A DNA stretch of 37,414 nt from a virus. The notes under the pieces are model-generated. The model made no database searches. It saw only the letters and a program-made list of their open reading frames with translations, and had not been told where the DNA came from. The translations under genes and the position numbers were made by a program. The DNA is taken from positions 1 to 37,414 of the IMG/VR virus record IMGVR_UViG_3300029319_006113, one strand, 5' to 3'. Shown here in pieces: positions 1 through 37,414 of this stretch; positions within the stretch are counted from its first letter, which is position 1; the number at the start of each line of letters is the position of its first letter.

Positions 1-15
1 TACAGTCCTACTGTA
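1..15. promoter_or_regulatory. short palindrome upstream of queE
   Basis: TACAGT and ACTGTA form a perfect 6-bp inverted repeat around CCT, at the very edge of the window and just upstream of the queE ribosome site. It could be an operator or a small hairpin in the leader. No partner protein or promoter can be assigned, and the left context is missing. Confidence 0.3.
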
Positions 16-24
16 CTGCGAGGA

Positions 25-40
25 GGTCAGGTAAGCAATG
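25..40 (+). repeat. direct repeat, copy 1 (queE start)
   Basis: The 16-mer GGTCAGGTAAGCAATG ends on the queE start codon. It is identical to 1868-1883, where it ends on the start codon of the helix-turn-helix gene. A second shared block, GCGAGGAGGT, lies just before it here (18-27) and at 1836-1845 in the other copy. The two copies bracket the queE-queC-dpdA cassette. Confidence 0.8.
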
Positions 41-652
41 TATCCAGTGATGAAAGACGGTGTTTTTTGGAGTGTCCAGGGAGAGGGCCACTTGCGAGGG
101 TTTCAGATGACCTTTGTTCGTTTGGCAGGTTGTTCGGTAAACTGCGATGAGTGCGACACTGATTACAGTGTTGAAAACAGCGTCAAGATGAGTCCAGGGC
201 AGATTGCGGATTGGGCGGACAAGGTTACGCCCAGGCAGAGTCGTGACCGATGGGTCTGGATTACTGGTGGTGAGCCGCTGGATTACGATTTGCGTCCGTT
301 GTATAGGGAGTTGAGAAAGAAGGGTTTTTCGATTGCCGTCGCGACGTCTGGGAAGCACAGGGCTATTACTCCTGTGGATTGGATTTCTGTCTCTTACCAC
401 GGTCAGGAGCAGTTTCTGCAAAAGTATGGGTCTGAAATAAAGCTTATTGTTGGGCTGAATGGCCTTGACCCGTTTCGATTTTTAGAAATGTTTCCAGATA
501 GTGAGACCGATTTTTTCTACAGATATGTGCAGCCACTGAGCGTTGATGGCGTCGAGGATTACAAAAGCCTTGAGGTTTGCAAGCGGTTTATTGGGGAGAA
601 CCCAAACTGGTCTTTGTCAAGGCAAGATCATGTGTATTGGGGGATGGCGTGA
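38..652 (+). CDS. queE: 7-carboxy-7-deazaguanine synthase QueE (radical SAM)
   Basis: This 204-residue protein matches QueE, the radical SAM enzyme that converts 6-carboxytetrahydropterin to 7-carboxy-7-deazaguanine on the way to preQ0. The N-terminus has SVQGEG, then FVRLAGCSVNCDECDTDY at about residues 27-44. Its three cysteines are spaced CX3CX2C, the usual cluster-binding pattern, and WITGGEPL near residue 73 is the usual GGEP element. The start ATG follows AGGAGG by 12 nt; a second ATG at 50 is possible. The stop overlaps the queC start. With queC and dpdA it forms a DNA base-modification cassette. The family is secure, and a role in phage DNA modification rather than tRNA is inferred from the dpdA neighbour. 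Confidence 0.9.
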   Translation: MYPVMKDGVFWSVQGEGHLRGFQMTFVRLAGCSVNCDECDTDYSVENSVKMSPGQIADWADKVTPRQSRDRWVWITGGEPLDYDLRPLYRELRKKGFSIAVATSGKHRAITPVDWISVSYHGQEQFLQKYGSEIKLIVGLNGLDPFRFLEMFPDSETDFFYRYVQPLSVDGVEDYKSLEVCKRFIGENPNWSLSRQDHVYWGMA

Positions 653-1212
653 AGACACTTCTTTTTTCTGGCGGTCTTGATTCTACAGTTCTTTTCCACA
701 TGCTCCTTGAGATTTACGGGGCTAAAGGCTTCTGTGCGGTCTCTGTTGACTATGGGCAGCCGCATGTGGCCGAGGTTGATGCCGCTAGGGCGCTGTGCGA
801 AGAAAATGGTGTAGAGTGGCGTCTTATTTCCTTAAGGGACGTGTTTCAAGTAAACCCAAGCGGTTTGCTCTTGGGGTCCGCAGATCTTTCTGTTCCTAAA
901 GAAACAGTGGTGAAGAACAGGAATGCAATTTTTGTAACAGCCGTATCGGCTTTTAGCGATGTGATTTTTCTTGGATGCAACAAGGACGATTATGGAGATT
1001 ATTACGATTGCCGCCCCGAATACCTTGCCACGCTTTCATTTGTTTTGGGCGTAAGGGTCAAGTCACCTCTCCAAGAGATGACAAAATCCGAAATTGTTTG
1101 CAGGGCAAAAGAATATGGGGTTGACCTGGCGAGGGTTGTCACTTGTTACCTGGGCACTGGTTGCGGGGCTTGCGCGAGCTGCGACCTTTTGGCGAGGGCT
1201 TTGGATGACTAA
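649..1212 (+). CDS. queC: 7-cyano-7-deazaguanine (preQ0) synthase QueC
   Basis: This 187-residue protein matches QueC, which uses ATP and ammonia to turn 7-carboxy-7-deazaguanine into preQ0. It begins with the PP-loop signature SGGLDSTV at residues 6-13, has KNRNAIF in the middle, and ends with a zinc-binding cysteine cluster (CYLGTGCGACASC). I chose the GTG at 649 because it overlaps the queE stop (GTGA) and places the PP-loop at the usual distance from the N-terminus. An upstream in-frame ATG at 577 would add 24 residues lying wholly inside queE. It is slightly shorter than typical QueC (about 220), but all the core motifs I looked for are present. Confidence 0.9.
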   Translation: MKTLLFSGGLDSTVLFHMLLEIYGAKGFCAVSVDYGQPHVAEVDAARALCEENGVEWRLISLRDVFQVNPSGLLLGSADLSVPKETVVKNRNAIFVTAVSAFSDVIFLGCNKDDYGDYYDCRPEYLATLSFVLGVRVKSPLQEMTKSEIVCRAKEYGVDLARVVTCYLGTGCGACASCDLLARALDD

Positions 1213-1888
1213 GGTGTACCTTGCCAGCCCCTCAAACCAGCTACATGCCACCATGCTGAGTGGAATGAATGTGCTTCTTTCTTTTGGGTCTTATGAGAAG
1301 TTTTTGAAAAGTTACGTTCAGAGTTTTGGAAGCGTGTTGTTGGATTCTGGGGCTTTTGGGGCTTTTAATTCTGGAAAGACTATTGATGTGCTTGAGTACA
1401 TTGATTGGGTCCAGATGTTTCCTGAGATTGATGCGTATGCGGGGCTTGATGACATTTCCGGTGACTGGCGGAAGAGCTTGAGCAATTACAAGCATGGTGG
1501 CTTCCCTACTATACACGATTCCGACCCAACGGAATTGTTGGACGATCTTATTCCGATGGCAAGGGAGAGGGGTGGCTGGATTGGCGTGGGGCTTGTGCCG
1601 CCCAGGTCTGGAAAGGGCGAGTTCTTGAGGAGAACTTTAGAAAGAATACCAGATGACATTCATGTTCATGGGTTTGCGTTGCGAGAGTACAGGAGGAGTC
1701 ACAGATTTGGTTCGGTTGATTCTACGAACTGGTTTCGCGATTCATTCGGCATAAGGAAGAGATTGCCTTGGTTGACGCCTGCTGAGTGCTTGGAGATCGT
1801 CATAAAGCGCGAGCGCAGGGAATTGATAATGCATCGCGAGGAGGTTGATCAGATGAGTTTGTTTGAAGGTCAGGTAAGCAATGGATGA
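1205..1888 (+). CDS. dpdA: DpdA-like DNA guanine transglycosylase (TGT superfamily)
   Basis: This 227-residue protein resembles the short phage type of DpdA, a relative of tRNA-guanine transglycosylase that swaps guanine in DNA for preQ0. Visible elements are LLDSGAFGAF at about residues 47-56 (its Asp is the likely nucleophile or substrate-binding residue), GLDDISGDW, IGVGLVPP and HVHGFAL, the barrel segments expected of the family. I place the start at ATG 1205, inside the last codons of queC. Extending to 1094 would add 37 residues that merely re-read queC. The gene overlaps queC by 8 nt and the next gene by 8 nt, so the cassette looks translationally coupled. A tRNA substrate is less likely in this setting but cannot be excluded. 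Confidence 0.82.
   Translation: MTKVYLASPSNQLHATMLSGMNVLLSFGSYEKFLKSYVQSFGSVLLDSGAFGAFNSGKTIDVLEYIDWVQMFPEIDAYAGLDDISGDWRKSLSNYKHGGFPTIHDSDPTELLDDLIPMARERGGWIGVGLVPPRSGKGEFLRRTLERIPDDIHVHGFALREYRRSHRFGSVDSTNWFRDSFGIRKRLPWLTPAECLEIVIKRERRELIMHREEVDQMSLFEGQVSNG
1868..1883 (+). repeat. direct repeat, copy 2 (end of dpdA / start of HTH gene)
   Basis: This 16-mer is identical to 25-40. It lies in the last codons of dpdA and ends on the ATG of the following gene. Recombination between the copies would join the queE leader exactly to the helix-turn-helix start codon and lose the three modification genes. Confidence 0.8.
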
Positions 1889-2201
1889 AGAAAAGAAACA
1901 AGTTCTCTTATCTCGGGACGTTGGAACCCTGATTATGAATGTGAATCGTAGGGCAAAGGCTGCGTTGCACGCCAAGGCCATGATTGAAGACTACGAGACG
2001 TACACTATTTCGGATGCTTCGCGGGAGGCAGGCGAGAATCCACACTTGATGTGGAGGGTGATGCGTTTTTGGGAGGGAACTAATCCCACCATGTTGTCTT
2101 TGGCGAGGCTGGCTGAAGTGTTGGACGTGGACTATGTATGGCTCTTGGCTGGTGACCCGGCCAAGGTGAAGTGGAAGGAGCGGGAGAATGTCGAAGTCTG
2201 A
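1881..2201 (+). CDS. XRE-like helix-turn-helix protein
   Basis: This 106-residue protein has the tail of an XRE/Cro-type HTH domain. The segment at about residues 40-92 runs through TISDASREAG and LSLARLAEVLDVDYVWLLAGDP, the pattern that closes many such domains (list of helices, then a choice of residues around a Leu-Leu). It probably binds DNA and may regulate the early operon. Its ATG ends the 16-bp direct repeat and overlaps dpdA by 8 nt, and its end overlaps the exonuclease gene by 14 nt. The target is unknown. The N-terminal 35 residues look like an extra basic helix. Confidence 0.6.
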   Translation: MDEEKKQVLLSRDVGTLIMNVNRRAKAALHAKAMIEDYETYTISDASREAGENPHLMWRVMRFWEGTNPTMLSLARLAEVLDVDYVWLLAGDPAKVKWKERENVEV

Positions 2202-3261
2202 CAAAAAGAAGGTGTTTGAGTTTGGCGATTGGGCAAATGATGTCAGGGTCCTCAAGGACTGTATGGTTTATGGACCGAATGTCCCAATGGAAGAGCGGGC
2301 TGAGTATCGCCACCAGAAGATCACGGGGACTCGAATCCCCATTATCATGGGAGTAAACAAGTACGGAGGCAGCAAATTCCGGTTAGCAACCGAAATGTGC
2401 GGCCCCGTACCCCCTCCCCTTCCCAAAGACAACTATGTTGTCCGAGCCGGTTCTCACATGGAATCCCTTGTGAAGGGCATACTGATGGAGATTCGGGATG
2501 ATTTCAAGCCCTGGGGTGAATATGGCACCATCGAGCATCCGACTGAGAAGGACTTCGCAGCAAGCCCTGACTGGATTATTGAGGACAAATACGGTCCCGC
2601 TGTCGTGGAGATTAAAACACAAGGTCGCTACACGTCTAAAGAGTGGAAAGACGGAAAGCACGCTGCTTACCACGAAGCGCAATTACAGTGGTATATGGGC
2701 ATTCTCAATGATTGCTTCGCGGATGCCGCTGGCGTCACGCCGGACAAGCCGAAGTTTGACCATGGGTACTTGGTTGGGTTCCTCGAAAATCGCAGCATTG
2801 AAGTGCGGTTTATCCTCTTTGACAAAGAGTGGTACGAGGATGCGAAGGCTAAAGCGCTAGAGTTCATGGCGGCGGTCAAGAGCCAAAACCCTGAGAAGTT
2901 CATGTTTGATGAAGTCCACAACGAGGATGCGCTGGCTGTAGTGGGCGAATCGGATGTGGAGGTGGCACCCATGCCAGACTCTGCGAACGAGCATGCGTAC
3001 GCTATTTTGCGATTAAAGCGGGAAATCGACGAAAAACAGAGCGAATTGAACGAGCATCGCTACAAACTGGGAACAAAGATTAGCGGTGCCGCGAAATCAA
3101 GCAATGACAAGTTTATGGTTTCCTGGCCACGAATTGCGGGGAGGAAGAAGTTTGATATGGATGCGTTTCGGGCGGCGCACCCTGAGATTGATTTGGACCC
3201 ATACTATAAAACTGGCAAGGACTATCGAGGTGGTCTGCGCGTCACAAACTTGGAGGACTAA
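2188..3261 (+). CDS. YqaJ-like viral exonuclease (PD-(D/E)XK)
   Basis: This 357-residue protein looks like a lambda-exonuclease/YqaJ-type nuclease, which resects double-stranded DNA ends to feed a single-strand annealing protein. The expected active-site layout is visible: GSHME near residue 88 (Glu92), SPDW (Asp128), EIK (Glu141 and Lys143) and a QxxxY element (Gln165, Tyr169). A basic, coiled-coil-like stretch follows at about 270-300 and a Lys/Tyr-rich tail ends the protein. The ATG is preceded by AAGGAGCGGGAGA. The stop overlaps the recT start (TAATG), and this pairing supports both calls. The two together would serve phage recombination and concatemer formation. Confidence 0.82.
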   Translation: MSKSDKKKVFEFGDWANDVRVLKDCMVYGPNVPMEERAEYRHQKITGTRIPIIMGVNKYGGSKFRLATEMCGPVPPPLPKDNYVVRAGSHMESLVKGILMEIRDDFKPWGEYGTIEHPTEKDFAASPDWIIEDKYGPAVVEIKTQGRYTSKEWKDGKHAAYHEAQLQWYMGILNDCFADAAGVTPDKPKFDHGYLVGFLENRSIEVRFILFDKEWYEDAKAKALEFMAAVKSQNPEKFMFDEVHNEDALAVVGESDVEVAPMPDSANEHAYAILRLKREIDEKQSELNEHRYKLGTKISGAAKSSNDKFMVSWPRIAGRKKFDMDAFRAAHPEIDLDPYYKTGKDYRGGLRVTNLED

Positions 3262-4013
3262 TGGCTAGTTCAATGGAAATGTTGATTCGAGAGAGAAAGG
3301 ACAAGCTGGTGACTTTGATGCCAGATGGGATTCGGGATGAGGACAAGTTTCTCACAAAGATCGCCATCGAGGCCTCAATGCTGTGCAAGCAGAACACACG
3401 GCTTGCCGACTGCTCTCCCATGTCTTTGATGAGCGGTGTGATGGAGGCGGTTCGACACGGACTGTCGTTTTCTAACCGGGATTGCTACTTGGTGCCTTAC
3501 GGGAAGAGCGCCCAGTTCATTTTGGGAGCGCCAGGTATTGCAAAGATTTTGTATCGAACCGGCCTGTTTTCTCGAATTGAGTACGAGACCGTCCGTGAAA
3601 ACGACCACTTCCCCTCGTGCAAGCAAGGGTCTGAGGTCTCGGTGGAGTTTGAAAAGGCTGACCGAAAGCGTGGGAATGTGCGTTGTTCGTATGCATTGGC
3701 GGTTATGAAGGACGGCACCCAGCACCTATACAAGTGCTCGCACGATGATTTGATGGGCATTCGGTCTTCGTCGAAGAACTTCAAGGAAGGCGATGCGTCG
3801 AATCCGTACAACCGATGGCCGGATGAGATGTTTGCCAAGGCTCCAATGAAGCGCTTGTTCAAGCGTTTGCCGGTAGACCCTTTGACTCACGGGGAACGAG
3901 TTCAGGCGGCTATCTCTTCATTGCAAAGCGATGGAGGCACCATTTCGGATGATGGGGAGTTTATTGAGGGCTCTTACGACGAGATGACGGGTGAAGTTGT
4001 TTCTGACGAATAA
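3261..4013 (+). CDS. recT: RecT-family single-strand annealing protein
   Basis: This 250-residue protein matches RecT, which coats single-stranded DNA and anneals complementary strands. Diagnostic pieces are the AVRHGLSF segment, YLVPYG at residues 76-81 and the QFILGAPGIAKILYRTG stretch just after. FAKAPMKRLFKRLP near residue 192 corresponds to the conserved late helix of the family. The C-terminus is acidic (DDGEFIEG...GEVVSDE), as is common for proteins that contact host partners. It overlaps the exonuclease stop by 1 nt and is followed by a GC-rich hairpin. Confidence 0.88.
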   Translation: MASSMEMLIRERKDKLVTLMPDGIRDEDKFLTKIAIEASMLCKQNTRLADCSPMSLMSGVMEAVRHGLSFSNRDCYLVPYGKSAQFILGAPGIAKILYRTGLFSRIEYETVRENDHFPSCKQGSEVSVEFEKADRKRGNVRCSYALAVMKDGTQHLYKCSHDDLMGIRSSSKNFKEGDASNPYNRWPDEMFAKAPMKRLFKRLPVDPLTHGERVQAAISSLQSDGGTISDDGEFIEGSYDEMTGEVVSDE

Positions 4014-4017
4014 AGTC

Positions 4018-4049
4018 GTGGGGAGGGGTCAATGAAGTCCCCTCCCCAC
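4018..4049 (+). terminator. GC-rich hairpin after recT
   Basis: GTGGGGAGGGG and CCCCTCCCCAC form a perfect 11-bp stem with a 10-nt loop, starting 4 nt after the recT stop. No run of T follows, so this may be a weak, factor-assisted or attenuating terminator, or a 3'-end stabiliser. It separates the recombination genes from the replication genes. Confidence 0.5.
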
Positions 4050-4078
4050 TAAGTCAGATAGACAGACAGAGCAAATGT

Positions 4079-4094
4079 CAGTCAGATGTGACTG
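4079..4094. promoter_or_regulatory. 6-bp inverted repeat before the replication gene
   Basis: CAGTCA and TGACTG flank GATG. The site lies in the 108-nt gap between recT and the replication gene, next to a GACAGACAGA run. It may be an operator or a small hairpin; no clear -35/-10 pair is seen. Confidence 0.25.
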
Positions 4095-4121
4095 TCTCAT
4101 GAAAAATAGAAGGACACAACT

Positions 4122-4703
4122 ATGGCAACGACGCTAGAGTTAGAATTGGACGCTTTGGGGCGGGAATACCCTGAGCTTGCCAAAAGACTGAAGGGGTTAT
4201 TGGGAGATGGGAGTGCGTATCAAGCCGCATCCGGCGCTCCGTCGCTGGAGGAAAGAAAAGAAGTTTTCCAGTTTTGGGCGGATAAATTTCACAAAGCAAA
4301 AGTCCGCTTTAAGTCCGGGTCCGAGCGAGATCGCAAGATCATTGCTCGCCTTAAGAGCCGGGGTAAGGAGGAAGTCCTCAAAGCGATTGAAGGCTTTTCA
4401 CTGGACCCTTGGCGGCATGAAGAGCTAGTCCGGCACGAACTCAAAACATTACTTAGGAACGATGAGCAGGTTGAGGCGGGACTCGACCTGTATGACAACG
4501 GAGGGAGACATGCAGTCAATCGCGCAAGTGCTGGAGCATCTCAATATGGGAATGCCAATGGAACAATTGGATACGCCCACCCGAATCGACCCGGATTACC
4601 CCAATATGTTGATTCTGGACGAAACCCCGTGCGACACGATTTCTCCCAATGGTCTGACTTGCGAGGGAACCAACCGCTGGGCAAGGAAGAGGACCCGTTC
4701 TAA
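4122..4703 (+). CDS. phage replication protein with conserved C-terminal-type module
   Basis: The 193-residue product has a module at about residues 48-124, starting FQFWADKFHKAKVRF and going through ERDRKIIARLKSRG to LLRNDEQVEAGLDLY. I recognise this as the small helical module found at the end of many phage replication-initiation proteins (pattern: FW-x-KLF, KRKIRARL, LRD-x-EQVE). It usually sits next to a DnaC-type helicase loader, as here. The remaining 70 C-terminal residues are Gly/Asn/Pro-rich and probably disordered. That tail is coded by DNA shared with the next gene for 194 nt in another frame. The role in replication is inferred from module and neighbour. Confidence 0.65.
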   Translation: MATTLELELDALGREYPELAKRLKGLLGDGSAYQAASGAPSLEERKEVFQFWADKFHKAKVRFKSGSERDRKIIARLKSRGKEEVLKAIEGFSLDPWRHEELVRHELKTLLRNDEQVEAGLDLYDNGGRHAVNRASAGASQYGNANGTIGYAHPNRPGLPQYVDSGRNPVRHDFSQWSDLRGNQPLGKEEDPF

Positions 4704-5382
4704 GGATGACCCGGAGTACACGTATTCGATTCCGTGTATCAAATGCGATGTTCCTCGCATGCTTCACCATTGCTTTGGGATGCTAGATAGTCGTCCAGAG
4801 CAGGCGATGGCGATTGAGAATGGAATCTTGGCTCGTCTCAAGGTTCGCCCTGAGCGAAACAAGTGGAACGAGCAGGCGATGACGGTGCTAAAAGACATCA
4901 TGATGCGCCCAGACAAACAAAAGAGCGCGATTCTGATGGGTCCTGTGGGGACTGGGAAGACGTTTTTGGCCCAGCACACAATAAAAGCCATTATGGCCAA
5001 GCACAGAAAGCCGTGTCTGTACGTTCAAGAGCATACGCTTCTTCATGCCTGGAGGTTTTCGCAGAGCAAAGAGCATCAGGCGACTTCTGCCTGGGGCTGC
5101 GCTCTTTTGGGAAAGGCGCGAATTGTCGATTATCTACTCATTGACGATTTTGGAGCGAGTCGAAGAACTAGCGACGGGGCTTTGGATGCACTAGAAGAGT
5201 TGATTATGGTGCGATATGACGCAGGTAAGCCGGTTATTGTGACCACGAACATGCGTCCAGAAGACATTGAAATGCGTCGAGGCTCACGGGTGTGGTCTCG
5301 ACTTAAAGGGATGGCGCGTGAAAACGTCATCGAAATCAAAGGCGGGGATTTCCGTCAGAAAGTTAGTTGGGAGGATGAGTAA
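4510..5382 (+). CDS. DnaC-like helicase-loader ATPase
   Basis: This 290-residue AAA+ protein resembles DnaC/IstB loaders, which deliver the replicative helicase to the origin. From the chosen start, Walker A is GPVGTGKT (144-151), Walker B is LLIDDFG (209-215), and sensor I is VTTNM (about 244-248) with RVWSRL as a likely arginine-finger region. Before the ATPase core are five cysteines (C41, C51, C76, C79, C88) that could bind zinc. I prefer ATG 4510 because GGAGG lies 5 nt before it; ATGs at 4462 and 4492 lack this. It overlaps the previous gene by 194 nt and the next by 1 nt. No helicase gene is seen, so the host helicase is the likely partner. Confidence 0.82.
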   Translation: MQSIAQVLEHLNMGMPMEQLDTPTRIDPDYPNMLILDETPCDTISPNGLTCEGTNRWARKRTRSKDDPEYTYSIPCIKCDVPRMLHHCFGMLDSRPEQAMAIENGILARLKVRPERNKWNEQAMTVLKDIMMRPDKQKSAILMGPVGTGKTFLAQHTIKAIMAKHRKPCLYVQEHTLLHAWRFSQSKEHQATSAWGCALLGKARIVDYLLIDDFGASRRTSDGALDALEELIMVRYDAGKPVIVTTNMRPEDIEMRRGSRVWSRLKGMARENVIEIKGGDFRQKVSWEDE

Positions 5383-5648
5383 TGGGTTGGGAAAAGAAAT
5401 ATCTTGAATTTGAATGCATGCATGTGGAAAAAGAAACTGAAAAGGCATTGCAGGTTGTTATCAACAACCAAACGCTCTGGGTTCCAAAATCCCAGATTGC
5501 GGAGGACTCTGAAGTCTCATCCGAAGGACAAAGCGGTGTTATTAAGCTTTCGGAGTGGATTGCTGGAGAAAAGGGCTTGTTGGAACCGGGAACAATGGAG
5601 CTGCCTGAAAAGGAAGCAAAAAAGCCATCAGATGAAATTCCATTCTAG
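5382..5648 (+). CDS. small acidic protein with SSB-like C-terminal tip
   Basis: This 88-residue protein of unknown function starts on the helicase-loader stop (TAATG). The N-terminal 40 residues look like a small beta fold (EFECMHVEKETEKALQVVINNQTLWVPKSQI). The C-terminus ends SDEIPF, which closely resembles the acidic tip by which bacterial SSB recruits partner proteins (consensus DDIPF). It is too short for a full OB-fold SSB. It could be a truncated SSB, or a mimic that hooks SSB-binding host proteins onto the phage replication complex. The second idea is inference. Confidence 0.5.
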   Translation: MGWEKKYLEFECMHVEKETEKALQVVINNQTLWVPKSQIAEDSEVSSEGQSGVIKLSEWIAGEKGLLEPGTMELPEKEAKKPSDEIPF

Positions 5649-5657
5649 GAGATAGCC

Positions 5658-6008
5658 ATGAAAGACCGGATTCAGTACACCGCCCTTCTTAGATGGTGTC
5701 TGGAAGAGATGGTCAAGATGGCTGACAATCATCGCAAAGTGCTCTCAAAAAAATGGTGTGACTGTAATGACTGCCCAGTGTGTTACAGTAAAAGAGCGCT
5801 CGATTATGATTTTACTGGAGAGGAGTATCTCGATGTCTTCACAGAAGCGCTCAACACCGTCTCGCAAGGGGAAATCACAGAAGGACTCTACATCGCAGTC
5901 GAGGTCTTCCGAGAAAAAGTTGCAACCCCGCCAGAGAGGCAGCCTAGAGACAGGCGCGGACGCTCTCCTTCCGTCAAATCTAAGGGACGCCCCAGAGGAA
6001 CAGGTTGA
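5658..6008 (+). CDS. hypothetical protein with CxCxxCxxC cluster
   Basis: The product has 116 residues and its start is supported by TAGGAGATAGCC. The middle holds CDCNDCPVC at about residues 34-42, a tight cysteine knot likely to bind zinc. The following segment DYDFTGEEYLDVFTEALNTV looks helical. The last 30 residues are Arg/Pro/Lys-rich and overlap the next gene by 176 nt. I do not recognise the family. Its place between replication and terminase genes suggests an early or packaging accessory role, but that is only positional. Confidence 0.55.
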   Translation: MKDRIQYTALLRWCLEEMVKMADNHRKVLSKKWCDCNDCPVCYSKRALDYDFTGEEYLDVFTEALNTVSQGEITEGLYIAVEVFREKVATPPERQPRDRRGRSPSVKSKGRPRGTG

Positions 6009-6513
6009 TGCGTTTGTCAATTCGCAACTAGACAAGTTTGACCTGGCCTTGGGGTATTGCGATGCAGGGAACGACCCGGTTCGGCGTATGCTGGCTCGGG
6101 TCTCCCTTCGTTTAGCCATAGATCCACGTATTCATGAAAGAGAAGTCAGAGCTAGGTCAGGTGCCATTCTTAATACAGCCAAAACGCTTGGTTTGGACCG
6201 TGATTTAGTAAGAGCAAACACAGACGAGAAACACGTCGAAAGCGTTTTAGCGAGGATTCGAGATGCGGCACACAAGGGTATCGAAAGCGCGGGAAGACAA
6301 TTTAAAAAGGGAGATGGAGGCTCACATAGCGAGATGCCTGCTGGACAGGAGGTATTACTACGCAGCACACCTGAAGGTGGTGAGCGAGCAGTCGAAATTG
6401 GTCCCGTTCGGACAACTCTTTCCAACTCAAGCGAAGATTCAAGATCAGATCGATTCGGACAGGGAGGAGGGCCGACCCACGAGATTGATTGTCTTGAAGA
6501 GCCGTCGTCATAG
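5833..6513 (+). CDS. putative small terminase subunit
   Basis: This 226-residue protein sits directly before the large terminase. The N-terminal 45 residues are Ser/Lys-rich and probably disordered. The core at about residues 50-150 is helical and charged (EEQVDAFVNSQLDKFDLALG, then RVSLRLAIDPRIHEREVRARSGAILNTAKTLG). The C-terminal 75 residues are Gly/Ser-rich. The small-terminase call rests mainly on position, size and helical content. I chose ATG 5833 (GAGGAG about 8 nt upstream) over a longer frame from 5758. It overlaps its upstream neighbour by 176 nt and the large terminase by 251 nt. Confidence 0.5.
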   Translation: MSSQKRSTPSRKGKSQKDSTSQSRSSEKKLQPRQRGSLETGADALLPSNLRDAPEEQVDAFVNSQLDKFDLALGYCDAGNDPVRRMLARVSLRLAIDPRIHEREVRARSGAILNTAKTLGLDRDLVRANTDEKHVESVLARIRDAAHKGIESAGRQFKKGDGGSHSEMPAGQEVLLRSTPEGGERAVEIGPVRTTLSNSSEDSRSDRFGQGGGPTHEIDCLEEPSS

Positions 6514-8182
6514 AATATCTACTCTAGTCGCCGCAAACATATTTCACGCCTGCACATTCTATGAGAATCGAAGAGGGTACGTTGTTGCTCATGATGTGGA
6601 CACAACGCAGACGCTTTTCCGCATGCACTCGGTGTTCTATGAGAACCTAGACGCCATGGTGCGCCCAATGAAGCGTTTCTCTAACCGAAAAGAGATGCTG
6701 TTTGAAAACCCTGACGCGGAGACTAGAAGGGTGACTCCGGGGCTTGGTTCTTCCATTACAGTGCGTTCCGCAAGTTCGGGGGCTAAGAAGATTTCAGGCT
6801 CGCAAGGAGCAGCTGGTGTCGGTCGTGGAGACCGCATCGACATGCTTCATGGCTCCGAAGTGGCGTTTTGGCCTCGCGGGGAAGAGACTTTTCGAGGTTT
6901 TGCTCAAGCTGTTCCAGATGAACCCGATACTATGGTTGTCATCGAATCCACGGCAAATGGCCAAGGAGGGTTCTTCTATGACACTTGGTGGCAGGCTGTT
7001 CATGGAGAGATTGACTACACCCCTGTTTTTATTCCTTGGTTTGAGCATCCTCATTATTGCGCTTCTTATGTTGGCCGGAACCGGAGTGAGTGGCTGCCAA
7101 CCGACGATGAGTTTAAGCGGTTTCAAGATTATCAGGGGCACCTCCTTACTAATGAAGATTCCAAAGCGGCAAAGATCGGCGCAATGCTTGGAATTGACGA
7201 TGAGGAAGAACGTCTTGTTCGCAACCAAGGAGTTGGCTGGGACAATTTAAAGTGGAGAAGGTGGTGTATTCGAGCTCGTTGCGGTGGAAAGACGGACATC
7301 TTTCACGTCGAGTACCCATCTACACCTGAAGAGGCATTCATCGCATCGGGTCGTCCTCGATTCAATAACGAGAAGATTCGGGTCTTTATAGACAAGGTGA
7401 AGAGCCCGGAAACTGGTGTTTTGACAACGACAGACGAGCATTACGACTGGCAGAGGGAAGCGTTTCAGGCACCGAAGGAATTGAAGTTTGAGCCTGACAA
7501 GAAAGGGTGGATCCACATAATCGAACCTCCCAGGGAGGACCATTCCTACATTATTGGTGCCGACGCTAGCCACGGAGTTGGGCAGGATTCTGCGGCTTTT
7601 GTGGTCTTTAACCGGACAGAAAGGCGTTTTGTGGCCTATGGGAAAGACCCTTGGCTGAAGCCAGATAAGCTGGCTCGGCAGATGCTTTTTGCTGGATGGT
7701 ACTACAACAACGCTTGGTTAGCGCCCGAATACAATGGACCTGGAATGCTGACGACGCATACGATTGTGGAATCGGGGTATCCGAGGATGTATTATACCCA
7801 GAGATACAACACGTTGCAGCAGAGCTTTACGGACCATCCAGGCTTCCATACGGACAATCGAACGCGAGATATGATCATCGACCGGTTCGATGTTGCGTTG
7901 GAAAACGAGAGCGTGGACGTGCCCATTAAGGCTATTCTGGATGAGGCGCTGACCTTTGTACTTGACGAAAAACGCAACCGGGCCGACCATTTAGCAGGAT
8001 GCCATGATGACGTTCTTTTCGCTGCAATGATTGCTCTATTTGTGCATAATCAAGTCAGTGCGGACGATGTTCCGATAAAGGAAGTCCCCCGGCAGGCTAG
8101 GGGCTGGAGAAAGACTCCTCCTAAAGTAGACGACAAAATCGAGTCTCAAAAAGACGACGATCAACTCCTACTGTTTTTATAA
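6263..8182 (+). CDS. terL: terminase large subunit
   Basis: This 639-residue protein has the ATPase-plus-nuclease layout of large terminases, the motor that packages DNA into the prohead. The Walker A region LKSRRHRIST (78-87) sits where the family has a KxRQxGxST-like sequence. DMLHGSEVAFWP (about 193-204) is the Walker B region and VVIESTANG (about 225-233) the coupling motif. The nuclease half has GADASHGVGQDSA (Asp434), EYNGPGM and a late HDD. The Walker A is unusual because the normal Gln-x-Gly is replaced. The start could also be ATG 6314; ATG 6263 has GAGG 7 nt upstream. It ends TAATG on the next gene. Confidence 0.88.
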   Translation: MRHTRVSKAREDNLKREMEAHIARCLLDRRYYYAAHLKVVSEQSKLVPFGQLFPTQAKIQDQIDSDREEGRPTRLIVLKSRRHRISTLVAANIFHACTFYENRRGYVVAHDVDTTQTLFRMHSVFYENLDAMVRPMKRFSNRKEMLFENPDAETRRVTPGLGSSITVRSASSGAKKISGSQGAAGVGRGDRIDMLHGSEVAFWPRGEETFRGFAQAVPDEPDTMVVIESTANGQGGFFYDTWWQAVHGEIDYTPVFIPWFEHPHYCASYVGRNRSEWLPTDDEFKRFQDYQGHLLTNEDSKAAKIGAMLGIDDEEERLVRNQGVGWDNLKWRRWCIRARCGGKTDIFHVEYPSTPEEAFIASGRPRFNNEKIRVFIDKVKSPETGVLTTTDEHYDWQREAFQAPKELKFEPDKKGWIHIIEPPREDHSYIIGADASHGVGQDSAAFVVFNRTERRFVAYGKDPWLKPDKLARQMLFAGWYYNNAWLAPEYNGPGMLTTHTIVESGYPRMYYTQRYNTLQQSFTDHPGFHTDNRTRDMIIDRFDVALENESVDVPIKAILDEALTFVLDEKRNRADHLAGCHDDVLFAAMIALFVHNQVSADDVPIKEVPRQARGWRKTPPKVDDKIESQKDDDQLLLFL

Positions 8183-9132
8183 TGGCGCTAGACGAACAAC
8201 AGTCTAATACAGGATCGGGCTCGCTTACAGGCAGCTTAAAGATTGCGACTCCTAAGATTCGTAAAAAAAAGAAAAAGAAGAAGACGGACTGGCTGGGCAT
8301 GGCCTCGGAGATTGTCGGTGGGGCTGTTGGGGCCGCTATTGGGTTTGCTACGGGAGGTCCGGGGGGCGCTGCTGCTGGCGCTGGTGTCGGGATGAAATTG
8401 GGTGAAATGGGAGGCGTTGCGGCAAATAAAGCCGCTGGTCTTGAGGGAAAGGTGCAAAAAACTCCTTACACTGGCCTAGCCTCTTCTGCCGTGGGAGGGG
8501 CGCTTCGGTCTGAGTCGCTGTACGAGGGCTTTGACGAGGCTGAAGCGGCCTCTAAGGCATTGGATGCGGAGTTGAGCCAAAGTGGTGTTTTGCAAGGGCC
8601 GAGTGCGGCTCCTGCCGCGCCCCCAGGCCCAGCGCCGTTTGCGATGAGCTCAGAAAAGCAGTTGCGAGCCTTGAAAGGCGTTGTTGATGTGCAGTCGGAA
8701 ATGCAGCGGCAAAAGGGTGTCGAGAATCAGCGCCTCATGACAGCGGGCGTTCAGCCTAACACCTACCAGTCTGGAGTCTTTGACCCGGTCTCTGGTAGGT
8801 TTACGCTTTACAATGAAAAACTTAAGACTGGCGATTTTGGACAAGAGGTTTCTATTCCTGCGCGAGATATGGGGCTTAGTCCGCTTCCTTTGACGGCAGG
8901 TGCTCAGTATGGGCCTTCAGTTCTTCAATCCCAGACCCAGCCAACTTTGCCGCAGTCAGGCTTGCCTCGTCTGAAAAGCACTGTTTTAGAGGAGCTTGGG
9001 AATAGTTCGATACTTGACGGGGGGGCGGTCAGTGGCTCAGGAAAGCCAGAATTTGAGGACTGGTATAGGGATAACGGCGGCAAGTATGAAAATAAAAAGA
9101 AAGCCCGTGAGGCCTATGATGCGCTTCCGTAA
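8182..9132 (+). CDS. Gly/Ala-rich virion-associated protein (hypothetical)
   Basis: The product has 316 residues. After a polybasic run (KKKKKKK, about residues 29-35) comes a Gly/Ala-rich hydrophobic stretch at about 40-85 of the glycine-zipper type, able to insert in a membrane or pack as helical hairpins. The rest is Gln/Pro/Ser-rich, with FDPVSGRFTLYNEKL in the middle, and probably largely unstructured. It is coupled to the terminase by a 1-nt overlap and precedes the portal. Such proteins in short-tailed phages can be minor head or ejection components. I do not recognise a named family. Confidence 0.6.
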   Translation: MALDEQQSNTGSGSLTGSLKIATPKIRKKKKKKKTDWLGMASEIVGGAVGAAIGFATGGPGGAAAGAGVGMKLGEMGGVAANKAAGLEGKVQKTPYTGLASSAVGGALRSESLYEGFDEAEAASKALDAELSQSGVLQGPSAAPAAPPGPAPFAMSSEKQLRALKGVVDVQSEMQRQKGVENQRLMTAGVQPNTYQSGVFDPVSGRFTLYNEKLKTGDFGQEVSIPARDMGLSPLPLTAGAQYGPSVLQSQTQPTLPQSGLPRLKSTVLEELGNSSILDGGAVSGSGKPEFEDWYRDNGGKYENKKKAREAYDALP

Positions 9133-9156
9133 AAAGGCTTATAGCAGGAGAGTGTA

Positions 9157-11232
9157 ATGTCACGCTACGCAGAGTCGGTGAAAAATTTAAATACCGCGCA
9201 GCAGATTCGCTCCCGGTACAAGATGCTCGAACGGAGTATGCATAAGAAGCATATCGAGTGGCTTGAAACTTTGCACGCTATTCATGGTGACCAGTACAAG
9301 ATTGTCCAAAATGACCGACTGGTCGATTTAAGCCAGTTGCGGCAGGACGATCCATCTAGTTTTCGCGTTACGCACAACTACTTGTTCCAGACGTTTCGAT
9401 CTATGATTGCTGTGGCTCTTCAAAACGAGCCCTCTCCTATTGTCTCGTTGCTTCGACCCGGCAAAGATGCTCGGGCAATGGCGCGTGCGATTGAGCGCCT
9501 TCTCAAGTATTTCTATGTCGACAAAGAGTATGAGGAAGCGGTTAAGTCTGCCCTGGGGTGGACTTTTACTTGCGGAACCGGGTTTTTGGGAACGATGTGG
9601 GATTCCGAGGGCGCTCCTCCAGAATGGGTTCAAGACGTAGATAGCAATGGAAACCTAGTCTATGAGACTCGAAAAGAGCTTATGACGGGTGAGAATGGAG
9701 AGATGGTTCTCTCTGAATTTGGAACGCCGCTGACCGAAGAGGTCTTGGCTCCAAAGGGTTCGTATAAGAAGATGGGTGACTTGCGATTCGTTGCACCAAG
9801 CCCATTTGACGTATTTCCCCAGGGCGGTCCTACTTGGTCTCAGGTCAAGTCGGTTATTATTCGCCAGTACGAAGAAAAGCAGACGCTTGTTGATGTCTAC
9901 GGAGACAAGGCGAAAAACCTTGTTTCCGATGCAGACTCCAAGGACTTTGTGCGATTCGATGACTATTCGGGGCAACAAACTGTAGATCGGGAGAGGGATT
10001 TAGTACTTGTGCTGAACTACTACGAGCGCCCGACTCTGGACCACCCAGAGGGTCGTAGAATTGTCGTCGCGAACCAAATAATTTTGCACGAGGAAGAACT
10101 GCCCGGACGCGAACTCCCGATCTACCCTATTTATGACATGGAGCACCCATCTACTATGTGGGGAGAGTCTGCGATTCGACAGGCCCTTGAGGTGCAGCGC
10201 AATCTGAACAGCGCCGAAACAGACCTGTGGATGTCTCGACGAATGCACGCACAGCCGCGATTGCTTGCGGAGCAGAACTCCCTAGTGGATGGCATTACGC
10301 GAGTTCCGAATCAGCCTGGCGCGGTTCTAAGCGTGCGTCCTACAGCGAAGATGCGCCCATCGTTTCTTGTGGCCCCTCCTTTGCCTCGCTTTATTGAGTA
10401 TGCTCCAGAGCGATACCAGAAGGCGATTGAGGATATTGCTGGAGCTCACGGCGTGACAAAGGGAGACCAGAAAGGTCTTATGTCGGGTCGTCAGGCCAGT
10501 GTGATTATGGCCGCTGACCGGGCCAAGTGGGGTCCAACCATTAAGAACTTGGTCAAAGCAATCGAAGTTGCGAGTGAGCTGGGATTGAGTTTGTGGCGCG
10601 AGTTTGGTCCGCCGGAGCGCTCTATTCAAGTGTTTGGCCAGGTTGGAACTCCAGAAGACGTAATGATTTTCTACCGAGACTTCATTCCAGACCAAGTAAA
10701 GGTTCACATTGAGACCTCTACAATGATGCCGTACAACGAAGAGATTCGTCGCCAGCAAGTCAACGAGGCTTGGCAGCTTGGTGCAATCAAAGACGTTGGG
10801 ATGTACTGGAAGTTGCAGCGTCACGGTGAAATGGGTCGGTTGCTAGGAAACGATGAGCCTAGTCGCGCTCAGGCTCGAATTGAGATGACGCAGATGGAAA
10901 TGGGTCGAAACATGCCGGTTGAAATGCATGAAGACCACATGGCACACATTGACGAGCACCTAGAAAGAATGCGAAGTCCTGAATGGTACAAGCTGCCAGA
11001 AAAGGCAAAGGCAGCGTTCCGAATGCACGTTGCACAGCATCAGGCTATCTTGTCTGGCGAGAATGTGCAGAATCCAGTTTTGGCAGGCCGTAGCCAAATG
11101 CCAGGTTTGCAACCCGAAATGGTTGCGCCAGGAAGAGGAGGCGGTCTAAACTTGGCCCCATCAATGAACGCCGAGGGGCAGGCAACTTCGCCTGGAGTTA
11201 ATCCGGGCCAAGAGATTCTAATGGGAGCATAA
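9157..11232 (+). CDS. portal protein
   Basis: This 691-residue protein matches podovirus-type portals, the dodecameric ring at the capsid vertex through which DNA enters and leaves. Supporting features are its size and place between terminase and scaffold. It also has the N-terminal RFRVTHNYLFQTFRSM-like segment, a helical crown region and LNSAETDLWMSRRMHAQPRL around residue 350. The early lines mix helices and acidic loops as in portal wings; the last 80 residues are Gly/Pro/Met-rich. A strong ribosome site (GCAGGAG) precedes ATG 9157. The gene stops 1 nt before the scaffold ATG. Confidence 0.82.
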   Translation: MSRYAESVKNLNTAQQIRSRYKMLERSMHKKHIEWLETLHAIHGDQYKIVQNDRLVDLSQLRQDDPSSFRVTHNYLFQTFRSMIAVALQNEPSPIVSLLRPGKDARAMARAIERLLKYFYVDKEYEEAVKSALGWTFTCGTGFLGTMWDSEGAPPEWVQDVDSNGNLVYETRKELMTGENGEMVLSEFGTPLTEEVLAPKGSYKKMGDLRFVAPSPFDVFPQGGPTWSQVKSVIIRQYEEKQTLVDVYGDKAKNLVSDADSKDFVRFDDYSGQQTVDRERDLVLVLNYYERPTLDHPEGRRIVVANQIILHEEELPGRELPIYPIYDMEHPSTMWGESAIRQALEVQRNLNSAETDLWMSRRMHAQPRLLAEQNSLVDGITRVPNQPGAVLSVRPTAKMRPSFLVAPPLPRFIEYAPERYQKAIEDIAGAHGVTKGDQKGLMSGRQASVIMAADRAKWGPTIKNLVKAIEVASELGLSLWREFGPPERSIQVFGQVGTPEDVMIFYRDFIPDQVKVHIETSTMMPYNEEIRRQQVNEAWQLGAIKDVGMYWKLQRHGEMGRLLGNDEPSRAQARIEMTQMEMGRNMPVEMHEDHMAHIDEHLERMRSPEWYKLPEKAKAAFRMHVAQHQAILSGENVQNPVLAGRSQMPGLQPEMVAPGRGGGLNLAPSMNAEGQATSPGVNPGQEILMGA

Positions 11233-11233
11233 G

Positions 11234-11968
11234 ATGTCAGAAGAGCAAGCAGCAGTCGAAATGGCAAATATTGAAGCAATGGGAGGAGGTTCTCCTCAAT
11301 CAGAGGCCGCAGCGCAGCCTACGGTTGATTCCTTGCAAAGCCAACTACAGCAAACACAGGCGATGATGCAGCAACAGCAGCAAGCCCACCAAGCCCAAAT
11401 GGACCAAATGATGCAGTCCCTAGGGGCAATGGTTCGGGGCCAGGGTGCAGCGCAGGCCATGCAGCCTCCAGCGCCGCCGCAACCAGTTCTCCCTCCGGGG
11501 TTTGAGAATCTGGATATGGATGACCCATACGTCAAGCCACTGGCAGCACTCGCGCAGCACATGGCAACACAGAATGCGGAATTGACGCACACTGTAAAAT
11601 CTTTACGAAGCCAGGTTGACGAGCAGTTGATGGAGTCTCATCGACGAGATTTGAACAGCAGTGTTGAGACTGCGATGTCCAAACACAAGGTTCCAGAAGA
11701 GCTAAAAGACCTTGCCCGAACAACTGTGTTTGCTTTAATGCACACCAGTGACGGAAAAAATATAGACGCGGACACAATGGTGCGTAATTATATGCAACAG
11801 GTAGGCAAATACACCGATGGTGCTTTCAAGCGTCGAGCCGAAGAAGCGAAGAAGCCTCGGTCTATAGCGTCTGTTATAAAATCGGGTGGTGTGCCGAATG
11901 AAACACCAAGGACGTGGGATGACGCAAAAGCAGCGTCTCTTGCATTTATTAAAGCCATGAGAGGCTAA
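11234..11968 (+). CDS. scaffolding protein
   Basis: This 244-residue protein lies between portal and major capsid, the standard place for a scaffold that shapes the prohead and is later removed. The first half is Gln/Met/Pro-rich (a Gln-Met helix at about residues 33-65, then a Pro-rich linker). The second half is helical and charged (HKVPEELKDLARTTVFALM...). A basic C-terminus (KRRAEEAKKPRSIASVIKSGG) is suited to capsid contact. There are few aromatics, no cysteines and a high coiled-coil tendency. Confidence 0.72.
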   Translation: MSEEQAAVEMANIEAMGGGSPQSEAAAQPTVDSLQSQLQQTQAMMQQQQQAHQAQMDQMMQSLGAMVRGQGAAQAMQPPAPPQPVLPPGFENLDMDDPYVKPLAALAQHMATQNAELTHTVKSLRSQVDEQLMESHRRDLNSSVETAMSKHKVPEELKDLARTTVFALMHTSDGKNIDADTMVRNYMQQVGKYTDGAFKRRAEEAKKPRSIASVIKSGGVPNETPRTWDDAKAASLAFIKAMRG

Positions 11969-11987
11969 ATCCGTAGGAGGAAAGAAA

Positions 11988-13271
11988 ATGTCAGTTACCG
12001 CTCAAGCTGATATCTCAGAGCTGCTTAAGACGAATTATCGTCCTGTTTTTGTAGATACGATCTACCAAGACACGATGCTGTTTGACTTGCTGAAGAAATA
12101 TAGTGGAGATGTTCGAGGTTCGTCGGTCAATCATGCTGTGGAGCTTACTCGCTCTCATGGTGGTGGTGGTCGTGGGGCTGGAGCATTTCTTCCAGTAGAT
12201 TATCCAGAAAGCTTCAGGCAGTCCTCGGTTACTCTTAACCGATGGTACTGGACTATTAGCGTAGACGGATTCGCCGTTGAAATGTTCAAAAAAGGCGACG
12301 GATCATTCGCGGATTATCTCGACTTGCGAATGAAAAACGCTGTACGGGACGCCACTAACCAGCTAAATCGAATCTCCCACGGAGACGGAAGCGGTGTGTT
12401 GGCTAAGATTAACGTGAGCGGCAAGGTTGACGCTGGAAGTGCTGTGACCATTAGCCATGTGAATGGCTACAGTTTTGGCGCTTGTCAGTTCCTTGAGGAA
12501 GGGGATTCTATTGCAATCCTTGACTCCACTGGAACGACCGTTAAGGCGACGACACGCATTTCTAAGGCTTCTGGCGGAGCCATTGACTGGGACGCCCAGC
12601 AGATCTACTTGGCAGACACAGTGGCCGGATTGGCTGTGGGCGACCTTATCGTTCTCGGTGATGCGTTCGGTAACTCTTACAACGCAGAGGCCAACGGTCT
12701 TCGTGGAATCATCAAGAACACAGGAACTGTTCAAGGCATCTCTTGCGATGACTACAACCGATGGAAGTCCATCATTGTTGACAAGACTGCCGCTCCTGTT
12801 CCTTACGACTGGACGCACGTTACGCGATTGGTTTCTGGTTCGATGTATAAGGGCTCAAGCTCTCCTGCGAACTTGGTTCTGTTGCTGCACCCAGCAATGC
12901 TCGAAGAGCACCAGCGCCTTGTGGACCCAGACCTTCGATACCAGCCAACTGACTTCCAGTTGAACAAAGGTCTCGAAGTTCCAGTGTTCTCTGTTCTCGG
13001 AAAGCAGATTCCTGTTCGAGATTCGGTACACATGGGATACCAAGAGATTGTGTGCTTGAACACTGACGAGCTTGAGCGATTCGAGTTGGCTCCAATGGAT
13101 TGGGACGACTCAGATGGCGCGATTGTGAAGAACCTTCAAGGTAAGGATGCAGTATACGCCTTCTTGAAGTACTACTGGGCTATTGCGGCCAAGTCGTTGA
13201 ACCACTTCGCTCGTATGGATGGTATTCAGGTTGACACGGATTACGTCTCTGTGATTCACAAGACCATGTAG
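11988..13271 (+). CDS. major capsid protein (HK97-like)
   Basis: This 427-residue protein follows the scaffold and is preceded by the strongest ribosome site of the block (TAGGAGGAAAG). The opening ISELLKTNYRPVFVDTIYQDTMLFDLLKKYSG resembles the N-arm and E-loop start of podovirus HK97-fold capsid proteins. A Gly-rich loop (GGGGRGAGAFLP) and a long central domain follow. Later, SVLGKQIPVRDSVHMGYQEIVCLNTDELERFE resembles the late P- and A-domain strands. An intrinsic terminator follows the stop immediately, as expected of the most abundant product. Confidence 0.82.
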   Translation: MSVTAQADISELLKTNYRPVFVDTIYQDTMLFDLLKKYSGDVRGSSVNHAVELTRSHGGGGRGAGAFLPVDYPESFRQSSVTLNRWYWTISVDGFAVEMFKKGDGSFADYLDLRMKNAVRDATNQLNRISHGDGSGVLAKINVSGKVDAGSAVTISHVNGYSFGACQFLEEGDSIAILDSTGTTVKATTRISKASGGAIDWDAQQIYLADTVAGLAVGDLIVLGDAFGNSYNAEANGLRGIIKNTGTVQGISCDDYNRWKSIIVDKTAAPVPYDWTHVTRLVSGSMYKGSSSPANLVLLLHPAMLEEHQRLVDPDLRYQPTDFQLNKGLEVPVFSVLGKQIPVRDSVHMGYQEIVCLNTDELERFELAPMDWDDSDGAIVKNLQGKDAVYAFLKYYWAIAAKSLNHFARMDGIQVDTDYVSVIHKTM

Positions 13272-13278
13272 TAAGTGA

Positions 13279-13304
13279 GGGGGGCTTCGGCCCCCCAACC
13301 TTTT
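13279..13304 (+). terminator. intrinsic terminator after the major capsid gene
   Basis: GGGGGGC and GCCCCCC close a TTCG tetraloop (loop 13286-13289), followed by AACCTTTT. The stem starts 7 nt after the capsid stop. The short T run suggests partial termination, which would lower expression of the downstream tail genes relative to capsid. Confidence 0.85.
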
Positions 13305-13319
13305 AAAGGAGATGGTGAT

Positions 13320-13778
13320 ATGGCGATCACAGGTAGAAATTTAGACTTGTCGGCGTTGGCCCTTTTGGGGCGAGATTTGACAAAAGATGGCGATGATTCG
13401 ACCGAAAGTTCATTTGTAACTAGCCCCCGACAGGCGTTTCAGGTGCTAGAGGTTGGTTGCACGATTGTAGTGAACTCTGGAGGTGCGGCAAGCACGATTG
13501 CCGCTAAATCAGTGTGGGATTGCAAGGTCTATGACAAGAACAACCAGAGTGGCGTAAAAATTGCCTCGGCTGAATTTGCAGCCACTTCTGTTGCTGGTGA
13601 TGAAAAAACATCTCGCGATGGGTCATTTGCGTTTGAAGCAGATTTTCAAAATGCCTCCGACCGTGTTTTTGCAAAAGGCGCTCGGATTGTTATGGTTCAG
13701 TCAACAAAGACCGCAGACACCGGCGACGTTTTTGCACCGTATGTTTTAGGAATACCATTTGGAGCGCCTACGGCGTAA
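13320..13778 (+). CDS. small virion protein, candidate head decoration
   Basis: This 152-residue protein follows the capsid terminator. I chose ATG 13320 because AAGGAG lies 8 nt upstream; the frame open from 13275 runs back through the terminator. The sequence is beta-rich and Ala/Ser/Thr/Asp-rich with few charged clusters (VLEVGCTIVVNSGGAASTIAAKSVWDC, then a KIASAEFAATSVAG stretch). It resembles decoration or head-fibre proteins that sit right after capsid genes, but no specific family is recognised. Confidence 0.6.
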   Translation: MAITGRNLDLSALALLGRDLTKDGDDSTESSFVTSPRQAFQVLEVGCTIVVNSGGAASTIAAKSVWDCKVYDKNNQSGVKIASAEFAATSVAGDEKTSRDGSFAFEADFQNASDRVFAKGARIVMVQSTKTADTGDVFAPYVLGIPFGAPTA

Positions 13779-13790
13779 AGGAAAAGAGAA

Positions 13791-14312
13791 ATGGCAGGTA
13801 CAGGACAAGGAATGCTTCAGCCTACTAAGCTGATTTTGACAGATGACTTTCATGAAAATTTGGCCCTTCCTGGGTATCAAGGGCAGCTGAAAAGCATTGC
13901 TTCGGATATTGCTTACACTGATGATACAAGCAAACTGTTTGTTGTTCCAGACGGCTGCACTGTAGAACTGATGGATGTTGGCTTTACTTTTCCGTATGGG
14001 TTTACGTTTACCGGCTCGCACAAGACTACAGTCGGTTTTGCAACGCTCGATAATGTTGCTGGAAGTAACACCACCACATTGATTACGGAAAAAGAGTTGA
14101 ATGCAACAACGGGAGCAGTGGCGGGAGGAACAACGCTGTCCGTCGCTAGGGGCGATTTTGCTTGGGATGCTGCATATGACACGGCTGCCGAGCGTCAGTT
14201 TGGACCGGGGACTGTGTTTGGATTTAAGTCTGACCAGACAGGAACAACAACAACAGCGGTGCTTCCGTTTATGCGATTTAAGTTTGTTTCTAAGGACATG
14301 GGACCTATCTAG
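13791..14312 (+). CDS. small beta-rich virion protein
   Basis: The product has 173 residues and its start is preceded by AAAGGAAAAGAGAA. It is mainly beta (LFVVPDGCTVELMDVGFTF, HKTTVGFATLDNV, then a Thr-rich loop and VLPFMRFKFVS at the end). The sequence has few helices and many Thr/Gly turns, as in decoration or minor head proteins. The gene lies between the candidate decoration protein and the head-tail connector genes. The function is inferred from position only. Confidence 0.55.
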   Translation: MAGTGQGMLQPTKLILTDDFHENLALPGYQGQLKSIASDIAYTDDTSKLFVVPDGCTVELMDVGFTFPYGFTFTGSHKTTVGFATLDNVAGSNTTTLITEKELNATTGAVAGGTTLSVARGDFAWDAAYDTAAERQFGPGTVFGFKSDQTGTTTTAVLPFMRFKFVSKDMGPI

Positions 14313-14791
14313 TGCCTGAGATGGAACTAATCAGGGTGGGGGATAGAACTCCCTCACCCGGTTTTGTTGCTGACCTAAAGGCATTCGACCCGGACCTGAA
14401 GATCAAATGGAGCAATCCTGACCAGGCATGGGTCGTCTACCAGACGGTTCGTCGAAACCGCAACTGTGGGGAGTGGAACGAGTCTTCGTTGTTTGAAGTT
14501 CGTGACTACGATGCCCCTGTGTTGTGGCTTCACGGAATGCGAGAGCCTGACAGGCGCGTATTGGCCAAGCTGTATGAAAAGAGGGCCTTGGATAAGGCTG
14601 AGCGCATACAGCGGGCTAAACGGCGCGTAGAGGCCCTTAAGAAGGCAGAGAACGATAAGCTCGAAGCCAAACTTGCTCCGGCCAAAGAAGGCATGATGCG
14701 TGGGGCATGGGAAATGCGGAAAAGCGGCGTTGCCGGATCCATCGCCCCGGTTTACACTCCTAGTGGAGGAATGAACCAAACCAAGGAGTAA
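14312..14791 (+). CDS. conserved phage protein near head-tail connector genes (hypothetical)
   Basis: The product has 159 residues. The first 80 residues hold a compact domain (LIRVGDRTPSPGFVADLKAFDPDLKIKW, then WVVYQTVRRNRN and VLWLHGMREPDRRVLAKLYE). A basic helical stretch at about 85-120 (RAKRRVEALKKAENDKLEAKLAPAKEG) looks coiled-coil-like. GTG 14312 overlaps the previous stop by 1 nt; ATG 14321 is an equally plausible start, as neither has a clear Shine-Dalgarno site. The position suggests a head or connector accessory role. I do not recognise a named family. Confidence 0.55.
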   Translation: MPEMELIRVGDRTPSPGFVADLKAFDPDLKIKWSNPDQAWVVYQTVRRNRNCGEWNESSLFEVRDYDAPVLWLHGMREPDRRVLAKLYEKRALDKAERIQRAKRRVEALKKAENDKLEAKLAPAKEGMMRGAWEMRKSGVAGSIAPVYTPSGGMNQTKE

Positions 14792-14794
14792 ACG

Positions 14795-15628
14795 ATGCCA
14801 AGCATTAGCCGTGGAGATATGAGAACAAGGGTTCGACGGCGGCTTGAAGACGTTTCTTCTGTCAATCCTCACTGGTCCAACGACGAGCTAAACGACTACA
14901 TCAACGAGTCGATTCGAGACTTCTGGGATGAAGTATACACTCGCAACCGGTATGTGTTGCCTGTTACGACCCTAGATGACTACACATGGCCTGCCAACCA
15001 AGTCTCTGCGAATCTAACGACTCTTGTGTCTGCGAAAGCCGGTCACGGCCTCGGCAAAGAGTTCGACATCTATTTGATTAGTCAGTACGTCGATAGCGAC
15101 AACACATTCGATTCGTCTAATCCGACGAACTACCCGGTTCCTTTGACTCGCACAAACTACGAGGAATTGTACCGTCACAACGTGTACTCGTCTCGGTTTT
15201 ACGATGACTTCCAGTTTAGTAACAATAGCGGGTTTGATGGAGGAGCGCCTGGAGGCAGTTACCAAGCAGGGGTGTTCCGAAGCAGCACGAGTCGAGGCTT
15301 GTTCCGTTGGGCGATTCAATCGAGCGATGACAACGATGGCATCAATCTCTTCATGAGCCCTGTTCCGGCCAATGCGATCCGATTGCGAATCCAAGTGCTG
15401 TTGCCATTCAGCTCGCTAGACCAAGACAACGACATTGTCCTCAATAACGAGTTTGACCGCTTCGTTGACTTGATCGAATACAACACAGTGATTAAGGCTA
15501 AGGGCCGCTCAGATGAAGCCACAGACCCTGTTGTCCAAGCATACCTGCGGAGACTGGATTATCTGCACCAGTGGCTGGCCAGCAGGTCTAAAACTGGATA
15601 TACGAGGGTTGTGACGGATGGCTACTAG
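14795..15628 (+). CDS. head-tail adaptor protein (putative)
   Basis: The 277-residue product starts SRGDMRTRVRRRLEDVSSVNPHWSNDELNDYINESIRDFWDEVY, the opening helices of phage adaptor proteins that bind beneath the portal. The middle is Ser/Asn/Tyr-rich and probably a beta insertion (about 80-170). IRLRIQVLLPFSSLDQDNDIVLNNEFDRFVDLIEYNTVIKAKGRSDEA returns to the conserved helical half. Place in the order (capsid, small proteins, adaptor, tail hub) supports the call. It overlaps the next gene by 11 nt. Confidence 0.68.
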   Translation: MPSISRGDMRTRVRRRLEDVSSVNPHWSNDELNDYINESIRDFWDEVYTRNRYVLPVTTLDDYTWPANQVSANLTTLVSAKAGHGLGKEFDIYLISQYVDSDNTFDSSNPTNYPVPLTRTNYEELYRHNVYSSRFYDDFQFSNNSGFDGGAPGGSYQAGVFRSSTSRGLFRWAIQSSDDNDGINLFMSPVPANAIRLRIQVLLPFSSLDQDNDIVLNNEFDRFVDLIEYNTVIKAKGRSDEATDPVVQAYLRRLDYLHQWLASRSKTGYTRVVTDGY

Positions 15629-17516
15629 CGAAGCATTTCTCCCATTTAACGGACCCTTTCGTGGCGTTTCAACACTTCCTGGCCGATTGGCTCAAGGTGG
15701 TTTTAGCCCGCTTGCGGTGAATTGCGACACTAGCCAAGGCATTCTGCGTTGCCGCCCAGGGTTCAATGTTGTGAACCAGCATGCCTCCAATCGTATTCTT
15801 GGAATGCATTCCTCTTTGGATTTTGAAGGAAATGCCACGCTGCTGGTGGCGTATTACCGTCCGAATGAGTCAACTAATTGGGGAGACATCATGCTCCGTC
15901 GAATGACGGTTAATGGTGATGAAGAGACTGCTATTCAGCTAAACGCGCTCCCTTATGATGTTGTTCCTGGGCCATACGAATTTCCAGTGTTTGAAGACTT
16001 TATGAGCGAAACCTTTGTGCTGTTTCCAAAGGCAAGCCTGTATCGGTACAACAACATGGAGAACCGATTAAAAAAAGTCCGTCCAACCGTTCACGAGGAC
16101 ACGGGCATTTTTCCGTATTTTGAATCAATTCCTACTGGAACAGTAATGGAGGCGCATGGTCGGCGTTTGTTTATGGCTGGGTTTACCGGTGAAGACAAGT
16201 TGTCGGTTAGCACGACCATTCCTGAAGATCAGAATTTAATACCGCAAAGCGTTGTAGACGAGTCCAGAGGGGCAGTAAAGCTTCCGATGAATGCCATTGT
16301 GTTTTCGGACTTTGATGATCCGACAACGTGGAAATCATACAACCTGCTAGGAGCCCCGAAAGGATTTAAAGTTACGGGTTTGTGCAGCATCAACAACGAG
16401 TTGCTGGTGTTCTCGGAGCAATCTGTGAGCGTTGTTCGCGGATTTGACGAGCGAGGAATGACCATTTCAACGCTTGTTGATGGTGTTGGTTGTGTGAATC
16501 AACGAACGATTGTGCAGGCAGCAGGCAGTGTGTGCTGGCTTTCTCATGACGGGTGGTACACATATACAGGCAACGGCGTCCAAAAAATATCAAACGACAT
16601 TGGCGACATGTTTCGGATGGAGGGGTGGAGAGAGACCCCTATGCGGCCTCTTGGGTCAATTGCCTCCGAGCTACAATATCCACTTGCTCTTGACCGAGCA
16701 AACCTTTGGCAGGCGTGCGGTGGCTTTGATTACCAACGAGGGGCTTTCTTTTGGTCTGTTCCTATGCTTTCTCCAAAAGAATACTTTGACGCAGACACCA
16801 CGATGGGAGGCCGCCCACCTCGAATGAACAACATGACACTGGTCTTCTATCCATCTACTGGAAGTTGGGACATGTGGTCTCCAAGCGCGACGAGCAGCTT
16901 CTACCCGACAGCGTATGCCAGTGTGATGGAAGGAACCAAGCAGTACATGATGTTTGGGAACGAAGACGGACAAGTGTGTGTTTGGGGGCACGGGACTGTT
17001 GATATGGTTCCTGAGCTAACAGACCCTGTTACCGGAAATGCTTACAGCGGAAAGGTAACAACGGGCGCAGACAGCCATTACGATTCAATTACTTGGTTTT
17101 GGATGTCCCCTCGAATGCAGGCTTCTGGAAACACCGCTGTGAGTGTCAAGAGTTTGCGTGTTCGCCAAAGGGCTGTGGGGTATCAGGAGCACGTTGACAA
17201 GGTTGCATTTTATGTGGAAAGCGAGCGATCTTTTGACCAGGTGGGCTCAGAGCTTTCTGCCTCTGGGACTTTGGATGGCTCTCCAGACGTCGGTCCTCCA
17301 GACCCTAAGATTCCAGATCACTATTGGAAACAAGGGGCTTGGGGCCAGTTTAGGTGGGCAGGTCGCGACGTTTGGAAGGGGCGATACCCTGTTCGGTCAA
17401 TTATCACAGGACACACAATTCGGATTGGTTTTAAAGAAGTGTTGTCCCGAAGCAAAGTGTTTTCAGAGATTCACGGGTACGATGTTGAAGTCCAGCCAAA
17501 GAGGGACATCACATGA
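15618..17516 (+). CDS. short-tail hub/closure protein, P22 gp10-like (putative)
   Basis: This 632-residue, mostly beta protein has the repeated-strand character of the tail-hub or stabilising proteins of short-tailed phages. About residues 258-330 read NELLVFSEQSVSVVRG, GVGCVNQRTIV, CWLSHDGWYTYTGNGVQKIS. That matches the pattern (an inner strand, then G-C-V, then a display of D-G-W/Y) I associate with P22 gp10-like and related propeller-type tail proteins. It starts inside the adaptor's last codons and ends overlapping the beta-helix gene (ATGA). It probably closes the portal channel and carries the distal tail parts. Confidence 0.6.
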   Translation: MATSEAFLPFNGPFRGVSTLPGRLAQGGFSPLAVNCDTSQGILRCRPGFNVVNQHASNRILGMHSSLDFEGNATLLVAYYRPNESTNWGDIMLRRMTVNGDEETAIQLNALPYDVVPGPYEFPVFEDFMSETFVLFPKASLYRYNNMENRLKKVRPTVHEDTGIFPYFESIPTGTVMEAHGRRLFMAGFTGEDKLSVSTTIPEDQNLIPQSVVDESRGAVKLPMNAIVFSDFDDPTTWKSYNLLGAPKGFKVTGLCSINNELLVFSEQSVSVVRGFDERGMTISTLVDGVGCVNQRTIVQAAGSVCWLSHDGWYTYTGNGVQKISNDIGDMFRMEGWRETPMRPLGSIASELQYPLALDRANLWQACGGFDYQRGAFFWSVPMLSPKEYFDADTTMGGRPPRMNNMTLVFYPSTGSWDMWSPSATSSFYPTAYASVMEGTKQYMMFGNEDGQVCVWGHGTVDMVPELTDPVTGNAYSGKVTTGADSHYDSITWFWMSPRMQASGNTAVSVKSLRVRQRAVGYQEHVDKVAFYVESERSFDQVGSELSASGTLDGSPDVGPPDPKIPDHYWKQGAWGQFRWAGRDVWKGRYPVRSIITGHTIRIGFKEVLSRSKVFSEIHGYDVEVQPKRDIT

Positions 17517-18241
17517 AACGCTTTACATCCCCTTTTAGGAAAGAAGACTGGGCTCTTGGCCCTATTCTTAGAACATGGCTTGACCGCCTTGAGGGCGCGT
17601 TTCAAGCGCGGTCTCCAGAAAACATTGCAAGCATTATTGCTGGGATAGAGCCTGGGCAAGTCGTGATGTTGGCCCCGGACACTTGGGAAGTCAGCGCTCC
17701 AATTAAGATTAAAAGAAGCTGCACGCTTGTTGGAACGGGTCTCGGAACAAAGATTCGAGCAAGCAAGGCGTTTGCAGGAGCTGCTTTGCTAGAAGTGACA
17801 GCGGAAAATGTTGTTGTTAAGGACATATCGTTTGACGGGAACTCGCGATCTATAAAAGGCGTAAAGGGCACGGCAAATGGATTGAGTGTGTTTGGTTGCA
17901 AATTTGATAATTTTACAACTGGAATTGAGGTGTCTGGAGGCAACGGGGCGTTGGTTTCGACTTGTTATTTTTTATGCACAAACTCTGGGGTTACTTTAAA
18001 GGGAACTAGCAGCAGCAACCGAATATGCGAAAATCACATTCAAGTCTCTGGAGACGATTCGTCTACTAATGTTGGCGGAATTGTTATGGGCAACGAAGTG
18101 TCCCTTACAAGTGTTACGGGAAATGTTTCGAGCAAGAAGATTAAGTTCCACAACACAGGTGGGGCGCAAAGTTTTGCAGCCCCCGGAAACCTAGGAAATC
18201 ATGTGGCCGGGAATGCCGCAGCGTTAGCGGAGACAACATGA
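17513..18241 (+). CDS. right-handed beta-helix protein, candidate tail spike or fibre
   Basis: The 242-residue product has a short basic, helical N-terminus, then repeated strands of the pectate-lyase type from about residue 60 to 230. Successive turns are VVMLAPDTWEVSAPIKIKRSCTLVG, LLEVTAENVVVKDISFDGNS, LSVFGCKFDNFTTGIEVSGG and ICENHIQVSGDD. Such parallel helices are common in host-surface-binding tail spikes. It is short for a depolymerase spike (usually over 400), so it may be a capping or appendage subunit. It overlaps its neighbours by 4 nt on both sides. Confidence 0.62.
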   Translation: MKRFTSPFRKEDWALGPILRTWLDRLEGAFQARSPENIASIIAGIEPGQVVMLAPDTWEVSAPIKIKRSCTLVGTGLGTKIRASKAFAGAALLEVTAENVVVKDISFDGNSRSIKGVKGTANGLSVFGCKFDNFTTGIEVSGGNGALVSTCYFLCTNSGVTLKGTSSSNRICENHIQVSGDDSSTNVGGIVMGNEVSLTSVTGNVSSKKIKFHNTGGAQSFAAPGNLGNHVAGNAAALAETT

Positions 18242-18870
18242 GCACTCCAACGATTACAGACCCAGCATCAAGCATTACGAATGACCCGTCTGTGGTTGTT
18301 GCCAATGATCAAGCAAATGCAACAGCGGCAACCGATTTAGATGTCACCACAAATGTTGTGCAGTTTAAAGGGTATCGCGTTTATACGGGCTGCGGATTAT
18401 TGGACAAGAGTGAAAATATAGATATTCCTTCTTCGTTCTATGTAGAAATCCATCCTCGCGAATTAAAGTCCTTTATTCGATTCCATGACACAGGGGCCTC
18501 TTCTAACTCATCGCAATATGTAGACATGTCGATGTACGCTCTCCCGTACAACAAAATTGGAAATGACAAGGTGTTTTCTAACCCAGAAGGCCTGCCGAAT
18601 ACGATTACCGCGCAACTTCAAAGGGCTCAAACTCCAACGGTTGTCGATGGGCTGTGGTCTAATGTGGGCAGCGCCCTTACGCTAACGGGGTCAAGCGTTT
18701 CGGCCCTGGAAACAATTACGACACTAGACCTGTCGGCACAAACCTCAAACGACAATTACCCGTACCACAGGGTGCATGTTAACATGTCGCAAGCCGGGTA
18801 TGGCGGGGAAAGTTATGTGAATCCCGTCTTTGTGGTTGTAACGGTTCGTTTAAAAGACACGTCTTTTTAG
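18238..18870 (+). CDS. beta-rich virion protein (hypothetical, 1 of 3)
   Basis: The product has 210 residues. The N-terminal 35 residues are Asp/Thr/Ala-rich and probably flexible. The rest is beta-rich with Ser/Thr/Asn turns (VQFKGYRVYTGCGLLD, SFYVEIHPRELKSFIRFHD, PVFVVVTVRLKDTSF at the end). The gene is coupled to the beta-helix gene by ATGA. Its position suggests a tail appendage or receptor-binding part. No named family is recognised. Confidence 0.55.
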   Translation: MSTPTITDPASSITNDPSVVVANDQANATAATDLDVTTNVVQFKGYRVYTGCGLLDKSENIDIPSSFYVEIHPRELKSFIRFHDTGASSNSSQYVDMSMYALPYNKIGNDKVFSNPEGLPNTITAQLQRAQTPTVVDGLWSNVGSALTLTGSSVSALETITTLDLSAQTSNDNYPYHRVHVNMSQAGYGGESYVNPVFVVVTVRLKDTSF

Positions 18871-18881
18871 GAGAATAAACT

Positions 18882-19583
18882 ATGGGTCGCCCAACAGTTA
18901 GAAATTTTCCAAACGATTCGTTTTGCTCTGGCCCGCAAGTTCAGGCAAATGATGCTGCCGTAATGGCCGAGTTGCAGGGGAATTGCGCCAAAAACATTAA
19001 CATTAACGACTACAAAACCAAGCACTCGCTGTCTGCTTCGGTTCGATGGCTTTGGCTTGAAACAAGCATTGGGCCTGTTGGCCCAACTAACGATGGTAGC
19101 GGCCAAGTCATGTTGACCGAAAACGCAATTCGCAATGGAGTGATTTGGCAATATCGGAGCGAAAGAGCATGCACGATTCTCCAGTCGTACCTTCAGTTTT
19201 ATGAGCCTTTTAATACAGGCGAAGGGTATGAGATAAAAATTGGTCTTTTTAAAAGCAAAACGGTACCTAAGTTTGACAGTGGCAATGGCCCAACGGACTT
19301 CGATTCGTTTGGAGACAAGTTGTCAGGAGACACTTTTGAGTTTACGACCACTGTAGATGCGGTTATGGCAAGCGCTAATGTTCCTTTGAACGAATTGACC
19401 AATGTCAACAAGCCGCTTGCAAAAGGCGAGTATCTGTTTGTGGCGGCGCAGGTTGTTTGGCCTCCTCAGATCTTGGCAGAAGGTGGCGGTGCGACAACTG
19501 AGACCGCGTACTCGGACCTGTATGGAATTGCTTCGAGAATGAGGCTGCATGTGCAGGTAACTTTGCGAGAGGAGCATCTATGA
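18882..19583 (+). CDS. beta-rich virion protein (hypothetical, 2 of 3)
   Basis: This 233-residue protein has a Shine-Dalgarno AGGAG before it. Strands dominate (WLWLETSIGPVG, VIWQYRSERACTILQSYLQFYEP, GYEIKIGLFKSKTV) and the end, RLHVQVTLREEHL, is close in style to the end of the preceding protein. The two may be distant relatives or share only a closing strand. It overlaps the next gene by 4 nt. A tail or fibre role is inferred from neighbours. Confidence 0.55.
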   Translation: MGRPTVRNFPNDSFCSGPQVQANDAAVMAELQGNCAKNININDYKTKHSLSASVRWLWLETSIGPVGPTNDGSGQVMLTENAIRNGVIWQYRSERACTILQSYLQFYEPFNTGEGYEIKIGLFKSKTVPKFDSGNGPTDFDSFGDKLSGDTFEFTTTVDAVMASANVPLNELTNVNKPLAKGEYLFVAAQVVWPPQILAEGGGATTETAYSDLYGIASRMRLHVQVTLREEHL

Positions 19584-20350
19584 GCAAGTTAAATGATTTG
19601 CCAATAGGCACAACGGCTAGTGCTTCAGAGGTGTATTCAAATGACACTAAAGTTAAGAACTACATTGCCAAAATTAACCACCGCGACAAGGTGTCGCCGT
19701 ACCACACTTGGACGGAGTCATACTTTGTTCCGGCGCTGTCTCCTATTTTAGGGTATCCGGCCTCAAACAACCAGTACTTGATGACCGGGTTCTACAACCG
19801 TTTCCCCGTAATTAAAGGGAAAGTTACCGAAACGCATGGGCGAAGGTTTTTGGGGGGAAATATTCATGTCACAAAGTCTTTTGGGGGAATTAGTCATGTG
19901 ACAGATGTTAATTCTTCTGGGCCTTTTCCTGTCCTCAACTTGGTGCAAACGCCTGCCTCCGATGACTTAATGGTCGTTTCCATGTATCGAAGCAGCGTTG
20001 CTAGCGACTCAAGTTTGTTGCCTTTAACGTCTGGAGTGAATTTAATTAATGCTCCGTATGCGGATGAAGATGGAAATTTTTCGCAAAAAATGTTGCAAGA
20101 GAAAGCCTCTAAGGTTGATGACCAAAGCATTCGCGAGTGGTTGGTGCGCCCTAAAGTGTGTTTTAATTCGGAAGGCGGAAGTACGGGCGCAAATTTGACA
20201 ATAGAACTTCCAGCGGATTCACAGTATATTGGAGCCAATGAGTACTGGTATTTAGAGTTTGAAGGAATCGGTGCGGACGGCCAGAAAAACAACCATGGCT
20301 GGCAAGGAGTTACCATCAACTTGCGTTTTGCGGCGCTACTTGAATCATAG
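19580..20350 (+). CDS. beta-rich virion protein (hypothetical, 3 of 3)
   Basis: The product has 256 residues. After KLNDLPIGTTASASEVYSNDTKV, the sequence is beta-rich, with THGRRFLGGNIHVTKSFGGISHVTDV in the middle and YWYLEFEGIGADGQKNNHGWQGVTINLRFAALLES at the end. The close again resembles the two preceding proteins (a strand with VTI/VQV ending in a charged residue). The ATG overlaps the previous stop (ATGA). Probably another tail part; unassigned. Confidence 0.55.
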   Translation: MSKLNDLPIGTTASASEVYSNDTKVKNYIAKINHRDKVSPYHTWTESYFVPALSPILGYPASNNQYLMTGFYNRFPVIKGKVTETHGRRFLGGNIHVTKSFGGISHVTDVNSSGPFPVLNLVQTPASDDLMVVSMYRSSVASDSSLLPLTSGVNLINAPYADEDGNFSQKMLQEKASKVDDQSIREWLVRPKVCFNSEGGSTGANLTIELPADSQYIGANEYWYLEFEGIGADGQKNNHGWQGVTINLRFAALLES

Positions 20351-20358
20351 GAGTCGAA

Positions 20359-21111
20359 ATGGTTAATCAACCGGGAGAACAAAACCAGCAGCAGTCGAAT
20401 GCGGCTCCTGGGACTAACGATTCGTACTACACGAATCAGATGCAAGGTAACGCTCAGTACGGGGGAGCTCCTGCGCCTATGAGTCCAGGGTTTAGTATAG
20501 GGATTAATACGGATTCTGGGGCAAGTCAGTTTGGTTTGCAGTCTGGTGATAGGGGGCCGATGTTTGGTCAACAGCAGGCAATGCTTGGCCAGATGTATAA
20601 TCCCCAGCAGATTCAAGCGCAGAAGCAAGCATTGCTCCAGTCAGCACAACAGGCCAATCTTGCAGGATTGCAAGGCGCGCAGGGGCAACTTGCTCAGATG
20701 GGGCTTGGCTCTTTGGGTGGTCAGGCTGGAATGTTAAGCGGCCAGGCCATTCAAGGCGCTTTGGCGGAGCAGCAAGCCATGACAGCAGGGGCTCAATTAG
20801 AGCAGCAGGCGCTTCAAAACCTCATGGCGCAAAGTCGTGATTTGCGAGCGCAACAAGCAGAAGTGTCAAACACGGTTCGGCAGGGGTATCAGGACGCAAT
20901 AAATAGCTTATTTGCGTCGCCGGGTGTTGCGGATGGAAGCCAGGTTGTTCGAGAGGAGTTGATGAGCGACTTGAGTGAGTATTCGAGTATGCTTGAGCAG
21001 CAGGTTATGATGGGGCAGATTGAGCCTGGGCAAGCGGCTATGATGCTGATGAACTTCCCGTATGCTTGGTCGACTGAAAACAATAAAACAATTTACCGAA
21101 ACCGAAAGTAG
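20359..21111 (+). CDS. Gln-rich internal virion/ejection protein (putative)
   Basis: The product has 250 residues. Residues 1-75 are Gln/Asn/Gly-rich and disordered. Residues 80-165 are a long Ala/Gln/Leu helix region (QQIQAQKQALLQSAQQANLAGLQGAQGQL...) able to form coiled coils or pores. The last 60 residues are mixed (QVVREELMSDLSEYSSMLEQQ). This composition and the position before two more helical proteins fit the small ejection proteins of podoviruses, such as T7 gp14 or P22 gp7. The match is by character, not by sequence. Confidence 0.5.
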   Translation: MVNQPGEQNQQQSNAAPGTNDSYYTNQMQGNAQYGGAPAPMSPGFSIGINTDSGASQFGLQSGDRGPMFGQQQAMLGQMYNPQQIQAQKQALLQSAQQANLAGLQGAQGQLAQMGLGSLGGQAGMLSGQAIQGALAEQQAMTAGAQLEQQALQNLMAQSRDLRAQQAEVSNTVRQGYQDAINSLFASPGVADGSQVVREELMSDLSEYSSMLEQQVMMGQIEPGQAAMMLMNFPYAWSTENNKTIYRNRK

Positions 21112-21120
21112 GAGGTCGGG

Positions 21121-22479
21121 ATGTCGCTTCTTAATCCATTGGGAATTCAAACGACAGCTGGTCGACCAGTTCCTCCTCGACGTAGAAGTATTGCTGGAGA
21201 ACTCGCAGAGTACGGCGGCAAGACTCTTATGGGCCTTGGTGCGACGGCCGGGACTGAGCTCATTAAAGCTGGGATGGGAAAAGGAAGCGCTTTGCAGGAC
21301 GCTCTTGTTTCCGACCGAGTTAAAGCCCAGCAAGCTGAACAGCAGAGGATTGACCGACTTACCGCCCTTAGTCCAGCCGTTGTGGCCCAGACTCAGGCTC
21401 GAGCAAGGCTTGGGGGCGAAGCCATGTCCCAGGGAGGCCAGACCGAGCGGCGGGAAATGCAAGAGGCTGGTTCAACGGAGCGGTTGAAGCTTAAGCTTGC
21501 CGCTGAGAAAGACTTGAAAGAGCAAAAGCTTCAAATAGATCAAGATTTGTTAGAGCTAAAGAAATGGAAAGTCGGCATTGAAAGCAAGTTTGGAAAAAAG
21601 AAAGGGATGAGCACGAAGCAGCGGGCGCTTTTGCGAAGACAAAAAGATGCGGAGAAGAATTTAAATCGCTGGTACGATATTATTGAAGAAAGCTACGACC
21701 CGGACTCAAACATGACCCCGGAGCAAACCGCAACTGCTGAGCGGAATTATGTGTTCTATCGCAATCAACTAGCAGGAATAGTTAATGAGCTAACGGGGGG
21801 CTCTGGGCAGGCATCAAGAAACGAAGACGGAAGTTTGAACTTGCCCAAGGTAGACCTTGGCGCGGTCGGCCAAACTCCTGATGCCGCAGAAGCGTCAAAG
21901 ATTGCAGAGAGAGAGGCGGGCATTGGTCTCACCAAGCAAGAGACGGAAACAGAGAAAATGGAAACAGCAAAGCGCGAAGCTGAAGTGGGCAAGACTTCTG
22001 CGGAGACGCAAAACCTTTTGGCAAGAACTGACACCGAAATAGCTGGTCTTGAGAAAATTGCCGCAGAAACAGGGCTTATCTCGGCCAAAATTAAATTGAC
22101 TGACGCGGAAGTCAATAAGGTCCGTGCGGATTCTGATCTGGTTAATGCGAAGCGCAATGAAGTTAATAACAGAATCAAGAACTCAAATTTGACTGACCGG
22201 CAAAAAGCAGTCATTGAAGTTCGGCAAAAAATAGCAAACCAGACGTCTAGAGAGTTGCGAGAGGTGCTTGGAAAAACCCCAAAAGGCCAAAAAGGCAGGG
22301 ACCAGGCCGCTCAAGAGGCCGCTATTCTTAGCGAGCAGTTGGCGACTCAAGTCAAAAATTTGATTACGGTAATAGATGGCCTTGAGGGGGATTCGGCCCC
22401 GAAGAGAACGCCGAAGAAGAAAGGAGTGCAGCAGTCGCTGCGGGATGCAGTAGGAGCCAAACCTCCAGGCGCTCCTTAA
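21121..22479 (+). CDS. coiled-coil internal virion/ejection protein (putative)
   Basis: The product has 452 residues with a short hydrophobic segment near 30-50 (GGKTLMGLGATAGTELIKAG), then long, Lys/Glu/Gln/Ala-rich helices from about residue 60 to the end (heptad-like AEKDLKEQKLQIDQDLLELKK, EAEVGKTSAETQNLLARTDTEIAGLEKIAAETG). No enzymatic motif is seen. The ribosome site is AGGAGGTCGGG. The gene lies between the Gln-rich and the giant protein. The trio resembles the three-protein ejection sets of podoviruses, which extend a channel through the cell envelope; this is inference from layout. Confidence 0.5.
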   Translation: MSLLNPLGIQTTAGRPVPPRRRSIAGELAEYGGKTLMGLGATAGTELIKAGMGKGSALQDALVSDRVKAQQAEQQRIDRLTALSPAVVAQTQARARLGGEAMSQGGQTERREMQEAGSTERLKLKLAAEKDLKEQKLQIDQDLLELKKWKVGIESKFGKKKGMSTKQRALLRRQKDAEKNLNRWYDIIEESYDPDSNMTPEQTATAERNYVFYRNQLAGIVNELTGGSGQASRNEDGSLNLPKVDLGAVGQTPDAAEASKIAEREAGIGLTKQETETEKMETAKREAEVGKTSAETQNLLARTDTEIAGLEKIAAETGLISAKIKLTDAEVNKVRADSDLVNAKRNEVNNRIKNSNLTDRQKAVIEVRQKIANQTSRELREVLGKTPKGQKGRDQAAQEAAILSEQLATQVKNLITVIDGLEGDSAPKRTPKKKGVQQSLRDAVGAKPPGAP

Positions 22480-22503
22480 TCTCTACTAAAACATGGTGCT
22501 AAC

Positions 22504-25500
22504 ATGGCGATTTCTGTTGCTTCCCAAAAAAATGTGTTGACCACCCTTGAGGAAGAGGCAAGCGAAGCCGACCTGAAGTATATTAAAGACAATGGGTACG
22601 AGTACGACCCTGCAACGCGAGAGGTCTACCAAGATGTCGCCCTGGAGCCAGCGCCCTCTCCAGAGCCCGTAGAGGCATTGCAGGACGATGCTCCTGACTT
22701 GCAGCAGCAAGCCTCGGCACTTCCTGATGCTGGCGACGTTGCAGAGCCCTTGGACGCGCCTGTGGAAGCAGCGCCTTCTCCAGATATTGAAAGCGCAGCG
22801 CCTGAAGCCGCTTCTGGTTTTTTCGACAAAAGCATGTCTGCGAGCAAGGCCTATGCCGCAGGAATAGACCCCGTAGAGGTCTCGCGGCGTTTTGATGAGG
22901 GAATGCTGTATAACCCGGCAATGAACTCGTTTGTTCCGCAAAAGTACGCGGGGCTTGATGAGAGTGATGTCCTGGCGTTTGAGCAGGGGTACAGCCCGGA
23001 TGAGATTGTAGAAAACAAGGCGCAAGGCACCGTGTACGGGGAAGGCTGGGGAATGTATGTCAGCCCAGAGTTTGCGACCCTCAATAAGAGCCAAGTTGAA
23101 GAGCTTCGACGCCTTGAAGATAAAAGGATTGACAGCCAGACAATGAAGCAGTTGATGTTTTTGTCTGAGGCTGGAATTGACCTTGATGCAGCGGATGATG
23201 CTTATTTTGAGAAATGGAAGCAGGAGTGGGAAGGGGTTGAGGTCAACGAAAGCAATCTTCGTGAGGCCATAAAGAGATCGGAATTGGCCGCTGATGCGTA
23301 TCGAGTAAAGCTTGACGCTTACGTGAAAGAGCAGAAAGACATTCCGTACTACGCAAGGCCTTACAAGGCTTTGCTTGGAGAGACGACGCTTACTGGCGAC
23401 CCGGAAGGGATTCCAGACACCGAGCCTGGTCAATACATGCAGCGGCTTGCAAAGGGCGAACTTGCTCAAAGGTATTTGGTCAACACATTCAAAAAGGCCT
23501 TGGACGAGGGCGTTTTTAGTGGCGGAACCATGGATTTTTCTGCCGTAAAAAAACTACCTGGATGGGAGAATGCCGATGATGCGGCAAGAAAATACGTTGT
23601 CTCGCAGATACAAGGAGCTCAACTGGAAGGCCTAGAAAAGGATGTTGCCGACCAGGAATTGAGTGAGATTCTTGCCGGGGCAACAGGGATGCCTGTGAAT
23701 GTCGCAAAACAAATGATGGAGATTGGTGGATTTTTTGCGGTGGGAGCCAAAGAGGTTTTGTATGACCTTGGCGCTTCCGGCGTGAACATGGCAGCAGGAT
23801 TTGTAGAAGACCTAGCCACCCATGAAGAAGAGCCAGATGTTTTTGGGCCTAGCTACATGCCTTCGCCAAAAACGCAGAGACAGTCCGCTTTGGCTAAGGC
23901 CACTAACGAAGGGTTAGACGAGCTTGGAGACATTTGGAGAGGGGCGGTTGCAGTGGGCGCTGGGTCCGTTGTTGCTGTTGGTGAAATGAGTGAGGTCGCC
24001 ATTGGAATGGCAAAGTTTGAAGAAGAGGCATACAAGCGATTCTTGAACTTTGTTATTGAAAGGCCGGTGGATGCGGCGGGCTTGGCTGCGGGGGGAGTTG
24101 GGATTGCAAGAGCCGCTACAGGGCGAGCAGTAATAAACGCTTCGCAACAGGCAGCAAAGTCTTCTGCCGCGTATAATTCTGCGAAGAGTGCTCGTATGGC
24201 TGCTGGGGATGTAGTTCAGCCGAATCGCCCTAGCGTTAGGCCAGCATCTATTGAATCAATGGTAGAGGATGCTGCCAAAACAGCAGGAATGGAGACAGGC
24301 ACATTCATTGTGGGCAAAGAGGGATTTCCTGTCCCGGCCCCCAAGTCCTTGACTGATTATTTTAAAAAAGGAATTGAGCCCGATGCCCTGCGTAAGTCGC
24401 TGGCAGAGGCTGCTGAAGAAGGGAGAACGCTTCCGGTTGGCGACTCGCAGTTGTTGGAGTTGCATTTAAAAAAGACAGCCGATGAAGTTAAGGTTGCGGC
24501 GTTAAGGGCTAAATACGATGTGCAGACCGCGCTCCAAAAAACCATGGACCCGGTAGGGGCTTTTATGGTGGCGGGAGCCACTGCTTTGAAGCGGTTGAAC
24601 CCTGCGGCGTTGCGCTCGCTTCAGCGGCGAGACACTTTGATGGATGAGGTCAAGATTGTTACGCCAGAAGGCGAAACGTCACTGCTAGACGTTGTTTCGA
24701 AAAGAAACAGTGCGCTTGCCGAAAAGCTGCGAGATATCCAGCGAGATGGGGGGAAAGTTCCCGTTGAATTGTTGCGAGAGGTTGACGATCTGTTGCGCCT
24801 TTCGCCCGAGATGGCCGCTGCGGACGCCTGGATCCTGCTTCCAGACGGGAAAGAAGCAAAGATGGACTTTGCGCCAAGAGAGCCTGACCTTCAAACAGTG
24901 TTTGGAAAGCCTCTTACCGAAGCGCAGAAGCAAGGCCTTTTGAATCAACCAAAAGTGATTGAGGAGCAGATTCGCAAAAGCGCAAGGCAAACAAGCGCCG
25001 ACCTCAACAGAATGATTCGGGACCGCTCTACTGCTGGGAAGAAGCTTGGTTTGATTGAGGGGGAGGCGGAGCACTTTTTTGCGCTGCTTGATTTCGCTGA
25101 TAATTTGAAGAGCATTAGGGACTTGCCTGAGACTTTTGAAGCCATGAAGAAGTCTGAAAGGAATGCGCTTGCTAAATCTTTCTCTACTCGACGGGCCAAT
25201 CAGGCAAAAAGGGACACTGCGCGACAGAAGATGGAGTCTCTTTTGCAAAAACGCAAAGGGCTTTCAGATAAAGACGCTTTAATTCTTGAAGAGGTTTTGG
25301 TTGAGCTAAGCACAATCAATCGGGAATGGGGTTCTCGCCGTGGGCGCGGGATGATGAATGTTGCCTTTAAGGATTTTGATGCCGCGAAGGCTTCGGTGGA
25401 GGGGCTCCTTGCAAAGCTTGATGATAGTGATAGTGCAAAGATTGTGCAGGACAAGGCGCGGCAGATCTTAGAGGCAGACGCAAATATTCTGGACATCGAT

Positions 25501-28500
25501 GATTACGCGATAAATACGCTCGACGACTTTTATCGAAATGAGATTCTGCTCGACCCCGAAGCCTCTGTGCTTGGGAAGTCCGCAGATGACCTTAAGCTAG
25601 TCGCAGACGGAATGCAGCTTTCTCCGTCTCAGCGGGAACTGATTGATGGTGCAATAGATATGTACCAACAGACTTCTGTTGCCCTTGAGCAAGCTCAAAA
25701 GGGAACTCAGAAAAGACGCATAAAGAAGAAGATAGAGAAGCGGAAGTTGAAACAAAAGACTGCCGCTGGAGAGGTTGCTCGCGGTGAACTTAAAGAAGGA
25801 GCAGCAGAAACTACTTCGTACATTCAAGATGAACTGATTGGAGAGGCAAAGAAAGAACTTAGCCTGGTTCGGAAAGAGATTGTTGATGCCTTAGAATCTT
25901 TGGCAAAGCGCCAAGAAAGCCTGAAAGGAATTAAGGCATCTCGCGCTGTCAGGGAGAAGGCTCTTGAGGATGTGCTTATTGCGAAGCGAACTGGCGGGAA
26001 TGGATCGCTTGGTGAGATGGGCAAGATGATTGAGGCTGGGGTTGCGCCAAAAGCAATTCCCGCGAAACACATTGCATTGGCTCAGGCGATGCGAATTGCC
26101 GACAATGTTTCAGACCCTCACACCCGAGGCCTAGTTGAGGCGGCGTTTGAGCAGAATGGACTGAGCATTGCGGATGCGGAAGGTCTTGGCCCAAATGTGG
26201 TTGGCTATTTAAATCATGTTGCGGACAACTACATGGATGTCTCTAATATCAAAGACGCCATTGCGGTGTATTCGGTGTCGCCGCTCAACATGGTGGACGA
26301 CGTAAAGATTGTAGAGATTAGAAACAATGCCAAAAGAGCCACTGAAACAAAGCTTGATATAGATGCAGCTCTTGCTAACGAGAATCTGGGGGATGGCGCT
26401 AAGTCTTTACTAACGAAATACAGGGCTCTTAAGGATGCTGGAGAGCCAATTTCAAACAGTATGCAGCAAGCGGTCAATGACATGACAATGACTGTGGCGT
26501 CAGACTTGCGAACTGAAATGTTTCGTGCATCGGCGGCGGCCATTGAAGAGGGCTTGCTTACTCCTCAAACAGCTTTCTTGAGAATTGCGAATTACTTCCC
26601 AGACCTGTACGCCCAATACGAAAACTTCTTGTCGGCCAATCTGTCTGATGCCGCGCTTGAATTGCCAGACTTTAACCCCTTGAAAGAAGTGAAAGGAATG
26701 CAGCAGTACAAGCTGCATGGAAACAATTTCAAGAAGTCCAATTACAAACACTTGCCTTTAGAAGATCGGCGCGAGATGGGTCTGATTACGGATCCGGCGG
26801 CCACGTTTGTGCTGGGCGCAAGTCGAATTTACAACGATATTCTTACAGCTAAAATGTATCGGGAATTAAAGGGGGCTAAGTTCTCTGACAGCCCTTCCGT
26901 CCCAGAGGGGTTGCGCGGCAAATCATTTGCAATGGACCCTGACGACATTGAATGGCAGCGACTGGGCGACTCTGAAAAGAAATTGTTTCGTCAAATCCCG
27001 CACAAGAAAACAGAAAAGCGTCTGACTAGGTATGGCGAACTGTCGGGAATGTACGTGCCAGAGTCATTGTACGATGATGTTGTGAACACGGCAGAGACAA
27101 GTAATTGGGCATGGCGAGCGCACAACAAGTTCCTTAGCACATGGAAGCTTGGAAACACTGCGTACAATCCGGTAACGCAACTCAGAAACCACGTATCAAA
27201 CTGGTTCATGGCGGACATGAACAACATGCTGTACGGACCTGGGTCAAAGACATCAGGCCGGTTGCTTAAAGAGGGGGACATTGCTCGTCAAGCATGGACC
27301 CACCAGGGAGAACTTGTCGAAGAGGCGATTGCCGCTGGCTTGTTTGGCGGGGACCTTATTTCAGTAGAGGTCAATGGGGCGCTTGGGAAACGAACGCCGC
27401 TCCCTAAAGACCTTCAAAAGGTGTTGAAGCGGGGCGTGGCGAACGGCGATCATGGTCTTGAGCGAGCATTCAACGTGACAGATTCTTTTGTAAACGCCGC
27501 AAAAACCGGTAAGGCAACGCTCGAAATGGCGCAAAAGAATTACCAGTTTGGGGACGAGTTCTACAAGCTGTTGCGATATGGGCAGATTCGTTCGCTGCAA
27601 AAGCAGTTTTTAAAAACTGGAACCCTTACAAATGAAATGAAGGCCGCGTTTGGAGGCGCTGTAGAAGCAATAGATTTGCTTGGCATAGCCGACCCAGTTC
27701 TTGCAAAAAAAGCTGCCGTTAGCCGCGTTTTTAACGATGGGTTTGTGGATTACTCACGAACTTCAAAAGCTGTCAACTGGTTGCGAAAGGGGTGGGCTCC
27801 TTTCATTACATTCACGGCAGAAATGCTCCCAAAGTTTGCGGCGAAGCAAGCCTTGAATCCATTTAAAGCCATGTTTTACAGGGAGGCGTTTCGAAACCTG
27901 AACGAATACAGCCACCTTATTGATGGAGAGCCAACTCTTGCAGACCTTGAAGATGTCGAGTCCAAAAGGCTGATGATGCCGACATACAGCCGGATGGGAG
28001 GAAGGTATGTGGGAGTGCGAAACATTCCTTATGCAGACGGGGATGTTCCGATGCACGCATTTATGGACGTCTCCCTGTGGACTCCAATGGGGAACCTGTT
28101 GACTCCGACAGACGACACGCGAGGAAGTGGAATATTTGATGCAATACCAGACTTTTTGACACTAAGCCACCCTCTTGCCGACGTAATAGGAAGGGTTGTT
28201 TACAATAGATCAGATTATCAGAGCACAAGCGGAACCTTGTATCCGACCGGGTCAGGGGCGGATTGGACGGACAAAGCCGTTCCCGCACTGCAAATGGCAA
28301 GACGCAAGCTGCTTCCTCCAATGATTGGAGGTCGGTCTTTAGACAAAATGTATTCAGGCATCACAGGCGAGCCATACGGAGCTCGCGGCAAAGTCTACAC
28401 TCCTGGCTCGGCGCTGTTTGATATTTTTGGAGGGCGAACCACGAATGTCCCCGTTGACTCTGACATTACTGATGGGATGGATTATCAAATGCGTCTGAAT

Positions 28501-28716
28501 GAAACGGTTCTTTCTCCCTCGGATATAATAAACAGGGCTTTCAATGAGCTTGTTTGGCAGCAAGAACTAGAAGACCGAAACGAAAAGACAGAAAGGTATT
28601 ACGAGGAAAAGCAAGAAAGGGCTCTGCGTAGCGCAAAAGAATACGCAATAAGGTCGGCTCGAATTAGAAATCTTTTGCGACAAATAGAGCAAATCAAAGA
28701 CAAGGTTTTTGAATGA
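22504..28716 (+). CDS. giant internal virion protein (2070 aa), likely DNA-ejection
   Basis: The 2070-residue product is the largest gene here. The N-terminal 100 residues are Pro/Glu/Ala-rich. Two Gly/Ala hydrophobic stretches lie at about 480-505 and 520-540 and could cross a membrane. Long charged helices cover about 560-1400. About residues 1540-1566 read HNKFLSTWKLGNTAYNPV, then TQLRNHVSNW, a TWK-x-NP-x-RN pattern I have seen in very large phage proteins and polyvalent injected proteins. I found no polymerase motif (no HDS/HDA, no GDTD) and no obvious peptidoglycan-hydrolase signature. Size and position fit a T7 gp16-like core or ejection protein. It overlaps the endolysin by 4 nt. Confidence 0.62.
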   Translation: MAISVASQKNVLTTLEEEASEADLKYIKDNGYEYDPATREVYQDVALEPAPSPEPVEALQDDAPDLQQQASALPDAGDVAEPLDAPVEAAPSPDIESAAPEAASGFFDKSMSASKAYAAGIDPVEVSRRFDEGMLYNPAMNSFVPQKYAGLDESDVLAFEQGYSPDEIVENKAQGTVYGEGWGMYVSPEFATLNKSQVEELRRLEDKRIDSQTMKQLMFLSEAGIDLDAADDAYFEKWKQEWEGVEVNESNLREAIKRSELAADAYRVKLDAYVKEQKDIPYYARPYKALLGETTLTGDPEGIPDTEPGQYMQRLAKGELAQRYLVNTFKKALDEGVFSGGTMDFSAVKKLPGWENADDAARKYVVSQIQGAQLEGLEKDVADQELSEILAGATGMPVNVAKQMMEIGGFFAVGAKEVLYDLGASGVNMAAGFVEDLATHEEEPDVFGPSYMPSPKTQRQSALAKATNEGLDELGDIWRGAVAVGAGSVVAVGEMSEVAIGMAKFEEEAYKRFLNFVIERPVDAAGLAAGGVGIARAATGRAVINASQQAAKSSAAYNSAKSARMAAGDVVQPNRPSVRPASIESMVEDAAKTAGMETGTFIVGKEGFPVPAPKSLTDYFKKGIEPDALRKSLAEAAEEGRTLPVGDSQLLELHLKKTADEVKVAALRAKYDVQTALQKTMDPVGAFMVAGATALKRLNPAALRSLQRRDTLMDEVKIVTPEGETSLLDVVSKRNSALAEKLRDIQRDGGKVPVELLREVDDLLRLSPEMAAADAWILLPDGKEAKMDFAPREPDLQTVFGKPLTEAQKQGLLNQPKVIEEQIRKSARQTSADLNRMIRDRSTAGKKLGLIEGEAEHFFALLDFADNLKSIRDLPETFEAMKKSERNALAKSFSTRRANQAKRDTARQKMESLLQKRKGLSDKDALILEEVLVELSTINREWGSRRGRGMMNVAFKDFDAAKASVEGLLAKLDDSDSAKIVQDKARQILEADANILDIDDYAINTLDDFYRNEILLDPEASVLGKSADDLKLVADGMQLSPSQRELIDGAIDMYQQTSVALEQAQKGTQKRRIKKKIEKRKLKQKTAAGEVARGELKEGAAETTSYIQDELIGEAKKELSLVRKEIVDALESLAKRQESLKGIKASRAVREKALEDVLIAKRTGGNGSLGEMGKMIEAGVAPKAIPAKHIALAQAMRIADNVSDPHTRGLVEAAFEQNGLSIADAEGLGPNVVGYLNHVADNYMDVSNIKDAIAVYSVSPLNMVDDVKIVEIRNNAKRATETKLDIDAALANENLGDGAKSLLTKYRALKDAGEPISNSMQQAVNDMTMTVASDLRTEMFRASAAAIEEGLLTPQTAFLRIANYFPDLYAQYENFLSANLSDAALELPDFNPLKEVKGMQQYKLHGNNFKKSNYKHLPLEDRREMGLITDPAATFVLGASRIYNDILTAKMYRELKGAKFSDSPSVPEGLRGKSFAMDPDDIEWQRLGDSEKKLFRQIPHKKTEKRLTRYGELSGMYVPESLYDDVVNTAETSNWAWRAHNKFLSTWKLGNTAYNPVTQLRNHVSNWFMADMNNMLYGPGSKTSGRLLKEGDIARQAWTHQGELVEEAIAAGLFGGDLISVEVNGALGKRTPLPKDLQKVLKRGVANGDHGLERAFNVTDSFVNAAKTGKATLEMAQKNYQFGDEFYKLLRYGQIRSLQKQFLKTGTLTNEMKAAFGGAVEAIDLLGIADPVLAKKAAVSRVFNDGFVDYSRTSKAVNWLRKGWAPFITFTAEMLPKFAAKQALNPFKAMFYREAFRNLNEYSHLIDGEPTLADLEDVESKRLMMPTYSRMGGRYVGVRNIPYADGDVPMHAFMDVSLWTPMGNLLTPTDDTRGSGIFDAIPDFLTLSHPLADVIGRVVYNRSDYQSTSGTLYPTGSGADWTDKAVPALQMARRKLLPPMIGGRSLDKMYSGITGEPYGARGKVYTPGSALFDIFGGRTTNVPVDSDITDGMDYQMRLNETVLSPSDIINRAFNELVWQQELEDRNEKTERYYEEKQERALRSAKEYAIRSARIRNLLRQIEQIKDKVFE

Positions 28717-29546
28717 AAAACTACACGCTAAGAAAAGGCGACAAAGGCCAAGAGGTCGAACGCCTACAGTCAAAGATTGATACAGACATAGATGGCTCGT
28801 TTGGCCCTGCAACGGAAGCAGCCGTCCGAAAGTACCAAGAGGCCACCGGGCTGGTCGTAGACGGCATTGCTGGTACGAATACGCTTACTCACATGGGCAT
28901 CCCGGTCATTGCTGGGATCGATGTGTCGAAGTGGCAGGGCGAAGTGGACTGGGACATGGTTGCCATGGACAACGTTAAGTTCGCATACATCAAGGCAACC
29001 GAAGGTCAAACGTATGTGTCTAAGACATTCTCCGACCAGATGGAAGGCGCTAGAGAGGCTGGCCTTGTTGTTGGGGCATACCATTTCTCCAGGCCGGACA
29101 CTCAAGAGGGAATGGGAGACGCCATCCGAGAAGCCGAGCACTTCCTCAAGACATACGACCCGAGATGCGGTGACCTTATCCCATGCCTAGACCTAGAGGC
29201 TGGAGTAAAGACTGACGATGGGTACAACGTGGACTGGGCATTGACCTGGCTCTCTCACATTGAGAAGCAGACAAGCATCAAGCCCATGATTTACACAGCG
29301 AATTGGTATCTCAACGGGTATGTGCGTCGAGCCCAGGACGGAGAGGCGATTGATGCCCTCGGTTCATATCCTTTGTGGTGGGCTGAGTATCGAGACTCCG
29401 ACACAACAAACCCATCTAAAGACATGACCCCTTTCGAGAAGTGGGACATCTGGCAGTGGACTGGTTCTGGAAACACTCTGGGAGTGAAGGGTCGATGCGA
29501 TAAGAACTGGATGGCTGGTGGGAAACTCTGTAGCCTGACTATCTAA
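28713..29546 (+). CDS. endolysin: peptidoglycan-binding domain plus GH25 muramidase
   Basis: This 277-residue protein cuts the glycan chain of peptidoglycan at lysis. The N-terminus (about 5-58) is a PG_binding_1-like repeat: LRKGDKGQEVERLQ, DGSFGPATEAAVRKYQ, TGLVVDGIAGTNTL. From residue 66 a GH25 domain follows, with GIDVSKWQG (Asp70), AYIKATEG, GAYHFSR and CLDLE (Asp160 and Glu162, the catalytic pair). WQWTGSG near the C-terminus is the usual closing strand. No signal peptide is seen, so export needs a holin. The ATG overlaps the giant gene's stop (ATGA), and the stop interlocks with that of the convergent gene. Confidence 0.92.
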   Translation: MKNYTLRKGDKGQEVERLQSKIDTDIDGSFGPATEAAVRKYQEATGLVVDGIAGTNTLTHMGIPVIAGIDVSKWQGEVDWDMVAMDNVKFAYIKATEGQTYVSKTFSDQMEGAREAGLVVGAYHFSRPDTQEGMGDAIREAEHFLKTYDPRCGDLIPCLDLEAGVKTDDGYNVDWALTWLSHIEKQTSIKPMIYTANWYLNGYVRRAQDGEAIDALGSYPLWWAEYRDSDTTNPSKDMTPFEKWDIWQWTGSGNTLGVKGRCDKNWMAGGKLCSLTI

Positions 29547-29998
29547 GCCGAGGCGACGTAGACTTCAATGTCAACGGTAGCCGTGTCCGCACTGGCTTCA
29601 ATCGAATCAATCTCAGACCAAGACGCTGGTGCCGCTGCGGTAGAATTGCTTAGGTAGTAGCCAGGACTCAACTGGAATGTCTGTCCAGCCTGGAGCCGCA
29701 CAGCCATCTTGGCTCCCGCAGCATTCACCAGGCGAATGGCAACATAGTTGGAATTATCGAGATTCGTTATCCGAAGATACTTCACGTCTGACCGGGTCCA
29801 CTCTCCACCACGGGGCGAACGTGAGCCCATAGTCCCAACCGTAGTGTAGTCTCCGGTCGCAACCGTGTAGATTCGACGTGAGATTTCGCCAACACTTGCA
29901 ATCGAAAGCACGTTAGACGTGTTTGCTGCGGCTCCGTTGAGAGTAATCGCCTCTGTAAGCGTGACCGTTAAGGTAGCCGGGGTGACTGTACTTGCCAT
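29543..29998 (-). CDS. small beta-rich, virion-like protein
   Basis: This 151-residue protein on the minus strand has Shine-Dalgarno GGAGG. It is Ala/Thr/Ser-rich and beta-rich (TVTLTEAITLNGAAANTSNVLSI, VKYLRITNLDNSNYVAIRLV, FQLSPGYYLS). Proteins of this style occur in phage virions as small tail or fibre-tip subunits. It ends 29543, so its stop overlaps the endolysin stop on the other strand. If it is structural, its reverse orientation relative to the virion block is unusual. It could instead be a host-directed protein. Confidence 0.55.
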   Translation of the reverse strand: MASTVTPATLTVTLTEAITLNGAAANTSNVLSIASVGEISRRIYTVATGDYTTVGTMGSRSPRGGEWTRSDVKYLRITNLDNSNYVAIRLVNAAGAKMAVRLQAGQTFQLSPGYYLSNSTAAAPASWSEIDSIEASADTATVDIEVYVASA

Positions 29999-30001
29999 GA
30001 C

Positions 30002-30244
30002 TTATCCTCCAAGGACTGTTAGGGCTGCTTTGATGGCTTCAGTTCCACCGGCTCCGATGCATGCACCGAGCGCCGCCCAGGTTATCTTCATCAGCCGCTC
30101 GTTGGCGTGGACATCTGAATTAACAGAAGCCTTGACCTCACTGAGCTCTGACTTGATTTCTGACATTGAGTCTTGAAGGCCTTCCACTTTGGCTTCGAGG
30201 GCGCTTACAGATTGTACCAGCTTTAGAATCACTTCTTCGTTCAC
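30002..30244 (-). CDS. holin-like protein: coiled coil plus C-terminal hydrophobic helix
   Basis: This 80-residue protein has a heptad-type amphipathic coil at about 3-48 (EEVILKLVQSVSALEAKVEGLQDSMSEIKSELSEVKASV) followed by a hydrophobic, Gly/Ala-rich helix at about 55-80 (MKITWAALGACIGAGGTEAIKAALTVLGG). This resembles XhlA-type lysis proteins. I chose GTG 30244 because GGAGG (30250-30254) lies 5 nt before it; TTG 30271 would add 9 residues without a ribosome site. It is adjacent to the endolysin but on the other strand, separated from it by one gene. The holin role is inferred. Confidence 0.5.
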   Translation of the reverse strand: MNEEVILKLVQSVSALEAKVEGLQDSMSEIKSELSEVKASVNSDVHANERLMKITWAALGACIGAGGTEAIKAALTVLGG

Positions 30245-30298
30245 CTTGGCCTCCAATAGGTTCACTTGCAATGTATCATGAGTCGAGCATCTTCGTTT

Positions 30299-30336
30299 AA
30301 AAAAAAACGCCCCGTGGGAGCGACCCAGAGGCGTTT
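30299..30336 (-). terminator. intrinsic terminator of the leftward gene array
   Basis: Read leftward, AAACGCC (written here on plus, 30305-30311) pairs with GGCGTTT (30330-30336) around an inner GGG/CCC stem, and is followed by a run of 9 T (plus 30299-30307). It lies just downstream of the ribbon-helix-helix gene and would stop leftward transcripts before the holin-like gene. The 54 nt between it and 30245 would therefore hold any separate promoter; I see only a weak TGATACATT-like -10. Confidence 0.82.
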
Positions 30337-30386
30337 AAAAGAAGGACCAAGGCGGGAGACTTGGACACTTGAAATGCTACTCCAAC

Positions 30387-30977
30387 CTATTCATCGCTTG
30401 CAACCTCTTTTTTGAGTTTCTTGACGTGACGTATAGTACGGTTGATGACAGCCTGCTTGCTCTTGGCCTTCTTGTACTTGTGAAAGGTCACCTTGCACCC
30501 CTCTTCGCTCTCCTCCGAAGGGTCTTGGTATGCTGCTTCCATTGTCATCTCGATGGCATTTTTGAGTATCTCTTGGAGGAGATGGGTTCGAGGAACCTTC
30601 ATCGCCCTTGCCATCGAAATGAATGCATCGTGACTTCTCTTGGGCAGGTAGATGGTCGTAGGCTTCCAAGACTCCTGTCCATAAAGCTTCGCATCGCGGT
30701 CGTTTGTGACCCTGCGAATATCATGTGCAGGAGTCCTGAATGCCTTTGCAGCAGCCTGCTCGGCAATGTCCTTCCCATTGAATAATGCCCTCGCCTGAAG
30801 AGCTCGTATGTGGTGAGGAAGATTGTTCAGGACAGCCGTGATGACCGGCAGGATGTCTGGAGGGGGGATTGCATCCCCCGCAATCCAGTCCTTTACCATC
30901 TCCACCGGAGCATTGTACCCCTCCTGTTCAAGCACCTTGGATACAACGTACTCTGGCTCTAGGTTGATTCGCTTCAT
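30387..30977 (-). CDS. ribbon-helix-helix-type DNA-binding protein (putative)
   Basis: The product has 196 residues. About residues 105-143 read PTTIYLPKRSHDAFISMARAMKVPRTHLLQEILKN, the strand-helix-helix layout of CopG/Arc-type domains (T-x-I-x-L then two helices). The first 95 residues are helical and may be a separate domain; the Lys-rich C-terminus (KKAKSKQAVINRTIRHVKKLKKE) is suited to nucleic-acid contact. ATG 30977 overlaps the previous gene's stop (ATGA), preferred to TTG 30989. It is the last gene of the leftward array before the terminator. Confidence 0.55.
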   Translation of the reverse strand: MKRINLEPEYVVSKVLEQEGYNAPVEMVKDWIAGDAIPPPDILPVITAVLNNLPHHIRALQARALFNGKDIAEQAAAKAFRTPAHDIRRVTNDRDAKLYGQESWKPTTIYLPKRSHDAFISMARAMKVPRTHLLQEILKNAIEMTMEAAYQDPSEESEEGCKVTFHKYKKAKSKQAVINRTIRHVKKLKKEVASDE

Positions 30978-31156
30978 CGCATCACCCAATTCGCTTGGCC
31001 AATCACCACATCTTCAGCGAAATTCTTGGCTCCCTTTTCCGAGATGCCATCCTTCCTTGCCGATGCAAATGCCTGGTCGTAAATGCGCTTCCCCTCGCTC
31101 TCACCAAGGTCCCGCATTGCTCTCTCAAACTCTGAATTGCCTTCTGACTGGTTCAT
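30974..31156 (-). CDS. small hypothetical protein (60 aa)
   Basis: The product has 60 residues and is helical and charged (SEFERAMRDLGESEGKRIYDQAFASARKDGISEKGAKNFAEDVV). I placed the start at ATG 31156 because AGGGAGGAGAATA precedes it and its neighbours overlap by 1 nt upstream (TAATG) and 4 nt downstream (ATGA). A longer frame from 31282 would re-read the zinc-ribbon gene. No family is recognised. Confidence 0.55.
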   Translation of the reverse strand: MNQSEGNSEFERAMRDLGESEGKRIYDQAFASARKDGISEKGAKNFAEDVVIGQANWVMR

Positions 31157-31335
31157 TATTCTCCTCCCTTGCCGGTCTTCGGTCGATGAATGTACTCTCT
31201 GCATCGCTGACACATGATTGCATCCCACCCAGAGAACCATACTGCCATGGTGTATTCGCATCCTCCGCACTGCACCAAGCACCGGTAGCGATTGGTTTCC
31301 TTGTCCAGATGCTTATGTAAAAACTTACCCCTCAT
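31156..31335 (-). CDS. zinc-ribbon miniprotein (59 aa)
   Basis: This 59-residue protein has four cysteines of zinc-ribbon spacing: CGGC (about 23-26) and CQRC (about 42-45), plus a further Cys at 19. AAGGAGAAGGAC precedes the ATG, and the stop overlaps the next start (TAATG). The surrounding residues (EYTMAVWFSGWDAIM) fit a small beta knuckle. Such proteins may bind nucleic acid or host RNA polymerase, but nothing here identifies the target. Confidence 0.55.
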   Translation of the reverse strand: MRGKFLHKHLDKETNRYRCLVQCGGCEYTMAVWFSGWDAIMCQRCREYIHRPKTGKGGE

Positions 31336-31350
31336 GTCCTTCTCCTTCTT

Positions 31351-31608
31351 TTAAAGACCTAAGTCTGCGTTGAAAAAAATCTTGCACACCACTTCCCGAT
31401 CCGACTGTAGAGTCCTTTGAAGTGCTCGACTTATGGGTTTGTCAGACCGCTGCTCCGCTCGGTCGATGGTTGAAACGTGGAAGTCTATTGCGACGGCTAG
31501 CTGTGACCGGGTCAAGCCCTTGGCCATCCGCCACTTCTTCAGTTCCTTACCAGTGATTCTCCCAGAGCCCTGCTCTCGGTGCTCTTTCATCCATGCTGGC
31601 ATTTCCAT
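31351..31608 (-). CDS. XRE/Cro-type helix-turn-helix regulator
   Basis: The product has 85 residues. About residues 19-68 read TGKELKKWRMAKGLTRSQLAVAIDFHVSTIDRAEQR, the typical XRE helix-turn-helix, with GLTRSQLAVAI and STIDRAEQ as helices 2 and 3. AAGGAGGGCGTA precedes the ATG. The last 15 residues are hydrophobic. It probably regulates one arm of the genome; a binding site could be sought in the inverted repeats at 1-15 or 37279-37322. Confidence 0.75.
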   Translation of the reverse strand: MEMPAWMKEHREQGSGRITGKELKKWRMAKGLTRSQLAVAIDFHVSTIDRAEQRSDKPISRALQRTLQSDREVVCKIFFNADLGL

Positions 31609-31619
31609 TACGCCCTCCT

Positions 31620-31973
31620 TTAGTGAACAAGCCGTGGCTTGATGGCTGTGAAGTCCCTCCAGATGCGACGTAGTTCGTCGCGGTCCTTGGTTGTCTCCGG
31701 CTCGAAATTGATGATAGGGGAATCGGATTCTTTGGGCTTAACGACGATGGCTACCCTGCCGTTGCTCTCCCCTTCGCCATACGCCACCTCTATGACCTCC
31801 CCCCATGGCGCATTAGCCCTAGTGATTTGATACTTGACGCCATTCTCTTCGATGGCAGTGATGCCGACCTTGCCCACCTCGGATTCCATCAGACCCAGCA
31901 GTCCACTCAGCATTCCAAGTTTCCACTCGGCTAGGCTCGAAAAACTAATCCTAATCTCCACGCTCTCTTTCAT
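31620..31973 (-). CDS. hypothetical protein (117 aa)
   Basis: The product has 117 residues and a clean ribosome site (GAGGAGGAC). The first 45 residues resemble an amphipathic helix-strand unit (VEIRISFSSLAEWKLGMLSGLLGLMESE). The middle is beta-like (VKYQITRANAPWGEVIEVAYGEG), and the end is charged (TTKDRDELRRIWRDFTAIKPRLVH). It overlaps the upstream gene by ATGA and is not assignable to a family. Confidence 0.5.
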   Translation of the reverse strand: MKESVEIRISFSSLAEWKLGMLSGLLGLMESEVGKVGITAIEENGVKYQITRANAPWGEVIEVAYGEGESNGRVAIVVKPKESDSPIINFEPETTKDRDELRRIWRDFTAIKPRLVH

Positions 31974-32182
31974 GTCGTCCTCCTCGTAGAAAGGGTCACA
32001 AGCAATTCATGAACCTCTCCAAGTAAATAACCATCCTCGTCCAGGGCCTCCACACTGAGCCCTATGACTTCATGCCCTGCCGCCACCTTGAGGTCCTCAC
32101 AGGCCTTCCTCAAGAGGGCTAGCAGGTCCTCTACGCTCACGGTGACCTCGGCCACCTGTCTCTCTACCAGCTTGGTCTTCAT
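31970..32182 (-). CDS. hypothetical protein (70 aa)
   Basis: The product has 70 residues and starts after AGGTGAGGTGAC. It reads as one helix (VSVEDLLALLRKACEDLKVAAGHEVIG) then two strands (LSVEALDEDGYLLGEVHELLVTLS). Its stop overlaps the next start (ATGA). No family recognised; its neighbours are of the same small, acidic type. Confidence 0.5.
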   Translation of the reverse strand: MKTKLVERQVAEVTVSVEDLLALLRKACEDLKVAAGHEVIGLSVEALDEDGYLLGEVHELLVTLSTRRTT

Positions 32183-32183
32183 G

Positions 32184-32234
32184 TCACCTCACCTGCCAAT
32201 CGCTTGGGTCTGTGGATTCGTACCAATCGTCCAT
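32184..32234 (-). CDS. possible 16-residue leader or mini-peptide
   Basis: A 16-codon frame starts on the stop of the upstream gene (TGATG) and ends 1 nt before the next ATG. It is Asp/Trp-rich and contains DDWYESTDPSDW. It has no separate Shine-Dalgarno site; translation would depend on coupling. It may simply keep ribosomes moving through the junction. Confidence 0.25.
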   Translation of the reverse strand: MDDWYESTDPSDWQVR

Positions 32235-32497
32235 CACATGTCTCCTTCGTAGTACTGCTTCCACATGTCCGCTTCGATGGCTTCCACAAACTCGTCACCG
32301 AGGTGTGACCTGTCCAGTTTTGGACCGTACACACGTTTTCCTCCAGCAGAGACGTGACTCAAAAACCGAACGTAGGCTAGGCTGACCTGGAGTAGCTCTG
32401 AATGGATGTCGTTGTATAGCAAGTCCATCCACGCATCTATCTCCATATAGGTGTCTCCAACCTTCATCTCAACGTGTGTTAGGTATAGCCCTTCCAT
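32234..32497 (-). CDS. hypothetical protein (87 aa)
   Basis: The product has 87 residues and a strong ribosome site (GTAGGAGGGAGG). It has an N-terminal strand-rich part (LYLTHVEMKVGDTYMEIDAWMD) and a helical end (HLGDEFVEAIEADMWKQYYEGD). The acidic C-terminus would fit a protein-mimic role, but nothing specific is seen. The stop overlaps a mini-frame at 32234. Confidence 0.5.
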   Translation of the reverse strand: MEGLYLTHVEMKVGDTYMEIDAWMDLLYNDIHSELLQVSLAYVRFLSHVSAGGKRVYGPKLDRSHLGDEFVEAIEADMWKQYYEGDM

Positions 32498-32506
32498 GCC
32501 TCCCTC

Positions 32507-32593
32507 CTACAGCGCTAGGGCGGCGACTGTGGCCGCGTACCAGCAAAGTGTTAAAAGTGTCACTTGTACGATATAATCTAGAACATCCCGCAT
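32507..32593 (-). CDS. 28-residue single-span membrane peptide
   Basis: A 28-codon frame is preceded by GGGAGAAGGAC, the same leader used by the zinc-ribbon gene. After MRDVLDYI comes an uninterrupted hydrophobic run of about 20 residues (VQVTLLTLCWYAATVAALAL), long enough to cross a membrane once. The stop lies in the ribosome site of the next gene. It may be a tiny membrane regulator or host-envelope effector; it is not assigned. Confidence 0.45.
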   Translation of the reverse strand: MRDVLDYIVQVTLLTLCWYAATVAALAL

Positions 32594-32662
32594 GTCCTTC
32601 TCCCTATCTAGTTGTTGTTTAAGTTAAATACCATAGGCACTATAGCTAGTCAAAACATTTGG

Positions 32663-32878
32663 CTAAGACACCTCCTTTTTGTCCATGAGCTCCCCGGCCC
32701 TCCTAATCATTGCGCGAAGTCTCTCGTTCTCAGCCTTCACTTCTTCGTAGTCCTTTTTCAGCTTGGCGTAGGCCATGTCACGCCACCGAATAGTGTCTTT
32801 TGCTTTTCTCTCAGCCCCCTCCACCTCTTTCCGTGAGATAGCCCAAGCCAGGCACTGTATTTGCTCGTTTATACACAT
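32663..32878 (-). CDS. coiled-coil hypothetical protein (71 aa)
   Basis: The product has 71 residues and is nearly all helix with heptads (AKDTIRWRDMAYAKLKKDYEEVKAENERLRAMIRRAGELMDKKE). It has GGAGGG 8 nt before the ATG. It could oligomerise or act as a leucine-zipper-like partner. No DNA-binding basic region is obvious. The 69 nt on its left, to 32593, contain no gene. Confidence 0.5.
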   Translation of the reverse strand: MCINEQIQCLAWAISRKEVEGAERKAKDTIRWRDMAYAKLKKDYEEVKAENERLRAMIRRAGELMDKKEVS

Positions 32879-32931
32879 TACTTAGCCCTCCGTTTCCGTT
32901 GGAACAATTCTCAAAACGATTTGAAAAAAGT

Positions 32932-33777
32932 TCATTTTTCCTGATCACACTCCACAATCAATCGACCGAGGAAGTGTGCTACCTGGGGCACCACGGCATT
33001 TCCGAGCGCCTTCAATCTATCTTTGTCCATTCTTGTGGGAAGCCCATCAAGTGCTCTACGAATGCCGGGTTCAAATGCCCACTGACTTGCTCCAACGCTC
33101 CCCCGGAACTCTCGAAGCCCTTCTCTTGCTTTGGCAAAAGGCTCAAGTCCAAGGCTGGAACCTTGCACTGGGCCTCGAAGGGGCTCTTGCCACCGTTCAG
33201 CATCATCCGAGCCTCGCGGTGCGTCATCTCTCCCGCAAGAATCTTCTCTCGATACGCTCGAACATTGCCCTCGCAGGGGCGCATCGGTGACGCCGTTGGC
33301 GTCGGCCAAGGTCGCGACGATAAAAATTCGGGCTCGAAAGTGCGGCGCTCCAACGGCTGAAGCCGGAATAACAGACCACCATGCATCATACCCGAGTGCG
33401 TCAAGGCCTCGCATGACTGTAGGTCCTCCCCTTCGACAGAGGGCTGCGACGTTTTCGAGCAGGACCCATCGGGGCTTCGTTGCTTTGATGCATCGCTCGA
33501 CTTCTGGCCAGAGCCATCTCTCGTCTCGTTCTCCGAGACGCAGTCCTGCGTTGCTGGCTGGTTGGCAGGGGAATCCTGCTGAAACAACGTCAACTGGCTC
33601 GACTCCTGTCCAATCCACTTGCTTGACATCTTCGTATCTCCTCGCGTTCGGCCAGTGCTTGGCCAGCACCTTGCGGCAGAATGAGTCCTTCTCGACCTGC
33701 CAAACCGTCTCCATTCCTGCTCGTTCGAGCCCTAGGTCAATGCCACCGATTCCTGCAAACAGACTCCCGACCTTCAT
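32932..33777 (-). CDS. dcm: DNA C5-cytosine methyltransferase
   Basis: This 281-residue enzyme transfers a methyl group from SAM to C5 of cytosine in DNA. Motif I is SLFAGIGGIDLGLE (5-18), motif IV GFPCQPAS with the catalytic Cys71, motif VI LLENV (about 106-110), motif VIII HFRARIFIV (146-154), and the late motif LKALGNAVVPQVA (about 257-269) closes the fold. The target-recognition segment is short, as in many phage enzymes. ATG 33777 overlaps the upstream gene's stop (ATGA); an upstream start at 33813 is unlikely. About 73% of the gene (33012-33629) also encodes a second frame. It may protect phage DNA from restriction, alongside the 7-deazaguanine system. Confidence 0.92.
   Translation of the reverse strand: MKVGSLFAGIGGIDLGLERAGMETVWQVEKDSFCRKVLAKHWPNARRYEDVKQVDWTGVEPVDVVSAGFPCQPASNAGLRLGERDERWLWPEVERCIKATKPRWVLLENVAALCRRGGPTVMRGLDALGYDAWWSVIPASAVGAPHFRARIFIVATLADANGVTDAPLRGQCSSVSREDSCGRDDAPRGSDDAERWQEPLRGPVQGSSLGLEPFAKAREGLREFRGSVGASQWAFEPGIRRALDGLPTRMDKDRLKALGNAVVPQVAHFLGRLIVECDQEK
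33012..33629 (-). CDS. protein encoded in an alternative frame within the methyltransferase gene
   Basis: A 205-codon frame runs in the +1 phase of the methyltransferase, from its residue 50 to 255. GAGGAG (33638-33643) lies 8 nt before its ATG. The sequence is not shadow-like: SCSKTSQ, then a SGMMHGGLLFRLQPLERRT segment, WPTPTAS, and finally HLNPAFVEHLMGFPQEW. From memory these match a recurring phage protein family (pattern SGMMRNG, LPPLVRRT, WPTPTA, LNP-WVEWLMGFP), seen beside or fused to Dcm-like enzymes. The role is unknown; it may be a partner or specificity factor of the methyltransferase. The overlap itself is certain, the expression inferred. Confidence 0.65.
   Translation of the reverse strand: MSSKWIGQESSQLTLFQQDSPANQPATQDCVSENETRDGSGQKSSDASKQRSPDGSCSKTSQPSVEGEDLQSCEALTHSGMMHGGLLFRLQPLERRTFEPEFLSSRPWPTPTASPMRPCEGNVRAYREKILAGEMTHREARMMLNGGKSPFEAQCKVPALDLSLLPKQEKGFESSGGALEQVSGHLNPAFVEHLMGFPQEWTKID
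33638..33643 (-). promoter_or_regulatory. Shine-Dalgarno site for the nested gene
   Basis: GAGGAG (plus-strand CTCCTC) lies 8 nt before the ATG at 33629, inside methyltransferase codons for Ala-Arg-Arg-Tyr. It is as strong as the sites of neighbouring genes and decides the start of the nested frame. Confidence 0.6.
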
Positions 33778-34004
33778 GGTTTCACCATGACCGTGATCCG
33801 AGTAAATTGACACGTTATGATGTCCCCGGCGCTGGATTTTGCTAGCCGGTCCATCAGGAAAAACTCCTCGTTTTGGTCGAAGTCAAAACCCCATTCCTCG
33901 GAGTCGAAGCAGTCTGAAAACTTCTCCTTAGCCTCCTCCAGTGTCAGTGTCTCTGACTCGTGGCCGTCATATGGCCACTCGAATTTCAAGATGATGCCTT
34001 CCAT
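33774..34004 (-). CDS. acidic hypothetical protein (76 aa)
   Basis: The product has 76 residues and is very acidic in its middle (ESETLTLEEAKEKFSDCFDSEEWGFDFDQNEEFFLMD). GGGAG precedes ATG 34004 and the leader is nearly identical to that at 34728. The stop overlaps the methyltransferase start (ATGA), so the two are coupled. The acidity could make it a DNA mimic, but that is speculation. Confidence 0.5.
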   Translation of the reverse strand: MEGIILKFEWPYDGHESETLTLEEAKEKFSDCFDSEEWGFDFDQNEEFFLMDRLAKSSAGDIITCQFTRITVMVKP

Positions 34005-34010
34005 CTCACG

Positions 34011-34035
34011 CTCCCTTGCCTCCCGGCTGTTAGTT
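34011..34035 (-). repeat. start-associated leader repeat, type 1 (copy A)
   Basis: This 25-nt stretch runs from the last codon of the preceding gene through its stop to the Shine-Dalgarno site of the next. It matches 34735-34759 at 23 of 25 bases. Within it, GCC-GGGA-GGC (plus 34018-34027) can fold to a 3-bp stem with a GNRA-type loop. Confidence 0.75.
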
Positions 34036-34275
34036 TGCCAGTCTCTTGGCCCACACGGCCCGCTCGATTGCCTCAATGCTTGCCGCAGTGAGCCCAGGCC
34101 ACTCCGAAAACCCACTGTAGTAGTCCGCATAGCGGTGGCGCACCGGACACGTCACCTTGCCGAGTGAGAACATTACCTTCTTGTACTCGCTCAGGCCCTC
34201 GAACCACTTCTCGAATAGGATCGTGTACGTGAGTCTCACTTGGTCCTTCGTCATGCACGTAATCTCTCTGTCCAT
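34030..34275 (-). CDS. hypothetical protein (81 aa)
   Basis: The product has 81 residues, with AGGAGGACAAG before the ATG. It reads as strand-helix mixtures (QVRLTYTILFEKWFEGLSEYKKVMFSLGKV) and ends in a helical run (GLTAASIEAIERAVWAKRLAN). The end forms part of a repeated leader (last codon AAC, stop TAA). No family is recognised. Confidence 0.5.
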   Translation of the reverse strand: MDREITCMTKDQVRLTYTILFEKWFEGLSEYKKVMFSLGKVTCPVRHRYADYYSGFSEWPGLTAASIEAIERAVWAKRLAN

Positions 34276-34344
34276 CTTGTCCTCCTGCCCTTTCTTAAGG
34301 ACCTGTGGATGTGTCCGATTTCGAACTTTCTTAATCTCCCGCAG

Positions 34345-34375
34345 GGCTCCCCCTCTCCTCCGAAGAGAGAGAGCC
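34345..34375 (-). other. long hairpin with UUCG loop
   Basis: Read leftward, GGCTC and GAGCC close an interior stem of CT-repeats around a TTCG loop (plus CGAA at 34361-34364). It lies in the 109-nt gap downstream of the 50-residue gene. There is no following T run, so a terminator is possible but a processing or stability element fits as well. Confidence 0.4.
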
Positions 34376-34384
34376 GGACGATGA

Positions 34385-34537
34385 TCAAGACTTCTTAGTG
34401 CCCACTGTGATCGATCCGTTCGCGATCATTCGATCTACCTCGTAGACCATCAGTTGGTAGGGCATAGGCAGCACGTACTGGTAGTGCCGTATAGCCTCGT
34501 CTCGGGTCTCGTAGTGCTCTGTCGCTATAAAGTCCAT
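34385..34537 (-). CDS. hypothetical protein (50 aa)
   Basis: A 50-codon frame is preceded by AAGGAGGTGGAGT, one of the best ribosome sites in the array. Its ATG overlaps the upstream gene's stop (TGATG). The sequence is helical and charged (TEHYETRDEAIRHYQYVL, then MPYQLMVYEVDRMIANGSI). It is too short to classify. Confidence 0.5.
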   Translation of the reverse strand: MDFIATEHYETRDEAIRHYQYVLPMPYQLMVYEVDRMIANGSITVGTKKS

Positions 34538-34728
34538 CACTCCACCTCCTTGTAGACTCCAATCAAATCCCCTCTCGAATTAATTTTGACCGTGCATATA
34601 GGGTCAGAGCTACCTGGAGGAGTGCCCTGTCGGTCGATTGTCACGGTTATGTTTGCATAACAATGCTCGATGCAACTGCTCAACTCAACGGCACACTTTT
34701 TCATTTTCTCTAGTTGCGCCTCGGTCAT
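34537..34728 (-). CDS. small Cys-containing hypothetical protein (63 aa)
   Basis: The product has 63 residues. ATG 34728 is chosen for its AAAGGAGAGAGCG leader; a longer frame from 34923 would re-read the neighbour. The protein holds four cysteines in non-CxxC spacing (KKCAVELSSCIEHC and later ICTVKI) and ends with two strands. It overlaps the 50-residue gene by 1 nt. Function unknown. Confidence 0.5.
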   Translation of the reverse strand: MTEAQLEKMKKCAVELSSCIEHCYANITVTIDRQGTPPGSSDPICTVKINSRGDLIGVYKEVE

Positions 34729-34734
34729 CGCTCT

Positions 34735-34759
34735 CTCCTTTGCCTCCCGGCTGCTAGTT
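34735..34759 (-). repeat. start-associated leader repeat, type 1 (copy B)
   Basis: Second copy of the 25-nt leader (23 of 25 matches to 34011-34035). It contains the same GCC-GGGA-GGC mini-hairpin (plus 34742-34751). A related, more diverged copy with GCCC-ACA-GGGC lies before the gene starting at 34972 (plus 34973-34996). Confidence 0.75.
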
Positions 34760-34972
34760 GAAAATTGCTTCTGCTTCGCTCGTGCGGATCTTGGATCCGT
34801 TCTCCTGCCACAGTTCCCCGGCCTCTCCAAGGGTGTTGGCCAAGACGAAGAACTCCGCTTGGTATCCCCCGTAGCCAGTAACCTGTACGGCGTATAGCCC
34901 GATCCGGCTGTCCTCTGTTCCAATTCGCTCGTCTTTCATCGTTCCCATAAACTTGATTTGCTTGATCTCCAC
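34754..34972 (-). CDS. hypothetical protein (72 aa)
   Basis: The product has 72 residues with GTG start 34972 after AGGGAGAGAGCG. It is a compact alpha-beta candidate (KQIKFMGTMKDERIGTEDSRIGLYAVQVTGYGGYQAEFFVLANTLGEAGELWQEN). Its last codon and stop begin the type 1 leader of the next gene. No family recognised; small size and neighbours suggest a host-interaction factor. Confidence 0.5.
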   Translation of the reverse strand: MEIKQIKFMGTMKDERIGTEDSRIGLYAVQVTGYGGYQAEFFVLANTLGEAGELWQENGSKIRTSEAEAIFN

Positions 34973-35026
34973 CGCTCTCTCCCTTGCCCTGTGGGCTGTT
35001 ATTCTCTCTGGCTCCCATCGTCAGGC

Positions 35027-35044
35027 CCCGGCAACCACGCCGGG
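35027..35044 (-). other. GC hairpin in intergenic stretch
   Basis: CCCGGC and GCCGGG form a 6-bp stem around AACCAC in the gap between 34973 and 35067. A smaller ACGCC/GGCGT palindrome lies at 35048-35061. No T run follows on either strand, so the role is open. Confidence 0.3.
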
Positions 35045-35067
35045 ACGACGCCCGTAGGCGTTTCGGG

Positions 35068-35649
35068 TTAGAGTACAGGCCCCACCGTTCCGGCCATGTA
35101 GAACTGCCCGCATGGGGAGCGCTTAAAAACCTCGAAGGATGGCTTGTAGCCTCTCTCCCAAAGATCGAGGCTTCCAGTTGCCCCAGTCCATCCGCCACCA
35201 TAGGCCCAATCAAACTCCAGAAGGCCTAGCTGGTGCCAATGTTCGCCGTAGTGCGCCCAATCCCCAGCCTGCAGTTCGCTGTCACTGTATCCGAAATCAT
35301 ACTGGTAGCCCTTTGTCATAGTTTCCGCCGTGCGTAATGGCTTCCACTTGTTGTCCGTTGTAACTTGGAAGCAGAACTCAGCCCCTTGATATGTTGCCCT
35401 GTGTGTCGTCTCCATCTCTCGATCCTCCTGCCCTTCGGGCCGCTTGACCTTGTTTAGGGCTTTCCGGGCGCACTCCGTATCACAGACGACACGGTTGACT
35501 ACTCCCGCTTGAACCCTCACGGGCTTGTACGGCCAGATCCCGCACTCCTCACACTGGGAGGGTTCCCAACTCCGGCGAATGCGGAACCCCTTGCAGCCCT
35601 CTTCCTCTAACTCGCTCTGGATTCTTCGTTCTTTCGTGTAGTTTTCCAT
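35068..35649 (-). CDS. two-part hypothetical protein (193 aa) with internal start
   Basis: The 193-residue frame looks composite. Residues 1-70 contain CEEC (about 33-36) and a later CDTEC, suited to zinc binding. Residues 79-193 are Trp/Tyr/Gly-rich (YQYDFGYSDSELQAG, WHQLGLLEFDWAYGGGWTGATG). Between them the frame passes through a sequence that is otherwise an intergenic leader: a 23-nt copy of the gene's own leader with a ribosome site and ATG at 35415. A 115-residue protein may therefore also be made. It may be a fusion of two genes by loss of a stop. Confidence 0.55.
   Translation of the reverse strand: MENYTKERRIQSELEEEGCKGFRIRRSWEPSQCEECGIWPYKPVRVQAGVVNRVVCDTECARKALNKVKRPEGQEDREMETTHRATYQGAEFCFQVTTDNKWKPLRTAETMTKGYQYDFGYSDSELQAGDWAHYGEHWHQLGLLEFDWAYGGGWTGATGSLDLWERGYKPSFEVFKRSPCGQFYMAGTVGPVL
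35411..35433 (-). repeat. start-associated leader repeat, type 2 (internal copy)
   Basis: These 23 nt are identical to 35645-35667 and include AGGAGG, spacer and ATG. Directly upstream (in gene direction) GCCC-GAA-GGGC can form a small hairpin (plus 35430-35440). Here the repeat is in frame inside a longer reading frame. Confidence 0.85.
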
Positions 35650-35667
35650 CTCTCGATCCTCCTGCCC
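35645..35667 (-). repeat. start-associated leader repeat, type 2 (first copy)
   Basis: This is the 23-nt leader of the 193-residue frame, identical to 35411-35433. GCCC-GCGA-GGGC (plus 35664-35675) forms a 4-bp stem with a GNRA loop overlapping the leader. Further upstream GGCGGG (35684-35689) and CCCGCC (35701-35706) form another 6-bp stem. Confidence 0.85.
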
Positions 35668-35717
35668 TCGCGGGCTAAAATGCGGCGGGATGATAGGGGA
35701 CCCGCCTTTCCCCGTGG

Positions 35718-36593
35718 CTATGCAGCCGCCTTACGTCCCGTCCACATGGGCAGTGCGCTTGTCTTCTTCCGGTCCTGTCCATAATTGTGGTTGATTACTA
35801 CCGTGGCGTTCCCGCTCTTACCGTCGCATGGTCGCAGGCAACCGGTACACTTTCCGCTCTTCCCTTGCGCCTTGCGATCCTGCTTGAAACAGAGGGAGAA
35901 TGCGTCGTCTACCTCCGTGACACCGTCGCCCAGTACGTGGAACGGGGACCACCCTTTTTTGATCGCATCGTGCGCGGGACCGTATGCGTCGTCCGGCGTC
36001 GACTGTGTGGACAGTTGGTGTGTCCCCTGTAGCCAAGGCGCGTTTGGTTGATGAGTATACCCAAACCACTTCCATTCCCGCGGCCGGCTAGCAACAAAGG
36101 ATTCTAGCGTGTTCCAATCTTCCTCTTTGAGCATACCTGCGTCCCCGGCAACCATGGACCGGATCCGCTCGATTCCTTCGGCCCCGGCATCGTCTAGCAT
36201 GGAAGCGAAACCATCAAAGTCCCAGCCTAGACCGTCGATATCATCCTCTGCATTGATGCAATGCGTTGCCGGTTGTCCGGCGTTCTGGATATTCCGTTGC
36301 ACGTAGCACGGCTGGTGTCCGATCTTGTTGGCGATCTCTTTTGATCGCAAGGGGCAATGGCCACAGACCACAGAGATTACGGAGTCCATTAGTTGCACGT
36401 AAAGCTTGGCCACGGCCGAGATATGCGCCTTCATTCCTCGCAGCTTCTCACGCATCACAAGGTAGACGGTGAGCGGCACAAGCGTTAGGGATACGACGTC
36501 ACCGGTCCCCTCATTTCCGCCTATTGTGGCCATGAGTGCCACCGGATCTCCGTTCCTGTTTTCAAGTTTCGAGATCGTTCGTGTTCGTTTCAT
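35718..36593 (-). CDS. Cys-rich conserved phage protein, DUF7227-like (unknown function)
   Basis: The product has 291 residues. About residues 77-99 read CGHCPLR, then HQPCYVQ. Near the C-terminus KCTGCLRPCDGKSGNATVVI follows FSLCFKQDR. This spacing of an early CxxC-P-x-R/CYV and a late CxxC-C-x-G matches a family I recall from phages as DUF7227, whose function is not known. A role with a metal or iron-sulphur centre is plausible from the cysteines. ATG 36593 has GGGAG upstream and is preferred to 36632. It is the largest gene at the right end. Confidence 0.6.
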   Translation of the reverse strand: MKRTRTISKLENRNGDPVALMATIGGNEGTGDVVSLTLVPLTVYLVMREKLRGMKAHISAVAKLYVQLMDSVISVVCGHCPLRSKEIANKIGHQPCYVQRNIQNAGQPATHCINAEDDIDGLGWDFDGFASMLDDAGAEGIERIRSMVAGDAGMLKEEDWNTLESFVASRPREWKWFGYTHQPNAPWLQGTHQLSTQSTPDDAYGPAHDAIKKGWSPFHVLGDGVTEVDDAFSLCFKQDRKAQGKSGKCTGCLRPCDGKSGNATVVINHNYGQDRKKTSALPMWTGRKAAA

Positions 36594-36637
36594 TGTCCTT
36601 GTCTCCCGTTGTTGTTGGTTCGGTCCTTCCATGGTGC

Positions 36638-36654
36638 CCCCGTGCGAGACGGGG
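36638..36654 (-). other. GC hairpin between genes
   Basis: CCCCGT and ACGGGG form a 6-bp stem with a 5-nt loop. It lies between the stop at 36674 and the start at 36593. No T run follows, so it is more likely a stability or processing element than a terminator. Confidence 0.35.
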
Positions 36655-36673
36655 ACACGAGCAAGGGCGGAAC

Positions 36674-36859
36674 CTAGTCTTCGATATGGTATCGCCCGTC
36701 TTCGTCGATGCTTAGACGCTCGTCCGGTACATCAGGCGGGCCGATGTGAATCTCTCCGCGTTGGCACTTGTCCCGGACGGTCTCCGCGTCCGTCCCGTAT
36801 TGCCGGTAATATTTCACCGCATCTTGCATGCTCAAAAAGTGCGCTGTTCCCGTTCTCAT
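36674..36859 (-). CDS. small acidic hypothetical protein (61 aa)
   Basis: This 61-residue protein follows GGAAGAAGGACA. It has a helical start (AHFLSMQDAVKYYRQYGTDAETVRDKCQRG) and an acidic end with PPDVPDERLSIDEDGRYHIED, which reads like a small MerR/excisionase-type winged fold (helix, turn, then GEI...GRY). That resemblance is weak. The leader carries CCC-GAAA-GGG, a mini-hairpin with a GNRA loop. Confidence 0.45.
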   Translation of the reverse strand: MRTGTAHFLSMQDAVKYYRQYGTDAETVRDKCQRGEIHIGPPDVPDERLSIDEDGRYHIED

Positions 36860-36886
36860 TGTCCTTCTTCCTTTCCCTTTCGGGTG

Positions 36887-37105
36887 TTATTGTTTCGCTG
36901 CTATCAAGACGCCGCTTTCGATTCGTACCCGTTCGGATAGGTCCGCGAATGCGCTTTCCCTTGTGACCCCGCGTCCAAGTGGAGTCCCTTTGATCTCGGT
37001 AGGCTGCGGCCACTTTATCTCAGCGTGTACTTGGCTATACTTTGTTCCGTCCATCCTGTATCCGTTTTGGACCCTGTACTCTACCTGCACTTTCACCACT
37101 TCCAT
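36887..37105 (-). CDS. hypothetical protein (72 aa), first gene of the leftward array
   Basis: The product has 72 residues from ATG 37105 (GAGGAAAA before it). GTG 37165 would give 92 residues but has a poor ribosome site. The sequence is beta-rich (VVKVQVEYRVQNGYRMDGTKYSQVHAEIKW) and ends in a helix (RESAFADLSERVRIESGVLIAAKQ). It is the promoter-proximal gene if the promoter at 37223-37249 is real, so it may be expressed earliest. Confidence 0.5.
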   Translation of the reverse strand: MEVVKVQVEYRVQNGYRMDGTKYSQVHAEIKWPQPTEIKGTPLGRGVTRESAFADLSERVRIESGVLIAAKQ

Positions 37106-37222
37106 TTTTCCTCGCAATCGGGCCACCTTATCAGGCACCCGGTGTGTTCTGTTTTTCGCTCCCACCTCTCTTATATATCTATATATAAAACGCCTACGGA
37201 ATTATTGTTCTAAGTTACTGAA

Positions 37223-37249
37223 ATTATAGGCACTAAAAAACCTTGACAG
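37223..37249 (-). promoter_or_regulatory. putative leftward promoter
   Basis: Read leftward, TATAAT (37223-37228) is a perfect -10. CTGTCA (37244-37249) matches 4 of 6 of the -35 consensus with a short 15-nt spacer. AT-rich sequence (TATATATAGATATATAAGAG) follows before the first gene. It would drive the leftward array. The same region on the other strand shows TTGACA (37243-37248) without a good -10. Confidence 0.4.
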
Positions 37250-37278
37250 GATTTTGAAAGAGAACGCCTAGCGCCTGT

Positions 37279-37322
37279 TTTTTGCTAAGTCCCCGCGTAT
37301 AGGGGAGTAGATATAGCAAAAA
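37279..37322. promoter_or_regulatory. inverted repeat at the right edge
   Basis: TTTTTGCTA (37279-37287) and TAGCAAAAA (37314-37322) are perfect 9-bp arms. Inside them CCCC and GGGG form a second stem. The element is in the non-coding end (37166-37414), where I see no gene. It could be an operator for a dimeric regulator, an attenuator, or an origin-like structure. Confidence 0.35.
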
Positions 37323-37414
37323 TCAGAATCGATGCGGGGAGAGCTAAAAGGGTAGAGAGTGTAGGGATATTGAGGGCGGAGGGTATGGAGTGGGGAGAAT
37401 TGGTTGAATAGGTT

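Follow-up and report, generated by a model that had tools for sequence, protein, structure and literature searches.

A phage cytosine methyltransferase gene that probably encodes two subunits in interleaved reading frames

The virus record IMGVR_UViG_3300029319_006113 of IMG/VR (positions 1 to 37,414; all 37.4 kb are referred to here as the window) carries a cytosine methyltransferase gene with a second long open frame inside it, which raises the question of whether these bases encode one protein or two and, if two, what the second one does. The annotated frame, which we call alpha, encodes a 5-methylcytosine (m5C) methyltransferase of 281 residues (32932..33777, minus strand). The ORF stays open as far as a GTG at 33813 (32932-33813, minus strand), and the ATG at 33777 is the probable start. 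Alpha matches the Pfam family PF00145 (E 3.8e-42) over residues 1-161 only, and it also matches TIGR00675 and phrog_363. Among the motifs of m5C/dcm enzymes it has I, IV (PCQ), VI (ENV), VIII and X. The catalytic cysteine of motif IV sits in PCQ (residues 70-72; 33562..33570, minus strand), of which P70 and C71 are invariant in the alignment and Q72 is nearly so, and motif X was placed by sequence and alignment at GNAVVP (32986..33003, minus strand). What alpha lacks is a canonical motif IX: its chain shows a gap there when aligned with L056, L178, L188 and L179.

The second frame, beta, lies entirely within the alpha ORF in the +1 phase (33012..33629, minus strand) and runs for 205 codons from an ATG at 33629 to a TGA at 33012-33014. 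A Shine-Dalgarno-like GAGGAG (33638..33643, minus strand) is located 8 nt upstream of this ATG, and across relatives the combined Shine-Dalgarno and start signal scored modestly above synonymous permutations (Fisher p 0.013). The beta sequence includes WPTPTAS (33288..33308, minus strand), the opening residues of the single PTP module of the window beta, as well as SGMMHGG and LNPAFVEHLMGFPQEW; the alpha stretch EPGIRRALDGLP is read from the same bases. The original prediction had pointed to this frame, its GAGGAG and these motifs, and every detail was verified in the sequence.

Beta is a conserved coding frame. We compared it with permutations in which synonymous codons were shuffled while the alpha protein and its codon usage were kept. 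Over 50 related loci, the +1 frame contained 125 stops compared to 281 expected, whereas the +2 frame, used as a control, contained 537 compared to 552. The longest +1 frame was far above its expected length (Fisher combined p ~3e-45 over the 50 loci), a value that is too small because these loci share ancestry, although the +2 control shares that ancestry too and was chance-like (p=0.30). For the window alone, the open +1 frame had a p of 0.025, and for three loci (L042, L049 and L055) it was individually non-significant. The stops were also counted by region in 38 viral loci, again as observed over expected by synonymous permutation. From motif I to just before motif IV, ahead of the beta start, the +1 frame had 58/61 stops, as opposed to 9/93 over motifs IV-VIII and 1/52 from motif VIII to IX; +2-frame stops in the same loci were 110/120 and 163/147. 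The onset of the +1 depletion thus coincides with the beta start.

We scored the window with a beta profile that was built leaving the window out, using 1000 synonymous permutations as the control. The +1 frame of the window reached 121.0 bits versus 63.5 +/- 10.4 for permuted sequences, and 0/1000 permutations attained the real score. The C-terminal half scored 41.3 bits versus 5.1 +/- 5.9, and the last 21 residues 38.3 bits versus -3.0 +/- 8.6 (0/1000). The N-terminal half scored 71.4 bits versus 55.7 +/- 8.5 (p ~0.03), a match that is for the most part a shadow cast by the conservation of alpha. Beta had been predicted to belong to a recognisable phage family and, indeed, it matches PHROG 1008 with an E of 7e-26. 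Because the N-terminal part is mostly this shadow, the PHROG match by itself (best stretch 8-116) overstates the evidence for beta and was rejected as sole proof in light of the permutation control; the C half of the match is independent of the shadow. Codon choice in alpha carries a separate signal. Of the alpha codons under the N of the beta motif LNP, 33 had A as their last base and 3 had G (background 0.51, p=2e-7), with counts of 122 versus 5 in a larger set, and the alpha residue at this position is not fixed (E, Q or K).

Between motifs VIII and IX, beta is the main reading and the annotated alpha frame is the passenger, because both sequence variation and the G+C wobble switch to the beta frame there. 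The nearest relatives of the window are only ~50% identical to it, and the rate tests were made on 22 streptococcal prophage sequences and ten Kagunavirus phages. The streptococcal set displayed an ordinary alpha-frame pattern in the 5' part. Over the 3' half of beta, the beta frame had a synonymous value of 0.106 and an amino-acid value of 0.035, compared to 0.024 and 0.109 in the alpha frame; variation there was 0.104 at alpha codon position 1, which is the beta wobble position, and 0.016 and 0.022 at positions 2 and 3. The reduced synonymous change that had been predicted for the dcm frame was found in this set (permutation p 0.0005), and amino-acid constraint was weak in the N-terminal half of beta. 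In the Kagunavirus phages the reduction was weak and suggestive only (p=0.07), and the 3' half exhibited variation in both frames. The G+C content by alpha codon position went from 0.71/0.49/0.88 over motifs I-IV to 0.85/0.66/0.61 over motifs VIII-IX in high-GC loci, and from 0.62/0.40/0.65 to 0.72/0.60/0.48 in the window, so that by motifs VIII-IX the wobble has left alpha position 3 for alpha position 1, which is position 3 of the beta frame. In the window, the bases over which the wobble moves to the beta frame encode beta residues 108-185 (33075..33308, minus strand), the proposed target-recognition segment, and in the alpha frame they read as a low-complexity linker between motifs VIII and X.

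The identity of beta is indicated by its conserved end, where its most conserved stretch is found (LNPxFVEWLMGFPxGWT). This end corresponds in the window to LNPAFVEHLMGFPQEWTKID (33015..33074, minus strand), which we read as motif IX; the same bases give ...EPGIRRALDGLPTRMDKDR in alpha. When the beta C-terminal profile was run against single-chain phage methyltransferases, the best scores fell at their C-terminal end, on RRLTPTECERLQGFPDGWT before YRQLGNAV (motif X), with E ~1e-3. The segment RRLTPTECERLQGFPDGWT is the motif IX of these enzymes; the resemblance of beta to it is significant, but the motif is short and the profile match modest. Nested alphas aligned with the single-chain enzymes are gapped at precisely this motif. 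Moreover, three natural variants (L147:3670-4650, L055:4010-5215 and L057:4004-5521) carry LxPxFVEWLMGxPxGW in alpha's own frame, with motif X following at once. The structure model of L147 aligned end to end with M.HhaI (Z 26.5, rmsd 3.1, 251 aligned residues), and its in-line motif IX formed a confident helix at residues 264-271. An AF2 model of beta alone had low confidence overall (pLDDT 62, pTM 0.27), with helix 188-195, the motif IX segment, as the confident C-terminal element; solved structures searched with the beta profile gave no match. Motif IX and the recognition domain together constitute the small domain of m5C enzymes (PMC3404938). Since motif IX is in beta and gapped in alpha, alpha is a methyltransferase that lacks its small domain, which is very likely what beta represents. 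The position of residues 108-185 between motifs VIII and IX points to a role in target recognition.

The beta frame is conserved, motif IX is in beta and not in alpha, and the frame under selection changes in the course of the gene. We consider it highly probable that the locus encodes a two-polypeptide m5C methyltransferase in which alpha (motifs I-VIII and X) and the nested beta (target recognition and motif IX) are written in the same bases. Alpha, in frame 0, would act as the large domain that binds AdoMet and carries out catalysis, with PCQ among its motifs I-VIII and X, and beta, in the +1 frame with its own ATG and Shine-Dalgarno sequence, would provide the small domain for DNA target recognition along with motif IX. 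Both would be made from one mRNA with two starts, beta by internal initiation, and beta would then bind alpha to form a heterodimer that methylates a specific site. The alpha residues between motifs VIII and X would serve as a linker, with beta determining its sequence. The most likely role of such an enzyme would be that of a solitary phage modification countering host restriction.

The original prediction had instead suggested overprinting, in which beta arose de novo inside a complete methyltransferase to which it is unrelated. We regard this as unlikely. Conserved catalytic motifs (IV-VIII) lie under the N-terminal half of beta, and this half must have been overprinted; overprinting holds at most here. 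The notion of an unrelated protein is not supported, since the conserved C-terminus of beta matches the enzyme family's own motif IX, which single-frame relatives have in line. The best reading of beta is that it is the enzyme's other half, because its conserved end is a motif that is absent from alpha and in frame in single-chain relatives. Most likely, the two-subunit arrangement originated from a single-chain enzyme whose segment after motif VIII, up to motif IX, shifted into another frame, while overprinting on motifs IV-VIII gave beta its N-terminal half and a start. Such a frame-displaced split of one enzyme looks more like the origin than does overprinting of a new protein.

Obligate nesting is what one would expect of a two-subunit enzyme. 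A hidden partner that moves with many phage methyltransferases had been proposed, and the coupling was confirmed: the nested arrangement was in the +1 phase at 159 loci and in the +2 phase at none. Homologs likewise lay within dcm genes in the same phase at nearly all of the 80 bacterial loci fetched by the beta motif alone, which ranged from Actinomycetota to Bacteroidota, and at all 27 of the 27 loci reported from sampled genomes. These samples were centred on the genomes of L092 (Paenibacillus) and L134 (a gammaproteobacterial MAG), with the centre genome included in each, and the arrangement was carried by 4/299 genomes from the L092 phylum and 14/299 from the L134 phylum. Homologs outside frames overlapping dcm, the lack of which had been named as evidence against the prediction, were nearly absent; the sole exception is a second beta ORF that follows the alpha/beta pair in an Actinomycetota MAG (L127:4635-5606), overlaps no methyltransferase domain, and keeps the family profile with a wobble of its own (GC3 0.88). 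Two apparent same-frame cases were set aside, L100 as it resembles a broken MAG reading and L144 as a nested partner is present as well.

A separate partner or regulator, such as a methylation modulator, an anti-restriction protein or a DNA-binding protein, would be another way to account for beta without making it the small domain. Indeed, beta is mostly unlike known folds, and L055 and L057, with motif IX back in alpha, retain a long PTP-containing +1 ORF without motif IX; beta may therefore do more than carry motif IX. Nevertheless, the best-conserved element of beta is motif IX, which alpha has lost in the nested forms, and nesting is near-obligate, which makes an independent partner quite unlikely. 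We judged it slightly less probable still that beta is real but made as a frameshift fusion, in which a +1 shift near motifs IV-VIII joins the N-terminal part of alpha to beta. The two frames are one base apart and single-chain arrangements do exist (L147, L055 and L057), but the beta frame is held open upstream over motifs IV-VIII, the window has a start and Shine-Dalgarno sequence with a corresponding signal in relatives, and a fusion that leaves alpha would drop motif X because this motif sits in frame 0. Finally, that the +1 ORF is not a gene at all but a shadow of the conserved methyltransferase frame and its codon bias is hardly credible: such a shadow does explain most of the profile match in the N-terminal half, and GC-rich genes give long open frames by chance, as in the three non-significant loci, but stops become depleted from the beta start onward, codon choice suits the beta residue, selection and wobble move to the beta frame, none of 1000 permutations matches the C half, and the second beta of L127 retains family profile and wobble without any alpha frame.

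Within the two-subunit reading, beta appears to be variable in its modules. The number of PTP modules per beta ranges from 0 to 5, with a median spacing of 35 residues, and differs among the beta ORFs of L032, L035, L019, L115 and others; the length of the alpha linker varies because of this. Multispecific methyltransferases of Bacillus phages (SPR, phi3T) have tandem recognition modules of ~40 residues, which the PTP modules of beta resemble in their ~35-residue spacing, although the modules of SPR and phi3T are in the enzyme's own frame. The second beta of L127 is possibly an extra specificity subunit, with one alpha perhaps serving two betas. We tentatively suggest that beta could be a modular specificity subunit, encoded by the second frame of the linker region of the catalytic subunit: tandem recognition modules, 0-5 in number, with the pattern PTPxAxD...GG..LxxAV recurring every ~35 residues, and then motif IX. 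Gain or loss of modules might then retarget the enzyme with only the alpha linker changing in length, and extra betas, as in L127, might let one catalytic subunit serve several targets, like type I S subunits; we hold this extension to be possible rather than probable.

Two-polypeptide m5C enzymes with a nested gene have precedent. In M.EcoHK31I, which recognizes YGGCCR, the gene for the small polypeptide lies inside that for the large one in a different frame, and M.EaeI is similar; the small gene of the window is likewise nested in an alternative frame. In the characterised enzyme M.EcoHK31I, the larger polypeptide carries motifs I-VIII and X, and the smaller one carries motif IX (PMC3404938). 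The large chain of the window likewise has I-VIII and X without IX, and its motif IX lies in a second, smaller polypeptide, by a resemblance that is significant but short. The published account of M.EcoHK31I places a predicted recognition domain in the large subunit (PMC3404938), whereas in the window family the beta frame governs the sequence from motif VIII to IX, an indication that recognition resides in beta. The window also differs in being a viral contig, and the arrangement is common beyond one restriction system. Because every feature tested was found, we place the window locus with the M.EcoHK31I kind, an assignment made from the published division of motifs and from the nesting. M.AquI (CYCGRG) is another natural two-polypeptide m5C enzyme (PMC3404938), but it is split in the variable region with IX and X both in the small subunit, whereas in the window X remains in alpha. 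M.HhaI and the single-chain phage m5C methyltransferases L056, L178 and L188 have the catalytic motifs of alpha and a motif IX (LTPTECERLQGFPDGWT) that resembles beta LNPTWVEWLMGFPLGWT, but everything is in one chain and one frame. For nested phage methyltransferase pairs we found no description in the open-access papers searched, which is weak evidence of novelty.

Current annotation captures this arrangement unevenly. The E. coli phages N15 (gene 58) and K1G (ORF30/31) carry it, as do Lactobacillus phage Lc-Nu, Salmonella phage NINP13076, Mycobacterium Spikelee, Paenibacillus Jacopo and a Leptospira plasmid. The K1G record annotates both frames (ORF30/31), whereas many other records have alpha only. 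The records of PMG1 (L176), NTEC3 (L197) and EcoPhCCP1 (L201) have beta only, as a hypothetical protein or a methyltransferase, and miss the catalytic alpha. Pfam has no family for beta. PHROG 1008, which matches beta, is labelled 'DNA methyltransferase' though the members examined are the nested second-frame subunit; PHROG 363, which matches alpha, is labelled alike, and PHROGs does not mention the nesting. In Lc-Nu (L172, 1299-2784) there are two adjacent annotated methyltransferases, the first one with a nested beta.

The window phage has other candidate DNA modification genes. On the plus strand, 38-1888 holds a radical-SAM (QueE-like) ORF and a QueC ORF (PF06508, E 1e-32), along with an ORF that by our reading resembles a transglycosylase and has no Pfam match. 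These ORFs suggest that the phage also makes 7-deazaguanine-modified DNA alongside its cytosine methyltransferase.

A large share of the 'Dcm' genes of phages and prophages appear to hold a nested second subunit, from E. coli N15, K1 and BASEL phages to Paenibacillus larvae phages, mycobacteriophages, streptococcal prophages and many bacterial phyla. Very probably, then, what is labelled as one methyltransferase in many viruses and bacteria is a pair of interleaved subunits. Cloned 'orphan' enzymes may seem inactive because annotation keeps one frame and half of the enzyme is missing, and target prediction from the annotated alpha frame would read the linker. The locus also offers a same-strand overlapping gene pair that is very widely conserved and has a visible frame switch of selection, and the natural single-frame variants make the origin of the overlap testable.
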